From: Shinella zoogloeoides
GTDB lineage: Bacteria > Pseudomonadota > Alphaproteobacteria > Rhizobiales > Rhizobiaceae
Assembly: GCF_033705735.1 (NCBI RefSeq)
Contig: NZ_CP131131.1
Span: forward strand, 1,426,001-1,490,000
Direction of reading: 5' to 3'
DNA length: 64,000 bases
The translations under genes and the position numbers were made by a program. This document shows positions 1-64,000 of this stretch, piece by piece (positions within the stretch are counted from its first letter, which is position 1; the number at the start of each line of letters is the position of its first letter). The notes under the pieces are model-generated. The model did no database searches. It was not told where the DNA came from and worked only from the letters and a program-made list of their open reading frames with translations.

Positions 1-995
1 TGATGGGCGGCGCCAACCACAACAGCCACGGCCTCAACATCGTCTTTCCGAAGGAGACGACGTTCCCGAACATGCCGGTCGCCGGTCCCGACCGGCGCTT
101 TGCCGCCATGCCCGGCTATCTCGGCGGTCGCTTCGACGTCTGCGGCAACAAGTGGTACGGCTCGAACCACGCCAACATGGAAAAGGGCCTGCCGCGCTCG
201 ATCCTGACCATGATGCTCAACGACAAGGACACCGGCGCGCCGCTGGCCCTGATGTCGGCCAACCTCTTGAGCGCAGCGCGCACCGGCGGCGTGCCGGGCG
301 TCGCCGCAAAGCATCTCGCCAACAAGGACGCCGAGGTCGTCTCGGTCGTCGGCTGCGGCCCCATCAACAAGGCCTGCTTCACCGCGATCATGACCCAGCT
401 CGGCGCGGTCAGGAAGGTCGTCTGTTTCGACCTCTTCCTCGACAAGGCAAAGGAGTTCGCGAACTGGGCGGCGGCGGAATACGGCGTCGAAGCCGTCGGC
501 GTCGACGATACCGAGGCCGGCTTCCGCGGCGCGGACGTGATCACCGTCGCAGCCTCCCGCCTGAAACCCCTGTTCTTCAAGGACGAGTGGATCAAGGAAG
601 GCGCGACGATCCTCGTCTCCGGCCCGTTCAACACGGACGAATCCTTCCTGACCAGCGCCAGGATCGTCTACGACCATACATCCCTGCAGGAAGCCTATGT
701 CGAGGACGCCATCGCCTCCGGCAACAAGGATGCCTATTACGGTAGCGTCATCGGCGGCCCGTTCTTCCGCCTCATCGATGCCGGCAAGCTGCCGGCGCTG
801 AAGGATTCGACGGGCCTCGGCGATGTCGTCAACGGCGAGAAGCCCGGCCGGGAGAACAGCAGGGAACGCGTGATCTTCATCGCCTGCGGCATGGCCGTCT
901 TCGATATCAGCTGGGGCTTCGATCTGCTCCAGAACGCCAAGGCCAAGGGAATCGGCCAGAGCCTCAACCTCTGGGAAAGACCCAGTCAGGGATGA
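1..995 (+). CDS. Ornithine cyclodeaminase-family protein (tyramine oxidase subunit B-like), 5' end outside window
   Basis: About 330 residues are visible. The reading frame is open to the left edge, and the first Met lies in a conserved internal MGGANHNSHG stretch, so roughly the first 40-50 residues are probably missing. The fold is the NAD(P)-binding ornithine cyclodeaminase/mu-crystallin type, with a Rossmann region around VVSVVGCGPINKACF. Conserved blocks such as KWYGSN and MMLNDKDTGAPLALM match, from memory, rhizobial proteins annotated as tyramine oxidase subunit B. The reaction is not proven; family members act as imine reductases, cyclodeaminases or lyases. The gene ends just before a GC-rich hairpin and converges with an efflux pump gene. 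The family call is firm; the substrate is inferred only from the annotation name. Confidence 0.8.
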   Translation, partial: MGGANHNSHGLNIVFPKETTFPNMPVAGPDRRFAAMPGYLGGRFDVCGNKWYGSNHANMEKGLPRSILTMMLNDKDTGAPLALMSANLLSAARTGGVPGVAAKHLANKDAEVVSVVGCGPINKACFTAIMTQLGAVRKVVCFDLFLDKAKEFANWAAAEYGVEAVGVDDTEAGFRGADVITVAASRLKPLFFKDEWIKEGATILVSGPFNTDESFLTSARIVYDHTSLQEAYVEDAIASGNKDAYYGSVIGGPFFRLIDAGKLPALKDSTGLGDVVNGEKPGRENSRERVIFIACGMAVFDISWGFDLLQNAKAKGIGQSLNLWERPSQG

Positions 996-1009
996 TCCTC
1001 GAAGGTCAT

Positions 1010-1030
1010 GCGCCCCACGCCGTGGGGCGC
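1010..1030. terminator. Hairpin between convergent genes
   Basis: A 21-nt inverted repeat with arms GCGCCCCACG/CGTGGGGCGC follows the first gene's stop codon by 14 nt and precedes a short T-rich stretch (CTTTT). It can form a 9-bp stem with a 3-nt loop. It fits a terminator for the plus-strand gene and may also serve the convergent MFS gene. The T-tract is short, so termination strength is uncertain. Confidence 0.5.
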
Positions 1031-1055
1031 AGGTCTTTTCACGGCGGCCCGCCCG

Positions 1056-2261
1056 TCAGGCGCGTGCCCGATTGGCGAGCCAGAAAGAGATCTGCGCGAC
1101 GACGCCCGCGCCGAACAGGACCGAGCCGGCAGCAAGCATCGGATTGCCGCCGAGGCCGCCAAGCGCCGTGCAGGCGGCACCGATCGCCATCTGCGCGGAG
1201 CCGTAAAGTCCCGAAGCGGATCCGGCGGCCTGCGGGTTGACGCCGAGCGCCTCCGTCAACGCCGCCGGGGACGCGAGCCCCGCGCCGAAGCTGAAGACCA
1301 GCATGGGCATTACCGCGAGCGCTACATTCAGCCAGCCCGAAAGGGCGGCGGCGAGAAACAGGGTCGCGGCGATGCAGCTTATCAGATTGCCGAGGATCAT
1401 CAGGCGCGCGGTCGGCATGCGTGAGACGGCGCGGCTTGCAGCAAGGCTTCCGAACCATATGCCGGCGACATTGATCGCCAGATAGACGCCGACCTCGTAG
1501 GTCGGCCGGTGAAGCTGGTTGACGAAGATGAAGGGCGCCGCGCCGATATAGGCATAAAGCGCGGTAGTGGCGCAGCCTCCGCCGATCGTATAGCCGAGAA
1601 AGGCCCGCGAACGCAGCAGCGCCAGATAATTGCGCATGACCTGCCGCACGTCCTTTCCGCCGGCCGTCGGGCGATCGCGAAGCAGCGCGTGGATGAGCGC
1701 GAGATTGGCAAGGCCCAGCAAGGTGAGCGCGACGAAGATCGATCGCCAGCCCGTCGTCTCGGCAAGCGCGCTTCCGATCAGCGGCGAAAGCCCGGGGCCG
1801 GCCATCGTCATCAGGTTCATCAGCGAGAGTTTGCGGGCGGCCTCGGCACCGGACGCACCGTCACGCACGAGCGCCCGGCCGAGCACGAGGCCCGAACAGC
1901 CGCCGAGCGCCTGGAACAGGCGCGCGACGATCAGCACCTCGACGGTCGGCGCAAAGAAGGCCGCAAGGCTCGCCGCCGTATAGATCAGCATGCCGGCGAT
2001 CAGCACCGGCCGGCGGCCATAGCGGTCTGACACCGGCCCATAGACAAGCTGCCCGACGGCAAGGCCGGCAATATAGGTGCTGAGCGTCAACTGCGTGGCA
2101 TGGGTCGTCGCGTCCAGGGACCTGGCCGCCAATGGAAGCGCCGGCACGAAGATATGCATGGCAAGCGTGCCGCTGAGCGTGATCAGCGCCAGCAGCCATA
2201 AAGGCGTGCGGACAGGCGCGGCAGGCGTCACGGCCTCCGACCGGCCGGACAGGATCGTCAT
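1056..2261 (-). CDS. Bcr/CflA-type MFS multidrug efflux transporter
   Basis: This is a 401-residue inner-membrane protein with about 12 hydrophobic helices, the normal length for the Bcr/CflA drug:H+ antiporter family. MFS motif A is clear at residues 75-86 (GPVSDRYGRRPV) between helices 2 and 3, and helices 5-6 carry the usual proline/glycine-rich antiporter region (LMTMAGPGLSPLIG). The start codon overlaps the stop of the upstream marR gene by 4 nt (ATGA), so the two are translationally coupled and co-transcribed. Control is expected from the MarR protein acting at the palindrome upstream of the pair. The exported compound cannot be told from sequence; bicyclomycin, sulfonamide and unrelated metabolites are known for relatives. 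Confidence 0.88.
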   Translation of the reverse strand: MTILSGRSEAVTPAAPVRTPLWLLALITLSGTLAMHIFVPALPLAARSLDATTHATQLTLSTYIAGLAVGQLVYGPVSDRYGRRPVLIAGMLIYTAASLAAFFAPTVEVLIVARLFQALGGCSGLVLGRALVRDGASGAEAARKLSLMNLMTMAGPGLSPLIGSALAETTGWRSIFVALTLLGLANLALIHALLRDRPTAGGKDVRQVMRNYLALLRSRAFLGYTIGGGCATTALYAYIGAAPFIFVNQLHRPTYEVGVYLAINVAGIWFGSLAASRAVSRMPTARLMILGNLISCIAATLFLAAALSGWLNVALAVMPMLVFSFGAGLASPAALTEALGVNPQAAGSASGLYGSAQMAIGAACTALGGLGGNPMLAAGSVLFGAGVVAQISFWLANRARA

Positions 2262-2728
2262 GATTTTCTATCGCTTTCGTTCATGGTCAGCAGCTGTCCG
2301 CAGACCTGTTCGAGAACATGGCGGGAGATCGCCAGATCGGTCTGCGTGATACCGGCAAGGACTTCGTCCTCGATGCCTTGCGACACGCTTTCCACCTGCC
2401 GCACCAGCGCCCTGCCCGCCGCGGTGATGGCGATCGCCTTGGCCCGCCGGTCCTCCTCGTCGGGATGCTGCTCGATCAGGCCGGCCGCATCCAGATTGGC
2501 GAGGATGCGGACGACCGAGGACGTATCGAGCGTCAGCACAGCGGCCAGATCCTTCTGTCGCATGGGTCTGCCTGCCTGCGCCAGCCGCAACAGCGGCAGC
2601 CATGTCGCCTCCGAAAGGCCGAACGCCTGAAGCCGCGCATCGACAGCCTTGCGCCATTGGCGCGAGACCAGGCTGATGAGCGTACCGAGGCGGCGGCTGG
2701 AAAGAGGAAGCATCGGGTTCGATGGCAT
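2258..2728 (-). CDS. MarR-family transcriptional regulator
   Basis: A 156-residue winged-helix protein of standard MarR length. The recognition region SEATWLPLLRLAQAGRPMRQ and the wing DTSSVVRILANLDAAGLIEQ with DRRAKAIAITAAGRAL are typical (residues about 37-110). It is the first gene of a two-gene operon with the MFS pump, and a perfect palindrome lies about 10 bp upstream of its start, which fits autorepression relieved by a ligand. An alternative start at residue 6 is possible, because neither start has a convincing Shine-Dalgarno sequence. The ligand is unknown. Regulator family is sure; the autorepression model is inference from context and the palindrome. Confidence 0.87.
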   Translation of the reverse strand: MPSNPMLPLSSRRLGTLISLVSRQWRKAVDARLQAFGLSEATWLPLLRLAQAGRPMRQKDLAAVLTLDTSSVVRILANLDAAGLIEQHPDEEDRRAKAIAITAAGRALVRQVESVSQGIEDEVLAGITQTDLAISRHVLEQVCGQLLTMNESDRKS

Positions 2729-2737
2729 CGCGTCGGC

Positions 2738-2765
2738 CTATTTAGTTTGCATGCAAACTAAATAG
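2738..2765. promoter_or_regulatory. Perfect 28-bp palindrome, likely MarR operator
   Basis: Each 14-nt arm reads CTATTTAGTTTGCA and its exact complement, centred between 2751 and 2752. It is AT-richer than its surroundings and sits directly upstream of the marR start. A partial extra copy of one half (ATGCAAAC) occurs just beyond it near 2771-2778. Symmetry, position and operon type support binding by the adjacent MarR homodimer. Confidence 0.75.
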
Positions 2766-3145
2766 ATGACATGCAAACCAATTGCAAGACCCCGCGTGTC
2801 GTGAGGATGGATGCCTGCCCAGGTCCATTTCAGTTCGGCGCGAAGCATCGCCGCCTATCCTTGCCTCGGCTCGGCACGCGGTTTCGATGAAGATGCAGAG
2901 ACCAATCTGCTTTTGCGCAGTCCATTGCGATTTGAGGGCAAGGATCGAGGTTCAGCGTGGCTGCAGAGATGGGGTCGCTCATCAGCACGAAACAAGGAGT
3001 GACAGTCGTCACCATTGCCAAGCCGAAGACGACCGCGCCCGACCAGACATTCCTACCCTTCGACCTCTATTTTTCGGAGAACATCCGAGGCCGCTGCGTA
3101 GCGCCCGAGCGCGGTGCATCCAGCATCCTTTCCGGCCCGCAAAGC
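2766..3145. other. 380-bp gap with no recognised gene
   Basis: This lies between the marR promoter and the 3' end of the minus-strand fhuB gene. Short open frames exist on both strands but none has a ribosome site, a recognisable domain or a start supported by context. I see no tRNA or clear terminator. It probably holds the 3' end of the fhuB transcript and the marR promoter. Confidence 0.5.
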
Positions 3146-5146
3146 TCACCTGTTCGATGCTCGTCCGTTTGATCGCGGCCGCAGGAGAAGCGTAAAGAGC
3201 GGGGCACCGATGAGGGCGGTGATGAGGCCGGCGGGGAGTTCGTTGGGGGCGATCAGGCTGCGTCCGACGATGTCGGCCATCGCCAGCAGGAGCGCGCCGA
3301 GGATCATCGCGACGGGCAGGAGGCGAGCGTGTCTTGGGCCGGTGAGCAGGCGGGCGGCGTGCGGGGCGAGCAGGCCAATGAAGCCGACGGCGCCCATGGA
3401 CGAGACGGCGACGGAAACGCACAGGCCCGCGCAGGCGATCGTCACGATGCGCATTCCTTTCGAGGCGAGGCCGAGGGCGCGAGCCGTTTCGTCGCCGAGG
3501 GCGAGCGTGTCGAGATGGCGCGCGGCCGCGACGGCGGCGAAAAGCAGGAGGGCAAGCCAGGGCATCAGCATGAGGGCATCCTCGTAGCCGCGGCCATGAG
3601 TGGAACCGGCAAGCCACGACAGCGCTTCGGCCGTCTGCAGCCGCGCCTCGACCACGACGAGGGTTCCGGCCGCGCCGAGGCTCGCCGCCGTCGCCACCCC
3701 GGCAAGCACCAGCTTTTCGGGCGAGCGGCGCAGGCCGAAGGGCAGGACCAGGAGAAGCGCGGCGAAGGCGCCGCCGGCCGTCACCATCTGGAAAGGCAGC
3801 GAGCCGGGCGCAAGCCCCGCAAGCAGAGCCAGCAGGCTGAAGAGCGCCGCGCCCTGCGTCAGGCCGAGCGTTTCCGGGCCGCAGAGCGGGTTGCGGGTCA
3901 CGGCCTGGAGCAGGACCCCGGCGGCTGCGAGAAACGCACCCGCGCCGAGCGCGATCAGGAGGCGGGGCGCCCTGAGATCTAGATTCGCGAGCACCTCGCT
4001 GGGGGAAAGCGAGAGGCCGTCGCCGAAGACCAGACCGGCGAGCAGGATTGCGGGAAGCGCGATGGCGATGCCGCCGGCAAGAGAAAGACCGCCGAGCCGC
4101 TTCGACAGGCCGGGATCGCGATGCCTTCGCTCCGCGCCGGTGCGGGCGACCCGCAGGACGACCAGCATGGCCGGCGCGCCGAAACACGCGATGACCGTTC
4201 CCGTCGGCAGGACCGTTCCGCTGGTGGAGAGAAGCTGGACCGTCACGTCCGCAAGCAGGACCGCGTTGGCTCCCCATAGCGCCGACAGAGGCAGGACGCG
4301 GCGATGGCGCGTCAGGCCCAATGCGCGCAGGAGATTGGGAATGGCAAGCCCGACGAAGCCAACGGGACCGGCAAGCGCGACCGCCGCGCCCGACAGGACG
4401 ACGCTTGCCGCAAGTCCGAGCAGCGTCGTTATCCGGGTCATGCCGAGGCTTCTTGCGGCATCGTCCCCGAGCGCAAGCAGATCGAGCGCGCGGGTCGTTC
4501 CCAGCAGAAGGGCCAGCGCCGCCAGGATCGCCGGGCCGGCGGTCGCGACCTTCTGCCAGCCCGTCTGGTCGAGAATGCCGGACGACCAGAGGACCAGCCC
4601 GGAGGCGCGCTCGTCGGCCATCAGCACGATCGCCGAAGCGAGCGCGGAGAAACTGAGCGAGATCGCGACGCCGGCCAGCGCCAGGCGGACGGGCGGGGCG
4701 CGAAATCCGCCACCCAGCGTCAGGCAGGCGGCCGCGCCGGCCATGCCGCCGAGGACGGTGGCCGCAAGCGACGGCATCTGAAAGGGCAGGAGCAGCGTGG
4801 CGATGACGAGGGCGAGATGCGCCCCGCTGGTGACGGAGAGGATATCGGGAGCGGCAAGAGGGTTGCGCAGCGTGGTCTGCATCACCGCGCCGGCGACCGC
4901 CAGTGCGGCGCCGATCAGCATCGCGGCGGCAACACGCGGGGCGCGGACCGTTTCCAGTATGGCTTGCGGCAGGGTCGCCGGGCGATGCGGGAAAGCCAGC
5001 ACATCGGACCAGCCGATAAGGCTGCTGCCGAGCCGGAGATCCAGCACTGCGAGGACGAGCAGCAGGAAGAGGCCGGTGAGCCACAGGCCATTGCCGGAGA
5101 CGGCTCCAGACATGGCCTTCGATATGGGCAGCCTCGCACCCGTCAT
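3146..5146 (-). CDS. fhuB: Fused ferric-siderophore ABC permease (FhuB type)
   Basis: A 666-residue inner-membrane protein made of two tandem FecCD permease halves of about 330 residues each. Each half repeats the family pattern: LRAPR(L/V), an LQ/MQ...T.RNPLA/C.P..LG(V)T.GA segment and a GPVGFVGL/GAVGFIGL cytoplasmic coupling region. A fused double permease is the hallmark of FhuB, the hydroxamate-siderophore transporter; FecCD pairs are otherwise separate genes. The ATG overlaps the stop of the ATPase gene (ATGA), which sets the start at 5146; the frame is open further upstream but there it reads antisense-like arginine/proline-rich sequence inside the ATPase gene. With the ATPase, FhuD-like binding protein, outer-membrane receptor and FhuF next door, ferric hydroxamate import is the best guess. 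Confidence 0.88.
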   Translation of the reverse strand: MTGARLPISKAMSGAVSGNGLWLTGLFLLLVLAVLDLRLGSSLIGWSDVLAFPHRPATLPQAILETVRAPRVAAAMLIGAALAVAGAVMQTTLRNPLAAPDILSVTSGAHLALVIATLLLPFQMPSLAATVLGGMAGAAACLTLGGGFRAPPVRLALAGVAISLSFSALASAIVLMADERASGLVLWSSGILDQTGWQKVATAGPAILAALALLLGTTRALDLLALGDDAARSLGMTRITTLLGLAASVVLSGAAVALAGPVGFVGLAIPNLLRALGLTRHRRVLPLSALWGANAVLLADVTVQLLSTSGTVLPTGTVIACFGAPAMLVVLRVARTGAERRHRDPGLSKRLGGLSLAGGIAIALPAILLAGLVFGDGLSLSPSEVLANLDLRAPRLLIALGAGAFLAAAGVLLQAVTRNPLCGPETLGLTQGAALFSLLALLAGLAPGSLPFQMVTAGGAFAALLLVLPFGLRRSPEKLVLAGVATAASLGAAGTLVVVEARLQTAEALSWLAGSTHGRGYEDALMLMPWLALLLFAAVAAARHLDTLALGDETARALGLASKGMRIVTIACAGLCVSVAVSSMGAVGFIGLLAPHAARLLTGPRHARLLPVAMILGALLLAMADIVGRSLIAPNELPAGLITALIGAPLFTLLLRPRSNGRASNR

Positions 5147-5952
5147 CGCACGTCCCGGTTGTCGTCGATCCAGTCGACCAGGCAGAAGGGCCGGCCGTCG
5201 CGCGGGTGCGGCACCACGTCGACCTTGCAGCCGAAGGCTTCCGAGAGGAGGGCCGGCGTCAGGGTTTCGGCCGGCGTGCCGATGGACAGCACCTCGCCCT
5301 TGCGCATCAGTACGACGTCGTCGGCCAGGTCCATGACCTGGTTGAGGTCGTGGAGGACGGCCACGATCGTCAGTCCCTCGCGCCGGTTGAGGCGGCGCAG
5401 CAATGTCAGTAATTCGGCCTGGTGGCGAATGTCGAGAAAGCTCGTCGGCTCGTCGAGGAAAAGCAGCTTCGGCTCCTGCGCAAGCGCCATGGCCACCCAG
5501 GCGCGCTGGCGTTCCCCGCCGGAAAGCGTGGCGATCTGGCGTTCCCGCATCGCGCCGAGATCGACCCGCTGGATGGCGGCCTCGATGGCCCCGCGGTCCC
5601 GCGCGGTCAGGCGCCCGAGCCAGGGGCGGTGCGGATAGCGGCCCTGCTCGACCAGTTCCTCGACGTTTAGCCCTGCCGGCGTTTCGGGATTCTGGCTGAG
5701 CACGGCAAGCTGGCGGGCGATATCGCGGCGGGAAAGCTCGACGAGGGGCCGGCCGGCCAGCGTCACGACGCCACTCGTCGGCGTTTCCAGTCCGGCGAGG
5801 CATTTCAGCAGCGTGCTCTTGCCGGAACCGTTGGCGCCGCAGATGGCGGTAATGTGGCCGGGGCGTATCGAGACGCTGACGTCGCGAAGCGCATGGACCC
5901 CCTCAAAGACCATGCCGACGCCTCGCGTCTCGGCAACAGGAATCATGCTCAT
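5143..5952 (-). CDS. fhuC: Iron-siderophore ABC transporter ATP-binding protein (FhuC/FecE type)
   Basis: A 269-residue cytoplasmic ATPase that powers the FhuB permease. It shows Walker A GANGSGKST (residues 39-47), the signature LSGGERQR, Walker B LLFLDEPTSFLD and the H-loop VLHDLNQ, all normal for the siderophore/cobalamin ABC group. The start at 5952 is chosen because it forms an ATGA overlap with the stop of the upstream AraC gene; a second Met lies two codons later. It overlaps fhuB by 4 nt at its other end, so AraC-fhuC-fhuB form one coupled operon. Length is standard and no key residue is missing. Confidence 0.9.
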   Translation of the reverse strand: MSMIPVAETRGVGMVFEGVHALRDVSVSIRPGHITAICGANGSGKSTLLKCLAGLETPTSGVVTLAGRPLVELSRRDIARQLAVLSQNPETPAGLNVEELVEQGRYPHRPWLGRLTARDRGAIEAAIQRVDLGAMRERQIATLSGGERQRAWVAMALAQEPKLLFLDEPTSFLDIRHQAELLTLLRRLNRREGLTIVAVLHDLNQVMDLADDVVLMRKGEVLSIGTPAETLTPALLSEAFGCKVDVVPHPRDGRPFCLVDWIDDNRDVR

Positions 5953-6692
5953 GAAAGAACCTCGCGCATCGCCTTGCGCAGTGCCGAAAGGCTGCGGTAG
6001 CCGACATCGACGGCGGCCTCGTCGAGGCGCGCGCCCTCCGCCCGCCGGCGCATGACATGGGCCATGCGCATGCGCCGGCGCCATTCGGAAAAGCTCATGC
6101 CCGTCTCCGTGCGGAAGCGGCGGGTCATGGTGCGGCGGCTCATGCCGAGCCTGTCGGCCCAATGGTCGATGTCGAGATCGATGGAGGGCGTTTCGGCAAG
6201 GTCGTTGCACAGTTTCTGGAGCCGCCTGTCGGTCGGCATGGGCAGGGCGAAAGGGCTCTCCTCGGCGCTGGCGATCTCCTCGAGGATCAGCGCGACGAGA
6301 TGGCCGCCACGCCCCTCCACGTCATAGAGGACGGGCTCGCCGAGCAGGGCCGAAATGGTGGCGGAAAGCAGCGCCGACATCGGAATGACCCGGATGGGCT
6401 CCCAATTGACCTGCGGCGTATCGTTCGCCTCGATATAGAGCGATTGCATGGCGACGCGGCCATGCGCGGTGACGGCATGGGGCACGTTGGGCGAGATCAG
6501 CAGGCCGTAGCCGCTTGGGACGATGAAGGAGGCGGAGGGGATTCGGGCCGTCATGAAGCCGTCCTTGATCAGCAGGAGCTGCCCGCGGCGATGGCTGTGC
6601 CAGCCGGAATCGACGCTGCCCTGATAGACCCGTGCCATCGCGGCCATGGGGCGCGGGACGTTCTGAAGATCGATGGCTTGCGGCCGCCTCAT
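5949..6692 (-). CDS. AraC-family regulator of the siderophore uptake locus
   Basis: A 247-residue protein with an N-terminal cupin-like sensing half (GWHSHRRGQLLLI, residues about 25-110) and a C-terminal AraC double helix-turn-helix (LDIDHWADRLGMSRRTMTRRF to the end). The start at 6692 is preferred over upstream in-frame Mets because GGAGG lies 4 nt before it; the longer form would add 53 low-complexity residues. It is the first gene of the AraC-fhuC-fhuB operon and diverges from the TonB receptor operon. AraC regulators beside siderophore receptors (PchR, RhrA and YbtA are examples) usually activate uptake when the cognate ferric siderophore enters, which I infer here. Confidence 0.85.
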   Translation of the reverse strand: MRRPQAIDLQNVPRPMAAMARVYQGSVDSGWHSHRRGQLLLIKDGFMTARIPSASFIVPSGYGLLISPNVPHAVTAHGRVAMQSLYIEANDTPQVNWEPIRVIPMSALLSATISALLGEPVLYDVEGRGGHLVALILEEIASAEESPFALPMPTDRRLQKLCNDLAETPSIDLDIDHWADRLGMSRRTMTRRFRTETGMSFSEWRRRMRMAHVMRRRAEGARLDEAAVDVGYRSLSALRKAMREVLS

Positions 6693-6994
6693 ATCGCCTC
6701 CATGCTGCGCGGGACGCTTCGTTTCCCCTGCAGAAGGGGCGCTGCCGCCTTCCGCGGCGGGAGCCATAGTCTGAACGAGACGATTTTTCAAAAGCATGGA
6801 TTGGCCCGTTTTCGGCGAAAATGGAAAGAGGGTGCGAGTGGGCCGGAACATGGCCCGATCGCGCCCAAATTTGACCTGACAATATTGAGTAAAAAAGTCT
6901 ACTTAAATCGTGAAAATCGGTGGGAATGCTGGAAAGCCAGTACCGGCTTGCACCGCTCCCGCCGCATGCCTTCATGAAACGACAGGTCTGCCCA
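6693..6994. promoter_or_regulatory. Divergent promoter region between AraC-fhuCB and receptor operons
   Basis: About 300 bp separate the preferred starts of the two operons. The stretch near 6870-6915 is AT-rich for this genome and is the likely place for both promoters and for iron- or AraC-dependent control. I cannot name a confident Fur, RirA or Irr site by eye. Open reading continues into it from both sides, so the starts chosen here could be extended. Confidence 0.4.
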
Positions 6995-9190
6995 ATGATG
7001 AATTCCGTTCCCTTCCCCCGCGAAATCCTTTCCCGGCATCGCGGCGAGGCAAGATATGCCGCCCTGGTTTCGGGCGTGGCGCTGCTGACGCTTTCCGGCG
7101 CGGGCGCGCTCGCGCAGGACAGCGCCGGCGTGACGCAGCTGCAGGCCGTCACCGTCGAGGGCGGCAACGCCAGGAAGGGCGCGCGCCTGGAGCAGCGCGG
7201 CTATGTGGCGCGCGACAGCGCATCGGCCACCAAGACCGCCACGCCGGTCAAGGAAACGCCGCAGTCCATATCCGTCATCACGCGGGGCGCCATGACGGAC
7301 CGCGCCGTGCAGACGGTTTCCGACAGTCTCGTCTACAGCGCCAACGTCAACGGGCAACGCTATGGCAACGACACGCGCTCGGAATATTTCACCGTCCGCG
7401 GCTTTCCGGCCGACCTCTATCTCGACGGGCTGCGCATTCCGCAGATCGCCAACCAGCCGGGCGGCTATGCGGGCTTCCGGGTCGATCCCTATTTCCTCAA
7501 TCGCGTGGACGTGCTGCGCGGCCCGAGCTCGGCCCTGTTCGGCCAGACGAATGTCGGCGGCGTCATCAACATGGTCAGCAAGGATCCGTCCGAGACGCCC
7601 GGCACGGAGGTCTACGGCCGCCTCGGCAGCTTCAACCTGAAGGAGGTCGGCTTCGACACGACCGGGCCCCTCGGCGAAGACACCGGCATGAGCTACCGGG
7701 TCGAGGGTATCTATCGCGACAGCGATACGCAGGTCGATTTCGGCAAGAACGACCGCTTCGCCATCAGCCCGACTATCCGGTGGTCGCCGGACGAGGACAC
7801 AAGCCTGACGGTCTACGGCGCCTATATGAAGGACGATGCGGGCCAGACCGGCGCGATCATCCCCGCCGTCGGCAGCGTGCTTCCCAACAGCCTCGGCCTC
7901 ACCATCCCGCGGGATTTCTCCGACGGAGACCCCTCGCTCGCCATCTATGACAAGGAAACGGCCTATATCGGCTACCGTTTCGAGCATGCGCTGAACGAAG
8001 ACCTGACCCTGCGGCAGAACTTCCGCTATTCCTATCTCGACACCAACTACCAGAACCTCTTCACCAGCGGTTGGGTCCTCGGTTCGCAGCAGACGATCAC
8101 CCGGACGGTCTACAATGCCCAGCCGACGCTCAATGCGCTGGCGCTCGATACCAGCCTGGAATACCGCTTCGACACCGGACCGGTGCAACACACCGTTCTC
8201 GGCGGCCTCGACCTGCAATGGCAGAAGCTCGCCAACGATACCGGCTCGCGCGCGGGGCCGACACAGGATGTCTTCAACCCAATCTACGGCCCTGCCGTCA
8301 TGCCCGCGACGCTGACCGACCATCTCGACCAGGTCCAGCGACAGGTCGGGATCTACGCCCAGGACCAGATGGAGCTGGGCAACTTCCGCCTCACGGTCGG
8401 CGGGCGGCAGGACTATGTCAGCATCGATTCCGACAACACCAAGCTGGCGACCGGCGTGACGACATCCTATTCGCAGGACCCCAGCGCCTTCACCGGCCGG
8501 GTAGGCGCGGCCTATGTCTTCGACAACGGCTTCGTTCCCTATGCCCTCTATTCCAAGTCCTTCCTTCCCGTGCTGACGCTGGCGCCCCAGCTGCTCAAGC
8601 CGACGACCGGCGAGCTGAAGGAAGTCGGCGTCAAGTACATGTCGCCGGACGAGGACTTCTCCGTCATGCTGTCCGGCTTCGAGGCGACCCAGCAGAACGT
8701 CGTCCAGCGCGTCGCCACCGTCTACCACCAGACGGACGAGATCCGCGTGCGCGGCGTCGAACTCGAAGCCACAGCCAATCTGTGGGACGGGCTGAACATC
8801 ATCGCCGCCGCAAGCGTACAGGATCCGGAAATCACCCGCAGCCAGACGGCCTCGCAGGTCGGCAAGATGCCCTTCACCGTGCCGAAGCAGCAGCAATCGC
8901 TGTTCATCAGCTACGAGGTTCCGACGCCCGACGGCTGGGACGGCAAGCTCACGGTCGGCGGCGGCGTGCGCCATATCGGCAAGACGGCGGGCGACAGTAC
9001 CAACAGCTTCTTCGTACCGGGCTACACGCTGGTCGATGCCTTCGCCCGCTACGAGCATGACCGCTTCGCTTTCCAGCTCAACGGCTATAATCTTGGCGAC
9101 AAGACATACGTCGCGGGATGCGCCACGGCCACGCAATGCTACTATGGACAGGGACTGACCGTCGTGGGCACGGTGAGCGTCAAATGGTGA
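6995..9190 (+). CDS. TonB-dependent ferric-siderophore receptor
   Basis: A 731-residue outer-membrane receptor. Residues 1-40 form a long signal peptide ending GALA, followed by a TonB-box-like LQAVTVEG. The plug domain starts near KTATPVKETPQSISVI and contains YFTVRGF and the conserved VDVLRGPSSALFGQ...GGVINMVSK. The rest is a beta-barrel ending in an aromatic residue (VSVKW), as expected for outer-membrane insertion. The frame opens at a GTG 75 nt earlier; I prefer the MM at 6995 because the signal peptide then has a sensible length. Plug and barrel resemble the FhuA/FoxA/FpvA siderophore group. It overlaps the next gene by 7 nt. Confidence 0.9.
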   Translation: MMNSVPFPREILSRHRGEARYAALVSGVALLTLSGAGALAQDSAGVTQLQAVTVEGGNARKGARLEQRGYVARDSASATKTATPVKETPQSISVITRGAMTDRAVQTVSDSLVYSANVNGQRYGNDTRSEYFTVRGFPADLYLDGLRIPQIANQPGGYAGFRVDPYFLNRVDVLRGPSSALFGQTNVGGVINMVSKDPSETPGTEVYGRLGSFNLKEVGFDTTGPLGEDTGMSYRVEGIYRDSDTQVDFGKNDRFAISPTIRWSPDEDTSLTVYGAYMKDDAGQTGAIIPAVGSVLPNSLGLTIPRDFSDGDPSLAIYDKETAYIGYRFEHALNEDLTLRQNFRYSYLDTNYQNLFTSGWVLGSQQTITRTVYNAQPTLNALALDTSLEYRFDTGPVQHTVLGGLDLQWQKLANDTGSRAGPTQDVFNPIYGPAVMPATLTDHLDQVQRQVGIYAQDQMELGNFRLTVGGRQDYVSIDSDNTKLATGVTTSYSQDPSAFTGRVGAAYVFDNGFVPYALYSKSFLPVLTLAPQLLKPTTGELKEVGVKYMSPDEDFSVMLSGFEATQQNVVQRVATVYHQTDEIRVRGVELEATANLWDGLNIIAAASVQDPEITRSQTASQVGKMPFTVPKQQQSLFISYEVPTPDGWDGKLTVGGGVRHIGKTAGDSTNSFFVPGYTLVDAFARYEHDRFAFQLNGYNLGDKTYVAGCATATQCYYGQGLTVVGTVSVKW

Positions 9191-10059
9191 TCGGCACGAG
9201 CCGCAGGGCCTTCCTCGCCGGCGTGGCGGCGCTGCTCGCCGCGCCGCGTCTGGCCAGTGCGGCCATGGCGACAAGGGTCGTCACGCTCGAATGGACGGCG
9301 ACGGAGATCGCGCTCTCGCTGGGGCTGCGCCCCGTCGGCGTCGCGGAACTCGACGCCTATCGCAACTGGGTCGCGGTGGAGAATGAAGGGCTGGCGGCTG
9401 CGGTGGATGTCGGCCGGCGCCAGCAGCCGAGCATGGAGGCGATCCGCAAGCTTTCACCCGATCTCATCCTCTCCTCCCGCTTCCGGCATCAGGCCCTGCG
9501 GGAAAAGCTCGCCGCACTCGCACCGACGGAACTCCTCGACGACCAGCCGGCGGACGGCGACATGCTGGCGGCCGTCTATGCCGGCGTGCGCCAGGCCGGC
9601 AAGGCGCTCGGCCGCGAGGATGCCGCGGCAGCGCTTCTTTCCGGGTTCGATGAACGCGTGGCCGCGTTGAAGGACAAGGTGCGCGCCGGCAATGCCGGCC
9701 GGAAGCTCGTCGTTGCGCAGCCCCTGCCAGGTACCCCTCGCCTTCGCGTCTTCTCGTCCAATGCCGCCATCGCGCAGCTTCTCGACAGGATCGGCTTTCC
9801 GCCAGGCCTTTCCCTGCCGCCGCAGCCCTTCGGCTTCACCGCGATCGACCTGGAGGGCCTCGCCGCTCTCGACGGGGAGACGATTCTGGTCCTGCTTTCC
9901 GACAGCGTTCCACAGGAACTGGCGGAATCCGCGCTCTGGCCGATGCTGCCGGTCGTCGCCGCCGGCAAGGTCATCACGGCGGGCGCTGCGAACTGGCCCT
10001 TCGGTTCCGTCGCGGCCCTCACCCGGATGATGGACACCATCGCCGGAAAGCTTGCCTGA
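9184..10059 (+). CDS. Iron-siderophore periplasmic binding protein (FhuD-like), Tat exported
   Basis: A 291-residue substrate-binding protein of the helical-backbone (TroA/FecB/FhuD) class. The N-terminus carries a twin-arginine signal, SRRAFLAGVAALLAAPRLASA, so it is probably exported folded by Tat. The body has the typical start RVVTLEWTATEIALSLGLRPVGVAE and PDLILSSRFRH region. The ATG overlaps the receptor stop, and the gene is followed 14 nt later by fhuF, making a receptor-FhuD-FhuF operon that complements FhuC and FhuB across the divergent promoter. FhuD from E. coli is also a Tat-type iron binding protein, which strengthens the ferric hydroxamate assignment. Confidence 0.85.
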   Translation: MVIGTSRRAFLAGVAALLAAPRLASAAMATRVVTLEWTATEIALSLGLRPVGVAELDAYRNWVAVENEGLAAAVDVGRRQQPSMEAIRKLSPDLILSSRFRHQALREKLAALAPTELLDDQPADGDMLAAVYAGVRQAGKALGREDAAAALLSGFDERVAALKDKVRAGNAGRKLVVAQPLPGTPRLRVFSSNAAIAQLLDRIGFPPGLSLPPQPFGFTAIDLEGLAALDGETILVLLSDSVPQELAESALWPMLPVVAAGKVITAGAANWPFGSVAALTRMMDTIAGKLA

Positions 10060-10073
10060 GAAAGCGGGACGCG

Positions 10074-10826
10074 ATGCAGCAGCCGGATGCCTTGAAGGCC
10101 TTCCTCGCGAAGATGTCCGCCTTCGGCGTGCAGACGGCGCTCCTCCCGCTCGCCCATGACAGCCTGCCCTTGTCCGCCCTTCTGGAAAGGGACCGTCTTG
10201 CGGAGACGCTCGGCAGATACGGCCGTCGCTACGGGCAGGGGCAGGAACGCCGCGCCGTCGCCACGCAATGGTCGAAGCATTATTTCCTGCAGGTCGTGAC
10301 GCCCGTTCTCGCCGCGGCAATCCTCATCGACTGGCGGCTGCCGCTTCCCCTGGAGACGACAGCGCTGGATATCAATGCCGAAGGTGCGATCATGGCCCTT
10401 CGCGTTTCGTCCTACGGCAAGGCTGTCGCCCCCTCCCCCGGCACCGACCGTTTCTCGTTCCTGACGCAGGCGCATCTGCCCTTCGTCGTCGATGCGATCA
10501 GCCAGGCCAGCGGGCTTTCCCGTCATGTCCTATGGAGCAATGCCGGCAATCTCTTCGAAGGCGTTGCACGGCGGCTGGAGGCCGTTGCCCCGGAAGGCTC
10601 CGCCGGCATCCGCGACGCCAGGGCCCTCATGGAGACCAGCCATCTGGAGGATGGGACGCGCAATCCGCTATACCGCCCCATCCTCTATCTCGATGAAGCA
10701 CAAACCATCCGCAAGCGCCGCGTCTGCTGCGCCCGCTACCTCATTCCATCTCTCGGCTTCTGTCGAACATGTCCAAGTCCCTTGATGCAGGAAAACGCTG
10801 CCGGACATATCGATGCCCGCTCGTAG
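10074..10826 (+). CDS. fhuF: Siderophore-iron reductase FhuF
   Basis: A 250-residue cytoplasmic ferric-siderophore reductase. The C-terminus has the family's unusual [2Fe-2S] ligand set, Cys-Cys at residues 218-219, then ten residues, then Cys230 and Cys233 (CC-x10-C-x2-C). An upstream Trp-Ser-Lys-His-Tyr region and the central LDINAEG segment also fit FhuF. It releases iron from imported hydroxamate siderophores by reduction. It is the third gene of the receptor operon. The C-terminus runs about 20 residues past the last Cys, and the final bases overlap a short frame resembling a RidA tail. Confidence 0.9.
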   Translation: MQQPDALKAFLAKMSAFGVQTALLPLAHDSLPLSALLERDRLAETLGRYGRRYGQGQERRAVATQWSKHYFLQVVTPVLAAAILIDWRLPLPLETTALDINAEGAIMALRVSSYGKAVAPSPGTDRFSFLTQAHLPFVVDAISQASGLSRHVLWSNAGNLFEGVARRLEAVAPEGSAGIRDARALMETSHLEDGTRNPLYRPILYLDEAQTIRKRRVCCARYLIPSLGFCRTCPSPLMQENAAGHIDARS

Positions 10827-10947
10827 TGGCCGCTTCTTCAAGAAGCCCTACCCGGTCCGCTGCGCCGTCGGCATCAGCGCCCTCGCCATCGAAGGCATGC
10901 GCGTCGAGGTGACGGCGATGGCGATGGCGATGAAGATCGCTGGTTGA
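10813..10947 (+). pseudogene. Possible RidA-family C-terminal remnant (44 codons)
   Basis: A short frame overlapping the last 14 nt of fhuF encodes FFKKPYPVRCAVGISALAI followed by EGMRVEVTAMAM. From memory this matches the C-terminal strand-helix of RidA/YjgF imine deaminases (PYPVR..VG...L..G..VEV.A.A). In this frame a stop lies ten codons upstream of the ATG, so the N-terminal two thirds of a RidA domain is missing. It is either a relic of a deleted ridA gene or a chance short ORF. A homology search would decide. Confidence 0.35.
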
Positions 10948-11040
10948 AGGGTTTTAACAGATCCTTCGCCCCGAACGGCCAGCGGTGCCAGCCATCGCGC
11001 TGAGGGATCGGTTACTTCTGCGGCATTACATGATGCAAAA

Positions 11041-11074
11041 GCCCCGAGACCCATCGGTTCTCGGGGCTTTTTTT
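11041..11074 (+). terminator. Rho-independent terminator after the fhuF region
   Basis: Arms GCCCCGAGA (11041-11049) and TCTCGGGGC (11059-11067) form a 9-bp stem with a 9-nt loop, followed directly by seven T residues. A run of four A precedes it. It closes the receptor-fhuD-fhuF transcription unit. It is the best textbook terminator in the window. Confidence 0.85.
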
Positions 11075-11139
11075 GTTTTGGTTGCAGGAAGGGAGAGAGG
11101 CATTTTCCGGTTGACAAGCCGGGGCAAATCGCCGCTTCG

Positions 11140-11988
11140 ATGACTCATTATATTCTTCAAAATATAGCGATGGTAATGTTTCGACCTATCGAAATCATAC
11201 TCTCCCAAGGCAGGATCGGCGACCGCACCAGCGGGGCGATACCGGGCGCGGCGGCGCTTGCCCATGCTCTCTCCCATAGACACACATTGCCGATGACGAC
11301 GCTCGGCAACCCGGCGCCGCCGTGCATCGACAATTGGGACCGGGCCCTTGAAGGGGCAGAACAGACGCTGCATGAGCTTGCTCATGCCGTCGAGCAGAGC
11401 CTGTCGGCCAAGCGGCTGCCGCTTGTTATTGCGAACACGTGCTCGGCGAGCCTGGCGACGCTGCCGGCCGCGACGCGCCAGCTCGATAACCTTGCGGTGC
11501 TCTGGATCGACGCGCATGGCGATTTCAACACCCCTGAAACGACGGCATCCGGTTATCTCGGTGGAATGGCTCTCTCAGGGGCGAGCGGCATCTGGAACAC
11601 CGGGCATGGTGGCGGTGTGACGCCCGAACGCACGCTTCTGATCGGAGCGCGCGATATCGATCCTTCGGAGGCCACCCTGCTTCAAACGGCGGGGATACGG
11701 GTCATTTCGCCCACCGAGGCCATCGGCGCCGATATCGCCCGACGGATCGGGAGCGCCCCGGTCTGGATCCACATCGACTGGGATGTCCTTGAACCCGGCT
11801 TTGTTCCTGCAGCCTATCGAATTGAAGGCGGCTTTTTGCCCGACGAATTGCAGGCCATTCTCGCCACGATCCCGGCATCGCAAATCGCGGGAATCGAGTT
11901 GGCGGAACTGGAGTTGCCGGACGATCCCGTTGCGGCGGAGCGAGCCGTCCACACAGCCATGGCAACTGTTGCCACGCTGTTCGGCTGA
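11140..11988 (+). CDS. Arginase/ureohydrolase-family protein with a Cys at the first metal-ligand position
   Basis: A 282-residue arginase-fold protein. The manganese motifs IDAHGD (residues 123-128) and HIDWDVLEP (D213, D215) are present, but the usual GGDHS motif reads ANTCS, so the first metal-binding His is Cys101. The gene therefore belongs to an uncharacterised branch of the arginase/agmatinase/formiminoglutamase family, and its substrate cannot be assigned. The start is uncertain: Met residues at codons 11 and 13 are alternatives and no start has a strong ribosome site. It lies alone on the plus strand after the terminator of the fhu operon. Confidence 0.78.
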   Translation: MTHYILQNIAMVMFRPIEIILSQGRIGDRTSGAIPGAAALAHALSHRHTLPMTTLGNPAPPCIDNWDRALEGAEQTLHELAHAVEQSLSAKRLPLVIANTCSASLATLPAATRQLDNLAVLWIDAHGDFNTPETTASGYLGGMALSGASGIWNTGHGGGVTPERTLLIGARDIDPSEATLLQTAGIRVISPTEAIGADIARRIGSAPVWIHIDWDVLEPGFVPAAYRIEGGFLPDELQAILATIPASQIAGIELAELELPDDPVAAERAVHTAMATVATLFG

Positions 11989-12002
11989 CCCTCATCGATC
12001 AA

Positions 12003-12125
12003 TCAGCAAACCGCCTGCACCGTCCCCGTTTCGGTGCGGCTGTCGAATGCCACTTCGATCCTGCGTTCGATATCGGCTTCCATGGCTGGCACCCCTTGCA
12101 TCAAAGTCGGCACAAGATCGCGCAT
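12003..12125 (-). CDS. Short 40-codon frame, possible gene relic
   Basis: The frame encodes MRDLVPTLMQGVPAM followed by an acidic helix-like tail (EADIERRIEVAFDSR) and ends TVQAVC. Third-position GC is high, as in real genes here, but no family is recognised and there is no clear ribosome site. It sits between convergent arginase and Ldh genes. It may be the tail of a lost gene, or chance. Confidence 0.2.
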   Translation of the reverse strand: MRDLVPTLMQGVPAMEADIERRIEVAFDSRTETGTVQAVC

Positions 12126-12177
12126 CCTGCTGCGAACGGGGGGCTGTCATTCGATGCGATGCACCAACCGCGATCGT

Positions 12178-13185
12178 TCACTTCTCGATCAAATCGCGGA
12201 TACGTTCAAGAAGGACCGCGGAAACCGCGATGCCTTCCCGGTCGCTCGCCTCTCGCATGCGATAACGCCGATCGCCCGGCAGACGCGCATTCTGGTCGGA
12301 AAAGCCGGAAAACAGGGATTCCGCACCTTCATCAGCGGCAGCGCCGCCGATGATATCCGGCGAAAAGGCCAGCAGAAGCTCACCATGACACGGCGCGGCA
12401 TTGGCACCCTGATCGAAATGCTGCGATTGGCGGCTCGTGCGATCACCGATCAGGGGACCGGCCATCAGCTCAATCATGGTCGCGATTGCAGACCCCTTGT
12501 GACCGCCGAAGGGAAGCATCGCCCCCGCCAGAACCTCGGCCGGATCGGTCGTGGGCTCACCCTGCAGGTTCACGCCCCAGCTATCGGGAATCTCCTTGCC
12601 GGCGTTGCGGTGCATGGCGATATCGGCACGGGACGCGGCGGAGGTCGCGAAATCGAAAACATAAGGCGGCCTGCCCTTTCGCGGCCAGGCGAAGGCCAGC
12701 GGATTGGTGCCCAACAGTCCTTTCGTTCCGCCTGCCGGCGCGACCCAGGCGTGGGTGGGGTTCATCGAGAGGCCGACGAGACCGGCCTCGGCGACCCGCT
12801 CGACCAGCGGCCACAAGGCTGTCGAATGGAATCCGTTCGTGACGGCAAGCAAACCAATTCCGACCTTGCCGGCCTTTTCGATCAAGGCCTCGATCCCTCT
12901 TTCGGCAGCCAGGCACGAAAAGCCGAATTGAGCATCGATCCGAACAACCGCCGGAGAAACGCTCTCCGGGGCGGGGTCGGCGTGCTTGTTGAAACGCGGA
13001 TGCATCATCGTGTCCAGCGTTCCCGGCAAGCGCTGCAGGCCGTGAGACAAGCTGCCATCGCGCTGGGAAGCCGCGAGAATCCCCGCCAGACAATGGGCCT
13101 GTGGCGCATTGAGGCCATGGGAGAGTAGAAAGCCTGTCGCCAAAGCAGCCAGGTCGTTTTCCGGTAGCCTGATGTCGCGTGGCAT
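12178..13185 (-). CDS. Ldh-family (malate/L-lactate/ureidoglycolate dehydrogenase-type) oxidoreductase
   Basis: A 335-residue NAD(P)H-dependent oxidoreductase of the Ldh_2 (YlbC/AllD/DpkA) family. The catalytic SHG motif is at residues 47-49, followed by the cofactor-binding VTNGFHST, the N-P-T-H-AWVAP strand and the FDFATSAASR segment typical of the family. Relatives reduce 2-oxo acids or cyclic imino acids such as delta1-piperideine-2-carboxylate. The start at 13185 has AGGA 9 nt upstream; the same frame runs far upstream but with no ribosome site and arginine-rich, non-coding-like sequence. It is a single gene facing the arginase-like gene, which hints at amino-acid or purine breakdown without proving it. 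Confidence 0.82.
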   Translation of the reverse strand: MPRDIRLPENDLAALATGFLLSHGLNAPQAHCLAGILAASQRDGSLSHGLQRLPGTLDTMMHPRFNKHADPAPESVSPAVVRIDAQFGFSCLAAERGIEALIEKAGKVGIGLLAVTNGFHSTALWPLVERVAEAGLVGLSMNPTHAWVAPAGGTKGLLGTNPLAFAWPRKGRPPYVFDFATSAASRADIAMHRNAGKEIPDSWGVNLQGEPTTDPAEVLAGAMLPFGGHKGSAIATMIELMAGPLIGDRTSRQSQHFDQGANAAPCHGELLLAFSPDIIGGAAADEGAESLFSGFSDQNARLPGDRRYRMREASDREGIAVSAVLLERIRDLIEK

Positions 13186-13412
13186 CTTGTCGTTTCCTGC
13201 ATTCGAGACGGTCCATTCGACAACAGGTCGAGCGGGGTTTCGTCGGTGTACTCGCCGAGGCGGACAATCTCCAGCACCGAAATCCTCGCCTCCACGCCGA
13301 TCACGGCTTTTTCGGTCCCCGGCGTGATCCGGGGGACCGCCCTTCCTGGCCTTCATCGATGACGACGAGGCCATGCAGACAGAGGTCGAAGCCGTCCGGC
13401 GCGCGGTCACCT

Positions 13413-14546
13413 TCAAGCGAGCCGGACGCAGTCCCGTCCTTCCGCCTTCGCTCGGTACAGCGCTCGATCGGCGCGGTTCAATAGATCGACCAGATCCTCG
13501 CCAGTTGCCGCAATGGCAACTCCGAAACTCGACGTCGCACCATGCCCGTCCGGGAGCATGTCAAGCGCCCCGTCCTTGAAACTGGACCGAACGGTCTCGG
13601 CGAAATCATGCGCGGCGGCGGCTTGCACCGACGGGAGCAGTATCACGAACTCCTCGCCGCCATGGCGCCCGATGATCGCTCCCTCGGGAGCTTTCGCTTT
13701 GAGGGTCTTGGCGAAGGACTGGATAACCCGATCGCCACTTCCATGCCCGAACCGGTCGTTGATGACCTTAAAATGATCCAGATCGCCGAGGATCAGCGCG
13801 ACCTTCGTCTGGGTCGTTTGCCGCGCAAGCGCATCACGCGCGCGAAGTTCAAAACCTCGACGATTGAACAGCCCGGACAACGCATCGGTCTCCGCCTCAG
13901 CCCGAATTCCATCCATGACATCGACAGCGATGATCGCGAAAATCGCGACCCCCAACGTGGAGCAAATGAGTGCATCCGAAATCGACACGATCAGCCAGTA
14001 TGTGCTCTCAACCTCCAGGCTCGCAATGCCGGGAATCTGGAACGCAAAAGGCCGTGAAAGGAAAATCAGGCAGGAAACAGAAACGAGGCCAAAAAGCAGT
14101 TGCTCAACCGGCGTCCGCGCAGGCCGCCTGGCAACATCGACCAGCATCAAAAGGCAAATCGCCGCTGCTCCCCAATTGAGAATGACAGCCCTGGCCTGCA
14201 GGTTCGGCTCTACGAACAGGAAGAAGTACAGCACGGCAAGCGTCACCACCCCGATGAGAGTTAACGCGCCGTACCAGGGCGTTTGCGCATAACGCCGGGA
14301 AAGCGCGATGGACAGCAGCATCATCGACAACAGGATCAGCGCATTTGCAACCTGCCGCAAAACTGGTGCCTGCTCGGAAAAGGCGAAATAGAGTGCGCCA
14401 AAGCACAAAACCCTCACCGCATATGCAAGAGCAAAAATGGCGATGTAGTCGAGCTGGCGCTGACGCCGCCACAGCACGAGCAATGACATGCAGTATATTG
14501 CAGACATTGCCGGATTCAGAAGTGCGATAACGCTTTCGTAGCTCAT
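13413..14546 (-). CDS. Membrane-bound diguanylate cyclase (GGDEF domain)
   Basis: A 377-residue protein with about seven predicted N-terminal transmembrane helices (residues 1-210) and a C-terminal GGDEF domain (about 215-375). The active site reads RHGGEEF with GGEEF at 296-300, a functional variant, and LGDLDHFKVINDRFGHGSGD supplies the metal and base contacts. It should make c-di-GMP. The RxxD inhibitory site expected five residues before GGEEF is absent (KAPE instead), so product feedback may be lacking. The membrane part resembles generic 7TM or MHYT-like sensing regions but I cannot name a ligand. It stands alone. Confidence 0.88.
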   Translation of the reverse strand: MSYESVIALLNPAMSAIYCMSLLVLWRRQRQLDYIAIFALAYAVRVLCFGALYFAFSEQAPVLRQVANALILLSMMLLSIALSRRYAQTPWYGALTLIGVVTLAVLYFFLFVEPNLQARAVILNWGAAAICLLMLVDVARRPARTPVEQLLFGLVSVSCLIFLSRPFAFQIPGIASLEVESTYWLIVSISDALICSTLGVAIFAIIAVDVMDGIRAEAETDALSGLFNRRGFELRARDALARQTTQTKVALILGDLDHFKVINDRFGHGSGDRVIQSFAKTLKAKAPEGAIIGRHGGEEFVILLPSVQAAAAHDFAETVRSSFKDGALDMLPDGHGATSSFGVAIAATGEDLVDLLNRADRALYRAKAEGRDCVRLA

Positions 14547-14669
14547 ATCTGGACGACCAGAGCAGCCAATTCCCCACTCCCCGCTTCAAAACAAGGTCAT
14601 ACTGCAGGGATTTGGTAAACCGCCGGTGAGCGTCTTCTCAACCACATTTTTTGCTTCACCGCGTGTCGA

Positions 14670-15596
14670 TCAGCGGGCGGTATAGCTGATGCTCATTGTC
14701 GTGCCGGCAAGCGCACGCTGCGCAAGCTTCTGCGGCTCCAGATCGCCAAGCTCAAGAGGCAGCGGCGTGTCGAAATGGACATCCATCGTGAAGAAGCCGG
14801 TGGGGTTTGGCATATCCTGCACGAAACGAAGCAGCGCTTTCCTAGAGCCGGCATCGATCTGGCTGTCCGGCAGCGCCTCCACGGCTTTTCCCGCGATATC
14901 GCGCAGACGCGCGATATCGACTTCCGGATCGCTCTCGCCGGTTTCAGACGGTTGTGCTGCATAATTGGCGAGGGTTGGCAGGGCCACGCTTTCCCACAGG
15001 CCCTGATTATCCAGGCGCAAGCGCAGATGCGTGAGCGTTGCCGTGGGATTGGCTGCGAGCGTGGCAACCGACGAGCCGACCGGCACATTGATTTCAGCCG
15101 AGAAGGAAGCCTTGCCGAGTTTGGTGCTGCTGATCTCCGCATTCTGTATGTGCAGGTAGCCAGTCTGTGCATTGAAGCGATAGGATGCAGCGAAATCCAG
15201 CGGCCATTGCTGGACGGAACTGATGTAGTTCGACATCTTGCTGCTGGTTTGCAGCGCCAGGCGAGCGCCATCGACCACGATGCGTCCCCATTGCGGCGGA
15301 CTGCCGCTCAGGTCGGGCGCGTCGGACAAATAATCCTGCAATCGGTCGAGTTCGATGACAAGCCGCTCCGTCTTCCAACCCATCATGCTCATGGCCTGAT
15401 AGACGCTGTTCGAAACGATGCAGCCGTCCGGTATTTCCCTTACGGCGAAGCCTTCACCGGGCTTGAGAATATCGATTCCCTTCAGGAACTCCTCGCACCG
15501 ATTGAGCGGCATATCGTCCGAAACCGGTTCCGGTGCCTGGGCAAATGCCGAAGTGGCGGCGATACAAACAAGAGCGGAAGAAAGAACGGAACGCAT
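14670..15596 (-). CDS. Exported protein of unknown function
   Basis: A 308-residue protein with a clear Sec signal peptide (MRSVLSSALVCIAATSAFAQ) and no other membrane segment, so it is probably periplasmic. It has two Cys residues near the mature N-terminus (NRCEEFLKG and DGCIVSN) that could form a disulfide, and otherwise alternating beta-rich sequence. I do not recognise the family. The start at the ATG in 15596 is preferred; an in-frame TTG five codons earlier has GGAG upstream and is an alternative. It is a single gene between the diguanylate cyclase and the broken FAH gene on the same strand. Confidence 0.65.
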   Translation of the reverse strand: MRSVLSSALVCIAATSAFAQAPEPVSDDMPLNRCEEFLKGIDILKPGEGFAVREIPDGCIVSNSVYQAMSMMGWKTERLVIELDRLQDYLSDAPDLSGSPPQWGRIVVDGARLALQTSSKMSNYISSVQQWPLDFAASYRFNAQTGYLHIQNAEISSTKLGKASFSAEINVPVGSSVATLAANPTATLTHLRLRLDNQGLWESVALPTLANYAAQPSETGESDPEVDIARLRDIAGKAVEALPDSQIDAGSRKALLRFVQDMPNPTGFFTMDVHFDTPLPLELGDLEPQKLAQRALAGTTMSISYTAR

Positions 15597-15889
15597 TTTA
15601 TCAGGTCTCAAAAAATCATCTCCATAAAGGTGCGGGACCGATTTTACCCGAAGGATGTGCCGCGACGAAAGACGAGCTCCTGATTTTTGCTGGATTGCTC
15701 CCCTGATCAGAAATTACGTGGCCCGCGCCTTGGATGAGGGGCACCGTTACAGGGAGACACCTGCAGGGGACGGGTATCGAGGAGAGTTGGACGACCATGA
15801 ACGCCAAGCCAGCGCTGGCGAAGCGCGGGACGGGCGAAACGATGTGGGCCTATCAATGGCCCAACGCCTTCACGCGCTGCTCGGCCGTG

Positions 15890-16580
15890 TCACGCTACAA
15901 CCCGATTGCGCAGCCCGCCGAGCCCCGCGATCGTGATTTCCACGACGTCTCCCGGAACGAGGCGCCCCACTCCGGATGGCGTTCCCGTATAGACGAGATC
16001 GCCGGCCTTCAGTTCGACCAGGCGGGAAAGCGCGGCGATGATCTCCGGCAGGGTCCAGATCATCTGTAAAACATCGCCGGACTGGCGCAGCGTTCCATTG
16101 ACGTGCAGACGGATGTCTCCGCTCGCCGGATGACCGATGCGCGCAACAGGGTGGATAGGGCCGCAAACGGCGGAGCCGTCGAACCCCTTGGCCATCGTCC
16201 AGGGGCGACCGAGCTTCTTGGCCTCGGCCTGGATGTCACGCCGGGTGAGGTCGTTGCCGATCGCATAACCCCACACGCGGTCCAGCGGCGGCCGCATCGA
16301 TATTGCGGCCGCCGCTGCCGAGCGCTGCCACCAGCTCCGCTTCGTGCTCCAACTGCCCGGTGCAACTCGGATAGGGAATGTCCGCTTCTCCCACGATCAG
16401 GGCGTCCGCCGGCTTGTCGAAGAAGAAGGGCGGCTCGCGGTCGGGATCATGACCCATTTCGCGCGCATGGTCGGCATAGTTGCGCCCGACGCAGAAGATG
16501 CGCCGCACGGGAAAGTGTGCCGTGGAGCCGGCAACGGGCAGGCTCACCACCGGGGGCGGGTCGATGACATAGTCGCTCAT
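15890..16580 (-). pseudogene. Fumarylacetoacetate hydrolase-family gene with a frameshift
   Basis: The N-terminal half starts at 16580 (MSDYVIDPPPVV) and carries FCVGRNYADHAREMG, FFFDKPADAL and the metal-binding HEAELV. The C-terminal half continues in another frame with LDRVWGYAIGNDLTRRDIQ, KGFDGSAVCGP and VYTGTPSGVGRLVPGD. The two halves join at about 16275-16295 in a run of GCGGCCGCCGC, where a net shift of one base separates the frames. Together they give a normal FAH-type hydrolase of about 229 residues, close to fumarylpyruvate/acylpyruvate hydrolases. It lies 11 nt downstream of the SDR gene, in one operon. It is either a recent pseudogene or a sequencing error. Confidence 0.8.
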
Positions 16581-16591
16581 GGTTTTCTGCC

Positions 16592-17377
16592 TCAGATATT
16601 GCGCAGCATGCCGCCGTCGACGCGCAGGCTCGTGCCGGTGATGTAGCCCGCACGCCCCGAGCAGAGGAAGCACGCCGCATCGGCGAATTCGCGCGGCGCG
16701 CCGTAGCGCCCCATCGGGATCGTCGCGCGGGAGGCGGCGGCGACCTCCTCCGCCGTCTTGCCGGTCCGCTTGGCGGCGGCGGCATCCAGTTGGTCGACGC
16801 GGTCGGTGTGAATGCGGCCGGGGATAAGGCCGTTGACCGTCACGCCGTCGGCCGCCACTTCAGCGGCGAGCGTCTTCGCCCAGCCGACAAGGGAAAGGCG
16901 CAGCGTGTTGGACAGGCCGAGATTGGGGATCGGCTGCACGACGCCGGAAGACAGAAGCACGAGAATGCGGCCGAAGCGCTGCTCGCGCATATGCGGCAGA
17001 AGGGCCGTGGCGATGCGGATCGGCGCCTCGACCATGGCGCGGAACTGCGGGACGAGGCTGTCCGCCTCCAGCGCGGCCATAGCGCCCGGCGCGGGGCCGC
17101 CACCGTTGAGCACGAGGATGTCGGGCCTGTCGCCGGCCTGTAGCTCTGCAATCGCCTGCTCCACGGCCGCCGGATCGGCAAGGTCCGTAACGAGCGTGGA
17201 GATGCGACCCGGTGCGGACGCCGCAATGGCCGAGCGCACCGGCTCCAGCCGTTCGGCGGAACGGCCGCCGAGAATGACATTGGCGCCTTCGGCGGCGAGG
17301 CTTTCCGCGATGGCCCGGCCAAGGCCGCCTGAAGCGCCGAGCACGAGGGCGGTGCGGCGGCTGAGTTCAAGATCCAT
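16592..17377 (-). CDS. Atypical short-chain dehydrogenase/reductase
   Basis: A 261-residue SDR with a normal cofactor motif, LGASGGLGRAIA (residues 13-24), and LVLNGGGPAPG in place of NNAG. The catalytic YxxxK is not present: the aligned segment NLGLSNTLRLSLVGWAKTL has Ser and Arg at the Tyr and Lys positions. From memory, this GG(P)xPG/LSN.LR pattern marks a divergent SDR subgroup of unknown reaction, so the loss is probably ancestral. The gene lies between the amidotransferase and FAH genes with 12 and 11 nt gaps, so the three are one operon. The fold is sure; oxidoreductase activity is doubtful. Confidence 0.8.
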   Translation of the reverse strand: MDLELSRRTALVLGASGGLGRAIAESLAAEGANVILGGRSAERLEPVRSAIAASAPGRISTLVTDLADPAAVEQAIAELQAGDRPDILVLNGGGPAPGAMAALEADSLVPQFRAMVEAPIRIATALLPHMREQRFGRILVLLSSGVVQPIPNLGLSNTLRLSLVGWAKTLAAEVAADGVTVNGLIPGRIHTDRVDQLDAAAAKRTGKTAEEVAAASRATIPMGRYGAPREFADAACFLCSGRAGYITGTSLRVDGGMLRNI

Positions 17378-17389
17378 GGTTTTCTCCTG

Positions 17390-18544
17390 TCAGGCCCGAC
17401 GGGCGCGGGCGGTTCTTGCGGCTTCGGCCACGAAGGCGCGAAGAAGTGGGTGCGGATGCCCCGGGCGGGACGAAAGCTCGGGATGCCCCTGCATGCCCAT
17501 GTAGAAGCCGTCTGTCGCCTCGATCGCGTCCGCGATGTCCTGGCCCGGCTCGCCCCCGAGCGCGCTTACCAGCACGCCCCGGCTTGCCAGCCCTTCATGC
17601 AGGGCGGGGGCCAGCCTGTAGCGGTGATTGCAGGCGATTTCGCTCTCGGCCCCGAGAAGCTGCCGAAGGCGGCTGCCCGGCATGGACCGGGTGATGCGCC
17701 GGCCGAGCCTGTATTCGCCTGTCTCGATGCGGATGAAACTGTGACGGGCGGCGGCAGGAGCCGCCTCCGCCATGTCCGTATCCTCCCAGCCGGAAAGCTC
17801 GCGGGCGACCGCTGTCGACATGCTCTGCATGCCGAGGCAGAGGCCCGCGATCGGGGTCCCGCCTGCCCGCGCGGCGCGGGCAAGCGCGATCTGCCCCGCC
17901 ACCGACGACATCTGCGATCCGCCGGGAAGCAACACGCCGTCGACACCGGCGAGCGGATCGGCCGGCAGGTCGCGCGGATCGAGGAAACGCAGCGCGGCTC
18001 CCGGCGCCTCGGCATCGATGGCATCCCCCAGCGCGGCAAGCGGCGCCGGGCAGGTTTCAAGAAACTGTTCCACCGGCCCCGCAAGCGCGAGGACGAGGCC
18101 GGACGGCGCGACGGCGGCCGGCTCGGCGGGAAGCACCCGGCCGAACCGGTCCCGCCAGCCGATCACGCGGCCGTCGGCGTCGAGGAAGCGGTTCTCCTCC
18201 AGACGGACGGTCCTGTCTTCCGCCCCCGCTGCGGCAAGCCGCGACACGGCATCGCCGTCGGCAAGGAAAGCCGCATGCACGGGCACGACGGCCACCGCCT
18301 CGTCCGCAAGCTCGGCGAGAGGGCGGGCGCTTCGCCCGGTGAGGCGATCCGCCCAGATCAGGCCGCTCGGGATGAGAGCGCCTTCATCGGCGACATGCTG
18401 TTCGGCATCGGGATGGCGATCAAAGTCGAATTGCGCCGCCGGCCAGAACAGCCGCCCGCCCTCGGCAGCCGCGACGAGCGCCGCCGCCGCACCGTAGAGC
18501 GCGGGATGATCCGTTTCGTGCCGAACGAGGATGATGCGCCCCAT
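17390..18544 (-). CDS. Free-standing class I glutamine amidotransferase, CTP-synthase-like
   Basis: A 384-residue protein whose C-terminal 200 residues form a class I glutaminase domain: oxyanion LPGG, nucleophile Cys236 in GLCLGMQ, and His354/Glu356 in GHPELSSRPGHPHPL. The last motif, with SRP after HPE, is the CTP synthase (PyrG) variant, but the synthetase domain is absent. The N-terminal 140 residues (IILVRHETDHPALYGAAAALV...) match nothing I recognise. It should release ammonia from glutamine for an unknown partner, or hydrolyse a gamma-glutamyl compound. The start has GGGAGAGG just upstream. It is first in the amidotransferase-SDR-FAH operon and diverges from an aminotransferase. Confidence 0.75.
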   Translation of the reverse strand: MGRIILVRHETDHPALYGAAAALVAAAEGGRLFWPAAQFDFDRHPDAEQHVADEGALIPSGLIWADRLTGRSARPLAELADEAVAVVPVHAAFLADGDAVSRLAAAGAEDRTVRLEENRFLDADGRVIGWRDRFGRVLPAEPAAVAPSGLVLALAGPVEQFLETCPAPLAALGDAIDAEAPGAALRFLDPRDLPADPLAGVDGVLLPGGSQMSSVAGQIALARAARAGGTPIAGLCLGMQSMSTAVARELSGWEDTDMAEAAPAAARHSFIRIETGEYRLGRRITRSMPGSRLRQLLGAESEIACNHRYRLAPALHEGLASRGVLVSALGGEPGQDIADAIEATDGFYMGMQGHPELSSRPGHPHPLLRAFVAEAARTARARRA

Positions 18545-18709
18545 GACCTCTCCCGAGAATCCACCACATGCACTTGTTGAATGGAAACGTACAATCTTAC
18601 TGCGCTATTTTTCCCATACTTATCCTCCTTATCGGAAAAGTTTCAATCCAAATATTGTATTTTTTTTATCATTATAGACAATGCAGGGATCGTAACGGAG
18701 GTAGCATCC
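18545..18709. promoter_or_regulatory. AT-rich divergent promoter region
   Basis: This 165-bp region separates the amidotransferase operon (minus) from the aminotransferase gene (plus). It contains a long T-tract and ATTATAGAC near 18671-18679, which may be a -10 element for the plus-strand gene. The two ends ATTGT (18654-18658) and ACAAT (18678-18682) form a loose inverted repeat. No regulator is assigned. Confidence 0.35.
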
Positions 18710-19909
18710 ATGAATTCCAGACTCTCGCCCCGCATGGCCGTCGTCGGCGCGTCGCCGACCGCGGAAATATCGAACAAGCTGCGGGCGCTGGCCGCCCGTG
18801 GCGCCGACGTCATCAACCTGGGCGAAGGGGAACTGGACTTCGCGACCCCTCGCCATGTCTGCGAGGCCGGCATCCAGGCCATTCGCGACGGAGACACCAA
18901 ATACACGGCCGTCTCCGGCACCGCCGCGCTCAAGGCGGCCATCGCGCGCAAGTTCGAACGGGAAAACGGGCTTCGCTACGCCCCCTCCGAGATCATTGCC
19001 GGGACGGGCGCCAAGCAACTGATCTTCAATGCCTTCCTGGCGACCCTCGGCGAAGGCGACGAGGTGATCGTGCCCGCGCCCTATTGGGTGAGCTATCCGG
19101 ACATGATCCGGCTGGCAGGTGCAAAGCCCGTCATCGTGCCGTGCCACGCGCGGGACGGCTGGAAGCTGACGCCCGAGGCACTGGCGGCCGCGCTGACCCC
19201 GCGCACCCGCTGGGTCATCCTGAACTCGCCGAACAATCCGACGGGCGCGGTCTATGGCCGCTCCGAACTCTCGGCGCTGGAAGAGGTGCTCGCAGGACAT
19301 GACGCCCTCGTCATGGCGGACGACATCTACGAGCATATCGTCCACGATGGCAGCTTCGTGGCGCCTGCGGCCGCGATGCCGCGGCTGGCCGGGCGCGTGC
19401 TGACGATCAACGGCGTCTCGAAGGGCTATTCGATGACGGGATGGCGGCTCGGCTATGCCGGCGGGCCGGAATGGCTGATCCGCGCCATGGACGTGCTGCA
19501 ATCGCAGAGCACGTCCAATCCCTCGACCATCTCGCAGGCCGCGACCATCGCCGCGCTCGACGGAGACCTCTCCTTCCTGGACGGCTGGAAACGGACGCTG
19601 CTGGCGCGCCGTGAACAGGTGCTCTCCGCCATCGCGGCGATAACCGGCCTCTCCGCGCTGCCCACGCCGGGCGCCTTCTACGTCTTCGCCGACTGCACCG
19701 GCCTCTTCGGCAGGCGGACACCGGCAGGCACCGTCCTGGCTTCGGACCTCGATGTCGCCGGCTATCTTCTGGAGGAGGCTCATGTCGGCATGGTGCACGG
19801 CTCGGCATTCGGCATGCCCGGGCACCTGCGCATCGCCTATGCCATCGATGACGGAAGGCTCGCCGAAGCGCTGTCGCGCGTGGCCGCAGCCCTCGGCAGG
19901 CTTGCCTGA
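18710..19909 (+). CDS. Class I/II PLP-dependent aminotransferase (aspartate aminotransferase-like)
   Basis: A 399-residue fold-type I aminotransferase. The PLP lysine is Lys238 in NGVSKGYSMTGWRLGY, the PLP-ring and phosphate contacts lie in NSPNNPTGA (172-180) and MADDIYEH, and a substrate-carboxylate Arg is in LRIAYA near the end. This is the AspAT Ib subgroup (AspC/AatA of Rhizobium), which transfers amino groups between aspartate, glutamate or aromatic amino acids and 2-oxoglutarate. The start at 18710 has CGGAGG 9 nt upstream. The gene ends 15 nt before a strong hairpin shared with the convergent DapA-like gene. Its substrate may relate to the catabolic operon downstream. Confidence 0.88.
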   Translation: MNSRLSPRMAVVGASPTAEISNKLRALAARGADVINLGEGELDFATPRHVCEAGIQAIRDGDTKYTAVSGTAALKAAIARKFERENGLRYAPSEIIAGTGAKQLIFNAFLATLGEGDEVIVPAPYWVSYPDMIRLAGAKPVIVPCHARDGWKLTPEALAAALTPRTRWVILNSPNNPTGAVYGRSELSALEEVLAGHDALVMADDIYEHIVHDGSFVAPAAAMPRLAGRVLTINGVSKGYSMTGWRLGYAGGPEWLIRAMDVLQSQSTSNPSTISQAATIAALDGDLSFLDGWKRTLLARREQVLSAIAAITGLSALPTPGAFYVFADCTGLFGRRTPAGTVLASDLDVAGYLLEEAHVGMVHGSAFGMPGHLRIAYAIDDGRLAEALSRVAAALGRLA

Positions 19910-19924
19910 CCACTGGCATGCGAA

Positions 19925-19952
19925 AGCCCCCGCCGCGACCGCGGCGGGGGCT
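19925..19952. terminator. Bidirectional terminator
   Basis: A 12-bp stem (AGCCCCCGCCGC paired with GCGGCGGGGGCT) with a GACC loop is flanked by AAA on the left and TTTT on the right, so it can stop transcription from both directions. It lies exactly between the convergent aminotransferase and DapA-like genes. Confidence 0.9.
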
Positions 19953-19970
19953 TTTCGTCGAAACGCGATC

Positions 19971-20894
19971 TCAGGCGGCGAGCTTGAGGCCCGTGCGCGA
20001 ATCCGCGGCGAGCCCTTCCATGACGGCACGCAGCTTCGGCTGGACGGCGGCCGGGATATCGCGCAGCGGCAGGCGAACGGACCCGCCGTCGAAGCCGCGC
20101 AGGTTCATCGCCGCCTTCACAAGCTGCGGCTGGCCATGCGCGCGGGCGAGCGCGCGATAGTCGTACCAGAGCGCGTGCAGGTCGCGGGCCGTCGATGCGT
20201 CGCCGGCTTCCAGCGCGCGGTAGGTCGCGAGGATCAGTTCCGGCAGCGCGCCGCTATTCGTCGTCGAAAAGCCGTCGAAACCGGCCATGACGGGGCCGAG
20301 GAAGGCGAGGTCCGAGGCGCAGAAGGTGCGCACGCGGCCGCGCAGGTCGTTCGCGATGCGGTCGATCGCCGTCGGGTTGAGGTCGCCCTGCTTCAGGCCG
20401 ACCATGCCGTCGATATCGGCCAGGCGGCTGATCAGGGCCGGCGAAAGCGTGATGCCGATGCCCGGCGCGTTGTAGATGATGATCCCCGTCTTGGAGAGCG
20501 GCGCCACGTCGCGGAAGAAGTCGACGATCTGGTCGTCGGTGATCTCCGAAACGTAGGGCGCCGTCACCATCGGCACGCCGCCGAGATCGCCGGCAAGCTT
20601 CGTCAGCTCGTAGACGTCGCGCGGGTCGGAGCCGGCCGAGCAGAGCATTGCCGGAATGCGATCGCCGATCACGTCCATGACATGCGTGAAGACCTCGGCG
20701 CGCTCCGCCACGGTCATGGTGGGAAATTCGCCATAGGTGCCGCCGATGAGCACGCCGTCATAGCCGAGGGCGATGACGCGCTCGACGTTGCGGGCGAGCC
20801 CCGCCTTGTCGAGCGCACCCTCCCTGGTGAAAGGCGTCATGGTGATGTTGAAGATGCCTTTCAGGCGCGCCTGCGCCTCCTGACGGTCCTTCAT
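19971..20894 (-). CDS. DapA/N-acetylneuraminate lyase-family aldolase
   Basis: A 307-residue class I aldolase of the dihydrodipicolinate synthase superfamily. The Schiff-base Lys168 lies in VGLKQGD and the catalytic Tyr141 in IIIYNAPGI. In the carboxylate-binding loop, GGTYGEFPTM replaces the GTTGE of true DapA, so a synthetic role in lysine formation is unlikely. The family cleaves or condenses pyruvate-type 2-oxo acids; the substrate here is unknown. It is the last gene of a seven-gene operon (ABC importer, M20, enolase-type, M24, this gene) and would be a good final C-C bond cleaving step. Confidence 0.85.
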   Translation of the reverse strand: MKDRQEAQARLKGIFNITMTPFTREGALDKAGLARNVERVIALGYDGVLIGGTYGEFPTMTVAERAEVFTHVMDVIGDRIPAMLCSAGSDPRDVYELTKLAGDLGGVPMVTAPYVSEITDDQIVDFFRDVAPLSKTGIIIYNAPGIGITLSPALISRLADIDGMVGLKQGDLNPTAIDRIANDLRGRVRTFCASDLAFLGPVMAGFDGFSTTNSGALPELILATYRALEAGDASTARDLHALWYDYRALARAHGQPQLVKAAMNLRGFDGGSVRLPLRDIPAAVQPKLRAVMEGLAADSRTGLKLAA

Positions 20895-20915
20895 TCGTAT
20901 TCTCCTTGCAATTGG

Positions 20916-22088
20916 TTACGCGTCGATGCGGGTGAGAGCGCGCGGCACAGTGCCGAGCTGGTGCCAGCCCGTTTCCGTGACGACGATGGTTTCCGAGACC
21001 CCTACGGTGAAACGTCCGTAGATGCGGAGGGCGGGCGGCAGGTGGAATGTCATGCCCGGCTGGAGCGCGGTCTTGACGCCGGCATTCAGCGAAAGGATCG
21101 CCCCCTCGCCCCAGTCCGGCGCGAACGAAATGCCGACCGAATAGCCGAGGCGCTTGCGGAAATTGTCCGTGTAGCCGGCGGCATCGATGACCTTCTGGCA
21201 GGCGATGTGCGGCACCTCGCAGGCAACGCCGGGCCTGATCTCGTCCAGCGCGGCGGCGAGCGCGTCCTGGCAGACCTTCATCATGTCCTCGGCCTCCTGC
21301 GGCACCGGACCGACCCAGGCCGAGCGCATCAGCGCGGCGTGGTAGCGGTCGTGCACCGCAGCCATTTCGAGGAAGGCGGGATCGTTCGCCGAAAGGGCCG
21401 TGCGCCGCCATGTCCCGTGCGGCACGCCCGTGCGCCGGCCGGTCGAGACGAGCGGTTCCATGCCCATATATTCCGAGCCCGCCCGGATGGCGGCCTCCAT
21501 CATGGCCGCGACCAGGTCGTTGTCGGAGGCGCCCGCCCGGACGGCGGCAAGGCCGGCCCGCATGCCCGCATCCACATAGGACGCCGCCTTTTCCAGCTTC
21601 TCCACTTCGAGCGGCGACTTGACGGCGCGCAGCGCCTCGACGATGCCGGCGCCGTCGTGAACCGTGCCGAGGGCCGACTGGAGGGTCTCGTAGACGGCGA
21701 TCGGCAGGAACCAGCCGCGCTTGTCGATGGCGACGCGCTTGCCGGAAAGGCCCTTGCGCGTGATCACCTTCATCAGGAAGCCGATCGGATCCTCGCTGTC
21801 CTGGTAGACCTCGGCGTCGGAGATGAACGTGTTGGCGATGAAGTTGAAATATTCGAGCTGGCGGATGACGAAGACCGGATCGCCCTCGGCCGGCAGCACC
21901 AGCGCCTGGAAGGTATAATAGCCCGGCGTCTGCTGCCCCGTCAGATAGAAGATGTTCTCCGGTCCCGTGATGACCAGGGCATCGAGCCCGGCCTCTGCAA
22001 GGCCGGCCCGCGCACGCGCCTGCCTCTTCTCGTATTCGTCTCTTGGAAAGGCCGACTCCTGGCCCAGCACGACACCTGCGCTATCCAT
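20916..22088 (-). CDS. M24-family hydrolase (ectoine hydrolase/creatinase-like)
   Basis: A 390-residue pita-bread hydrolase with an N-terminal creatinase domain (ITGPENIFYLTG) and a C-terminal M24 domain. The classical two-metal aminopeptidase ligands are not all present: the region FLEMAAVHDRYHAALMRSAWVGP replaces the usual D-x10-D segment. GYSVGISFAPDWGEG is very like ectoine hydrolase DoeA. It therefore probably hydrolyses a small cyclic or amidine/amide amino-acid derivative rather than a peptide. It starts one nucleotide after the stop of the enolase-type gene and precedes the aldolase, in the same operon. The exact substrate is unknown. Confidence 0.82.
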   Translation of the reverse strand: MDSAGVVLGQESAFPRDEYEKRQARARAGLAEAGLDALVITGPENIFYLTGQQTPGYYTFQALVLPAEGDPVFVIRQLEYFNFIANTFISDAEVYQDSEDPIGFLMKVITRKGLSGKRVAIDKRGWFLPIAVYETLQSALGTVHDGAGIVEALRAVKSPLEVEKLEKAASYVDAGMRAGLAAVRAGASDNDLVAAMMEAAIRAGSEYMGMEPLVSTGRRTGVPHGTWRRTALSANDPAFLEMAAVHDRYHAALMRSAWVGPVPQEAEDMMKVCQDALAAALDEIRPGVACEVPHIACQKVIDAAGYTDNFRKRLGYSVGISFAPDWGEGAILSLNAGVKTALQPGMTFHLPPALRIYGRFTVGVSETIVVTETGWHQLGTVPRALTRIDA

Positions 22089-22089
22089 C

Positions 22090-23187
22090 TCATTCTCCCA
22101 GGGATAGGGGCGCGGAAGGCGCCCGGAAATTCAGCCCGAGGCCGGGCTCATGGCGGACAGCGACCTTGCCGTCCGCATAGGTCAGGCCGTCGGCCGGATC
22201 GTTGACCAGCCCGTCCGCGCCGTAGAGCTCGGCATGGAGGGGCCGCGTCGCCACAGCGAGGTGAAGCGCGGCCGCCGTGGCGACCCCGCCCTCGTTCATC
22301 TGGCCGATCATGAAGGGAATGCCCGCCGCGGCCAGGGACCGCGCGGCCGCAAGCGCGGGTGTCAGCCCGCCGAGCTTGATCAGCTTGAGGTGCCCCTGAA
22401 GCCGGCCGGCCGCCGACGGCGCGCGCGCCACCAGCGTCTCGACGTCGGCGCCGGAGGCAAGGCTCTCGTCCAGCATCACCGGCATCGGCGCACCGGCGGC
22501 AAGCCGCGTCATCGAATCCCAGTCCCCGGCCGCGATCGGCTGCTCGACATAGGCGAGCCCGAAGCGCGAAAGCGCCGCAAGCCGCTCCGGCGCTTCCGCC
22601 GCCGTCCAAGCGCCGTTCGCGTCGGCGGCAAGCTTGACCGTTTCGCCATGGGCGGCGCGGATGCGCGCATGGCGAGCGCAATCGGCCTCGACATCCTGGC
22701 CGACCCGCAGCTTCAGGTCGCGAAAACCGCGTGACAGGTAAAGCGCCACCTGGCGATCGAACGCCTCGTCGGTGGACAAAAAGAGCGTCTGGTTCGTGGC
22801 ATGCGAAAGCGTCCGTGCCTCGCCGGCGAGAAGATGCGCGAGCGGCAGGCCAGCGCGCCGGGCATCGAGGTCCCAGAGCGCGATGTCGAACAGCATGCGC
22901 ACCGGCGCCGGCAACGGGCTTGCGGCGACGGCGGCACGAACCGCATCCGGCGGTGCCTGCCAATCGAAGCCGCCGATCGCCGCGCGGGTGCGCCGCAGCA
23001 GATCCTCCGGCTCGTAGCCGTTCAGATAGGTGCAGTTGATGCGCACCTCGCCGATCCCGCGATGCCGCCCGTCATCGAGCTCAAGGTAAAGCGTGTCGAG
23101 ACCGGGCACGGGCCCGGAACTGGCGGTGTGCACCGTCAGGCCCGCATAGGTCAGCAGAGAGCGGTAGAGATGGATCCGCATCGTCAC
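22090..23187 (-). CDS. Enolase-superfamily enzyme (mandelate racemase/muconate lactonizing type)
   Basis: A 365-residue barrel enzyme. Metal ligands are Asp189 (ADANGAW), Glu215 (YVEQPI) and Asp240 or Glu241 (MLDESL), and catalytic candidates are Lys159 (LKLR) and Lys271 (LIKLGG). A Lys on each side of the barrel is the muconate-lactonizing/dipeptide-epimerase/N-acylamino-acid racemase arrangement, so epimerisation or lactonisation of an amino-acid derivative is likely. The GTG start forms a GTGA overlap with the upstream M20 gene; an ATG two codons on is the alternative. It belongs to the same operon as an amino-acid importer and an M20 deacylase, which fits an N-acyl amino-acid route. Confidence 0.83.
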   Translation of the reverse strand: MTMRIHLYRSLLTYAGLTVHTASSGPVPGLDTLYLELDDGRHRGIGEVRINCTYLNGYEPEDLLRRTRAAIGGFDWQAPPDAVRAAVAASPLPAPVRMLFDIALWDLDARRAGLPLAHLLAGEARTLSHATNQTLFLSTDEAFDRQVALYLSRGFRDLKLRVGQDVEADCARHARIRAAHGETVKLAADANGAWTAAEAPERLAALSRFGLAYVEQPIAAGDWDSMTRLAAGAPMPVMLDESLASGADVETLVARAPSAAGRLQGHLKLIKLGGLTPALAAARSLAAAGIPFMIGQMNEGGVATAAALHLAVATRPLHAELYGADGLVNDPADGLTYADGKVAVRHEPGLGLNFRAPSAPLSLGE

Positions 23188-24341
23188 GCCGCCAGGATGC
23201 GCCGCGCGATGTCGGCATAGATCGCAGCGCTCGCGACGAACTCGTCCGCCGGCACGAATTCATCGGGACGATGGGCAACGCGAATGTCGCCGGCGCCGAT
23301 CACCACGCCCTCCGCGCCCGCCTCGATGAAATGCACGAGGTCGCATGCCCCCTGGAAGCCGAACGGGCCGGCTTCGGCAACGCCCGCCGCCCGGCAGGCG
23401 GCGACGGCGGCCTGCACGACGGGCGCGGTTTCCGGCGTGTCGGTCGCCCCGCCCGTGGTCGCGTGATAGCCGACGATTTCGGCGCGGATGCCGTGCGTCC
23501 TTTCCGCCTCCGCCAGCAGCGCGCGGATTTCCGCCTCGGCGCTCGCATCCGTCTCGCCGGGGATCAGGCGGCGGTCGAGCAGCAGCTCGCATTCGGCCGG
23601 GATGACATTATCGGCATGCCCGCCCTTGATGCGCGTCACCGTCAGGCTCGGATTGCCGACGAGCGGATGGCTGCGCTGCGCCAGGACATCGTCATGGAAC
23701 GCGGCCAGCAGCGGCATGAGCTGGCCGGCGCGGAAGATGGCGTTGTCGCCGAGATGCGGGCTGCCGGAATGCGCCGCCTTGCCCGTTATCCGCACGACGG
23801 GCCGGAAAGACCCCTTGTGCGCCGAAAAGCACGCATTGCCGGTCGGCTCCCCGACCACGACGGCATCGATCTCCGGCCGCGATGCCGCATAGTGGCGTGC
23901 GCCGGCGCTCGCCACCTCCTCGTCGCCGGTGAAGACCACCATCAGCGTGCCGGACCATGCCTGCCGCTCGGCGACCAGCATGCGCGCCGCCTCGATCATG
24001 GCGGCCAGCGGCCCCTTGCAATCGCAGCTTCCCCGGCCGTAAAGCCGGCCGTCCCGCTCGGTGAGGGTGAAGGCATCGGAGGTCCAGCCGTTGCCCGCCG
24101 GCACCGTATCCATATGGGTGTTGAACGCGAAGACGGGGCCCGGCCCGTTGACCAGTCGCGCCTCGACATTGAAGCGCGCGGGGGCATATTCGATCAGCTT
24201 CACCTCGAAGCCGAGCGATGCGAGCCGTTCGCGGGCCCACTGCGCCACCGCGCCCTCCCCGCCCGGCGGGTTTTCGGAGTTGATGGCGACGAGTTCACCC
24301 AGCTCGCGCTTCATGCGAGCGGCATCGGGGCGGATGTTCAT
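23184..24341 (-). CDS. M20-family deacylase (ArgE/DapE-like)
   Basis: A 385-residue zinc hydrolase. The first metal ligand is His76 in FNTHMDTVP, the bridging Asp107 lies in GRGSCDCKG, and the Glu pair 141-142 in FTGDEEVAS provides the base. ArgE/DapE homologues remove an acetyl or succinyl group from an amino acid; arginine biosynthesis is unlikely here because the gene lies in a transport and catabolism operon. The start at 24341 has AGGGAA about 10 nt upstream. The stop overlaps the start of the enolase-type gene. Confidence 0.87.
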   Translation of the reverse strand: MNIRPDAARMKRELGELVAINSENPPGGEGAVAQWARERLASLGFEVKLIEYAPARFNVEARLVNGPGPVFAFNTHMDTVPAGNGWTSDAFTLTERDGRLYGRGSCDCKGPLAAMIEAARMLVAERQAWSGTLMVVFTGDEEVASAGARHYAASRPEIDAVVVGEPTGNACFSAHKGSFRPVVRITGKAAHSGSPHLGDNAIFRAGQLMPLLAAFHDDVLAQRSHPLVGNPSLTVTRIKGGHADNVIPAECELLLDRRLIPGETDASAEAEIRALLAEAERTHGIRAEIVGYHATTGGATDTPETAPVVQAAVAACRAAGVAEAGPFGFQGACDLVHFIEAGAEGVVIGAGDIRVAHRPDEFVPADEFVASAAIYADIARRILAA

Positions 24342-24369
24342 ATCGGACTTCCCTGAAAAGGCACGAAGT

Positions 24370-25110
<741 letters not shown>

Positions 25111-25119
25111 CGGATGGCC

Positions 25120-25836
25120 TCAATTATTCTCGGCAGCAGGCTGCAGCAGGATGGAAAGGACGGAGCGCTTCGGCGCGCGGCTGCGCTTGGGTTCGAGCGA
25201 GCGTTCCATCCAGTACTGGCCGGCCATGAAGATGGTCGTCAGTGCGAGATAGTAGATGCCGGCCGCGCTCAGCGCCTCGAAGTAGCGGAAAGTTGCCGAT
25301 GCGGTCTGGTTGGCCACCAGCAGCAGCTCCTCCACGGCGATGACCGAGACGAGGGCCGATGTCTTGAGCATGCCGATGGTCTGGTTGCCGATCGGCGGCA
25401 GCATGATGCGCGCGGCCTGGGGCAGGACGACATAGCGCATCACCATCAGCTTGGTCATGCCGAGCGCCATTCCTGCCGTGCGCTGCCCGCTCTTGATCGC
25501 CTGAAGGCCCGAACGGATGATCTCGGCCATGTAGGCGCCTTCGTTGAGCGACAGCGCGATGACACCGGAAGCGAACGCGGTCAGGCGGATGCCGAAGGTC
25601 GGCAGGACATTGTAGATGAAGATGATCTGGAAGAGGACCGGCGTGCCGCGGAACAGCCAGAGATAGAACACCGCGATCAGCCGGACAGGCAGGAACTTCA
25701 CCTGATTGACGAGCGCGAGCACAAAGCCGGCCAGCAGGCCGAAGACGAGAGAGCTGACCGTGATCAGCAGGGTCATGGCCGCACCGTGGAAGAAGGTGGG
25801 CGAGAGTAGATACTGGAAGACCAGATCAAGTGACAT
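25120..25836 (-). CDS. Polar amino-acid ABC transporter permease (HisMQ type)
   Basis: A 238-residue inner-membrane protein with about five helices. The family signature occurs as LWLFRGTPVLFQIIF near the first third, and the cytoplasmic EAA-like loop as AGMALGMTKLMVMRYVVLPQA. Length and motifs are standard for the HAAT/PAAT permeases. It lies between the binding protein and the ATPase. A GC-rich hairpin separates it from the binding-protein gene. Confidence 0.9.
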   Translation of the reverse strand: MSLDLVFQYLLSPTFFHGAAMTLLITVSSLVFGLLAGFVLALVNQVKFLPVRLIAVFYLWLFRGTPVLFQIIFIYNVLPTFGIRLTAFASGVIALSLNEGAYMAEIIRSGLQAIKSGQRTAGMALGMTKLMVMRYVVLPQAARIMLPPIGNQTIGMLKTSALVSVIAVEELLLVANQTASATFRYFEALSAAGIYYLALTTIFMAGQYWMERSLEPKRSRAPKRSVLSILLQPAAENN

Positions 25837-25896
25837 CAGTCAGCTTTCCCTGTTTTTAAAGCGGAGCGGAGACCGCATGGAGTATCGGCGCGAGGG

Positions 25897-25923
25897 GACC
25901 GGAGGCGCCCGGCGCCTCCGGTC
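25897..25923 (-). terminator. Intercistronic hairpin after the binding-protein gene
   Basis: A 27-nt near-perfect palindrome with 13-nt arms (GACCGGAGGCGCC and its complement) around one C lies 8 nt after the binding-protein stop. There is no T-tract. It probably protects the binding-protein mRNA or reduces read-through, giving more binding protein than permease, as is common in ABC operons. Confidence 0.65.
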
Positions 25924-25931
25924 GGCGAGGC

Positions 25932-26750
25932 TCAGTCGAACAGCGAAACCGACGGCGGCAGCTTCCACTTGGCGATCAGCTTGTCATAGGAGCCGTCCTC
26001 GGCCATGGCCTTGATGGCCGCCGCAAGCGCGGCCTGCAGCTCGGTCGCGCCCTTCGGCGTCGCGATGCCGATCTGGGTATCCATCTCGAAGGGCTCGCCG
26101 GCGATCTCGAAGACGCCCGGCATCTTCTCCAGCGCCATCACCGCGCCCGGCGTGCTCTCGTAGTTGGCGTCGGCCCGGCCCTGGCTCAGGGAAAGCGCGC
26201 TGTCCTGCGCGGTGGGCAGCGTCAGCACCTTCACCTCGCCGAGGCCCTTGGCCTGGCAGCGCTCGTTGTCGGCGCGCGCCTGGCTTTCCGAAATGCCGCC
26301 GAGCGTCACGGCGACGGTCTTGCCGCAGATCGTGTCGTCCCGCCCGGTGATCCCCTTGGGATTGCCGGTCTGGACCATGACGTTGTTGCCGATCTCGAGA
26401 TAGGGCACGAAATCGACCTGCTCGGCGCGGGTCGGATTGATGTACATGGCGGAGTTGATGATATCGATGCGCCCGCCCTGAAGCGCCGGGATGAGGCCCT
26501 TGAACTCCATGTTCATCGCCGCCGGCTCAACCTTGAGCTTTTCGGCGAGCGCCTGAAGGAAATCGATATCGAAGCCAGTGAGCTTGCCCTCGCTGACATA
26601 TTCGAACGGTGCGAAGCTGGCCGCCACGCCATAGGTCAGCTTGCCCGCTTCGACGAGCTTGACGCCGTCGAGGGACTGGGCGGCGGCAGCAGCGCCGCAA
26701 ACGGCAAGCGGCGCTGCTGCGAGAAGAAGAATGCGAAGAAGACGGTTCAT
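25932..26750 (-). CDS. Amino-acid ABC transporter periplasmic binding protein
   Basis: A 272-residue family 3 solute-binding protein with a Sec signal peptide (MNRLLRILLLAAAPLAVCGAAAAA). The mature start has the family pattern LTYGVAASFAPFEYV...LTGFDIDFLQALAEKL, and DIINSAMYINPTRAEQVDF is the conserved hinge region. It captures a polar amino acid or derivative in the periplasm. It is the first gene of the seven-gene catabolic operon and faces the GntR regulator gene across about 300 bp. The ligand is probably what the downstream M20, enolase-type, M24 and aldolase enzymes break down. Confidence 0.88.
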   Translation of the reverse strand: MNRLLRILLLAAAPLAVCGAAAAAQSLDGVKLVEAGKLTYGVAASFAPFEYVSEGKLTGFDIDFLQALAEKLKVEPAAMNMEFKGLIPALQGGRIDIINSAMYINPTRAEQVDFVPYLEIGNNVMVQTGNPKGITGRDDTICGKTVAVTLGGISESQARADNERCQAKGLGEVKVLTLPTAQDSALSLSQGRADANYESTPGAVMALEKMPGVFEIAGEPFEMDTQIGIATPKGATELQAALAAAIKAMAEDGSYDKLIAKWKLPPSVSLFD

Positions 26751-27053
26751 GCGGAGTTCCCCATTCGTGTTTGCAGAATTCGAATTTGCAGACCGTGCCC
26801 CTTGATGGAGCCTTATTGTTTTTAATTTATCAACTTGTACAATTTGACCGACACCCCGTCAACCCATATTGCGATGGAGAGCACTCGCGAAATTTGCCGA
26901 CAAGACGTGTTTGCGAAACGCAATTTCCTGAATATCCGCGGTTCCGCACCTATTTTACGGTGCAAAATCGTGCAGAAGCCGCAACGAGAAGTTTGAAAAA
27001 CGCACAAGCTGCCTGTATGATAGGCAAATAACAGTACAATTTTCTTTCGGGCT
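26751..27053. promoter_or_regulatory. AT-rich divergent control region with repeated GTACAATTT
   Basis: This 303-bp region lies between the operon and its GntR gene. GTACAATTT occurs at 26837-26845 and again at 27034-27042, each inside a partly symmetrical block (the first contains TTGTACAA, 26835-26842). They flank the region near the two starts and may be GntR operators. No other feature is seen. Confidence 0.4.
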
Positions 27054-27953
27054 ATGGACAAAAATCCCCGTCAAAACCGCTACCTCCTGGCAAATCGCAT
27101 CGTCGAATTGGCGCGCGCCTCGCGTTTTCAGGTGGATTATCACCTGCGCGAGCAGCAGCTTGCCGACGTGCTGCAGGTCTCCCGCACGCCGATCCGCGCG
27201 GCATTGATGCTACTGGCGGAAAGAGGCGTGGTGGAAGCCCGCAAGAACAAGGGCTTCTTCATGAAGATCGGCGCCGAGGCGCTCGGCCGGACGGAAGTGG
27301 AGGTCCCCAGTTCGCCGCAACAGGATCTCTATGCCCGCATCGTCGAGGACAGGCTGACGCACCAGCTTGGGGAAACGGTGGGGCAGGCGGAAATCTCCCG
27401 CCGCTACGGCGTCGAGCGCAACGTCCTGCAGAAGACGCTCTCGTCCCTGATGGCCGACGGACTGATCACGCGCGGCCCGGGGCGCAACTGGACCTTCCAG
27501 CCGACCCTCGACAACAAGTTCGCGCTGGACGCCAGCTATGAATTCCGCTGCGTCATCGAGCCGTCAGGCATATTGATGGAGAGTTTCCGGGCCCATCCGG
27601 CCGCGCTCGAACATATCCGCCTGGAGCATTTGAACCTCCTCGCCCGGCCGGATTTCAACAGCCTGCCGGCGCGCCAGCTCTTCGAGCTCGATGCCAGCTT
27701 CCACGAGACCATCGCGGAATGTTCCGGCAACACGTTCCTGCTCCAGTCCATCCAGCACCAGAACCGCCTTCGCCGCCTGCTGGAATTCGCCAGCTACACC
27801 AATGGGCGGCGCGTGCGTGAGTGGTGCCAGGAGCACCTGCGCATCATCACCGCGCTCCAGGAGGGTGACCGCGCGCGCGCGGCCGATCTGATGAAAGGCC
27901 ATCTCGAAAGGGCGAAGGCCAGCGCCGAGCGGACGAAGCGCGAAGGCGCCTGA
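27054..27953 (+). CDS. GntR-family regulator with two winged-helix segments
   Basis: A 299-residue regulator. Residues about 10-70 form a GntR winged helix (LREQQLADVLQVSRTPIRAALMLL), residues about 88-148 look like a second one (VGQAEISRRYGVERNVLQKTLSSLMADGLI in the same order), and the rest is an all-helical FCD ligand domain with RLRRLLEFAS near the C-terminus. Ordinary FadR/GntR proteins are about 230 residues with one DNA-binding domain, so the extra 70 residues are notable. It diverges from the amino-acid derivative operon and is its probable regulator. The start has only a weak ribosome site. Confidence 0.83.
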   Translation: MDKNPRQNRYLLANRIVELARASRFQVDYHLREQQLADVLQVSRTPIRAALMLLAERGVVEARKNKGFFMKIGAEALGRTEVEVPSSPQQDLYARIVEDRLTHQLGETVGQAEISRRYGVERNVLQKTLSSLMADGLITRGPGRNWTFQPTLDNKFALDASYEFRCVIEPSGILMESFRAHPAALEHIRLEHLNLLARPDFNSLPARQLFELDASFHETIAECSGNTFLLQSIQHQNRLRRLLEFASYTNGRRVREWCQEHLRIITALQEGDRARAADLMKGHLERAKASAERTKREGA

Positions 27954-27988
27954 CCGGACGCGGCATCGCAAAGGATGGGGAACGCACC

Positions 27989-28141
27989 CTATCCGAGCCG
28001 CATCCCGCTCATATCGAAGACATGCCACGCCGCCCTTCGGAAGGAGACGCGAACTGTCGATCCGATATCGGCATCCGTTCGCTCGCGCATGCTGGCGAGG
28101 ATACGCTGTCCGGCGACGAACCGAGACCGGCGCGACCTGTT
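27989..28141 (-). pseudogene. C-terminal remnant of an ABC transporter ATPase (PotA/UgpC type)
   Basis: Fifty codons after an in-frame TGA encode RFVAGQRILASMRERTDA, then IGSTVRVSFRRAAWHVFD and a short tail ending in TAG. This reads as the TOBE-domain end of a spermidine/putrescine- or sugar-type ATPase (VRVSF...A.H.FD). No Walker or signature motifs remain nearby. It is most likely the leftover of a deleted importer. The identification rests on motif memory only. Confidence 0.5.
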
Positions 28142-28467
28142 TCACCCGGCCTGTGAAAGGATACGAGCCCGCGCTTCATGAATAAGGCCAAAGGCAGAGA
28201 CGAGAGGGCTCACTGATTTTTAAAAGACATGTCAGGTAATGACACCGGCAATTCAGCCGCAGGCGCGCCATGCCGGATCATGTCCAACGCGCTTGCCTGC
28301 CGGGAGAGTTGATTGAAGGTGACAATGCTCCATGATGACATCTGCCTGCTCTGAGATGGACAACTGAGCGGTCGATGTATCGGCGCTGATCGCGGGACCG
28401 CGCAGCAGCGGAAGGGGAGGCGGGCCGCCTCCCCTTCGATGTCCTAACGTGCAGGGTTAGTCGCCGT
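28142..28467. other. 326-bp gap with one strong hairpin
   Basis: No gene is recognised between the ABC ATPase remnant and the small exported-protein gene. The only clear element is the hairpin at 28411-28437, annotated separately. The region probably reflects deletion of the remainder of the importer. Confidence 0.5.
28411..28437 (-). terminator. Hairpin after the small exported-protein gene
   Basis: A perfect 27-nt inverted repeat (arms GAAGGGGAGGCGG and complement around one base) lies 30 nt downstream of the minus-strand gene ending at 28468. There is no T-tract on that strand. It probably marks the 3' end of the RR-HK-YfdX-exported protein cluster. Confidence 0.6.
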
Positions 28468-28818
28468 CTAACGGACGTAGAACGTAAAGCCGCCATCGGC
28501 CGCTTCATCGACGGCAACCACGTTGCGCAACTCGACATCCTGCGCCTTCAGCGCTTCCGTGAGCGCCTTGTTGCCGGCGATAGCCTTCTGCAGCGACTTG
28601 GTATTGGCTGCGTAGCTGTCCGGATTGGCCATCGGGTCGCCGTTGTCGAGGGTGCTGATGTCAACGACGGTGAAGTTCTTTCCCTTCAGCGCCTTGACGG
28701 CGCTGTCGAGATGCGACTGCTGGATATCCGCGCCGGGCCACATTTCAGCACGAGCGACGCCGGCCAGGGACGAGAGAGCGATGAGCGAAATGCCAACTGC
28801 GGATGCAAAGCGGTTCAT
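28468..28818 (-). CDS. Small exported protein of unknown function
   Basis: A 116-residue protein with a clear signal peptide (MNRFASAVGISLIALSSLAGVARA) and a mature part of about 92 residues ending FTFYVR. The mature sequence is charged and helix-rich without Cys. I do not recognise a family. The start at 28818 is set by GGAG seven nt upstream. It lies about 200 nt downstream of the YfdX gene on the same strand and ends before a hairpin, so it may be co-regulated with the two-component system. Confidence 0.65.
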   Translation of the reverse strand: MNRFASAVGISLIALSSLAGVARAEMWPGADIQQSHLDSAVKALKGKNFTVVDISTLDNGDPMANPDSYAANTKSLQKAIAGNKALTEALKAQDVELRNVVAVDEAADGGFTFYVR

Positions 28819-29017
28819 AGTGATCTCCATGCGGTCTCCAGATCCGGTATGAATCTTCATCGTGACCGTGAGGAGATCATGCGGCGCCGAATTTGCATGA
28901 GCTCTGCGCGAACTTTACATCTGTGTAAGTTTCCGCCGCCCCAAGTCCCGCCCGCGAACGCCAACGGCCGGGAATTCCGTTCCCAGCCGTTGCCATGCGA
29001 TCTTGATTGTGCCCGGC

Positions 29018-29650
29018 CTATTGTTGGCGGACCGGAATCCCGTCGGTGTCATAGGCCTCGACGACGACGGAATCTTCCACGGCTTTCAGCGCCTGGCTAG
29101 CCTCGTAATACTTCCGCACATCGAGCAGCCGCGCAGCGGCCTCGACAGACCGCAGGCTGGCATTTGCCGGGACAAGCGTCGCCGAGACCGTAATGCCGAT
29201 ATCGGCAGCTTTCAGAACCGTGATCGCCAGTCTGTATTCACCTTTTGCAATATACACATTGGCCTTATCGACCGACGCCCGCGTCTCGTCCGTCGGCTTG
29301 AAGCCTTTCGACAATACGAGCAGAACATCGAGGGGGATGTAGGCGTCTCCTTCTTGCGCCCGCTTTCCAACCGGCACGGCGAGATCCGTCGCGTGGCGCT
29401 GCACGACCTGCATGTCGGTCTTCGCTTCGCTGACGAGGGCTATCGCCTTGTCGGGCGCGCCATCGAAGATTGCCTGACGCGCTTCGCGGATTTCCCGCAC
29501 GGCCCGGTAGGCTTCATCGATGGGCCGGATCAGGCCGGCACTGTCCCTGGCAGAGGCTCGAACCGGGGCGGCATGGGCAGGCGCGAGCGCATCCACGCTG
29601 AGAAGGACGATCGAAAGCGCGGTGATTGCGGTATGGAGATGAAGGGGCAT
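29018..29650 (-). CDS. YfdX-family exported protein
   Basis: A 210-residue protein with a signal peptide ending near APAHA and an alpha-helical body: REARQAIFDGAPDKAIALVSEAKTDM, IPLDVLLVLS and KANVYIAKGEYRLAITVLKAADIGI. The repeated helical pairs and length match YfdX proteins, which in E. coli and Salmonella are linked to acid and antibiotic stress and form multimers in the periplasm. The start at 29650 gives a sensible signal peptide; a longer frame lacks support. It lies 86 nt downstream of the histidine kinase, so regulation by that system is likely. Confidence 0.75.
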   Translation of the reverse strand: MPLHLHTAITALSIVLLSVDALAPAHAAPVRASARDSAGLIRPIDEAYRAVREIREARQAIFDGAPDKAIALVSEAKTDMQVVQRHATDLAVPVGKRAQEGDAYIPLDVLLVLSKGFKPTDETRASVDKANVYIAKGEYRLAITVLKAADIGITVSATLVPANASLRSVEAAARLLDVRKYYEASQALKAVEDSVVVEAYDTDGIPVRQQ

Positions 29651-29736
29651 GGTGCACTCTTTCTCCGGCCGCTTTCCGGGCGGCGCCGGCATGAGGCAGA
29701 ATAGACCCGCATGTTCGCGCGGGGCTGGCGCGAAGC

Positions 29737-31146
29737 TTACAGAATATTGATTTTCGCCCGGGGCGGAAACCGGATCGAAACCGCAAGGCCGGGGCCATTG
29801 TCCGACAGGGCGAGTGACGCGTCATGCCGGACGGCGACAGCGCTGACGAGTGCAAGCCCGAGCCCGGATCCCGGCGCGGGCTGGCCGCCTTCGACCCGGT
29901 GGAAGGGCAGGAGCACGTCGCTGCGCCGGTCGGCGGGAATGCCCGGCCCGTCGTCGCAGACCCGCAGCACCACCGCCCCCTCCCCGTCCTCCGCCGCATC
30001 CAGGGTGACGGTGGTGCCCGGCGGACAATGCCGGCCGGCATTCTGGACGAGATTGGCGAGAGCCTGCCGCAGCATGGGGGCATCGCCGAAAACGGCAAGC
30101 CCCCGGAAAAGGTCGGCATCGCAGACCAGCCTTTGCCCCATGTCCTCCAGCAGCGGCGTGAAGGTCTCCTGCATCTCGGCCAGCAGCTCCGCGACGAACA
30201 CCACCGAAAAGTCCGCCTCACCCGCCGAAGCCCGAATGCGGGAAATGCGCATGATCGCATCGAACGCGCCCGTGACGCCCTCCAGTTCCGCAAGGACGCT
30301 CTCCATTCTCTCCTGCAGCCGGGCATCGCCGGTCGTCTCGACCATGGCCTGCTGCACCTCCAGGGAGATCCGGCCGAGCGGCGAGCGCAGGTCGTGGGCG
30401 ATCGTGTTGACCGTGTTCCTGGTAATGTCGGACAACACCGCAAGCCGATCGATATGCGCGTTGATGCGCTGCGCGATCCTGTCGATCTGGTCATTCAAGG
30501 ACGACACGGGGATACGTACCGCCATATCCCCGCGCGACACGGCTTCAAGCGTCTCCGACATCGCCTCCAGCTTGCCGAACATCCGTCGGCTTACCGCATA
30601 GCCCGCCGCTATCGATGCAATCGTCACTGCGGCACCGGCGAGCAGCAGCGAATAGAGCAGTTGCCATTCCGTCCGTTGCAGTACCCGGATATTGTACCCG
30701 ACGACGAGTGTCGCCGCCCCGTCAAGCGGAGTGGTACTGCTGGCATGAAGACGATAGAGCCCGTTCGGGCGCGGCAGGAGCTGGTTGAATTCAAGCGTCA
30801 TCCAGCCTTCGGAAAGGGGCAGGGTATCGAGATTGCCGGCGAGCCGCCGCCCGTCTGCATCGAACAGTCCAGCCACCCGGCGACCGGCCACCGCGGGCGT
30901 CTCCATCTGGCCAATGGCGTCGACAAGCGCCTGCTGGCCGTATCGGTCATATATCTGCAGGAAGAGCTGCTCCTCCTCCAAGAGCTGGTTGTCCACATCG
31001 CGCTCCATGGCGCCGCTGAGCACGATATAGAGGATAGCACCGAGCGCCAGCAGCACGGCCATGAAGGCGCCAAGCGAGAGCAAGGCGGCCGTGAAGGCGC
31101 CGCCCGAGAGGATGTTACCGCGGCGCATGGATGCAATAGCCGACAT
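29737..31146 (-). CDS. Two-component sensor histidine kinase
   Basis: A 469-residue membrane kinase. Two transmembrane helices (about 20-44 and 163-184) enclose a periplasmic sensor loop of roughly 115 residues, followed by a HAMP segment, the HisKA box with phosphoacceptor His251 (TIAHDLRSPLGRI) and a C-terminal ATPase domain with NLVQNAGRH, DDGPGIPADRR and GSGLGLALVSAV. This is the CusS/QseC-like class. The start overlaps the end of the response-regulator gene by 32 nt; Met7 is an alternative with a 14-nt overlap. The pair probably controls the YfdX and small exported protein genes downstream. Confidence 0.88.
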   Translation of the reverse strand: MSAIASMRRGNILSGGAFTAALLSLGAFMAVLLALGAILYIVLSGAMERDVDNQLLEEEQLFLQIYDRYGQQALVDAIGQMETPAVAGRRVAGLFDADGRRLAGNLDTLPLSEGWMTLEFNQLLPRPNGLYRLHASSTTPLDGAATLVVGYNIRVLQRTEWQLLYSLLLAGAAVTIASIAAGYAVSRRMFGKLEAMSETLEAVSRGDMAVRIPVSSLNDQIDRIAQRINAHIDRLAVLSDITRNTVNTIAHDLRSPLGRISLEVQQAMVETTGDARLQERMESVLAELEGVTGAFDAIMRISRIRASAGEADFSVVFVAELLAEMQETFTPLLEDMGQRLVCDADLFRGLAVFGDAPMLRQALANLVQNAGRHCPPGTTVTLDAAEDGEGAVVLRVCDDGPGIPADRRSDVLLPFHRVEGGQPAPGSGLGLALVSAVAVRHDASLALSDNGPGLAVSIRFPPRAKINIL

Positions 31147-31795
31147 TGCGCATCGTGTGGATCAGGGCGACCGCGAAGGGCTTGTCGATCTTGGCGCGCA
31201 ACCTGCTCATATGCGTCTCTACCACGGAGGTCTGCGGGTCGAAGCTGAAATCCCAGACCTTCTCGAGCAGCATGGTCTTGGTGATCATGCGGCCGGCATT
31301 GCGCATGAGCGCCTCCAGAAGAGCAAACTCCTTCGGCTGCAGGTCAATGCTCGTATCGCCGCGCCGTGCCGTGCGCGAGAGAAGGTCGAGCTCGAGATCA
31401 TGAACCGTCAGCACAAGCGCCGCCCCCTTCGCCGCCGTCGGACGGCGGGCAAGGACCACGATGCGCGCGAGAAGTTCCGAAAAGTGGAACGGCTTGGTGA
31501 GGTAGTCATCCGCGCCGGACATCAGGCCCTCCACCTTGTCGCCGACATCGGACATGGAGGTCAGGAACAGGACCGGCATCGTCTTGCCGGCCGCACGCAA
31601 CGCCTTCAGCACCGCCATGCCGTCCATGCCGGGCATCATGCGGTCCATGACGACGAGATCGACCTCGTTATAGAGACAATGGCTCAGGGCGTCGCGACCG
31701 TCCGCGTAGCATTCAACGGAATATCCTGCCTGTGACAGCCCCTTGCGCAGGAAATCGGAGGTCTTGCTGTCGTCTTCTGCGAGAATGATCTTCAT
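31115..31795 (-). CDS. OmpR/PhoB-family response regulator
   Basis: A 226-residue regulator with a receiver domain (acidic pair ED at 7-9, phosphoacceptor Asp51 in VVMDRMMPGMDG, Lys in LTKPF) and an OmpR-type winged helix (LQPKEFALLEALMRNAGRMITKTMLLEKVW, TSVVETHMSRLRAKID). It is the first gene of its cluster and the partner of the overlapping kinase. The 114 bp upstream holds its promoter; no clear direct repeats were picked out by eye. Confidence 0.9.
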   Translation of the reverse strand: MKIILAEDDSKTSDFLRKGLSQAGYSVECYADGRDALSHCLYNEVDLVVMDRMMPGMDGMAVLKALRAAGKTMPVLFLTSMSDVGDKVEGLMSGADDYLTKPFHFSELLARIVVLARRPTAAKGAALVLTVHDLELDLLSRTARRGDTSIDLQPKEFALLEALMRNAGRMITKTMLLEKVWDFSFDPQTSVVETHMSRLRAKIDKPFAVALIHTMRNVGYCIHAPR

Positions 31796-31909
31796 GGGCG
31801 GCTACCGGCAATCCCTAGTCGTCCTTTTTGCCATAGGACCGGCGGCGGCACAGCTTAAATCTTTGTCATCTTGGGTCTCGCGCGGCAGGCCGCTCCGGCG
31901 GCGCCATCG

Positions 31910-32230
31910 TCAGGACTGGCGCTCCGGCACGTGGACGACCAAACCGTCGAGCGCGTCGGCGATCCTGATCTGGCAGGAGAGCCGCGAGTTCGGGCGGACG
32001 TCATAGGCAAAGTCGAGCATGTCCGCCTCCATAGGGCCGGGCGGACCGACCTTTTCCTGCCAGGCGTCATCGACATAGACGTGACAGGTCGCGCAGGCGC
32101 ATGCCCCACCGCATTCGGCCTCGATGCCCGGCACGGAGTTGCGCACGGCGTTCTCCATGACACTCGTTCGGGACTCGGCCTGGATTTCGAATACGGTGCC
32201 ATCCTTTGCGACGATCGATATTCTGGGCAT
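31910..32230 (-). CDS. [2Fe-2S] ferredoxin, adrenodoxin/putidaredoxin type
   Basis: A 106-residue ferredoxin with cluster ligands Cys40, Cys46, Cys49 and Cys86 (C-x5-C-x2-C then C), the vertebrate/bacterial adrenodoxin pattern. It shuttles electrons from an FAD reductase to an oxygenase. It is the last gene of the quaternary-amine operon, 57 nt downstream of the reductase gene. Pairing with the Rieske oxygenase at the operon head is inferred, since no cytochrome P450 is present in the window. Confidence 0.9.
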
Positions 32231-32287
32231 GGAAACACTCGAAGATTGGTTGCCGACTACTGACGTGAGTGGCCGCAGGCCACGGGA

Positions 32288-33523
32288 CTATTGAAGCAAA
32301 GCCTTGAGGTCGGTCGCGGGATCGCCGACGATAACGGCGGAAGGCGACCTGCCGGCTTCGATCAACCTCTTGGCGACCATGTAGACCCGCGGGTCGTTCA
32401 TCGCGTCGACCGCAAGCAGCTCTTCGCCGCGGTAATACCAATAGGACACGCCGCCTGCCGCGCCGGGGCGCGTCGTCACGGTATCGTAGCCAGCCGAAAG
32501 CCCGGCGATCTGCAGCTTCACCTCATACTGGTCGGACCAGAACCACGGCTTTGCATCATACCGGCTGGGCGCTCCCGTCAGGGACCACGCCACGGCCTCC
32601 GCCTGCTCGATGGCGTTGCCGACACTTTCCAGACGAATCCGGCCGGACCGCCAGGGAAACGAAGCGCAATCGCCGGCCGCGTAGATCTGCGGGTCGGAGG
32701 TCCGGCAGTTCTCGTCCACGGCAATGCCGTTGTCGATGGAAAGGCCAGCGGCTTGGGCCAGTTCGACATTCGGGACCACGCCCACGCCGGCAATGACGAA
32801 ATCGACCGGGATGACCGAGCCGTCGGCAAGCCGTGCGGAGCGGACATGCCCCTCCTCGCCCTGCAGCGTCTCGAGCGCCGCGCCCTCCAGCAGCGTGACG
32901 CCTTTCCGGTCGTGCAGGTCTCGAAAATAGGCTGCGGTTTCCGGACACGCGACGCGCTGGAGGATGCGCGGTGCAGCTTCGATCACCGTCACCTTCAAGC
33001 CCAGCTTGGCGGAGACGGCCGCCGCTTCGAGACCGATGTAACCGCCCCCGACGATAAGCACACGCTGGTCCTGACGGAAATGCTCCGCCATGGCGTTGAT
33101 GTCGGCGAGATTGCGGACGCAGAAGACGCCATCGAGATCGCCCCCGATCTGCGCCGGCAAGGTCCTCGGGCGCGCACCGGTGGTCAGGATGAGGCGGTCG
33201 TAGGGGACGGTGGCGCCATCGGCGAGCGCAACGACTTTCCGGTCGCGGTCGATGGCCGAGGCCATTGACGAGAGCCGGAGGTCGATGGACCGTTCCTCAT
33301 AGAAGCTCGGCGGGCGGAAATAGAGGCGATCCTCGGTGATCTCGCCAAGGAGGTAGCCCTTCGACAAGGGCGGCCGCTGGTAAGGCGGATGCGCTTCCTC
33401 GCCGATCAGGGTGATCGGCCCCTGATGCCCCAGGTCGCGCAGCTTGGCGCAGGCGGTAAAGCCCGCCTGCCCCGCCCCGATCACCACGATGCGGGCGCAA
33501 GGATCGATCGGCTCGTCACGCAT
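32288..33523 (-). CDS. FAD-dependent ferredoxin reductase
   Basis: A 411-residue NAD(P)H:ferredoxin reductase of the putidaredoxin reductase/rhodocoxin reductase family. FAD-binding GxGxxG lies at residues about 16-21 (IGAGQAGFTA), the NAD(P)H site near IVGGGYIGLEAA, and the second FAD contact at IYAAGDCASFP. The C-terminal reductase domain is complete. It passes electrons to the adjacent 2Fe-2S ferredoxin. It follows the carnitine-dehydrogenase-like gene by 18 nt in the same operon, so it is probably the electron source for the Rieske oxygenase. Confidence 0.9.
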   Translation of the reverse strand: MRDEPIDPCARIVVIGAGQAGFTACAKLRDLGHQGPITLIGEEAHPPYQRPPLSKGYLLGEITEDRLYFRPPSFYEERSIDLRLSSMASAIDRDRKVVALADGATVPYDRLILTTGARPRTLPAQIGGDLDGVFCVRNLADINAMAEHFRQDQRVLIVGGGYIGLEAAAVSAKLGLKVTVIEAAPRILQRVACPETAAYFRDLHDRKGVTLLEGAALETLQGEEGHVRSARLADGSVIPVDFVIAGVGVVPNVELAQAAGLSIDNGIAVDENCRTSDPQIYAAGDCASFPWRSGRIRLESVGNAIEQAEAVAWSLTGAPSRYDAKPWFWSDQYEVKLQIAGLSAGYDTVTTRPGAAGGVSYWYYRGEELLAVDAMNDPRVYMVAKRLIEAGRSPSAVIVGDPATDLKALLQ

Positions 33524-33541
33524 GGGGCACCTCTTTCCGTT

Positions 33542-34477
33542 TCAATTCGCGCGAAGCGGCGCCATCGCCTTCTGGATGCTGGCGATCAAGGCGTCGCGGC
33601 GGGCGGAGAGATCCGCCGGCGTCTGGCCATTGGCTTCCTCGGTGACGCCGGCGACCAGCGTCTCGGCGATCGCGGGGTCGAGATGAAGGACGCCGAGATC
33701 GTCCCACCAGCGATTGAAGCTGTCGGTGTAGCGCTCGCAGAAGGCGGCAAGGCCGCCCTCCCCGGCGCCGAGATGGAAGAGCATGGTCGGCCCCATGGCC
33801 GCCCAGCGCAGGCCCGGCCCTGCCCACATCGCCTTGTCGACATCCTCGACGCTGGCGACGCCGGATTTGACGAGATGGATAGCCTCGCGCCAGACAGCCG
33901 CCTGAAGGCGGTTCGCCACATGGCCGGGCACCTCGCGGTTGACGCGGATGGTGACCTTGCCCACCGCCCCGTAGAAGCGCTCCGCCGCCTCGACGACACC
34001 CTCCGCCGTCCGCTCGTTACCCATGATCTCGACCAGCGGGATGAGGTGCGGCGGATTGAAGGGATGGCCGAGGACAAAGCGGCCGGGCTCCTTCCAGCCC
34101 TCCTGCATCTCGCTGAGCGTGAGGCCGGAGGCGGAGGTCGCGACCACGGCGTCGGCACCGAGCGAAGCTTCGATTTCCCGGTAGAGAGCGTGCTTGATTT
34201 CGATGCGCTCGGGCACGTTCTCCTGGACGAAGGCGGCGCCCTCGACGGCCTCGGCGGCCGACTTGCAGAAGCGGACACGATCCTGGCTGCCGCCCTTGAC
34301 GAGGCCGAGGCCTTCAAGGGTCGGCCAGGCGCGGGCGACATAGTCCCGGACGGTCTTCTCGACGGTCGGCGAATTATCGTAGACCGCGACATCGCGGCCG
34401 GAGGCGAGGAAAAGCGCCGTCCAGCTCGCACCGATCACACCGGCGCCCAGTACTGCGGTTTGCTTGAATTCGGTCAT
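33542..34477 (-). CDS. L-carnitine dehydrogenase-like 3-hydroxyacyl dehydrogenase
   Basis: A 311-residue NAD-dependent dehydrogenase of the 3-hydroxyacyl-CoA dehydrogenase superfamily. It has the Rossmann motif LGAGVIGASW (10-19), GHPFNPPHLIPLVEIM with the catalytic His, and the C-terminal helical domain around GLRWAAMGP. Carnitine dehydrogenases have this length and these blocks, and the presence of a BKACE gene and quaternary-amine importers supports oxidation of L-carnitine to 3-dehydrocarnitine. The fused thioesterase of some homologues is absent. The start overlaps the stop of the SDR gene (TGATG). Substrate assignment is inference from context and family. Confidence 0.83.
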   Translation of the reverse strand: MTEFKQTAVLGAGVIGASWTALFLASGRDVAVYDNSPTVEKTVRDYVARAWPTLEGLGLVKGGSQDRVRFCKSAAEAVEGAAFVQENVPERIEIKHALYREIEASLGADAVVATSASGLTLSEMQEGWKEPGRFVLGHPFNPPHLIPLVEIMGNERTAEGVVEAAERFYGAVGKVTIRVNREVPGHVANRLQAAVWREAIHLVKSGVASVEDVDKAMWAGPGLRWAAMGPTMLFHLGAGEGGLAAFCERYTDSFNRWWDDLGVLHLDPAIAETLVAGVTEEANGQTPADLSARRDALIASIQKAMAPLRAN

Positions 34478-35229
34478 CAGAATAATCCTGGTTGAAGGGG
34501 TGATGCGGCGGTCAGCCCGCCGTCGATGGTGATGCAGTGGCCGGTGACGAAGGCGCTTTCGGTGGAAACCAGCCAGGCGACGACATTGGCGACATCCTCC
34601 GGCTTGCCGAAGCGGCGGGCCGGATGGCGGGCGATGGAATCCGCGCGCGCCTTTTCCGGGTCGCTTGCCAAGGCGAAACCGCTTTCCGCCATCTCCGTCA
34701 TGATCCAGCCGGGGCTGACGGCATTGCACCGCACCTTGGGGCCATGATCGACGGCAATGGACCGCGTGAGGCTGTGAACGAAGCCCTTCGAGGCATTGTA
34801 GATCGCCATGGACGGATCGGCGACCATGCCGGAGATCGAGCCGAGATTGACGATATCCCCGCCGCCTTCCGCCATCAGCGGGATGACCGCGCGGCACATG
34901 TTGAAGACGCCCCGACAATTGACGCCGACGAGTTGGTCCCACTCGGCATCGGTCGTCTCGGGCACCGTCTTTTCGATCTGGATGCCGGCATTGTTCACGA
35001 GCACGGTAATATCGCCGTGCTGCGCGGCCGTGGCAGCGATGCGACTTGCATCTTCCGGGCGGGAGACATCACCTGTCACCCAGATGATATCCGCCGGAAG
35101 ATCCGCCGGGCGCTCGCCGCGCCCGCAGGTGACGACGGTCGCCCCGTCCCGCCGCAGGCGCTCGACGATGGCGCGGCCGATGCCCCGGCCTCCGCCCGTG
35201 ACGATCGCGATCTTGTTTGCTTCTGTCAT
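34477..35229 (-). CDS. SDR-family oxidoreductase (quaternary-amine operon, copy 2)
   Basis: A 250-residue classical SDR with GGGRGIGRAI (12-21), NNAG, catalytic Ser in LGSISG and YNASKGF, and a C-terminal IDGG. All catalytic residues are present. NAGIQIEKTVPETTDAEWDQ closely parallels the other SDR at the head of this operon, so the two are paralogues. It may oxidise or reduce a hydroxylated or keto intermediate of carnitine or betaine breakdown. It sits between the aldehyde dehydrogenase and carnitine-dehydrogenase-like genes. Confidence 0.87.
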   Translation of the reverse strand: MTEANKIAIVTGGGRGIGRAIVERLRRDGATVVTCGRGERPADLPADIIWVTGDVSRPEDASRIAATAAQHGDITVLVNNAGIQIEKTVPETTDAEWDQLVGVNCRGVFNMCRAVIPLMAEGGGDIVNLGSISGMVADPSMAIYNASKGFVHSLTRSIAVDHGPKVRCNAVSPGWIMTEMAESGFALASDPEKARADSIARHPARRFGKPEDVANVVAWLVSTESAFVTGHCITIDGGLTAASPLQPGLF

Positions 35230-35241
35230 TTCCCTGCCCCG

Positions 35242-36663
35242 CTACCCGTGAGAGACCATGACGTGGCGGACCGACGTATAGGCATCCAGCGCATGAATGG
35301 ACATGTCGCAGCCCGTGCCCGAACCTTTCATCGCGGACCAGGGCATTTCCGGCGTGGCGACGCCATGGGTGTTCACCCAGGTGAAGCCGTAGCGAAGGCG
35401 GCTCGTCACATCCATCGCCCGACCGACATCGCGGGTCCAGACGGACGAGGCAAGGCCGTAGCGGCCGGCATTGGCGATGGAGAGCGCCTCGTCGGCATCC
35501 GAGAAACGCGAGATCGTAACGACCGGACCGAAGACCTCGTTCGTGGCGATCTCCGCATCGTTGTCGACATTGGCGATCACGGTCGGCTTGTAGAAGAAGC
35601 CCTGACCCTCGCCGCGCTCGCCGCCGACGACGACCTCGCAGCTCCGGCGGGCGCGCTCGACGAAGCCGGCGACGCGATCCACCTGGACCGCCGAGACCAC
35701 CGGCCCCATCTGGGTGCCCTCGGCCTTCTGCGCGCCGATGCGGATCTCCCCGACCTCGCGCGCGGTTGCGGCCACGAACGCGTCGTAGACGCCGTCCTGC
35801 ACCATGATCCGGCACGGCTGGGCGCAATCCTGGCCGGCGTTGAAGAAGCTGCCATAGCGGATCGTCCGGGCGACCGCATCCACATCCGCATCGTCGAACA
35901 CGATGACCGGCGCCTTGCCGCCGAGTTCCAGATGGACGTGGCGGATCTGCTGCGAGGCCGCCCGCATTGCCGCCATGCCGGTCGCGGGCGACCCGGTCAC
36001 GGCGATCGCCTCGATCTGCGGCGCGTTCATCAGCCTGTCGCCGATGGTCGCACCGCGGCCATGCACGACGTTGAAGACCCCCTTTGGAAGGATGTCGGCA
36101 AAGAGTTCCGCCACCTTCAGCGTGGAGAGCGGGGTGATTTCCGAAGGCTTGAGGACGATGGTACAGCCGGCGGCGATGGCCGCGGCGATCTTCCAGGCCG
36201 CCATCATCAGCGGATAGTTCCAGGGGGTGATGGCGGCCACGGGGCCGACAGCCTCGCGGCGGATCATGCTGGTATGGCCGGAGACATATTCTCCGGCGAC
36301 CGGCCCCGTCATCGTCCGGGCGGCGCCGGCGAAGAAGCGAAACGTGTCGATGGTCAGCGGCATCTCGTCATCATGGGCTGACGGCCACGGCTTGCCGACG
36401 TCGAGGCTTTCGATTTCGGCCAGTTCAAGGCTGTTCCGTTCGAGAGTGTCGGCCATCTTCAGAAGAAGGCTGGCGCGCTCGGAAGGCGTCGTGCGGGAAA
36501 ACCTGTCGAAGGCGGCGGATGCGGCGGCCACCGCGGCATCCACCTGCCCGGGCGTCGCCTCGTTGACGGCGACAATCTCGCTGCCCGTCGCGGGATCGAG
36601 AACGGGAAGCGCCTCGCCGCCGCCGGGGACAAAGGCGCCGTCGATGAAGAGGTTCGTCTGCAT
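35242..36663 (-). CDS. NAD-dependent aldehyde dehydrogenase (betaine/aminobutyraldehyde type)
   Basis: A 473-residue ALDH. The catalytic Glu is in HLELGGKAP, the nucleophile Cys in [13 protein letters not shown] and the NAD-binding loop is [21 protein letters not shown] is typical of gamma-aminobutyraldehyde and betaine-aldehyde dehydrogenases. In a quaternary-amine operon it could oxidise betaine aldehyde, trimethylaminobutyraldehyde or malic semialdehyde (the product of carnitine monooxygenase). The start overlaps the BKACE stop (TGATG). Confidence 0.88.
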
Positions 36664-37595
36664 CAGAACCCCACCTTGTCGCCGCCCTTGAGGCCGAGCC
36701 GCTCGCGCGCTTCGGCGGGCGTCGCAACGGTCAGGCCGAGCCTTTCGACGATCTCACGGATACGGCGGACCTGCTGGGCATTGGAGGTCGCAAGCTCGCC
36801 CTTGCCGATGAACAGGCTGTCCTCGAGACCGACACGCAGGTTGCCGCCGAGCAATGCGCTCTGCGTCGCGAACGGCATCTGGTGGCGGCCGGCCGCCAGT
36901 ACGGACCATTCGTAGTTTTCCGGACCGAAGAGCCGGTCGGCGATCTTGTGCATGTGGACGAGGTTTTCGAGGTCCGCCCCGACGCCGCCGAGGATGCCGA
37001 ACACCATCTGCACGAAGAAGGGCGGCTTGATCAGGCCCTGATCGATGAACCACTTGATGTTATAGAGATGGCTCAGGTCGTAGCATTCGAACTCGAACTT
37101 CGTGCCGTGCGCTTCGCCGAGATTCTTCAGCGCATATTCGATGGTCGCGAAGGTGTTCGGGAAGATGAAGTCCCGCGTCATCTCCAGGAATTTCGGCTCC
37201 CAGTCGTGCTTCCATTCCTTGTACTTGCCGAGCAGCGGGAAGATGCCGAAATTCATCGACCCCATGTTGAGGCTCGCCATTTCCGGGCTGGCCGAGGTGG
37301 CGGCGAGAAGGCGCTGGTCCATCGTCATCCCGAGGCCGCCGCCGGTAGAGATGTTGATCACCGCGTCCGTGGACTGCTTGATGACGGGCAGGAACTTCTG
37401 GAAGGTTTCCGGGCGCGGATCGGGCTTGCCGGTCTCGGGGTCGCGGGCATGGAGATGGATGATCGATGCCCCGGCTTCCGCCGCCTCGATGCTGGCCGTC
37501 GCGATCTCGGCCGGCGTGATCGGCAGATATTCGGACATGGTGGGCGTGTGGATGCCGCCGGTCGGCGCGCAGGTGATGATGACGGATTTCGACAT
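36663..37595 (-). CDS. Beta-keto acid cleavage enzyme (BKACE, DUF849)
   Basis: A 310-residue zinc-dependent TIM-barrel enzyme. The zinc site HLH (His47, His49) in [10 protein letters not shown] and the N-terminal [13 protein letters not shown] are hallmarks, with [11 protein letters not shown] and [13 protein letters not shown] further on. BKACE transfers the acyl part of a beta-keto acid to acetyl-CoA; one characterised member cleaves 3-dehydrocarnitine to glycine betaine and acetoacetyl-CoA. With a carnitine-dehydrogenase-like gene two steps downstream, that reaction is likely. It is packed between the SDR (1-nt gap) and ALDH genes. Confidence 0.9.
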
Positions 37596-37596
37596 G

Positions 37597-38397
37597 TCAG
37601 AGCCTCATTTGCTGGACCTGAGCGGAAAGACCGCCGTCCAGCACCCATAGTTGTCCGGTCGCGTAGCGGGCCTCGTCGCTCGCCAGCCAGTTCACGAGAT
37701 TGGCGATATCGTCGGGCGTGCCGTAGTTGCGGATCGGGTGGACGTTGCGGACCGCCTCCTTGAGGCTGTCGATCGTCCCTCCCCCGCCGCCCGAGCCGGC
37801 GCCGGAGAAGAAGCCTTGCAGCATGGGCGTATCGACATAGCCGGGGCAGATCGCGTTGACGCGGATGCCCTCCGGCCCGTGGTCGACGGCCATGGCGCGG
37901 GTCAGCGCATGCACGGCGCCCTTGGTGGCGCAGTAGGCCGCAAGGCCCGGATCGGCGATGAAACCGTCATAGCTGCCGAAATTGATGATCGACGCGGTGG
38001 TTCCGCCGGCCGCGGCCTTGCGCAGCAGGCGAAGGGCGTGCTTAGAGGCGAGGAAGGTGCCCGTCACATTGACGGCGAAGCTGCGGTTCCACTCTTCGAG
38101 GGTCGTGTGCTCGATCGTCTTCTCAAGCTCGATCCCGGCCGCGTTGACGAGGATATCGAGCTTGCCGGACGTCCGCTCCACTTCCGCCATCGCAGCGATG
38201 GCCTCCTCCTCGGACGTCACGTCGAGCCGGACGAAACTGCCGTTATTGGCGAGCGCCGCGCCCATGCTGCCGGCATCGGAAAGGTCCGCGGCGTAGACCG
38301 TCGCACCCTCCCGGACGAACCGGGCGCATATCGCCCGGCCTATGCCGCCGCGCCCGCCCGTCACGAACGCAACCTTTCCTTCAAGACGTCCACCCAT
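37597..38397 (-). CDS. SDR-family oxidoreductase (quaternary-amine operon, copy 1)
   Basis: A 266-residue classical SDR: TGGRGGIGRAI, NAAG, Ser in NFGSYDG and YCATKGA, ending WVLDGGLSAQ. The start at 38397 has GGAGG eight nt upstream; ATGs two codons and further upstream are too close to it. A glycine-rich loop (GAGSGGGGG) near residue 200 is unusual. It is related to the other SDR of the operon by NAAGIELEKTIEHTTLEEWN. It lies 26 nt downstream of the Rieske oxygenase gene and may process its product. Confidence 0.87.
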   Translation of the reverse strand: MGGRLEGKVAFVTGGRGGIGRAICARFVREGATVYAADLSDAGSMGAALANNGSFVRLDVTSEEEAIAAMAEVERTSGKLDILVNAAGIELEKTIEHTTLEEWNRSFAVNVTGTFLASKHALRLLRKAAAGGTTASIINFGSYDGFIADPGLAAYCATKGAVHALTRAMAVDHGPEGIRVNAICPGYVDTPMLQGFFSGAGSGGGGGTIDSLKEAVRNVHPIRNYGTPDDIANLVNWLASDEARYATGQLWVLDGGLSAQVQQMRL

Positions 38398-38423
38398 CGT
38401 CATGTCCTCCATCGTCGTCCGGC

Positions 38424-39563
38424 TTACGCCGCGGTTTTCGCATAGGCGTCGAGGACGAGGCCGTGGAAGTGATGCACGGCATGTTCGGACTGGCCCGATC
38501 CATCGGGATCGTTGACGATGCGGCCCTGCGTGAAGGCGGGCGTGCTCATGCCCTTCTGGACGCTCTCGACGATCTTGATGTCCTCGACCTGCAGCACCTC
38601 GTCGAGATACTTGATGGTCTGGAGTTCCATCTCGTTCGGTTCGGTGTCTTCCAAGAAGAAGTCGTAGGTCTCGAGCGTGCGGTTGGGGCCGGCCGGGATG
38701 ATGTTGAGGATGATCATCGAGGAACGGCCGGGGTAGCGCATGATGCAGGTATTCGGCCACAGCCACCAGACGGCATGGGTGGTGACGGTGGCGTTCGAGA
38801 CGTCATAGGCGCTGTTGGCATTCTTGCCGGCATCCGCCATATGGCTGGAATAGATGCCGTGCGTCGTCACCTTGTAGGTGTCCATGTCGACGAGCGTGCA
38901 GAAATCCTTGTGCGCCGTCGGGCAGTGGTAGCATTCGAGGAAGTTGTCGACGACGTTCTTCCAGTTCGACTTGATGTCATAGGTCAGGCGCCGCGCGAAG
39001 GTGAGCTTGTCGATATCGGGCGCCCAGTGGCGGATCTCGGTTTCGAGATCGCCGGTCTGCGACTTCAGCGACGACGCATTCGGATCGAGATTGACATAGA
39101 TGAAGCCGCAGAACTCTTCGACCTGCACCTGGTCGAGACAGATGTCCTTGGTGTCGAACTCCTCCAGCGTCTCCGTATGCGGGGCGCGCACGAGCTGGCC
39201 GTCCAGGCGATAGACCCAGGCATGATACGGACACATGATGCGGGTGGACTGGCCCTCGCCCTCGAGAAGCGCATGGGCGCGGTGCTTGCACACATTGTAG
39301 AAGGCCCGCAGCACGCCTTCACGGTCGCGTACCACGGCGATCGGCTGGCCAGCGATCTCGACGGTCACGTAGGAGCCGGGCTCACGAACCTTCTCGACAT
39401 GACAGACCCACTGCCACGTCCTGGCGATGATCTCCTGCAGATCGACCGAGTACCAGCGCGGATCGGTATAGGCGGCGGCGTTCAACGACAGCGAACGCGA
39501 GGCATTCGGCGAATAGCCCTTCTGGATGGCGGCGAACTCGTCCTTCGACGGAAGCAATGTCAT
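38424..39563 (-). CDS. Rieske non-heme iron oxygenase for a quaternary ammonium compound
   Basis: A 379-residue ring-hydroxylase-type oxygenase alpha subunit. The Rieske cluster is bound by Cys92-x-His94 and Cys111-x2-His114 (CPYHAW). The mononuclear iron motif is NFLECYHCPTAH, with His213 and His218 and with Glu210 at the position that bridges to the Rieske centre of a neighbouring subunit; most Rieske oxygenases have Asp there, while carnitine, glycine-betaine and related quaternary-amine oxygenases have Glu. The enzyme therefore probably demethylates or cleaves such a compound. It heads an operon that also encodes a reductase and ferredoxin. Start at 39563 has GGGAGA upstream; carnitine versus glycine betaine versus stachydrine cannot be settled. 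Confidence 0.87.
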   Translation of the reverse strand: MTLLPSKDEFAAIQKGYSPNASRSLSLNAAAYTDPRWYSVDLQEIIARTWQWVCHVEKVREPGSYVTVEIAGQPIAVVRDREGVLRAFYNVCKHRAHALLEGEGQSTRIMCPYHAWVYRLDGQLVRAPHTETLEEFDTKDICLDQVQVEEFCGFIYVNLDPNASSLKSQTGDLETEIRHWAPDIDKLTFARRLTYDIKSNWKNVVDNFLECYHCPTAHKDFCTLVDMDTYKVTTHGIYSSHMADAGKNANSAYDVSNATVTTHAVWWLWPNTCIMRYPGRSSMIILNIIPAGPNRTLETYDFFLEDTEPNEMELQTIKYLDEVLQVEDIKIVESVQKGMSTPAFTQGRIVNDPDGSGQSEHAVHHFHGLVLDAYAKTAA

Positions 39564-39682
39564 GGCGGCGTCTCCCAGGTCCAAGGCAACGTGCTGTTGC
39601 CCTTCACGATGACCTAGCTTCCCGCCAACCAGAGCCCCTTTCTATGCGCGGTACGCCATCGATTTAGCTTTTTTCGCCGCCA

Positions 39683-40693
39683 TCAATTGCTGCCGGATTT
39701 GCGGTGCATGGGCCATGCGCGGAACTCGAAGGGAATGCGGCCGTCGACCCGGTCGGTACGCGGCGACAGGCCGAAACGCTCCCGGTAGGCGCGGCTGAAA
39801 TGCACCTGGCTCGCAAATCCCGACGCGATCGCGATCTCCGACATGGGCATGTCCGTCTGGGTGACGAGGCCGCGGGCGCGATCCAGCCGGATATCGCGAT
39901 AGTAGATGGCCGGCGATTTCCCGACATAGCGCATGAACAGCCGGTTGAGCTGGCGATGGGATATTTCCACCTCGTCCGCGATCTCCGGGATCGAGAGCGC
40001 ATTTTCGAGATGCTGCTCCATGACGATGATCGCCTGCCGGATCGTGTTGGGCACATGCGTGCCGAGCGGCTCCGAGCTCGCCGGGTTCTGCGACGTTCCC
40101 GCCGGGCGCAGGGACGGATGGAAGATGTAGCGGGCCGAGGCATTGGCGAGCGCATCGCCGGATATCGCCCGGATGATGTGCAGCGCGATATCCGAAGAGG
40201 CGATGCCGCCCGAACAGGTGAAACGCTTCTCGTCGCGGACGAAGATATCCTCGGAGACATCGACATCGCCGTGCAGTTCCTTGAACGCGTCGATATGCTC
40301 GTAATGCACGGTCGCCCGATGGCCGCGCAATAGCCCGGCATCGGCTACGATGAAAGCGCCGGTATCGAGCGCGCCGACGATGCTGCCCGCGCGGGCCCAT
40401 TTCCGGAGCGCCGCGAGAAGCTGGGGCGTCTTGCCGGTCTCCGGCGTCCAGCTCGCCGACATCACGACGATGTCGGACGGGTCGTTCTGGATATTGGCGA
40501 GCTTGTGCGTTTCCACCACGAGACCGTTGCTCGCCTGGCAGGGACCGCCCGGCGCGGACGCCAGCATCCAGCGGAAGCGGGTGACGCCTTCGAGATAGTT
40601 CGCGGCGCGGAACGGATCGATGAAAGCCGTCGTCGCTGCCAGATTGAAATTCGGCGTGACGAGGATGTGGATCTGGATCGCAGGTTGGTCCAT
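39683..40693 (-). CDS. GATase1-type AraC regulator (GbdR/CdhR-like)
   Basis: A 336-residue regulator with an N-terminal DJ-1/PfpI-like amidotransferase domain (residues 1-190, including VGALDTGAFIVADAGLL and FTCSGGIASSDIALHII) and a C-terminal AraC DNA-binding domain (SIPEIADEVEISHRQLNRLF, ASGFASQVHFSRAYRERFG). Proteins of this build (GbdR, CdhR, SouR) activate glycine betaine, carnitine and sarcosine catabolism. It lies 119 nt upstream of the Rieske operon on the same strand and diverges from the first importer, so it may control both. The preferred ATG at 40693 has no strong ribosome site. Confidence 0.87.
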   Translation of the reverse strand: MDQPAIQIHILVTPNFNLAATTAFIDPFRAANYLEGVTRFRWMLASAPGGPCQASNGLVVETHKLANIQNDPSDIVVMSASWTPETGKTPQLLAALRKWARAGSIVGALDTGAFIVADAGLLRGHRATVHYEHIDAFKELHGDVDVSEDIFVRDEKRFTCSGGIASSDIALHIIRAISGDALANASARYIFHPSLRPAGTSQNPASSEPLGTHVPNTIRQAIIVMEQHLENALSIPEIADEVEISHRQLNRLFMRYVGKSPAIYYRDIRLDRARGLVTQTDMPMSEIAIASGFASQVHFSRAYRERFGLSPRTDRVDGRIPFEFRAWPMHRKSGSN

Positions 40694-40797
40694 CGGCAGG
40701 CCGTCCAAATATGTAAAATCGATGGCGTAATTAGTTAAAACACGCCTTCGCTTTGTGCAACACTTTCATCGGGAACTAAAAAACCGGGAGAGTGACA

Positions 40798-41760
40798 ATG
40801 CGAAATATCTACAAGCTCGGCATCTCGACCTGCCTCGCGGCACTGTCCGCAACCGTGCTCCATGCTGCCGAACTCGGCGCCAAGGACGAGCCGATCAAGC
40901 TCGCCATCAACGAATGGACGGGCCAGCAGATCACCACCCGCATCGCCGGCCACATGCTGGAAACGGCAGGCTACAAGGTCGAATATGTGACCGCCGGATA
41001 CCAGAACATGTGGCAGGCCGTTTCCGAGGGCCAGCTCGATGCCGCGATGGAAGTGTGGGGCTCCAACGTCACCGACCAGTATCGCCAGCTCAACAAGGCG
41101 GGCAAGGTCGAGGATCTCGGCGAGCTCGGCCTCGTCGCGCGCGAAGGCTTCGTCTATCCGCCGCATGTCGCCGAGCTTTGTCCCGGCCTGCCGGCCTGGG
41201 AGGCGCTGAAGGATTGCGCGGCCGCCTTCGCCACCGCCGAAACCCTGCCGAACGGACGCCTCGTCGATTATCCCGGCGAATGGGGCACGCCCGGCGCCGA
41301 CCGCATCAAGACGCTCGGCCTCCCCTTCAAGGCGCTTCCCGCCGGCTCGGAAGGCGCGCTGGTCGCCGAGTTCCGCGCCTCGGTCGAGCGCAAGACGCCG
41401 CTCATCGCCGTGTTCTGGCAGCCGCACTGGGCAATCGCAGCCTTCGACCTGAAATTCGTCGAACTGCCGAAGGGCACGCAGGAATGCTACGACGATCCGG
41501 CCTACGGTCCGAACAAGGACGTGACCGGCGACTGCGACTTCATCCCGACGCGCGTCTTCAAGGCCGCCTGGCCGGGCTTGAAGGACAAGTGGCCGGCCGC
41601 CTACGAGATCATCAAGAACTTCACCCTCACCACCGAGCAGCAGCAGCCGCTGATGGGCGCGGTCGATGTGGACGGCAAGCCGACCGAAGCCGTCACGGCC
41701 GAGTGGCTGAGCGCCAATACCGACACATGGAAGCCGATCGTCGACGCCGCGACGAAGTGA
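40798..41760 (+). CDS. Glycine betaine/carnitine-type ABC transporter binding protein (system 1)
   Basis: A 320-residue OpuAC/ProX-fold binding protein with a signal peptide (MRNIYKLGISTCLAALSATVLHA). Conserved Trp-bearing segments NEWTGQQ, AMEVWGSN and AVFWQPHWA are the aromatic cage elements that hold trimethylammonium groups by cation-pi contacts. The start at 40798 has GGGAGAG 8 nt upstream; a GTG two codons earlier is possible. It is followed by its ATPase 10 nt on and a fused permease. With the Rieske operon diverging from it, the likely ligand is carnitine, glycine betaine or another betaine. Confidence 0.88.
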   Translation: MRNIYKLGISTCLAALSATVLHAAELGAKDEPIKLAINEWTGQQITTRIAGHMLETAGYKVEYVTAGYQNMWQAVSEGQLDAAMEVWGSNVTDQYRQLNKAGKVEDLGELGLVAREGFVYPPHVAELCPGLPAWEALKDCAAAFATAETLPNGRLVDYPGEWGTPGADRIKTLGLPFKALPAGSEGALVAEFRASVERKTPLIAVFWQPHWAIAAFDLKFVELPKGTQECYDDPAYGPNKDVTGDCDFIPTRVFKAAWPGLKDKWPAAYEIIKNFTLTTEQQQPLMGAVDVDGKPTEAVTAEWLSANTDTWKPIVDAATK

Positions 41761-41770
41761 GGAGGCGTCC

Positions 41771-42829
41771 ATGTCCCAGCCCTCACCCCACGCCGCCATC
41801 TCCTGCAAGGGAGTCTGGCAGGTCTATGGCGCGGATGCGCGCCAGCAACTGAAACGGGCGCTTGCGGAAACCGGGAACGACGCGCGGGCAGCAGCCACAT
41901 TGCTGCGCGAACGCGGTCTCGTGCCCGCCGTGCAGGACGTCACCTTCGACGTCCGCGAAGGCGAGGTCTTCGTCATCATGGGCTTGTCCGGTTCGGGCAA
42001 GTCCACGCTGATCCGCACGATCTCCCGCCTTGCCGAGGGAACCGCCGGCTCGATCCTCATCCATGGAGAGGACATCCTGACGGCCGGCAAGCAGCGGCTG
42101 ATCGAGCTCAGGCGGAACAAGCTCGGCATGGTCTTCCAGCATTTCGGCCTCTTTCCGCACATGACCGTGGCGGAGAATGTCGGCTTTCCGCTGAAGATGC
42201 AGGGCCTCAACCGGCCGGACCGGCGCAAGCGCGCGCTGGAGATGCTGGAGCTTGTCGGCCTTGCCGGCCGCGAGGACGCCTTTCCGCGCGAGCTTTCGGG
42301 CGGCCAGCGCCAGCGCGTCGGCATCGCCCGGGCGCTCGCCGTCAATCCCGACCTGCTCTTCCTGGATGAACCCTATTCCGCCCTCGACCCGCTCATCCGT
42401 CGGCAGCTTCAGGACGAATTCCTGAAGCTTCAGGCGGGTCTCCAGAAGACCTCCGTCTTCATCACGCACGACATCACGGAAGCGCTGAAGCTCGCCGACC
42501 GCATCGCCATCATGCGCGATGGCGTGGTGGTCCAGATCGGCACGCCGGACGAGATCATCGTCAATCCGGCCGACGACTATGTCCGCGAGTTCACGCGCGA
42601 CGTGCCGAAGGGCCGCTACTCGCATGTCAGCGCCATGATGAACATGCCCGAGACGCTGCCAAAGATGCCCGACGATCCGAAGATCGAGGAGGACATGACC
42701 ATCGATGACGCGCTCGCCTCCTGCATGGCGCTCTACCAGCCCGTCCCGGTCTGGGGTCGTGACGGCAAGATGGCCGGCATCGTCCATCCGAGCCAGTTGG
42801 CCGGCGCGCTGCAGGCGGAACGGACATGA
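41771..42829 (+). CDS. Quaternary-amine ABC transporter ATPase (system 1)
   Basis: A 352-residue ProV/OpuAA-type ATPase. Walker A is GLSGSGKST (71-79), with signature [15 protein letters not shown], Walker [14 protein letters not shown] and H-loop ITHDITEA. About 70 residues after the ATPase core form a single CBS-like segment ([21 protein letters not shown]...GIVHPSQL), shorter than the CBS pair in E. coli ProV. The long N-terminal helix before the core is typical. It couples ATP hydrolysis to import through the overlapping permease gene (ATGA). Confidence 0.9.
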
Positions 42830-44928
42830 TCGAGATCAGCGCAAGTGGGACCGTGGGTTTGGCCAGCAACAGAATTGAGATCGAGAAGACGCGCATGAAT
42901 GGATTGACGCCCGGCGTGCGCGTCGCGCTCCTCTGCGTGCTCGTCGGCGCGGCCTGTCTTCTGCTCGCCCCCAGTCAGGCCTGGATCAGGACCTGGCCGC
43001 AGGCGCTGACGCTTCCCGCGACGGCGTGGATCGGCAGCGGCCTGACGACGGCCTTCGAATTCCTGAAACCGGCCGCACGCTTCGTCGCCAAACTGCTGGA
43101 ATATCCGATGGTCGGCGCGAACCGGCTTCTCGTCGGATCGCCCTATGCCCTGACGATCGGCGTCCTCGCTGCGCTCGGCTGGCACATCGGCGGCAAACGC
43201 ATGGTCGCGCTCGTGCTGGCCGGCCTCGGCTTCGTTCTTGCCAGCGGGTACTGGGTCGCCAGCATGAACACGCTGGCGCTGGTCTTCGTCTCGGTGCCCC
43301 TCGCGCTCATCGTCGGCGGCCTGATCGGCGTGTTCGCCTATGAGTTCCGCGCGGTCCGGCGCGCGGTCGAGACCATGCTCGACATCATGCAGACGGTCCC
43401 CACCTTCGCCTATCTCACGCCGCTTCTGCTGCTGTTCGGCTTCGGTCCCGTGGTCGGCCTCATCGCATCGGTGATCTACGCCGCCCCGCCGATGGCGCGC
43501 AACGTCCTTCTCGGCTTGCAGCGCGTCGAGCCCGATATCCGCGAAGCCGCCATCATGAACGGCGCGACGCGCGCCCAGCAGCTCATCCTCGTCGAGATCC
43601 CCTCGGCCGCCCAGCAGATCATGGTGGGCGTAAACCAGACCATCATGGCCGCGCTGTCGATGGTCATCATCGCCGCTGTCATCGGCGGCTTCAACGATAT
43701 CGGCTGGGAAGTGCTGCTGACGATGCGCAAGGCCGCCTTCGGCCAGAGCCTGATCGCCGGCGTCGTCATCGTGATCTTCGCCGTCCTCGCCGATCGCATG
43801 AGCAGCGCCCTTGCGCGGGATCGCAAGCGGCACTCGTGGAAGGTCACGGCTGCGATCCTCCTGCTCGGCATCGTCATTGCCGCCCTTCAGGGCTCGCTGC
43901 TTCCCGCCGCGAACGACTTTGCGGCGTTCAAGGGCACGACGGCCGTCATCGATCGCTATCTCGGCGCCTTCACCGCCGCGAACGGTGCCGTTCTCGAGGG
44001 CCTGAAAAACACCACGATGTTCTTCGTCCTCCTACCGCTGCGCATCGGCCTCGACGAGGCCGTGCTCCCCTTCACCTGGGGGTTCCAGTGGACTACCGGC
44101 ATCAGCATCGCCGTCTTCAGCGTGGCTGCCGCCGCCGCGGTCGTGCTGGGCTTGCGCAATCGTGCGCTTGCCGGCCTGTCGCTGCTGGTTGCCACCGGCA
44201 TCCTCGTCACCGGGATCGCCAACCTGCCCTGGCCCTTCGTGCTCGTCGCACTCGGCGGCCTTGGCTGGCTTGCCGGCGGGCCGAAGCTCGCCGCCTTCGC
44301 CGTGCTGATGGTGGGGGCCGTCCTCCTGATGGGGCTTTGGGAGCCCGCTCTCCTCTCGCTCTATCTCTGCGCGGCCTCGGTCCTCGTCTGTGTGGTCGCT
44401 GGCGGCGGACTGGGATTGCTGTGCGCCGTCAGCGAGAACGCCTGGCGGGTCATGCGCCCGGTCTGCGACTTCCTCCAGACCATCCCGCTCTTCGTCTTCC
44501 TCATTCCCGTGCTGATGTTCTTCCAGATCGGCGAATTTTCCGCCTTCCTCGCCATCTGCGCCTACGCCATCGTCCCGATGATCCGCTACACGCAGCACGG
44601 CCTCACCTCCACGCCGGAGGAGCTGATCGAGGCCGCCGTCGCCTCCGGGGCGGACGAATGGCAGGTCATGCGCGAGGTCAGGATTCCCTATTCCGCGCCG
44701 ACGATCCTGCTCGGCCTCAACCAGACGATCCTCTACGCCTTCTCGATGCTGGTGATCGCCGCGCTGATCGGCACCACCGACCTCGGCCAGCAGATCTATC
44801 TCGCGCTCGGCCAGGGCGATGTCGGTCTGGGCGTCGCGGCGGGCGCCGCGATGGCGATCCTCGCGCTGGTGGCCGACCGCCTGATCCAGGGCTTCGCGGC
44901 GCGACAGCGCCACGCCCTCGGGCTCTGA
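42826..44928 (+). CDS. Fused double permease of quaternary-amine ABC transporter (system 1)
   Basis: A 700-residue membrane protein with two ProW-type permease halves. Each half has the characteristic D-x2-QT(V/I)P block followed by an EAA-like loop (EIPSAAQQIMVGVNQTIM in the first half, RIPYSAPTILLGLNQTIL in the second). Bacterial ProW is usually about 350 residues and works as a homodimer, so this fusion gives both halves in one chain. The start overlaps the ATPase stop. A close homologue is encoded at 52218-54200. Confidence 0.88.
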   Translation: MIEISASGTVGLASNRIEIEKTRMNGLTPGVRVALLCVLVGAACLLLAPSQAWIRTWPQALTLPATAWIGSGLTTAFEFLKPAARFVAKLLEYPMVGANRLLVGSPYALTIGVLAALGWHIGGKRMVALVLAGLGFVLASGYWVASMNTLALVFVSVPLALIVGGLIGVFAYEFRAVRRAVETMLDIMQTVPTFAYLTPLLLLFGFGPVVGLIASVIYAAPPMARNVLLGLQRVEPDIREAAIMNGATRAQQLILVEIPSAAQQIMVGVNQTIMAALSMVIIAAVIGGFNDIGWEVLLTMRKAAFGQSLIAGVVIVIFAVLADRMSSALARDRKRHSWKVTAAILLLGIVIAALQGSLLPAANDFAAFKGTTAVIDRYLGAFTAANGAVLEGLKNTTMFFVLLPLRIGLDEAVLPFTWGFQWTTGISIAVFSVAAAAAVVLGLRNRALAGLSLLVATGILVTGIANLPWPFVLVALGGLGWLAGGPKLAAFAVLMVGAVLLMGLWEPALLSLYLCAASVLVCVVAGGGLGLLCAVSENAWRVMRPVCDFLQTIPLFVFLIPVLMFFQIGEFSAFLAICAYAIVPMIRYTQHGLTSTPEELIEAAVASGADEWQVMREVRIPYSAPTILLGLNQTILYAFSMLVIAALIGTTDLGQQIYLALGQGDVGLGVAAGAAMAILALVADRLIQGFAARQRHALGL

Positions 44929-44942
44929 GGAGGAAGAGACCC

Positions 44943-46004
44943 ATGAACGCCGCTCCCGGGCCGAAGAGCGTCTTCTACTTCTACATCACGCCCGAATTCA
45001 CCATGCTCGCCTTCACCACGGCGCTCGAAACGCTCCGTCTCGCCAATCAGGTCCTCGGCCGCGAGAAATACGCGTGGAGGATCGTCTCGTCCGACGGCGG
45101 GCCCGTGCGGGCAAGTTGCGGTCTCCAGCTCGGCGCCGACCTGTCGCTCGATGAAGCCAGGGGCCAGACGCGGGCCGCCGCCACGCGAATGGTCGTCATA
45201 TGCTCCGGTCAGAACGTCGAGCGATACGCCAGCCGGAGCCTTGCGAGCTGGCTGCGCGAATGCCGGAAGGCGCGCATCACGCTCGGCGCCGTCTGCACCG
45301 GCGCGCACCTGCTCGCCCAGGCCGGCCTGCTCGACAGGCGCCGATGCACGATCCACTGGGAAAACCTCGCCGCGTTCTCCGAGCGCTTTTCCGACGTCCA
45401 GCCGAGCGCCCAGATCCTTGCGGTCGATGACGGAATCTACACCTGCGCCGGCGGCACCTCCTCGCTCGAAATGATGCTGGAGATCATCGGGCGCGAGGAA
45501 GGCAAGGGCACGGCGGCCGCGATCTGCCAGCTCGCCATCGTCGCCAGCCTCCGCGACGGTTCCGAACGGCAAAGGCTGCCCTACATGCTGCCCCTCGGCG
45601 TCGACAATCCGAACCTTCGAACGCTCGTCGGGATCATGGAGGAGAACATCGCCGATCCGATCGCGCTGAGCCTCGTCGCGATCAGGGCCGGGATTTCACG
45701 GCGGCAGATGGAGCGCTATTTCCGCGACACATTCGATTGCAGCCCGGGCAAATATTACATGCGCCTCAGGATCGAGCGCGCACGGTCCCTTCTGCGGCAG
45801 ACGACGATGCCGGTCGTCGAGATCGCCATCGCCTGCGGCTTCGTTTCCGCCTCCCATTTCTCGAAGATGTACCGAAGTTTCGAAGGCATGTCGCCGCATG
45901 AGAGCCGGGCGCTCAGGAAGCAATGGCTGGAGCCGGCGCCCATCCCGCCGAAGCCCTTGCCGCCTGTGGGACAGGTCACGCCCCATTCCTCTCTCGCTGC
46001 CTGA
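44943..46004 (+). CDS. GATase1-type AraC regulator (second copy)
   Basis: A 353-residue regulator, a DJ-1/PfpI-like domain (residues 10-190; LGAVCTGAHLLAQAGLL, YTCAGGTSSLEMMLEII) joined to an AraC domain (ISRRQMERYFRDTF, ACGFVSASHFSKMYRSFEGMSPHESR). GAVCTGAHLLA retains the Cys at the nucleophile-elbow position, whereas the other copy in this window has Thr there. The start at 44943 has GAGGAGGAAGAG just upstream and follows the fused permease by 14 nt, so it is probably co-transcribed with importer 1. It is expected to sense a betaine or carnitine metabolite. Confidence 0.87.
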   Translation: MNAAPGPKSVFYFYITPEFTMLAFTTALETLRLANQVLGREKYAWRIVSSDGGPVRASCGLQLGADLSLDEARGQTRAAATRMVVICSGQNVERYASRSLASWLRECRKARITLGAVCTGAHLLAQAGLLDRRRCTIHWENLAAFSERFSDVQPSAQILAVDDGIYTCAGGTSSLEMMLEIIGREEGKGTAAAICQLAIVASLRDGSERQRLPYMLPLGVDNPNLRTLVGIMEENIADPIALSLVAIRAGISRRQMERYFRDTFDCSPGKYYMRLRIERARSLLRQTTMPVVEIAIACGFVSASHFSKMYRSFEGMSPHESRALRKQWLEPAPIPPKPLPPVGQVTPHSSLAA

Positions 46005-46254
46005 AAACCTATCCCGCTGATTGCGCGGGCGCCCACTGTTCGCCGACCGGTCGCACACCGCGATCTGGCCGGGGTCCACCGCTCGGTTCGGAATCGAGCC
46101 ATGTCCGGATTCCTCAAAATCATGTCCAGAATAGTCATGTCACGCCCGGCAGACATGCGAGCCTTCAGTGCTGGCCCGGCGCTGAAACTGCCGCGGCGTC
46201 CCGGATGGAAAAGGGGCTGCCGACGCTGGGAGGCCAGCTTGGGAGGAGGAACCG

Positions 46255-47841
46255 ATGTCTGACGAATTGAAGTATCTGGCCAATCTGGTCGCCCGCGGAA
46301 AGATGGACCGCCGGTCGTTTCTGGGCCGCGCCGCAATGCTGGGCGCCTCGGCGCTCGCCTCCGGTCTTCTGACCAGTGCCGCGCGCGCCGAAGGGCCGGT
46401 AAAGGGCGGCACGATGCGCGTCGGCCTTGGCGGCGGCCAGACGACGGATACGCTCGATCCCGCTTTGGCGGCGAGCGAGGGGCCCAATACATTGATGGCG
46501 CAGTTCGGGGAAAAGCTGCTCGAAGTCGATGCCAAGGGCGAGATCGTTCCGCGCCTGGCGACGGAATTCGGCTCCTCCAAGGATGCCAAGACCTGGACCT
46601 TCAAGATCCGCGAGGGCGTGACCTTCCACAACGGCAAGTCCGTGACCGCGAACGACGTCGTCGAGACGATGAAGCGCCATGCCGACAGCTCGAGCAATTC
46701 CGCCGCGCTCGGCCTGATGGCGGGCATCACGAAGATGACGGCCTCCGGCAACGAATTCATCGCGGAACTCGCCGATCCGAATGCCGACTTCCCCTATATC
46801 ATGGCGGACTATCACCTTCTCATCCAGCCCGACGGCGGTCGCGCCAACCCGGCGGACGGCATCGCCGCCGGCCCCTACAAGGTCGTCAGCCAGCAGCCCG
46901 GCGTGCGTTACGTCTTCGAGAAATATGCCGACTACTGGGATGACAGCCGTGGCCATGCCAACACGCTCGACGTGACGATCATCAACGACGACACCGCCCG
47001 CATCGCCGCCGTGCAGTCCGGGCAGGTGGACATGATCAACCGTGTCGCGCCGAAGGTAGCCGAACTCGTGGCGAACCTGAAGACCGTCGCGGTCAAGTCG
47101 GTCCCGAGCCGTGGCCATTATGTCCTCGTCATGCGCACGAACGCCAAGCCCTTCGACAACAACGACCTGCGCCTCGCCCTGAAATACGCGATCGACCGCC
47201 AGTCCCTTCTCGACCGGGTGCTGCTCGGCCACGGCACGCTCGGCAACGACGTGCCGATCAACAAGTTCTACCCGTTCTTCGCCGACGATCTTGAGCAGCG
47301 CGCCTATGATCCGGACAAGGCGAGCTTCCATTTCAAGAAGTCCGGCCACGAGGGCCCCGTCCTGATCGAGACCTCGGAAGTGGCGTTTCCCGGCGCGGTC
47401 GATGCGTGTCAGATCTTCCAGCAGAGTGCCGCCGCAGCGAACATTCCGCTGGAAATCAAGCGCATCCCCGGCGACGGCTACTGGTCGGACGTGTGGAACA
47501 AGCGCCCCTTCTGCGCCTCGTACTGGAATGGCCGACCGACGCAGGACATGGTCTATTCCACGATCTACACGACGGGCGCCGCCTGGAACGAATCCGCCTT
47601 CTCGAACGAGGAGTTCGACAAGACCGTCGTCCTCGCCCGCGGCGAGCTCGATGCCGGCAAGCGTGTCGATCTCTACCGCAAGCTCGCCCTCACGATCCGC
47701 GACGAGGGCGGCACCATTGTGCCTATGTTCAGCAACTTCATCGACGCCGTCGGCCAGAATGTCGGCGGGTGGACCGACGATCCGAACGCACCGCTGATGA
47801 ATGCGCTCGCCCCGGTCAAATGCTGGCTGACGAACGTATAA
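46255..47841 (+). CDS. Orphan family 5 (peptide/nickel-type) ABC binding protein, Tat exported
   Basis: A 528-residue periplasmic binding protein. A Tat signal (DRRSFLGRAAMLGASALASGLL) starts at about residue 18 after a charged N-region. The mature protein has the family 5 features TMRVGLGGGQTTDTLDPALAA, VPRLATEF, TFKIREGVTFHNGKSVTANDVV and DLRLALKYAIDRQSLL. Its permease and ATPase genes are not in the window. GGGAGGAGGAACCG precedes the ATG. It lies between the regulator and an SDR gene and is followed by a strong hairpin, so it may lend its ligand to a transporter elsewhere or act as a scavenging receptor for a betaine-type peptide or opine-like compound. Confidence 0.87.
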   Translation: MSDELKYLANLVARGKMDRRSFLGRAAMLGASALASGLLTSAARAEGPVKGGTMRVGLGGGQTTDTLDPALAASEGPNTLMAQFGEKLLEVDAKGEIVPRLATEFGSSKDAKTWTFKIREGVTFHNGKSVTANDVVETMKRHADSSSNSAALGLMAGITKMTASGNEFIAELADPNADFPYIMADYHLLIQPDGGRANPADGIAAGPYKVVSQQPGVRYVFEKYADYWDDSRGHANTLDVTIINDDTARIAAVQSGQVDMINRVAPKVAELVANLKTVAVKSVPSRGHYVLVMRTNAKPFDNNDLRLALKYAIDRQSLLDRVLLGHGTLGNDVPINKFYPFFADDLEQRAYDPDKASFHFKKSGHEGPVLIETSEVAFPGAVDACQIFQQSAAAANIPLEIKRIPGDGYWSDVWNKRPFCASYWNGRPTQDMVYSTIYTTGAAWNESAFSNEEFDKTVVLARGELDAGKRVDLYRKLALTIRDEGGTIVPMFSNFIDAVGQNVGGWTDDPNAPLMNALAPVKCWLTNV

Positions 47842-47852
47842 GGCGGCCCAAA

Positions 47853-47880
47853 ATGCGGGCGGCGGCGATGCCGCCCGCAT
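47853..47880 (+). terminator. Hairpin after the family 5 binding-protein gene
   Basis: An 11-bp perfect stem (ATGCGGGCGGC and complement) with a 6-nt loop lies 11 nt after the stop codon. Only a short CTCTTTCT follows, so it probably attenuates or stabilises rather than fully terminates. It separates the binding-protein gene from the SDR gene downstream. Confidence 0.65.
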
Positions 47881-47907
47881 CGTCCTCTTTCTGGAGATAG
47901 CAGCATA

Positions 47908-48678
47908 ATGTCCGCGCCTCTCACCGTCATGATTACCGCCGCCGCCTCGGGGATCGGCCGCGCGGTCGCCGAAGCATTCGCGGCCGCCGGCCACCGTGTC
48001 TTCGTTTCCGACGCCGATGCCTCAGCGGTCGAAACCATGTCGGCGGAAAATCCCGCCATCAGGGCAAGCCGGGTCGATGTCACCTCGCCGGAGGAAATCG
48101 AGGCCTGGTTTGCCACGGTGAAGGCCGAGGCAGGCAGCCTCAACGTCCTCATCAACAATGCCGGCATTGCCGGCCCGACCGGGCGGCTGGAAGACATCGC
48201 CATCGACGGCTGGTACAAATGTATCGACGTGTGTTTGAACAGCCAGTTCCTGACGAGCCGATGCGCGATCCCCCTCATGAAGGAGAAACGCGGCGGCAGC
48301 ATCATCAACCTGTCGTCCACCGCCGGCCTGTTCGGCTACGGACTGCGGACGCCCTATGCAGCGGCGAAATGGGCGGTCATCGGCCTCACGAAGTCCATGG
48401 CCGTCGAGCTCGGCGACTGGGACATCCGCGTCAACGCGATCTGCCCCGGCTCGGTCTCCGGCGACCGGATGGACCGCGTCATCGCCGCCGAGGCCAACCT
48501 GCGCTCGACGTCGCCGGACGAAATCCGGCGTGAATATACCAGCGGCCAATCCATCAAGCGCTTTACCGAACCGAAGGAGATCGCCGACCTCTGCCTGTTC
48601 CTCGCATCGCCGGCCGCCGGCATGATCAGTGGGCAGGCCATCGCGGTCGACGGACATACGGAAACGTATCACATCTAG
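47908..48678 (+). CDS. SDR-family oxidoreductase (island copy 3)
   Basis: A 256-residue classical SDR with ITAAASGIGRAV near the N-terminus, NNAGIAGPTG, Ser in LSSTAG, YAAAKWA and a conserved C-terminal VDGH. Cofactor and catalytic residues are complete. SD GGAGATAG precedes the ATG. It follows the family 5 binding-protein gene after a hairpin. Its substrate is unknown; of the island's SDRs it is less like the pair in the Rieske operon. Confidence 0.86.
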   Translation: MSAPLTVMITAAASGIGRAVAEAFAAAGHRVFVSDADASAVETMSAENPAIRASRVDVTSPEEIEAWFATVKAEAGSLNVLINNAGIAGPTGRLEDIAIDGWYKCIDVCLNSQFLTSRCAIPLMKEKRGGSIINLSSTAGLFGYGLRTPYAAAKWAVIGLTKSMAVELGDWDIRVNAICPGSVSGDRMDRVIAAEANLRSTSPDEIRREYTSGQSIKRFTEPKEIADLCLFLASPAAGMISGQAIAVDGHTETYHI

Positions 48679-48724
48679 GACCAGCTTCCCGGGCGGCTTC
48701 TGTCCATCTGGACTTGCCGCCCTT

Positions 48725-48747
48725 ATTGGTCTATTTCTCATACCATG
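48725..48747. promoter_or_regulatory. Second copy of the ATTGGTxT-N7-ATACCA inverted repeat, overlapping a start codon
   Basis: Left arm ATTGGTCT (48725-48732), 7-nt spacer, right arm ATACCATG (48740-48747). Spacing equals that of the operator at 50318-50340, with 7/8 and 6/8 matches to its arms. The ATG of the next SDR gene is the last three bases. It is probably a GntR binding site that autoregulates the SDR-gntR operon. Confidence 0.6.
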
Positions 48748-49509
48748 AAACGTCTCCTGAAGAAGTCGATCCTGATCACCGGCGGCGCGAAGGGTGCCGG
48801 GGCGGCGAGCGCGAAGCTGTTTGCCGAAGAAGGTGCGCGCGTGATGATCGCGGACCGGGATGCGGAAGCCGCCCGGCATCTGGTCGAGACGCTTTGCGCC
48901 CGCGGTCTCGACGTCGCCTTCGTCCATGCCGACGTGTCGCGCCCGGAGGAAGCGGAGATCGCCTATTGGGCGGCGAAGGACGCCTTCGGCCAGGTCGACG
49001 TCCTGTTCAACCATGCCGGCATCATCATCGTGAAACCGTTCCTCGAATGCACGCTGGAGGAATGGGACGAGCTGATGGACAACAATGCCAAGTCGGCCTT
49101 CCTGATGACGAGGCTCGTGCTTCCCGAAATGCTGGAGCGGGGCAAGGGCGTGCTGGTCTTCACCTCGACCACCGGCGTGCGCGCGGCGACCCATCTCGAG
49201 GCGCTCTATTGCGCCTCGAAATCCGCCATGCATCAACTTGCGCGGGCATTGGCCGTCGAGTATCGAGATCAGGGGATCCGGTCCAACCTGATCTGCCCGA
49301 GTTTCGTTCGCACCCAGCATGGTGAACATGAGATCGAACAGTTGCGCGGCTACGGGATTTTCGCGTCGGAAAACGACGTCAACGCCATGCAGGGCCGCAT
49401 CTGCGAGCCCGAGGAGGTCGCGGAAGTCGCCCTGTTTCTCGCCTCGGATGCCTCGAGCTTCGTCAACGGCGCGGAAATCTTCGTCGACAATACATTCACA
49501 GCGGTGTGA
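48745..49509 (+). CDS. SDR-family oxidoreductase (island copy 4)
   Basis: A 254-residue SDR with ILITGGAKGAGAASAKLF, NHAG in place of NNAG, Ser in FTSTTG, YCASKSA and VNGAEIFVDN. NHAGIIIVKPFLECTLEEWDEL resembles the SDR at 50362-51168 (SHAGTIIVKPLHESTDADYD), showing a recent duplication. The ATG overlaps a candidate operator and has no purine-rich ribosome site, so translation may be weak or leaderless. It is followed 3 nt later by the GntR gene. Confidence 0.85.
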   Translation: MKRLLKKSILITGGAKGAGAASAKLFAEEGARVMIADRDAEAARHLVETLCARGLDVAFVHADVSRPEEAEIAYWAAKDAFGQVDVLFNHAGIIIVKPFLECTLEEWDELMDNNAKSAFLMTRLVLPEMLERGKGVLVFTSTTGVRAATHLEALYCASKSAMHQLARALAVEYRDQGIRSNLICPSFVRTQHGEHEIEQLRGYGIFASENDVNAMQGRICEPEEVAEVALFLASDASSFVNGAEIFVDNTFTAV

Positions 49510-49512
49510 CCC

Positions 49513-50217
49513 GTGCTCTGGGGCCTGAGACCTGTCGAGCCGCAGGCGGCGCACGGGCTCGCCGTCGATCTGCTGCGCCGGCAGATCCATTCAGGCCTCC
49601 TGCTGCCCGCCGAGCGACTGCCGGCCGAGCGCCAGCTCTCCGACAGGTTCGGCATCAGCCGCGTGACGCTGCGCGAAGCGTTGCGCGTGCTTGAAACCAA
49701 CCAGTACATCACCGTGCGCCGCGGCGCCCAGGGCGGGGCCTTCGTCACCGATGAGGATCGCCTGACCCAGCTTGCGCGCCGACGGATGTCGCGCGCACCG
49801 GCCGCCGCCATGCGCGTGGTGGAATTCCTGACCGTCAACCAGCTCGCCGCCGCGCGCCTGGCCGCCGCCCGGCGCGGCATGGCCGACCTCAAGCGCCTGC
49901 GCCAGGCGACGGACATGATGCATGCCGCCGGGACCGCGCCACAGCGCAAACAGGCCGAGGCGCTGTTCCTGCTCGCGCTTGGCGACGCCTCGCAGAATCC
50001 GCTGCTGGCCCGCGCCATCGAGGACGGCCTCGCCGAACTGTTTTTGCCCTTCGAAGGCGCATTGCCCGACAGCTCCGCCTCCGAGGCGGTGCGATCCTTC
50101 GAAGGCCTGTTGCACGCTCTGCAGAGCGAAGACGCCGAAGCGGCCGAAGCCGCGATGGCCGACCTGCACGGCATGCTCTGGGCCGCGATCCGCCGCATGA
50201 CCCGGTCCGCGGCCTGA
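49513..50217 (+). CDS. GntR-family (FadR subfamily) regulator
   Basis: A 234-residue regulator with an N-terminal winged helix (LPAERQLSDRFGISRVTLREALRVLE, residues 33-60) and a helical C-terminal effector-binding domain. It starts with GTG three nt after the SDR stop. Two inverted repeats ATTGGTxT-N7-ATACCA lie upstream of its own operon and upstream of the next operon (SDR-importer 2), so it probably represses both until a ligand binds. The effector may be a betaine derivative or its CoA-free product. Confidence 0.86.
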   Translation: MLWGLRPVEPQAAHGLAVDLLRRQIHSGLLLPAERLPAERQLSDRFGISRVTLREALRVLETNQYITVRRGAQGGAFVTDEDRLTQLARRRMSRAPAAAMRVVEFLTVNQLAAARLAAARRGMADLKRLRQATDMMHAAGTAPQRKQAEALFLLALGDASQNPLLARAIEDGLAELFLPFEGALPDSSASEAVRSFEGLLHALQSEDAEAAEAAMADLHGMLWAAIRRMTRSAA

Positions 50218-50296
50218 GACATTCCGGCAGAACAATGCGGCAAGCCGCTTTCCCGATTGGGAAAATCCTAAATTTCACGGCTGCCTAAATAGACGC

Positions 50297-50342
50297 TTGA
50301 CAACTGCGCTCCGATTCATTGGTATTAAGTCCATACCAATGA
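50297..50342 (+). promoter_or_regulatory. Promoter with overlapping 27-bp GntR-type operator
   Basis: TTGACA at 50297-50302 is followed 17 nt later by TGGTAT, a plausible -10. The -10 is part of an inverted repeat with perfect 10-bp arms TCATTGGTAT/ATACCAATGA around a 7-nt spacer (50316-50342). It lies about 20 nt before the SDR start at 50362. Binding by the adjacent GntR protein would block RNA polymerase. Both halves are direct sequence observations; the repressor assignment is inferred. Confidence 0.75.
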
Positions 50343-50361
50343 TCCATTCGGGAGGAACGCC

Positions 50362-51168
50362 ATGAACATCGCGTCGAAGGTCGTCGGACGAACGGCCGCA
50401 ACAGGGCGGCTCGAGGGGAGGACGGCGATCATCACCGGCGGCGCCAACGGAATGGGCCGCGCAGCGGCCCTGATGTTCGCGGAAGCCGGGGCGCGGGTGG
50501 CCATCTTCGACATCCAGGCCGCCGCCGGCGAAGAAGCCGCCGCCGAAATCGAGGCCGCGGGCGGCGAGGCGGTCTTCCTTAAGACCGATGTGACGGACAC
50601 GGCGGCTGTGCGCGCCTCGTTCGCCGCCGTTACGGCCAAGTGGGGGCGCGTCGACACGCTGTTCAGCCATGCCGGCACGATCATCGTCAAGCCGCTGCAC
50701 GAAAGCACGGATGCGGATTACGACCGGCTGATGGACATCAATGTCCGCTCGGCCTTCGTCGTCTGCCGCGAGGCCGTGTCGCACATGCTGGAAAACGGCG
50801 GCGGCTCGATCGTCATCACCTCCTCGATCGGCGGGGAGAAGGGTTTTGCGCTGGAAAGCCTCTACTGCATGACCAAGGGCGCGGTTCTCCAGCTCGCCCG
50901 CTCCATCGCCATCGAATATCGCGATCGCGGCATCCGCGCCAACGCCGTCTGCCCCGGCTTCGTCAAGACGGCGCATGGCCTGCGCGAGATCGTCGAGCTC
51001 GACGGCCTCGGCCAGAACTGGAACGAGGCCGATCTCAACGCCGTGCAGGGACGGCTCTGCGAGCCGGAAGAGGTGGCCGCCGCCGCCCTGTGGCTGGCCT
51101 CCGACGATGCCAGCTTCGTCAACGGGCAGGCGCTCTATGTCGACAACGGCTGGTACGCCAAGGGCTGA
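50362..51168 (+). CDS. SDR-family oxidoreductase (importer 2 operon)
   Basis: A 268-residue SDR with TGGANGMGRAAALMF, SHAG, ITSSIGG, YCMTKGA and VNGQALYVDNGWYAK. It is a paralogue of the SDR at 48745-49509. GGAGGAAC is upstream of the ATG. It is the first gene of a four-gene unit SDR-binding protein-permease-ATPase under the operator-bearing promoter. An NAD-dependent step on the imported compound is likely. Confidence 0.86.
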   Translation: MNIASKVVGRTAATGRLEGRTAIITGGANGMGRAAALMFAEAGARVAIFDIQAAAGEEAAAEIEAAGGEAVFLKTDVTDTAAVRASFAAVTAKWGRVDTLFSHAGTIIVKPLHESTDADYDRLMDINVRSAFVVCREAVSHMLENGGGSIVITSSIGGEKGFALESLYCMTKGAVLQLARSIAIEYRDRGIRANAVCPGFVKTAHGLREIVELDGLGQNWNEADLNAVQGRLCEPEEVAAAALWLASDDASFVNGQALYVDNGWYAKG

Positions 51169-51197
51169 ACATCACCATAAACAAGAGGGGTATGACC

Positions 51198-52154
51198 ATG
51201 AAACGACTGATAGCATCCGCAATGCTGGCGCTCAGCCTCGGGGCCGCGGCACCGGCCTCGGCCTTCGAGCCGGAATCCACCGATACGATCAAGCTGATGG
51301 TGGCCGACTGGTCCTCGATGCTGATCGACACCGAGATCCTCAATATCATCCTGTCGACCTATGGCTACAGCGTGGAGACGGTCGTCGCCGACGACAGCGC
51401 CCGCTATCCTGGCTTCGAGACCGGCGACCTGACCATCGCGCTGGAAACCTGGCAGACGACGCAGGACAAGCCCTTCACCAAGTCGCTTGCGACCGGCAAT
51501 GTTCTCGACATGGGCGAACTCGGCCCGCACGCCAAGGAAGAATGGTGGTACCCCTCCTACATGGAGGAAAAGTGCCCCGGCCTGCCGGACTGGAAGGCGC
51601 TGAAGAACTGCGCCGAAGCCTTTTCCTCGCCGGAAACCGCGCCCAAGGGCCGCTATCTCGGCGCGCCCGTCAGCTGGGGCGGCTTCGACGAGGAGCGTGT
51701 GAAGGCGCTCGACCTGCCTTTCGAGGTCGTTCATGCCGGCACGGAAGCGGCCATGTTCGCCGAACTCCAGTCCGCCTACGAACGCAAGGCGCCGATCATC
51801 CTTTGGGTCTACCAGCCGCATTGGGTGCCGTCGGTCTTCTCCGGCTCCTTCGTCAAGTTCCCTCCGTATGAGGAAGCCTGCTACACGGATCCGTCCTGGG
51901 GCGAAAACAAGACGGCGACCCATGACTGCGGCAAGCCGGAAGGCTGGATCAAGAAGATGGCCTGGGCCGGCGGCGAGAAGGTCTGGCCCTGCGCCTACGA
52001 TATCGTGCGCAAGTTCACCCTCGACGGCAAGGAACTCGGCGACCTCGTCTACGAGGTCGATGTGAAGGGCCGCGCCGTCAACGAGGTCGCCATGGAATGG
52101 GCGAAGACCAACGAAGCCAAATGGCGCTCCTGGGCGGCCTGCGCTGAAAAATAA
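51198..52154 (+). CDS. Quaternary-amine ABC binding protein (system 2)
   Basis: A 318-residue OpuAC/ProX-fold protein with signal peptide MKRLIASAMLALSLGAAAPASA. Trp-rich segments MVADWSSM, ALETWQTT and WVYQPHWVPS are the expected cation-pi cage, differing in detail from system 1, so a different betaine is likely. Two in-frame ATGs are two codons apart; the second (51198) has the better spacing to GAGGGG. It is followed by a hairpin, then the permease. It belongs to the GntR-controlled operon. Confidence 0.87.
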   Translation: MKRLIASAMLALSLGAAAPASAFEPESTDTIKLMVADWSSMLIDTEILNIILSTYGYSVETVVADDSARYPGFETGDLTIALETWQTTQDKPFTKSLATGNVLDMGELGPHAKEEWWYPSYMEEKCPGLPDWKALKNCAEAFSSPETAPKGRYLGAPVSWGGFDEERVKALDLPFEVVHAGTEAAMFAELQSAYERKAPIILWVYQPHWVPSVFSGSFVKFPPYEEACYTDPSWGENKTATHDCGKPEGWIKKMAWAGGEKVWPCAYDIVRKFTLDGKELGDLVYEVDVKGRAVNEVAMEWAKTNEAKWRSWAACAEK

Positions 52155-52160
52155 CCGGAT

Positions 52161-52189
52161 GGCCGGGGCTGGCAAATCCGGCCCCGGCC
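52161..52189 (+). terminator. Intercistronic hairpin between binding protein and permease
   Basis: A 9-bp perfect stem (GGCCGGGGC/GCCCCGGCC) with a 11-nt loop lies 6 nt after the binding-protein stop. No T-tract follows. It probably stabilises the upstream mRNA or reduces downstream expression, as seen beside the amino-acid importer at 25.9 kb. Confidence 0.6.
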
Positions 52190-52217
52190 AAAACATCCAC
52201 TCTGGGAGGAGCATGAC

Positions 52218-54200
52218 ATGGCGGATGTCCTGGCAAGGCCGAAGGATGCGACAGGCGGGCACGGCCTTTGGATTGGCCTTGCGCTGACGCTGGTCGTCGT
52301 CGCTGCCAGTCTGCTGATGCCGGCGTCCTTCACGCATCTTTCCGATCAGGCACTCCTGCCGGTTTCCGACTGGGTCGGCGCGGGCATGAACTGGTTTGCC
52401 CGCGATGCGGCGATCTTCGGCGTCAAGATCGCCGATCTCACCCGCGCGCTGGCCGCCGCGGCGCAGATGCCGATCGACTGGCTGAAATTCATGCTGGCCG
52501 ACGGCTGGGTGAAGGGGGCGGGCTTCAACAAGGTCCATCTCGCGCCGCCGCTGAGCTGGCTCGGCGTGATCCTGACCGCCGCGCTGCTCGGCCTTCGCCT
52601 TTCCGGCCGCGGCCTTGCCGTCCTCACGCTTCTCGCCGGCGCCTATCTCGTCTTCTTCGGCCTCTGGGCTTCGGCCATGACGACCCTCGCCTCGGTCGTC
52701 ATCTGCGTCGTCGCGGCCCTCGTTCTCGGCCTTGCCATGGGTATCTGGGCCTATCGCTCCGCCCATGCGGAGATCTGGCTGCGGGCGATCATGAACGTCA
52801 TGCAGACCGTGCCGATCTTCTCCTACCTGCTGCCGACGCTGCTGCTCTTCGGCTACGGCCCGAGCGCCGCGCTTTTCGCCACCGTCGTCTATGCCCTGCC
52901 GCCCATGGTGCATGCCACGGTGCTGGCGCTGCGTTCCGTGCCGTCCGAAACGCTGGAGCTCGCCCGCATGACCGGCTGCAGCCGGGCGCAGACGCTGTGG
53001 AAGGTCGAGCTGCCGGTGGCCGCGCCGCGCCTTGCCATCGGCCTCAACCAGGTGGTGATGATGACGCTCAACATGGTGATCATCGCCTCGATGATCGGCG
53101 CAGGCGGCCTCGGCTACGACGTGCTGAGGGCACTGCGCCGCCTCGATTTCGGTGCCGGCTTCGAGGCCGGCATGGGCATCGTCGCGCTCGCCGTGGTGCT
53201 CGACCGCCTGACGCAGGCCGCCGCGCACAACCAGTCGACGGGACGGCAGGGCCTGTGGAGCCGGCGCGACACGCTGATCGCCGCGCTCTTGCTCATCGTG
53301 CCGACCGTTGCCAGCCTCGCACTGCCCGCGCTTTCGGCCTGGCCCGGCGCCTGGACGCTGACGACCGCTCCGTTCTGGAACGGCGCCGTCAGCCTGATCA
53401 ACCAGAATTTCTACGAGCCGCTGGAGGCGATCCGCACCGGCATGCTGCTCGGCGTGATGAACCCCTTCCGCAATCTACTTCAGTCCGCACCCTGGAGCTT
53501 GGTCCTCGCCGCGCTGGCGCTGGCGGGCTATGCCCTGGGCGGCATGCGCACCGCGCTCACCGTCTTCCTGCTGCTGCTCTTCGTGCTGGTCACCGGCTAT
53601 TGGCAGGCCGCCATGTCCTCGATCTATCTCACGGTGCTCTCGGTCGCGCTGGCGCTCGCCATCGGCCTGCCCTTCGGCATCTGGGTCTCGGGCCATCCCC
53701 GCCTGCACCATCCGGTGCAACTGGCGCTCGACACGCTGCAGACCCTGCCGACCCTCGTCTATCTGCTGCCGGCCGTCATGCTCTTCCGCAATGGCGACTT
53801 TTCCGCGCTGATCGCCATCGTCTCCTATGCGGTGGCGCCGGCCGTGCGCTACGGCATGGCCGGCATGGCGCATGTGCCCTCCGAACGCATCGAGGCCGCG
53901 CTCATGTCCGGATGCACGCCCTGGCAGTCCTTCCGCTTCGTGCGCCTGCCCGCCGCCCTGCCGACGCTCATTCTCGGCGTCAACCAGACGGTGATGATGG
54001 CGCTCTCGATGCTGGTCATCGCCGCCCTCGTCGGCACGCGCGAATTGGGGCAGGAAGTCTACACCTCGCTTTCCCGCGGCGAGACGGGGCCGGGCATCGT
54101 TGCCGGCCTCTGCGTCGCGGCCATCGCGCTCGTCGCCGATGCATTGCTGAAATCCGGCGCGCTGCGCGCTGCAAGACACGAAGGAGAGGCCCATGCCTGA
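52218..54200 (+). CDS. Fused double permease of quaternary-amine ABC transporter (system 2)
   Basis: A 660-residue protein with two ProW-type permease halves, related to the one at 42826-44928. Both halves carry the conserved VMQTVPIFSYLLPTL/LDTLQTLPTLVYLLPAV block, a coupling loop and GLNQVVMM or GVNQTVMM. Its two copies of the permease are covalently linked, unlike E. coli ProW. GGGAGGAGC precedes the ATG. The stop overlaps the ATPase start by 8 nt. Confidence 0.88.
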   Translation: MADVLARPKDATGGHGLWIGLALTLVVVAASLLMPASFTHLSDQALLPVSDWVGAGMNWFARDAAIFGVKIADLTRALAAAAQMPIDWLKFMLADGWVKGAGFNKVHLAPPLSWLGVILTAALLGLRLSGRGLAVLTLLAGAYLVFFGLWASAMTTLASVVICVVAALVLGLAMGIWAYRSAHAEIWLRAIMNVMQTVPIFSYLLPTLLLFGYGPSAALFATVVYALPPMVHATVLALRSVPSETLELARMTGCSRAQTLWKVELPVAAPRLAIGLNQVVMMTLNMVIIASMIGAGGLGYDVLRALRRLDFGAGFEAGMGIVALAVVLDRLTQAAAHNQSTGRQGLWSRRDTLIAALLLIVPTVASLALPALSAWPGAWTLTTAPFWNGAVSLINQNFYEPLEAIRTGMLLGVMNPFRNLLQSAPWSLVLAALALAGYALGGMRTALTVFLLLLFVLVTGYWQAAMSSIYLTVLSVALALAIGLPFGIWVSGHPRLHHPVQLALDTLQTLPTLVYLLPAVMLFRNGDFSALIAIVSYAVAPAVRYGMAGMAHVPSERIEAALMSGCTPWQSFRFVRLPAALPTLILGVNQTVMMALSMLVIAALVGTRELGQEVYTSLSRGETGPGIVAGLCVAAIALVADALLKSGALRAARHEGEAHA

Positions 54201-55227
54201 CGCCGCACCCGATCGGAATGCACCGGCTGCAATCGACGCGAAGGGCATCTGGAAAGTCTTCGGCCGCGATGCCGGCGCGTTCCGCCGCCTGCCGGCAGAG
54301 GCGCGCACGCCGGAAGCGCTCGCCGCCGCGGGCCTTGTCGGCGCGGTACAGGACGCCACCTTCCAGATCGGCCGCGGCGAGGTTTTCGCCATCATGGGCC
54401 TGTCGGGCTCGGGAAAATCCACGCTGCTGCGCTGTCTGACCCGCCTCATCGAGCCGACCGCCGGCGAAATCGCCTTCAACGGCCGCGACGTCCTGAAACT
54501 CGGCGACAAGGAACTGGTCGAGCTGCGCCGCCAGCGCATGGGCATGGTGTTCCAGCATTTCGCGCTCCTGCCCAACCGAACCGTCGTCGGAAATGTCGCC
54601 TTCCCGCTCGAAGTGCAGGGAATGCCGCGCCCGAAAGCCGAGGCCCGCGCCATGGAGCTGATCGAGACTGTCGGGTTGAAGGGCCGGGAAACGCGCTTCC
54701 CGGCACAACTCTCGGGCGGCCAGCAGCAACGCGTCGGCATCGCCCGCTCGCTCACCACCAATCCCGAATTCTGGTTCCTCGACGAACCCTTTTCGGCCCT
54801 CGACCCGCTGATCCGCGCCGACCTCCAGGCCGAAGTGCTGCGGCTCCAGAAAACCCAGACCCGCACCGTCGTCTTCGTCACCCACGACCTCGACGAGGCC
54901 ATCCGCCTCGCCGACCGCATCGCGATCATGGAAGCCGGCCGCATTATCCAGATCGGCACGCCGGAAGAACTGGTGACCGAGCCCGCCACCGACTATGTCC
55001 GCCGCTTCGTCGCCAAGGTCCCACCCGCACGGGTCGTCAAGGTGGCATCGATCATGACCCCCGACACCGGCCCATCGACATCCGGCGTGAACGCCGGTGC
55101 CACGATCGCCGAGATCGCCCCCGACCTCGTGGCCGCGGAAGGCCCCCTCCCCGTCGTCGAAGGCGGCCGCCAGATCGGTTGGCTCGATCGCTCGGCCGCG
55201 CTCAAAACGCTGGCCGCACAGGTCTAG
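54193..55227 (+). CDS. Quaternary-amine ABC transporter ATPase (system 2)
   Basis: A 344-residue ProV-type ATPase with Walker [10 protein letters not shown], signature LSGGQQQRVGIARSL, Walker B WFLDEPFSALDP and H-loop VTHDLDEA, plus one short CBS-like tail (SGVNAGATIAEIAPDLV...VEGGRQIGWLDRSA). A single CBS segment is also present in system 1. It ends the operon; about 440 bp of leader for the magnesium locus follow. Confidence 0.9.
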   Translation: MPDAAPDRNAPAAIDAKGIWKVFGRDAGAFRRLPAEARTPEALAAAGLVGAVQDATFQIGRGEVFAIMGLSGSGKSTLLRCLTRLIEPTAGEIAFNGRDVLKLGDKELVELRRQRMGMVFQHFALLPNRTVVGNVAFPLEVQGMPRPKAEARAMELIETVGLKGRETRFPAQLSGGQQQRVGIARSLTTNPEFWFLDEPFSALDPLIRADLQAEVLRLQKTQTRTVVFVTHDLDEAIRLADRIAIMEAGRIIQIGTPEELVTEPATDYVRRFVAKVPPARVVKVASIMTPDTGPSTSGVNAGATIAEIAPDLVAAEGPLPVVEGGRQIGWLDRSAALKTLAAQV

Positions 55228-55477
55228 GCGGATCGGCGGGAACGGCTTCGAGCCTGCCGCTTGGAGGAGGTCTCGTTTCCTGAGGCCCCATCGCGTCGTT
55301 CCCGTGCCACGGCCTCCGTTCCGGGCCTTCCCCATTCGGAGGCGAGGCAGCCCAGCCCTGACTCCAGCATCACCCCGTGGCGGCTGCGAATCTTGCGGGG
55401 CGGCACTCTCCCAGCTGCAAACATATACCTTGGTATATCCCAGAGAAGCGAACGTATAGCGTTCAATCCCCATGGAT

Positions 55478-55511
55478 GCTGGCGTGAGCCTGCGGACAGG
55501 CGTAAGCCAGC
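55478..55511 (+). ncRNA. Hairpin with symmetric GUGA/GUAA internal loop
   Basis: The RNA reads GCTGGC-GTGA-GCCTG-CGGA-CAGGC-GTAA-GCCAGC: two perfect stems (6 bp and 5 bp), a CGGA tetraloop and an internal loop of GTGA opposite GTAA, which can form sheared G-A pairs. Such elements are typical of structured regulatory RNAs rather than terminators. It sits about 195 nt upstream of the first small gene of the mgtA locus. Confidence 0.5.
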
Positions 55512-55632
55512 AATCGTCAGCCGGACGGGTTCTCCCCGGCCGGAACATTGGAGAAAGACCGAACCATGCCAAGCGACAGTAGTCGAGAAAGCACGCCGTT
55601 GCGGCCGGCCGGTCGAGCCTGACATGTTCAGC

Positions 55633-55669
55633 CTCACCCCGGGGCGCCGCGACGGCCCCGCGAGGTGAG
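55633..55669 (+). promoter_or_regulatory. Hairpin burying the ribosome site of the small gene at 55672
   Basis: CTCACC (55633-55638) can pair with GGTGAG (55664-55669), and CGGGGC (55640-55645) with GCCCCG (55655-55660). The 3' arm holds the GAGGTGAG ribosome site just before the ATG at 55672. This structure would block translation unless opened by a ligand, a ribosome or a competing fold. Confidence 0.6.
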
Positions 55670-55671
55670 AC

Positions 55672-55923
55672 ATGAAGATCAAGAACCCCTTCCACTGCTG
55701 GGCCCATATCCTGGCGCGCCTGCTGCCCGGCGTTCCGGCACGGCCGCGGACACGGACCTCCCACCCGTCCGCGCCTCGGCGCGGCCCGACCGCACGCTGG
55801 CGGACGAACCCGGTATCCGGCCGGCTGGAATGCCGCTGGATCATCGCGGACGTGTCCACGCCATGCCGCGATCCGTTCGCCAAACGCGCGGCCATCCGCC
55901 ATATGCAGGACCAGTTCCCGTGA
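55672..55923 (+). CDS. Small basic protein of unknown function in the mgtA leader
   Basis: An 83-residue ORF with ribosome site GAGGTGAG five nt upstream. It starts MKIKNPFHCWAHILARLL, has an arginine/proline-rich middle and a recognisable WRTNPVSGRLECRW segment, with four Cys in total. I know no family. A longer frame in another register (from 55665) is an alternative, but its GTG start has no ribosome site. Its stop overlaps the start of a proline-rich leader frame (GTGA), which suggests translational coupling. Probably a regulatory or accessory gene of magnesium homeostasis. Confidence 0.5.
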   Translation: MKIKNPFHCWAHILARLLPGVPARPRTRTSHPSAPRRGPTARWRTNPVSGRLECRWIIADVSTPCRDPFAKRAAIRHMQDQFP

Positions 55924-55982
55924 CCGGTCCTATCCCCGTTTACCCGCGCCCGCCGCGACGAGGCCCGTCCGCCGCTCCCTGA
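55920..55982 (+). CDS. Proline-rich leader peptide upstream of mgtA (candidate)
   Basis: A 20-codon frame with GTG start overlapping the previous stop by 4 nt. Seven of 20 residues are Pro (residues 4, 6, 9, 11, 12, 16, 20), with PVYPRPPRRGP in the middle. AGGA lies about 10 nt upstream. Its last codons lie inside the base-pairing arms of the hairpins at 55963-56001. Salmonella mgtL and mgtP, which precede mgtA and mgtCBR, are also proline-rich and respond to ribosome slowing, so a similar role is inferred. The sequence is not homologous to them. Confidence 0.45.
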   Translation: MTGPIPVYPRPPRRGPSAAP

Positions 55983-56001
55983 CAGACGGGCGCGGCGGAC
56001 G
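55963..56001 (+). promoter_or_regulatory. Two mutually exclusive hairpins between leader peptide and mgtA
   Basis: Fold A pairs GCCCGTC (55963-55969) with GACGGGC (55985-55991). Fold B pairs CGTCCGCCGC (55966-55975) with GCGGCGGACG (55992-56001), 10 perfect base pairs. They share bases 55966-55969, so only one can form at a time. The leader-peptide stop at 55980-55982 lies in the loop, so ribosome position would choose the fold. No T-tract follows fold B; Rho or RNase access is possible. Confidence 0.5.
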
Positions 56002-56098
56002 CTCTCCCCAACCGACTTCGCAGAAACCGGCCGTGATCGCACCGCACGGCACGAACCCGCTCGTCCACACGCAGGCGAACGATACGAGGAGCAAGACG

Positions 56099-58813
56099 AT
56101 GAACATGATGATGAAGGGCAAGGCCGCTGCCGCGCCGCGCAAGGAACACAGGGCGCTTTCGATGCAGGCGGTCCTTGAAGCCCGCAACGACATCCAGACC
56201 ACGCTCGCCAATTTCAGGGGCCGCCTCGACGGCCTGACCGACGCGGAGGCAGCAGAGCGCCTTGCGTCGGACGGCCCGAACGAGGTCGCACATGACAAGC
56301 CGCCGCACGCAGCCGTGCAGTTCCTGCTGGCGTTCGGCAATCCGTTCATCGCCGTTCTGGCCGTCCTCGCCGCGATCAGTACGGTCACGGATATCATCCT
56401 GCCGCTGCGCGCCGGCGAGGATGCCGATTATGTCGGCGTGGCGATCGTCGTCATCATGGTCTTTCTCAGCGCGTTGCTGCGCTTCTGGCAGGAATACCGT
56501 TCGAGCAGGGCGGCGGAAGCGCTGAGGGCCATGGTTCGCACCACGGCCACGGTGCTGCGCCGACCGACAGCGGAGGCCACGCCCGAAATGTGCGAAGCGC
56601 CTATGGCGGGAATCGTGGCCGGCGACATCGTGCGACTCTCGGCCGGAGACATGGTGCCGGCCGACATCCGCCTCATCGAATCGCGCGACCTGTTCGTCAG
56701 CCAGGCCGCCCTGACGGGCGAGGCCCTGCCTGTCGAGAAATACGACGCGCTCGGCGCCGTTGCCGGGAAATCCGCCGACGCGGATGCCGTCACCGCACAC
56801 CAGGCGGATCTTCTGGACCTGCCCAATATCTGCTTCATGGGCACCAATGTCGTCAGCGGCACGGCGACGGCCATCGTCGTCGCCACCGGCCCGCGCACCT
56901 ATTTCGGCTCGCTCGCCAGGGTCATCGCCGGCTCCCGGGCGGAGACCGCCTTCGACCGCGGCGTCAACAGCGTGAGCTGGCTGCTCATCCGCTTCATGCT
57001 GGTCATGGTCCCGGTCGTCTTCGTCATCAACGGCCTCACCAAGGGCGACTGGATGGATGCCTTCCTGTTCGCGCTCGCCGTCGCCGTCGGCCTCACCCCG
57101 GAAATGCTGCCGATGATCGTCTCGTCCAACCTCGCCAAGGGGGCCGTGGCGATGGCGCGGCGCAAGGTCGTCGTCAAGCGGCTCAACGCCATCCAGAATT
57201 TCGGCGCGATGGACGTGCTGTGCACCGACAAGACCGGCACGCTGACCCAGGACAGGATCATCCTCGAGCATCATGTCGACATCCACGGCGAGCGCAATGA
57301 CGGCGTCCTGCAACTCGCCTGGCTGAACAGCCGGCACCAGAGCGGCGTGAGAAACCTGATGGACCAGGCCGTCCTGCGTTTCGCCGGACCGGCAGGAGAA
57401 CCCCTGCTTCCGCACTATTGCAAGGTAGACGAACTGCCGTTCGACTTCGTGCGCCGCCGGCTGTCGGTCGTGGTCGAGGGAGAGCGGGGCGAGCATCTGC
57501 TCGTCTGCAAGGGCGCCGTCGAGGAGATGCTGGCAATCTCGGCGCACGTGGAGGAACAGGGCGTGTTGCGCGATCTGGACGAGGCCGAGCGCAAACGGCT
57601 GACCGCGCTCGCCCGCGCCTACAATGCCGACGGGTTCCGCGTTCTGGTCGTCGCCACGCGCACGATACCCGGCACCGAAGCCAGAACGCGCTACGACATC
57701 GAGGACGAATGCGGCCTCGTCGTCCAGGGCTTCCTCACCTTCCTCGACCCTCCGAAAGAGACCGCGGGCCCGGCGATCGCCGCCCTTGCCGAGCATGGCG
57801 TGGCGGTAAAGGTGCTGACCGGCGACAACGAGGTCGTCACCGCGAAAATCTGCCGCGAGGTCGGCCTCGAACCCGGCCAGCCCGTCATCGGGCGCGACAT
57901 GGAGGCCCTCGACGACATGGCCTTGCGGCAGCTTGTCGAGGAGCGCACGATCTTCGCCAAGCTCACGCCCCTGCAGAAATCGCGCGTGCTGAAGGCGCTT
58001 CAGGCGAACGGCCACACCGTCGGCTTTCTCGGCGACGGCATCAACGACGCGCCGGCCCTGCGTGACGCCGATGTCGGGATTTCCGTCGACAGCGGCACCG
58101 ACATCGCCAAGGAATCCGCCGACATCATCCTGCTGGAGAAAAGCCTGATGGTGCTCGAAGAAGGTGTCGTCAAGGGGCGCGAAACCTTCGGCAACATCAT
58201 GAAATATCTCAACATGACCGCGAGCTCCAACTTCGGCAACGTGTTCTCCGTGCTGGTGGCCAGCGCCTTCATCCCCTTCCTGCCGATGCTGGCGATCCAC
58301 CTGCTGATCCAGAACCTGATGTACGACATATCCCAGCTTTCCCTGCCCTGGGACCGCATGGACAGGGAATTCCTGAAGACGCCGCGCAAATGGGACGCCC
58401 GCAACATCGGCCGTTTCATGCTCTGGATCGGCCCGACCTCGTCGATCTTCGACATCACCACCTTCGCGCTCATGTGGTACGTCTTTTCCGCCAACGCGCC
58501 GGAACACCAGTCGCTGTTCCAGTCCGGCTGGTTCATCGAGGGCCTGCTGTCGCAGACGCTGGTCGTGCACATGCTGCGCACCCGAAAGATTCCCTTCATC
58601 CAGAGCACGGCGGCACTACCCGTCATGCTGATGACAGGGCTCGTCTGCGCGCTCGGCATCTATATCCCCTTCTCGCCGCTCGGCGCGATGGTCGGCCTGC
58701 AGCCGCTGCCGTGGGCCTATTTCCCCTGGCTGGCCGCGACCCTCTTCTCCTACTGCGTCGTCGCCCAGACGATGAAGACCATCTACATCCGCCGCTTCGG
58801 CCAATGGTTCTGA
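56099..58813 (+). CDS. mgtA: Magnesium-importing P-type ATPase MgtA
   Basis: A 904-residue type IIIB P-type ATPase, close to the length of MgtA/MgtB (about 900). The phosphorylation site is Asp377 in CTDKTGTLT, with TGEALPVEK actuator-domain motif, KTGD-like TGDNE and the hinge GFLGDGINDAPALRDADVGISV. The cation-transport helices include AVGLTPEMLPMIVSSNLAKGA, characteristic of magnesium ATPases. The start at 56099 is supported by GAGGAG 8 nt upstream; an in-frame ATG 22 codons earlier is less likely. It imports Mg2+ when it is scarce. It is followed by a small membrane protein and mgtC. Confidence 0.93.
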   Translation: MNMMMKGKAAAAPRKEHRALSMQAVLEARNDIQTTLANFRGRLDGLTDAEAAERLASDGPNEVAHDKPPHAAVQFLLAFGNPFIAVLAVLAAISTVTDIILPLRAGEDADYVGVAIVVIMVFLSALLRFWQEYRSSRAAEALRAMVRTTATVLRRPTAEATPEMCEAPMAGIVAGDIVRLSAGDMVPADIRLIESRDLFVSQAALTGEALPVEKYDALGAVAGKSADADAVTAHQADLLDLPNICFMGTNVVSGTATAIVVATGPRTYFGSLARVIAGSRAETAFDRGVNSVSWLLIRFMLVMVPVVFVINGLTKGDWMDAFLFALAVAVGLTPEMLPMIVSSNLAKGAVAMARRKVVVKRLNAIQNFGAMDVLCTDKTGTLTQDRIILEHHVDIHGERNDGVLQLAWLNSRHQSGVRNLMDQAVLRFAGPAGEPLLPHYCKVDELPFDFVRRRLSVVVEGERGEHLLVCKGAVEEMLAISAHVEEQGVLRDLDEAERKRLTALARAYNADGFRVLVVATRTIPGTEARTRYDIEDECGLVVQGFLTFLDPPKETAGPAIAALAEHGVAVKVLTGDNEVVTAKICREVGLEPGQPVIGRDMEALDDMALRQLVEERTIFAKLTPLQKSRVLKALQANGHTVGFLGDGINDAPALRDADVGISVDSGTDIAKESADIILLEKSLMVLEEGVVKGRETFGNIMKYLNMTASSNFGNVFSVLVASAFIPFLPMLAIHLLIQNLMYDISQLSLPWDRMDREFLKTPRKWDARNIGRFMLWIGPTSSIFDITTFALMWYVFSANAPEHQSLFQSGWFIEGLLSQTLVVHMLRTRKIPFIQSTAALPVMLMTGLVCALGIYIPFSPLGAMVGLQPLPWAYFPWLAATLFSYCVVAQTMKTIYIRRFGQWF

Positions 58814-58893
58814 ACGCGGCCCGCAGCCCCGATCGGGCGGCCGAAGCCGCCCGATCGCAACCTCCATTCCGCGATGCCGAGGGGAGATCCGAT

Positions 58894-59178
58894 ATGCCCG
58901 TCGATCGTTTCATGCCACGCCCGTCATCCGTTCCTCCATGCGGCAAGAAAGACCGCTCCGCGCCGCATCCGTCATCTCGCGGGCCCGCGCGGCAGGCGGA
59001 GGCTGTCGACCGCTGGCTCTGCTGGGCCTTCGCTGCCGCCGGCGCGGTGCTGTTCAGGTCGGCCGTCCGCCTTTCCCGTCACGGCCTTCTGAACCGGCGG
59101 CAAACGCTGCGGCTGGTCCGCTGGTCGACCCATCTCCACCGCGTTGCCATACGGCTGCTGCGGCAAGGCCGATGGTAG
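58894..59178 (+). CDS. Small single-span membrane protein between mgtA and mgtC
   Basis: A 94-residue protein starting MPVDRFMPRPSSVPPCGKK, with one hydrophobic segment WLCWAFAAAGAVLFRSAVRL at residues about 46-65 and a basic C-terminus (RRQTLRLVRWSTHLHRVAIRLLRQGRW). GAGGGGAG precedes the ATG by 8 nt. It sits 80 nt after mgtA and 30 nt before mgtC. Small membrane peptides such as MgtR and MgtS modulate MgtA/MgtC in enterobacteria; this one is longer and unrelated in sequence but could act similarly. The function is inferred from position only. Confidence 0.65.
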   Translation: MPVDRFMPRPSSVPPCGKKDRSAPHPSSRGPARQAEAVDRWLCWAFAAAGAVLFRSAVRLSRHGLLNRRQTLRLVRWSTHLHRVAIRLLRQGRW

Positions 59179-59208
59179 AGGCCGCCCTTTCCCAAAGGAC
59201 CACCCGAG

Positions 59209-59925
59209 ATGAAATTCCTGCAGACATTCGATCTTCTACCCTTTCTCGACACGGCGGCCGCCTTCACCGCCGCCTTCCTCCTCGGCACGCTGATCGGTGC
59301 GGAGCGCCAGTATCGGCAGCGCACGGCGGGGCTGCGCACGAACGTCCTCGTCGCGGTGGGAGCCGCCGCCTTCGTCGATCTCGCCCAGCGGATCGCCGGC
59401 ACGACGGAAGCGGTCCGGGTGATTTCCTATGTCGTCTCCGGCATCGGCTTTCTGGGCGCGGGCGTTATCATGAAGGAAGGCATGAACGTGCGCGGGCTGA
59501 ACACAGCCGCAACGCTGTGGTGTTCGGCGGCGGTCGGCGCCTGCGCCGGCACCGACATGCTTGCCGAGGCGGTGCTGCTGACCGTCTTCGTGCTTGCCGG
59601 GAACACGCTGCTCCGTCCGCTCGTCAACATGATCAACCGCATTCCCATCGACGACCGCACGACGGAAGCCACCTACGAGGTCAGCGTGATTTCGAGCCGC
59701 AAGGCCATGCCCGAAATGCGCGACCTGCTGGTGGAGCGGCTGGAACAGGCGAACTATCCGGTCAGCGATGTCGAAGTCGCCGATCGCGGAGACGATACGG
59801 TCGAGATCGTGGCAACACTCGTTTCCACCGCGGTCGATCCGCGTGAAATCGAGGCTGTCACCGCCTTTCTGGAAAGGCAGGCGCCGGTCTCCGACGCCTC
59901 CTGGGACGGAAGCACCAGGGATTGA
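59209..59925 (+). CDS. mgtC: MgtC/SapB-family membrane protein
   Basis: A 238-residue inner-membrane protein with about four or five N-terminal helices and a soluble C-terminal domain (from about residue 145). The signature RQYRQRTAGLRTNVLVAVGAAAF and SGIGFLGAGVIMKEGMNVRGLNTAATLW is typical of MgtC, which in Salmonella protects against low Mg2+ and restrains ATP synthase. The C-terminal ACT-like domain is also standard. It follows the small membrane protein by 30 nt and is followed by a sensor kinase. Confidence 0.92.
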   Translation: MKFLQTFDLLPFLDTAAAFTAAFLLGTLIGAERQYRQRTAGLRTNVLVAVGAAAFVDLAQRIAGTTEAVRVISYVVSGIGFLGAGVIMKEGMNVRGLNTAATLWCSAAVGACAGTDMLAEAVLLTVFVLAGNTLLRPLVNMINRIPIDDRTTEATYEVSVISSRKAMPEMRDLLVERLEQANYPVSDVEVADRGDDTVEIVATLVSTAVDPREIEAVTAFLERQAPVSDASWDGSTRD

Positions 59926-59990
59926 GGTCCGATACAAGCGGCGCGCGCTATGATATTCCCGAAACGAGCACAACTGGACGGCCGGCCTCA

Positions 59991-61061
59991 ATGACAAACA
60001 GCGGAAAATTCAAGCTCGAACGCAGGCTGGTGCTCACCATCGTCCTGTTGCCTGTCGCCATGGTCGTCATCTTCGTGGGCGATACCGTAACCGACTATGC
60101 GATTGCGGCAGCCGTCTTCTATACGCCCGTCATCCTCGTCGCGACACGCCTGCTTCCGGCGGGCACCGTCGTGGCTCTCGCCTTCGCCTGCGTGGCGCTG
60201 ACATTGCTGAGCTTCGCCCTCACCCATTCAGGTGCCTACGAGGTGGGGATCGTCAATACCGGCATCAGCATCGTGGCAATCGGCGTGACCACCTATCTTT
60301 CCCTGAAACTCGTGGCCGCCGAGGCAGCCGCCCATGAAAGCCGGGAACGATTGCTGCGCATGGCGCGCATCACCAGCCTCGGCGAGCTGACGGCATCGAT
60401 CGCCCACGAGGTGAACCAGCCGCTCGCAGCGATCGCCACCAGTGCCGGCGCGTGCCGGCGATGGCTGGCCCAGGAGCCTCCAGCCATCGCGAATGCGCAG
60501 CGCGCGGCGGACAGGATCGTAGAGGATGCGAACCGCGCCAGCGCGGTGATCGCGCGGGTGCGCGGCCTTGCCAGCGGCAAGGCGCCCCACAGGGAGCGGT
60601 TCGATTTCAACGCCCTGGTCCGCGAGGTCGTAGCGCTTGCGGGCGAACGCGGTGAGCGGAGCGGCATAACGGTCCGCCTCTCCCTTCAGCACGACCTGCC
60701 GGCGATCCTCGCCGACCGGGTTCAGGTCGGGCAGGTCGTCGGCAATCTCCTGCTGAACGCCGTCGAGGCGATCGAGGCGAAAACAGGCGGCGCGAAGACG
60801 CTGGAAATCGTCTCGGAGACGGAAGACGGCAATCGCATCCGCTTTTCCGTCATCGACAGCGGCGCGGGTTTTCGCCAGGGCGAGCTCGAGCACCTCTTCG
60901 ATGCCTTCTGGACCACCAAGAAGGACGGCGTCGGCCTCGGCCTGACCATCAGCCGCTCGATCATTGAGGCCAATGGCGGCCGTATCTGGGCGGAGACCGA
61001 CAAGGATGGCGGGGCGATCGCCCGGTTCAGCCTGCCGGCGGGGATGGGAGCAATCGAATGA
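59991..61061 (+). CDS. Sensor histidine kinase (FixL/TtrS-like)
   Basis: A 356-residue membrane kinase. Four N-terminal helices (about residues 12-108) have short loops and no obvious sensor domain, followed by HisKA with phosphoacceptor His139 (TASIAHEVNQPLAA) and ATPase motifs NLLLNAVEAIE, DSGAGF and GVGLGLTISRSII. The SIAHEVNQPL motif marks the FixL/DctB class. I prefer the ATG at 59991; a TTG at 59922 overlaps the mgtC stop. It forms a pair with the overlapping LuxR-type regulator. Its position next to mgtAC suggests it senses a membrane or ion cue. Confidence 0.85.
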   Translation: MTNSGKFKLERRLVLTIVLLPVAMVVIFVGDTVTDYAIAAAVFYTPVILVATRLLPAGTVVALAFACVALTLLSFALTHSGAYEVGIVNTGISIVAIGVTTYLSLKLVAAEAAAHESRERLLRMARITSLGELTASIAHEVNQPLAAIATSAGACRRWLAQEPPAIANAQRAADRIVEDANRASAVIARVRGLASGKAPHRERFDFNALVREVVALAGERGERSGITVRLSLQHDLPAILADRVQVGQVVGNLLLNAVEAIEAKTGGAKTLEIVSETEDGNRIRFSVIDSGAGFRQGELEHLFDAFWTTKKDGVGLGLTISRSIIEANGGRIWAETDKDGGAIARFSLPAGMGAIE

Positions 61062-61693
61062 AGCCGCAGCTGCCCACGGGAAAGACGGCAGACCCCACCG
61101 TCTACATCATCGATGACGACCGCTCCGTCCGCGCGGCACTGGAAGACCTTCTCGCCTCGGTCTCGCTGCGCGCCAAATCGTTCGCATCCGTCCAGGACTT
61201 CCTCGCTTTCGATTTGCCCGGCGCACCTGCCTGCCTCGTCCTCGACGTGCGCATGCCGGGCCAGAGCGGCATGGATTTTCTGGAACACATGACCGAATAC
61301 GGGCTGCACCTTCCCACCGTGATGATCACCGGCCACGGGGATATCGCCATGGGCGTCAAGGCGATGAAAGACGGGGCAATCGAATTCCTGACCAAGCCGT
61401 TCCGCGATCAGGACCTGCTCGACGCTGTCCATCGCGGGATCGAGGCCGACCGCACAAGACGTCTGCGGGAGGCGGCGAATGCCGATGTCGCACGACGCTG
61501 GGCCTCGCTTTCCAGCGGCGAGAAAGACGTGGCGCAGCTGGTCGCGACGGGCCTCCTCAACAAGCAGATTGCCGCGGATCTCGGTGTCAGCGAAATCACC
61601 GTGAAGGTGCGCCGCGGTCACCTGATGCGCAAGATGAATACGCGCACGCTGGCCGACCTCATCCGCTTGCTGGACCGCATTCAGCCGACATGA
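61058..61693 (+). CDS. FixJ/NarL-type response regulator
   Basis: A 211-residue regulator with a receiver domain (phosphoacceptor Asp63 in LVLDVRMPGQSGM, Lys in LTKPFRD) and a C-terminal LuxR helix-turn-helix (GLLNKQIAADLGVSEITVKVRRGHLMRKM). The ATG overlaps the kinase stop (ATGA), so they are coupled. It converges with the amidohydrolase gene only 13 nt away. Target genes are unknown but mgtAC is the nearest candidate. Confidence 0.89.
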   Translation: MKPQLPTGKTADPTVYIIDDDRSVRAALEDLLASVSLRAKSFASVQDFLAFDLPGAPACLVLDVRMPGQSGMDFLEHMTEYGLHLPTVMITGHGDIAMGVKAMKDGAIEFLTKPFRDQDLLDAVHRGIEADRTRRLREAANADVARRWASLSSGEKDVAQLVATGLLNKQIAADLGVSEITVKVRRGHLMRKMNTRTLADLIRLLDRIQPT

Positions 61694-61706
61694 CCGCTTT
61701 TGAGGT

Positions 61707-62957
61707 CTATGACTGCGGCGTGGCGCCGGCAAGCTCGCAAAGCGCCAGGAAGAGCACGTCCACTCCCCTGGCGAGCTGGTCGTAGCCGGTCCACTCTTCC
61801 GGCGCATGCGAGATGCCGTTGCGGCTCGGCACGAAGACCAGCCCGGTAGGAGCGAAATCGGCCATGATCATCGCATCATGCCCCGCCCCGCTGACCATGG
61901 TGCGGCGTTTCAGGCCGAGCGTATCCGCGTGACGCGACAGGGCTTCATGCAATTCCGCCGAAAGCGGAACCGGGGGAAGGAATATCTGCTCCTCGACATC
62001 AACCCCCAGTCCGTTGCCGCCCACCCGTTCGATTACCGAACGGGCCTGATCGATCAGCGTGCGGACGACCTCTTCCCCGGGGGCGCGGATATCGACGGTG
62101 AAGGATACGAGATCGGGGATCACATTGGCCCCACCCGGACGGACATCCATCTTGCCGACGGTCAGCACCGCATCCTGATCGATGGCGCGCGCAAGGTCCG
62201 GCAATTGCGACAGCGCCGCCACCGCGCCGACAAGCGCGTCACGGCGCACGTTCATCGGCGTCGTACCGGCATGGCCCGCCTGACCTCTGAACGTCGCCCT
62301 GATCTGGCCGAGGCCCACGATACGGTCGACGATCGCAACATCGTCGGCATGGGCTTCCAGCACGGGGCCCTGCTCGATATGCAATTCAAGGAAGGCATAT
62401 ACGGAACCGGCCTCGCGCACAGCCAGAGGCGCCTGTGCCGGTTCCAGTCCGTAAGCCTGCATCGCATCCGCGACCGTGATCCCCGCATCGTCGGCAAAGG
62501 CGAGGAACTCGTCCATATCCACTTTGCCGGTCATGACGCGCGAGGCCAGCAGTCCGCCGCCGAAGCGCGTGCCTTCTTCCTCGATCATGGCGACGAATTC
62601 GATGGAACGCTCCGGGACAAGGCCCCGCTCCTTCAACAGGAAGGCGATCTCGATACCGGCAATGACGCCGGCCGGGCCGTCGAACTTGCCGCCGTTCGGC
62701 ACGGAATCGAAGTGAGAGCCGATCATGACCGGGGCAAGAGCAGGATTATGTCCGACGAGGCACCCGACGAGATTACCGATCGCGTCCTCGCGGACCGTAA
62801 GCCCGGCGGCCTCCATCTGCCCGCGCAGATAGTCGCTGGCCTGGCGGAACTCCGGCGTGTAGGTCAGCCGCGTCGTGCCCTTGCCCGGAGTGGCGTTGAA
62901 CCGGTCCAGCCCCTCGATCAGTCGTTCAAGACGCTGCGGATCGGAAAAACGTGTCAT
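61707..62957 (-). CDS. Zn-dependent amidohydrolase (allantoate/N-carbamoyl-L-amino-acid hydrolase type)
   Basis: A 416-residue M20-family hydrolase. The metal ligands are His82 and Asp93 (GSHFDSVPNGGKFDGPAGV), Glu127-Glu128 in MIEEEGTRFGGGLLASR and a C-terminal His in SRNGISHAPEEW. FELHIEQG-like FLELHIEQGPVLE and GQAGHAGTTPMNVRRD are specific to AllC/N-carbamoyl-amino-acid amidohydrolases. It probably releases ammonia/CO2 from a carbamoyl or ureido compound, for example in purine or pyrimidine breakdown. The start at 62957 has AGGATATT upstream. It is a single gene here. Confidence 0.87.
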   Translation of the reverse strand: MTRFSDPQRLERLIEGLDRFNATPGKGTTRLTYTPEFRQASDYLRGQMEAAGLTVREDAIGNLVGCLVGHNPALAPVMIGSHFDSVPNGGKFDGPAGVIAGIEIAFLLKERGLVPERSIEFVAMIEEEGTRFGGGLLASRVMTGKVDMDEFLAFADDAGITVADAMQAYGLEPAQAPLAVREAGSVYAFLELHIEQGPVLEAHADDVAIVDRIVGLGQIRATFRGQAGHAGTTPMNVRRDALVGAVAALSQLPDLARAIDQDAVLTVGKMDVRPGGANVIPDLVSFTVDIRAPGEEVVRTLIDQARSVIERVGGNGLGVDVEEQIFLPPVPLSAELHEALSRHADTLGLKRRTMVSGAGHDAMIMADFAPTGLVFVPSRNGISHAPEEWTGYDQLARGVDVLFLALCELAGATPQS

Positions 62958-63205
62958 ATCAATATCCTGAAAAGCCCGACGGCAAGATGGGAGCCATGTT
63001 GGCGGCGAAGCCGGCTGACCATGCCGGAACGATGCATAGGTCTGCTTGTTCTCGCATGCGAATTCAAGGACATCCTGTCGCCGAGGGAGTTTCCCCAACG
63101 TTTTCCCGGAAGCTTCGACGGGATTGATCTCATTGCCTCGATGTGAATGGTTGAGCAGTTCATTGGAGACCGGCGAATCGATCCGGGAATATAGTAAGGC
63201 GCACA

Positions 63206-63457
63206 GTGACGTTCGAAGCCCTGTTTGTCGTGATGGCGCTGGCATTCACCGCCGGCACCGCCCTTTCGGTCTGGCTCTGGTTTCAACCGGTGCCCCGAAG
63301 GCTCCGCCTGTTCGCGCTGATCTGGGCGTTTGCGGGAGGCGCCGGAATGCTGCTCAGCTACGGCAAATCCGGCATCATTCCCGACCGCAATGCCCTTCGT
63401 GCCTGTATAGAGAGCGGCCAGACCTGGGACTATCGGAGCAATCGCTGCCTCCCATAA
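63206..63457 (+). CDS. Small two-span membrane protein
   Basis: An 83-residue protein starting with GTG, with AAGG seven nt upstream. Two hydrophobic helices (FEALFVVMALAFTAGTALSVWLW and LRLFALIWAFAGGAGMLLSYG) are followed by a polar tail with a Cys pair (ALRACIESGQTWDYRSNRC) that may form a disulfide. I do not recognise a family. It stands alone, diverging from the amidohydrolase gene. Confidence 0.55.
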   Translation: MTFEALFVVMALAFTAGTALSVWLWFQPVPRRLRLFALIWAFAGGAGMLLSYGKSGIIPDRNALRACIESGQTWDYRSNRCLP

Positions 63458-63641
63458 GAGGCTACTGCCGCACGCGCCGCTTTGCGCGGAGGACAAGGCT
63501 ATTTTCAGGGAAAGCAAGGATCGTCGATGAGCACCTGCGGCGCAGAGGGAGCGCGCAGCAATTTTTCCGGGAAACGGTCACAGCTCCGTCATAATGCATC
63601 TGTTTTGTGGCGAACGATCTATCTGTTCTGGGGAGTCGTTC

Positions 63642-64000
63642 TTGCTGAAGAAATTCATGGTTGTCGCCACGCTTCTGTTGCCCGCCGCCGCCTATGCCGA
63701 GGAGCACAACTTCACGATTACCGGTGGTCAGGCCAGTGTTCCTGTCGGCCTGACGGTACAGGTCAAGACCGTTACTGTCGGCCAGGATGCGACAACCGTC
63801 CGGTTGCTGGCGAGCTTCGACAGCCACGTTACCAACAGCGTCAACATGAACGACGACGAAAATGCCTATCTCGCATGGGGAGAGGGCGAGCAGGAACGGC
63901 TGCATCTGCGCCAGATCGCCGATAACCGCTGGATGCGGATCGGCAACGGGCAGACGATGGAGGGCGACCTGGTCTTTCCCGGCGTCATACCGGCCGGCGT
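63642..64000 (+). CDS. Exported protein, truncated by window end
   Basis: The frame runs off the right edge, with about 119 residues visible. GGGGAG eight nt upstream supports a TTG start at 63642 (LLKKFMVVATLLLPAAAYA); an ATG five codons later is an alternative. The N-terminus is a signal peptide, then EEHNFTITGGQASVPVGLTVQVKTV with a beta-rich body. Function not recognised. The 184 bp between this and the previous small gene carry no other gene. Confidence 0.6.
   Translation, partial: MLKKFMVVATLLLPAAAYAEEHNFTITGGQASVPVGLTVQVKTVTVGQDATTVRLLASFDSHVTNSVNMNDDENAYLAWGEGEQERLHLRQIADNRWMRIGNGQTMEGDLVFPGVIPAG

Follow-up and report, generated by a model that had tools for sequence, protein, structure and literature searches.

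We describe a short reading frame, uORF1, followed by a hairpin, H1, that covers the ribosome site of the next gene, ORF2, in the leader of the mgtA region of Shinella zoogloeoides, and a second copy of the same arrangement in this genome before mgtE, which encodes an unrelated Mg2+ transporter. Judging from sequence comparison, the leader of the ORF2–mgtA–small ORF–mgtC row is probably governed by a translation-sensing module consisting of uORF1 and then the SD-sequestering hairpin. We also think it likely, with slightly less assurance, that this module represents a family of Mg2+-sensing leader frames, absent from the literature matches listed, with a rare-codon Asp-Ser-Ser-Arg core and an SD-locking hairpin, which serves alphaproteobacteria as a portable unit before MgtA (via ORF2), MgtE (directly) and small membrane-type proteins, which has diverged and doubled in Pseudomonas, and in which the ribosome and not a riboswitch would read Mg2+. 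The strongest features, uORF1 and H1 (55566–55671), lie mostly beyond the interval 55672–56098 covered by the original prediction, which missed both uORF1 with its rare codons and the copy before mgtE.

The window (the whole 64,000-nucleotide stretch of DNA analysed) carries, in order, ORF2, mgtA, a small ORF of 94 aa, mgtC and a histidine kinase gene, and its MgtA is 99% identical to the MgtA of S. zoogloeoides PQ7 (L030) and of another genome of the species (L009). The features to which we refer are the following.

55423..55438, strand not assigned: palindrome ATATACCTTGGTATAT, 5' of uORF1, a possible regulator or promoter site
55566..55622, + strand: uORF1, 18 codons, MPSDSSRESTPLRPAGRA; codons 4–7 are GAC AGT AGT CGA
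55611..55638, + strand: candidate alternative stem AS, in which the uORF1 tail and stop (55611–55622) pair with 55628–55638; excludes H1
55633..55669, + strand: hairpin H1, in which 55633–55638 pairs with the SD strand of ORF2 (55664–55669)
55672..55923, + strand: ORF2, 83 aa, ATG start, carrying WRTNPVSGRLECRW
55920..55982, + strand: GTG frame VTGPIPVYPRPPRRGPSAAP, 20 codons with 7 Pro, at the place where relatives have uORF3, whose motif and ATG it lacks
55966..56001, + strand: hairpin H3, 10 bp, arms 55966–55975 and 55992–56001; stop codon 55980–55982 in the loop
56099..58813, + strand: mgtA, Mg2+ P-type ATPase (TIGR01524, 1382 bits against a cut-off of 611)
58894..59178, + strand: small ORF, 94 aa, without a Pfam family
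59209..59925, + strand: mgtC (PF02308, E=3e-36)

Directly 3' of mgtC, the histidine-kinase frame (HisKA, HATPase_c; window 59922–61061) has a TTG start that overlaps the mgtC end. The palindrome ATATACCTTGGTATAT is single in the genome when up to one mismatch is allowed, and palindromes resembling it occur in 14 of 19 loci scanned, the same-species L009 among the 19; it is possibly the site of a dedicated regulator. A search of the window for Rfam cis-regulatory families (M-box and others) returned none at gathering score, and the leaders of nine related loci were likewise without a match, a single sRNA being found elsewhere in L123. Near-threshold hits to chrB-a and two miRNAs, with E values of 0.13 and above and scores under the gathering score, were dismissed.

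uORF1, H1 and ORF2 in mgtA leaders

We compared 85 mgtA loci (80 named, three added, the same-species L009 and the window), a set that contains near-duplicates in L024–L029 and in L009/L030. The mgtA leaders of L024–L029 are near-identical even though their records are labelled as Sphingomonas, Bradyrhizobium and Rhizobiales MAGs, which suggests a recently moved island or contamination.

ORF2 was followed through these loci with a profile built from 43 distinct sequences out of 46 loci; a single-sequence protein search, which gave two matches, and weak six-frame matches were left unused. The profile places ORF2 5' of mgtA in 78 of the 85 loci, 44 of which had helped to build it. Seven loci gave no detection with the profile (L024, L032, L036, L042, L044, L077 and L092): the contigs of L032 and L092 end too early for ORF2, L042 and L044 have a frame at that place without the motif, and L024 looks like a frameshifted copy. 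The recurring feature of the protein is W-x-V-x-P-x-(S/T)-G-R-L-x-x-x-W, and M1 and W43 are invariant columns in an alignment of 14 sequences. ORF2 gave no Pfam or NCBIfam match; its profile finds 136 database proteins, and the named ones among the 120 listed are hypothetical or uncharacterized. In Pseudomonas aeruginosa, gene order points to PA4826 as the equivalent of ORF2. According to the cited part of PMC11218974, expression of PA4824-26 is altered by Mg2+, and transposon insertions in PA4826 reduce fitness while a clean deletion is harmless; PA4826 would thus appear to behave like a leader gene.

Upstream of ORF2, a covariance model (A4) derived from five other loci matches the window at 55566–55677 with E=8e-20. 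A rule for uORF1, composed after frames had been seen, asks for a short frame in which Asp..Ser/Pro-Ser/Arg occurs early; 76 of the 78 ORF2-bearing loci satisfy it, whereas of 1393 control positions in these loci 20 do. Across those 76 loci the distance from the end of uORF1 to ORF2 ranges from 49 to 83 nt, and from stop to ORF2 it is 51–57 nt in 46 of them and 70–71 nt in a further 22. The codons are conserved as well as the residues: among 15 mgtA-type uORFs tabulated, two of which (L130 and L146) were found by pattern, codon 4 is GAC in all 15, codon 5 is AGT in 13, codon 6 is AGT in 14 and codon 7 is CGA in 13. AGT and CGA are scarce in the six genes of this genome that were sampled (4 of 146 Ser codons and 6 of 197 Arg codons, respectively), so uORF1 retains a short series of rare codons. 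Of the mgtA-type frames 13/15 are 18 codons long, as are 9/16 frames before mgtE or other genes, and the base preceding the stop is C in 14/15 and 16/16, respectively. A CGA after the motif, which was absent from the search pattern, is present in all 16 mgtE/other frames at codon 7, 8 or 9, while the conservation of GACAGTAG among pattern-found copies is partly by construction.

As the original prediction had it, the ribosome site of ORF2 is sequestered: its SD, GAGGTGAG, is paired inside H1 (55633–55669), and this sequestration is conserved among relatives. All 15 alphaproteobacterial mgtA leaders that we folded have a hairpin over the SD stretch between uORF1 and ORF2, as do seven of eight further leaders (five from Pseudomonas, one from Phyllobacterium, one from Mesorhizobium and one other; the exception is L072). 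In alignment A5, with 18 distinct rows, 11 of the 12 H1 pairs have compensatory changes and 87% of cells are paired, as compared with 34–53% for slid partners; the covariation score is 0.381 versus 0.169 when shuffled, and none of 500 shuffles reaches any of five measures. A5 is structure-fitted and so leans to the H1 structure, and its counts retain a 19th covariance-model match (L009 antisense, E 0.005) that we judged to be chance; a MAFFT alignment (A2) in which the 5' arm was misaligned was set aside. Cognate SD/anti-SD pairing is stronger than swapped pairing both in mgtA-type leaders (−12.3 vs −8.7 kcal/mol, n=13, permutation p=0.0002) and in mgtE-type and other leaders (−15.1 vs −12.2 kcal/mol, n=16, permutation p=0.0002). 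At the level of sequence comparison, these results establish that uORF1 is a reading frame under selection, whose motif is fixed and whose distance to ORF2 varies within narrow limits, and that H1 is a selected hairpin covering the ribosome site of ORF2.

The candidate alternative stem, AS, was derived by folding with the SD strand withheld. In mgtA-type leaders it has a cognate pairing advantage when the spacer is included (p=0.012) and a p of 0.18 for the anti-SD core alone; its mean z is only −0.8, with 14 of 36 values under −1. The mgtE-type leaders show no cognate advantage for AS (p=0.77), and we therefore discarded AS as a general switch and retained it for mgtA-type leaders only.

Copies of the module before mgtE and other genes

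The covariance model that matches the window's uORF1 and H1 also located a second copy in the window's genome (G000:C1:625465-625585, E=7e-7). This copy, L122, consists of MPSDSSSRSRTPERHIVH, a stop and then a hairpin that locks the SD of a 459-aa protein, which is MgtE (NCBIfam TIGR00400, 323 bits, cut-off 233). A further covariance-model match, L121 (E 6e-4), was judged to be chance, as uORF1 is absent there and the next gene is murB-like by eye.

The exact motif occurs in few genomes. Among 199 genomes of the family, a strict pattern was found at 13 places in 12 genomes, against three with the pattern backwards, and these 13 comprise ten mgtE genes (own copy included), two ORF2–mgtA rows (own copy included) and one ORF2 on a short contig. 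A looser pattern gave 39 places in 35 of 297 genomes of the order, against four backwards; 29 new loci were read, with G110, G183 and two G331 places left out. Frame and hairpin were both present in 12 of the 29: five precede mgtE, five a small membrane-type protein and one an ABC permease, and the last, L146, is followed by a gene that we leave unclassified. The other 17, in which the pattern is without a subsequent hairpin-locked SD, were dropped as chance.

Taken together, the module precedes mgtE in 15 genomes read, this genome included, and all 14 MgtE proteins from the other genomes pass TIGR00400 (319–353 bits, cut-off 233). The small membrane-type proteins, so classed by eye, have 67–99 aa and lie behind the module in L139, L141, L154, L156 and L157, L156 being identical to L154 over the printed stretch and folded once for both; the three that were scanned (L139, L141 and L154) gave no Pfam family. 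Since a frame and an SD-hiding hairpin are also found before a second, unrelated Mg2+ transporter, the arrangement looks like a reusable translation-based switch.

The ABC permease (PF00528) behind the module at L161:1501-3017 was an unexpected target. Copies were also seen on the opposite strand, 3' of mgtA, at L041:7340-7450 (−), a Rhizobium ASV locus, and, by model, at L032:4738-4843 (−). The opposite-strand copy in L041 precedes a short frame and what we take to be a SLOG-like gene.

Proposed mechanism and relation to known systems

The mechanism that we propose assigns the sensing step to the beginning of uORF1. With ample Mg2+, uORF1 would be completed and ribosomes would cover its tail, so that H1 forms and expression of ORF2 and the genes downstream stays low. 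With low Mg2+, ribosomes would slow down or dissociate at the Asp-Ser-Ser-Arg codons near its start, and the uncovered tail of uORF1 would then pair with the 5' arm of H1, freeing the ribosome site of ORF2. Translation of ORF2 would in turn enter a further stage directly before mgtA, formed by uORF3 and H3, which in relatives may act as a second early-abort frame (MDD/MDE..SR) with a hairpin directly after it; the final step at H3 would be either mgtA translation or transcription termination. That expression should be on when uORF1 is aborted was chosen because the genes are importers, and that ribosome behaviour at uORF1 codons 4–8 reports Mg2+ we infer from analogy with the enterobacterial leaders.

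In E. coli, drop-off at the EPDP of MgtL under low Mg2+ raises mgtA (PMC11282234), and in Salmonella mgtQ Asp2 and Glu5 are required while the single Pro codon acts only via its stem (PMC8092293); in both cases, according to the cited parts of these papers, early acidic codons lead to ribosome drop-off and to increased mgtA or mgtB. The uORF1 of the window has a single acidic residue, Asp4, within its first seven codons (that of L062 has two), so it departs from the two early acidic codons of mgtQ. This acidity is weaker than that of MgtL EPDP or of mgtQ Asp2/Glu5, and pausing at rare codons or a signal at the RNA level would therefore fit equally.

Simple translational coupling, in which a ribosome at the uORF1 stop opens H1 for ORF2 or mgtE and nothing is sensed early, strikes us as rather unlikely. 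The stop does lie close before H1 (10 nt in the window) and a cognate alternative stem is absent in mgtE-type leaders, both as coupling would have it, but the conserved part of uORF1 is codons 4–8 and not its stop-proximal end, and under coupling the importer would go down when low Mg2+ aborts uORF1.

The almost invariant choice of codons could also mean that the motif is an RNA element, such as CGAC..GUCG arms or the site of an RNA-binding protein or sRNA, with the frame incidental. These arms are invariant in 15/15 rows of alignment A6, which were found by a pattern fixing CGACAGYAG; RNAalifold on A6 is weak because the loops misalign. However, the loop lengthens by whole codons (DSSR, DSSSR, DSSHSR), the arms are broken in L033 and L113–115, the frame keeps its start, its stop and a near-constant length, and what uORF3 and the Pseudomonas versions have in common is the peptide pattern and not the arms. 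We consider this reading improbable.

A translation-sensing uORF1 followed by H1 fits a resemblance to the Salmonella mgtL/mgtQ translation-based Mg2+ switch, with other sequence, before unrelated transporters and with a presumed Mg2+ response. The claim that a logic like that of Salmonella mgtL, mgtP and mgtQ operates here with unrelated sequence is upheld to the extent that the mgtA leader, by comparison, holds selected short frames and hairpins. The closest parallel is mgtQ of the Salmonella mgtCBRU genes, likewise a short frame with the SD of a Mg2+ transporter gene locked in a stem; its early destabilising codons and its alternative stem involving the frame have candidate counterparts here in the early codons of uORF1 and in AS. 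The mgtQ frame differs in having eight codons with Asp2/Glu5 and in lying between mgtC and mgtB (PMC8092293, in the part cited), whereas the frame described here has 18 codons and a GAC AGT AGT CGA core, serves other genes and is reused before mgtE. The mgtL of E. coli and Salmonella is also an mgtA leader frame whose early abort at low Mg2+ raises expression; compared by description, it differs by its EPDP motif and Rho-dependent terminator, and its account in the cited part of PMC11282234 names neither an ORF2 nor a second module, both of which are present here. Conserved proline codons of the mgtL type are absent from the leader in the window. The mgtM/mgtP tandem attenuators of mgtCBR (PMC3641672) likewise place one leader frame behind another ahead of Mg2+ genes, and differ in sensing ATP and charged tRNA-Pro through transcription attenuation (as given in the cited part of PMC8092293). 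Among the literature matches listed, the nearest described element on the mgtE side is the mgtE motif SRC-65-1, also a structured mgtE leader with the SD in a stem; compared by description, it is a proposed riboswitch with 32 representatives confined to Thioalkalivibrio, and the cited part of PMC11109978 names no uORF. The matches listed, drawn from a search with subscription journals mostly outside its scope, contain no description of the present leader frames, and the main text of the S. meliloti small-proteome paper has zero occurrences of both mgtE and magnesium. Leader-frame control of Mg2+ transporters is thus already known; what appears to be new is the motif, the architecture and the reuse across transporter families.

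Detailed knowledge of Mg2+ sensing through translation comes from E. coli and Salmonella. A genome in which unrelated Mg2+ transporters share one module offers a direct test of the ribosome and an early motif as a general Mg2+ sensor, with GAC AGT AGT CGA in uORF1 as the codons worth changing. Such a module would also assign a leader-gene role to small "hypothetical proteins" (ORF2, and probably PA4826) and would nominate the small membrane-type protein that follows such a leader for a part in Mg2+ homeostasis.

The interval between ORF2 and mgtA

A second short frame before mgtA, uORF3, is present by a strict nucleotide rule in 35 of the 85 loci, where it starts with MD or ME in 22 and reads MN.SSSS without an early acid in 13. 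Its peptides include MDDYPSRPA in Phyllobacterium and Mesorhizobium and MDEASSRFA or MNxSSSS in Pseudomonas, and additional genomes of the same family have MDDDPSRSA or MDDDSSRW at this place. Ten loci were tried for folding and nine used (L034 was left out); H3 directly follows the uORF3 motif in eight of the nine, with very different letters, the exception being L110.

At this place the window has the 20-codon, seven-proline frame of the original prediction, which does exist (GTG, 55920–55982) and overlaps the ORF2 stop as GTGA; an early acidic residue is absent from it. It is the single frame of 15–25 codons with at least seven prolines on either strand of the whole window. Dinucleotide shuffles of 55672–56098 yield such a frame in 26 of 1000 cases and a 10-bp stem (G-U allowed) in 61 of 300, and neither feature is therefore strong alone. 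The two overlapping stems predicted before mgtA are both present, the 7-bp stem (55963–55969/55985–55991) overlapping the 10-bp H3, and they fare differently in relatives. H3 is kept in the same-family relative L101, with arms GGTCTGCCGC/GCGGCAGACC in place of CGTCCGCCGC/GCGGCGGACG: pairs 1 and 5 are changed on both sides, giving two compensatory pairs, and the stop codon is in the loop in both. The 7-bp stem has a C.A mismatch in the same-species L009 and L030 (GACAGGC for GACGGGC) and is absent from L101. The proline frame is retained in L009 and L030, but the aligned frame of L101, MTPYASGMRRSRSAAE, has one Pro and is a 16-codon ATG frame ending in the H3 loop, while the window has no ATG at the aligned place, only GTG. 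By these comparisons, conservation is limited to the place and H3 and does not extend to the prolines, the start codon or the second stem.

A proline frame that responds to proline, or to slow decoding of Pro codons, and sets mgtA by flipping between the two stems (7 bp and 10 bp) is accordingly very improbable: the frame, its GTGA coupling and both stems exist and the frame occupies the place of uORF3 in relatives, but its prolines, its start codon and the 7-bp arm are not conserved outside the species and 26 of 1000 shuffles produce a comparable frame, which leaves the proposed switch between the stems, like the proline codons as sensor, unsupported. We infer instead that the second frame of the window has decayed or turned into the proline frame while H3 was kept. 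In two leaders in which the search rule did not pick up ORF2 (L116 and L117), a very acidic uORF3-like frame, MDDPDSIDADDIGRSR, is seen by eye somewhat less than 200 nt before mgtA.
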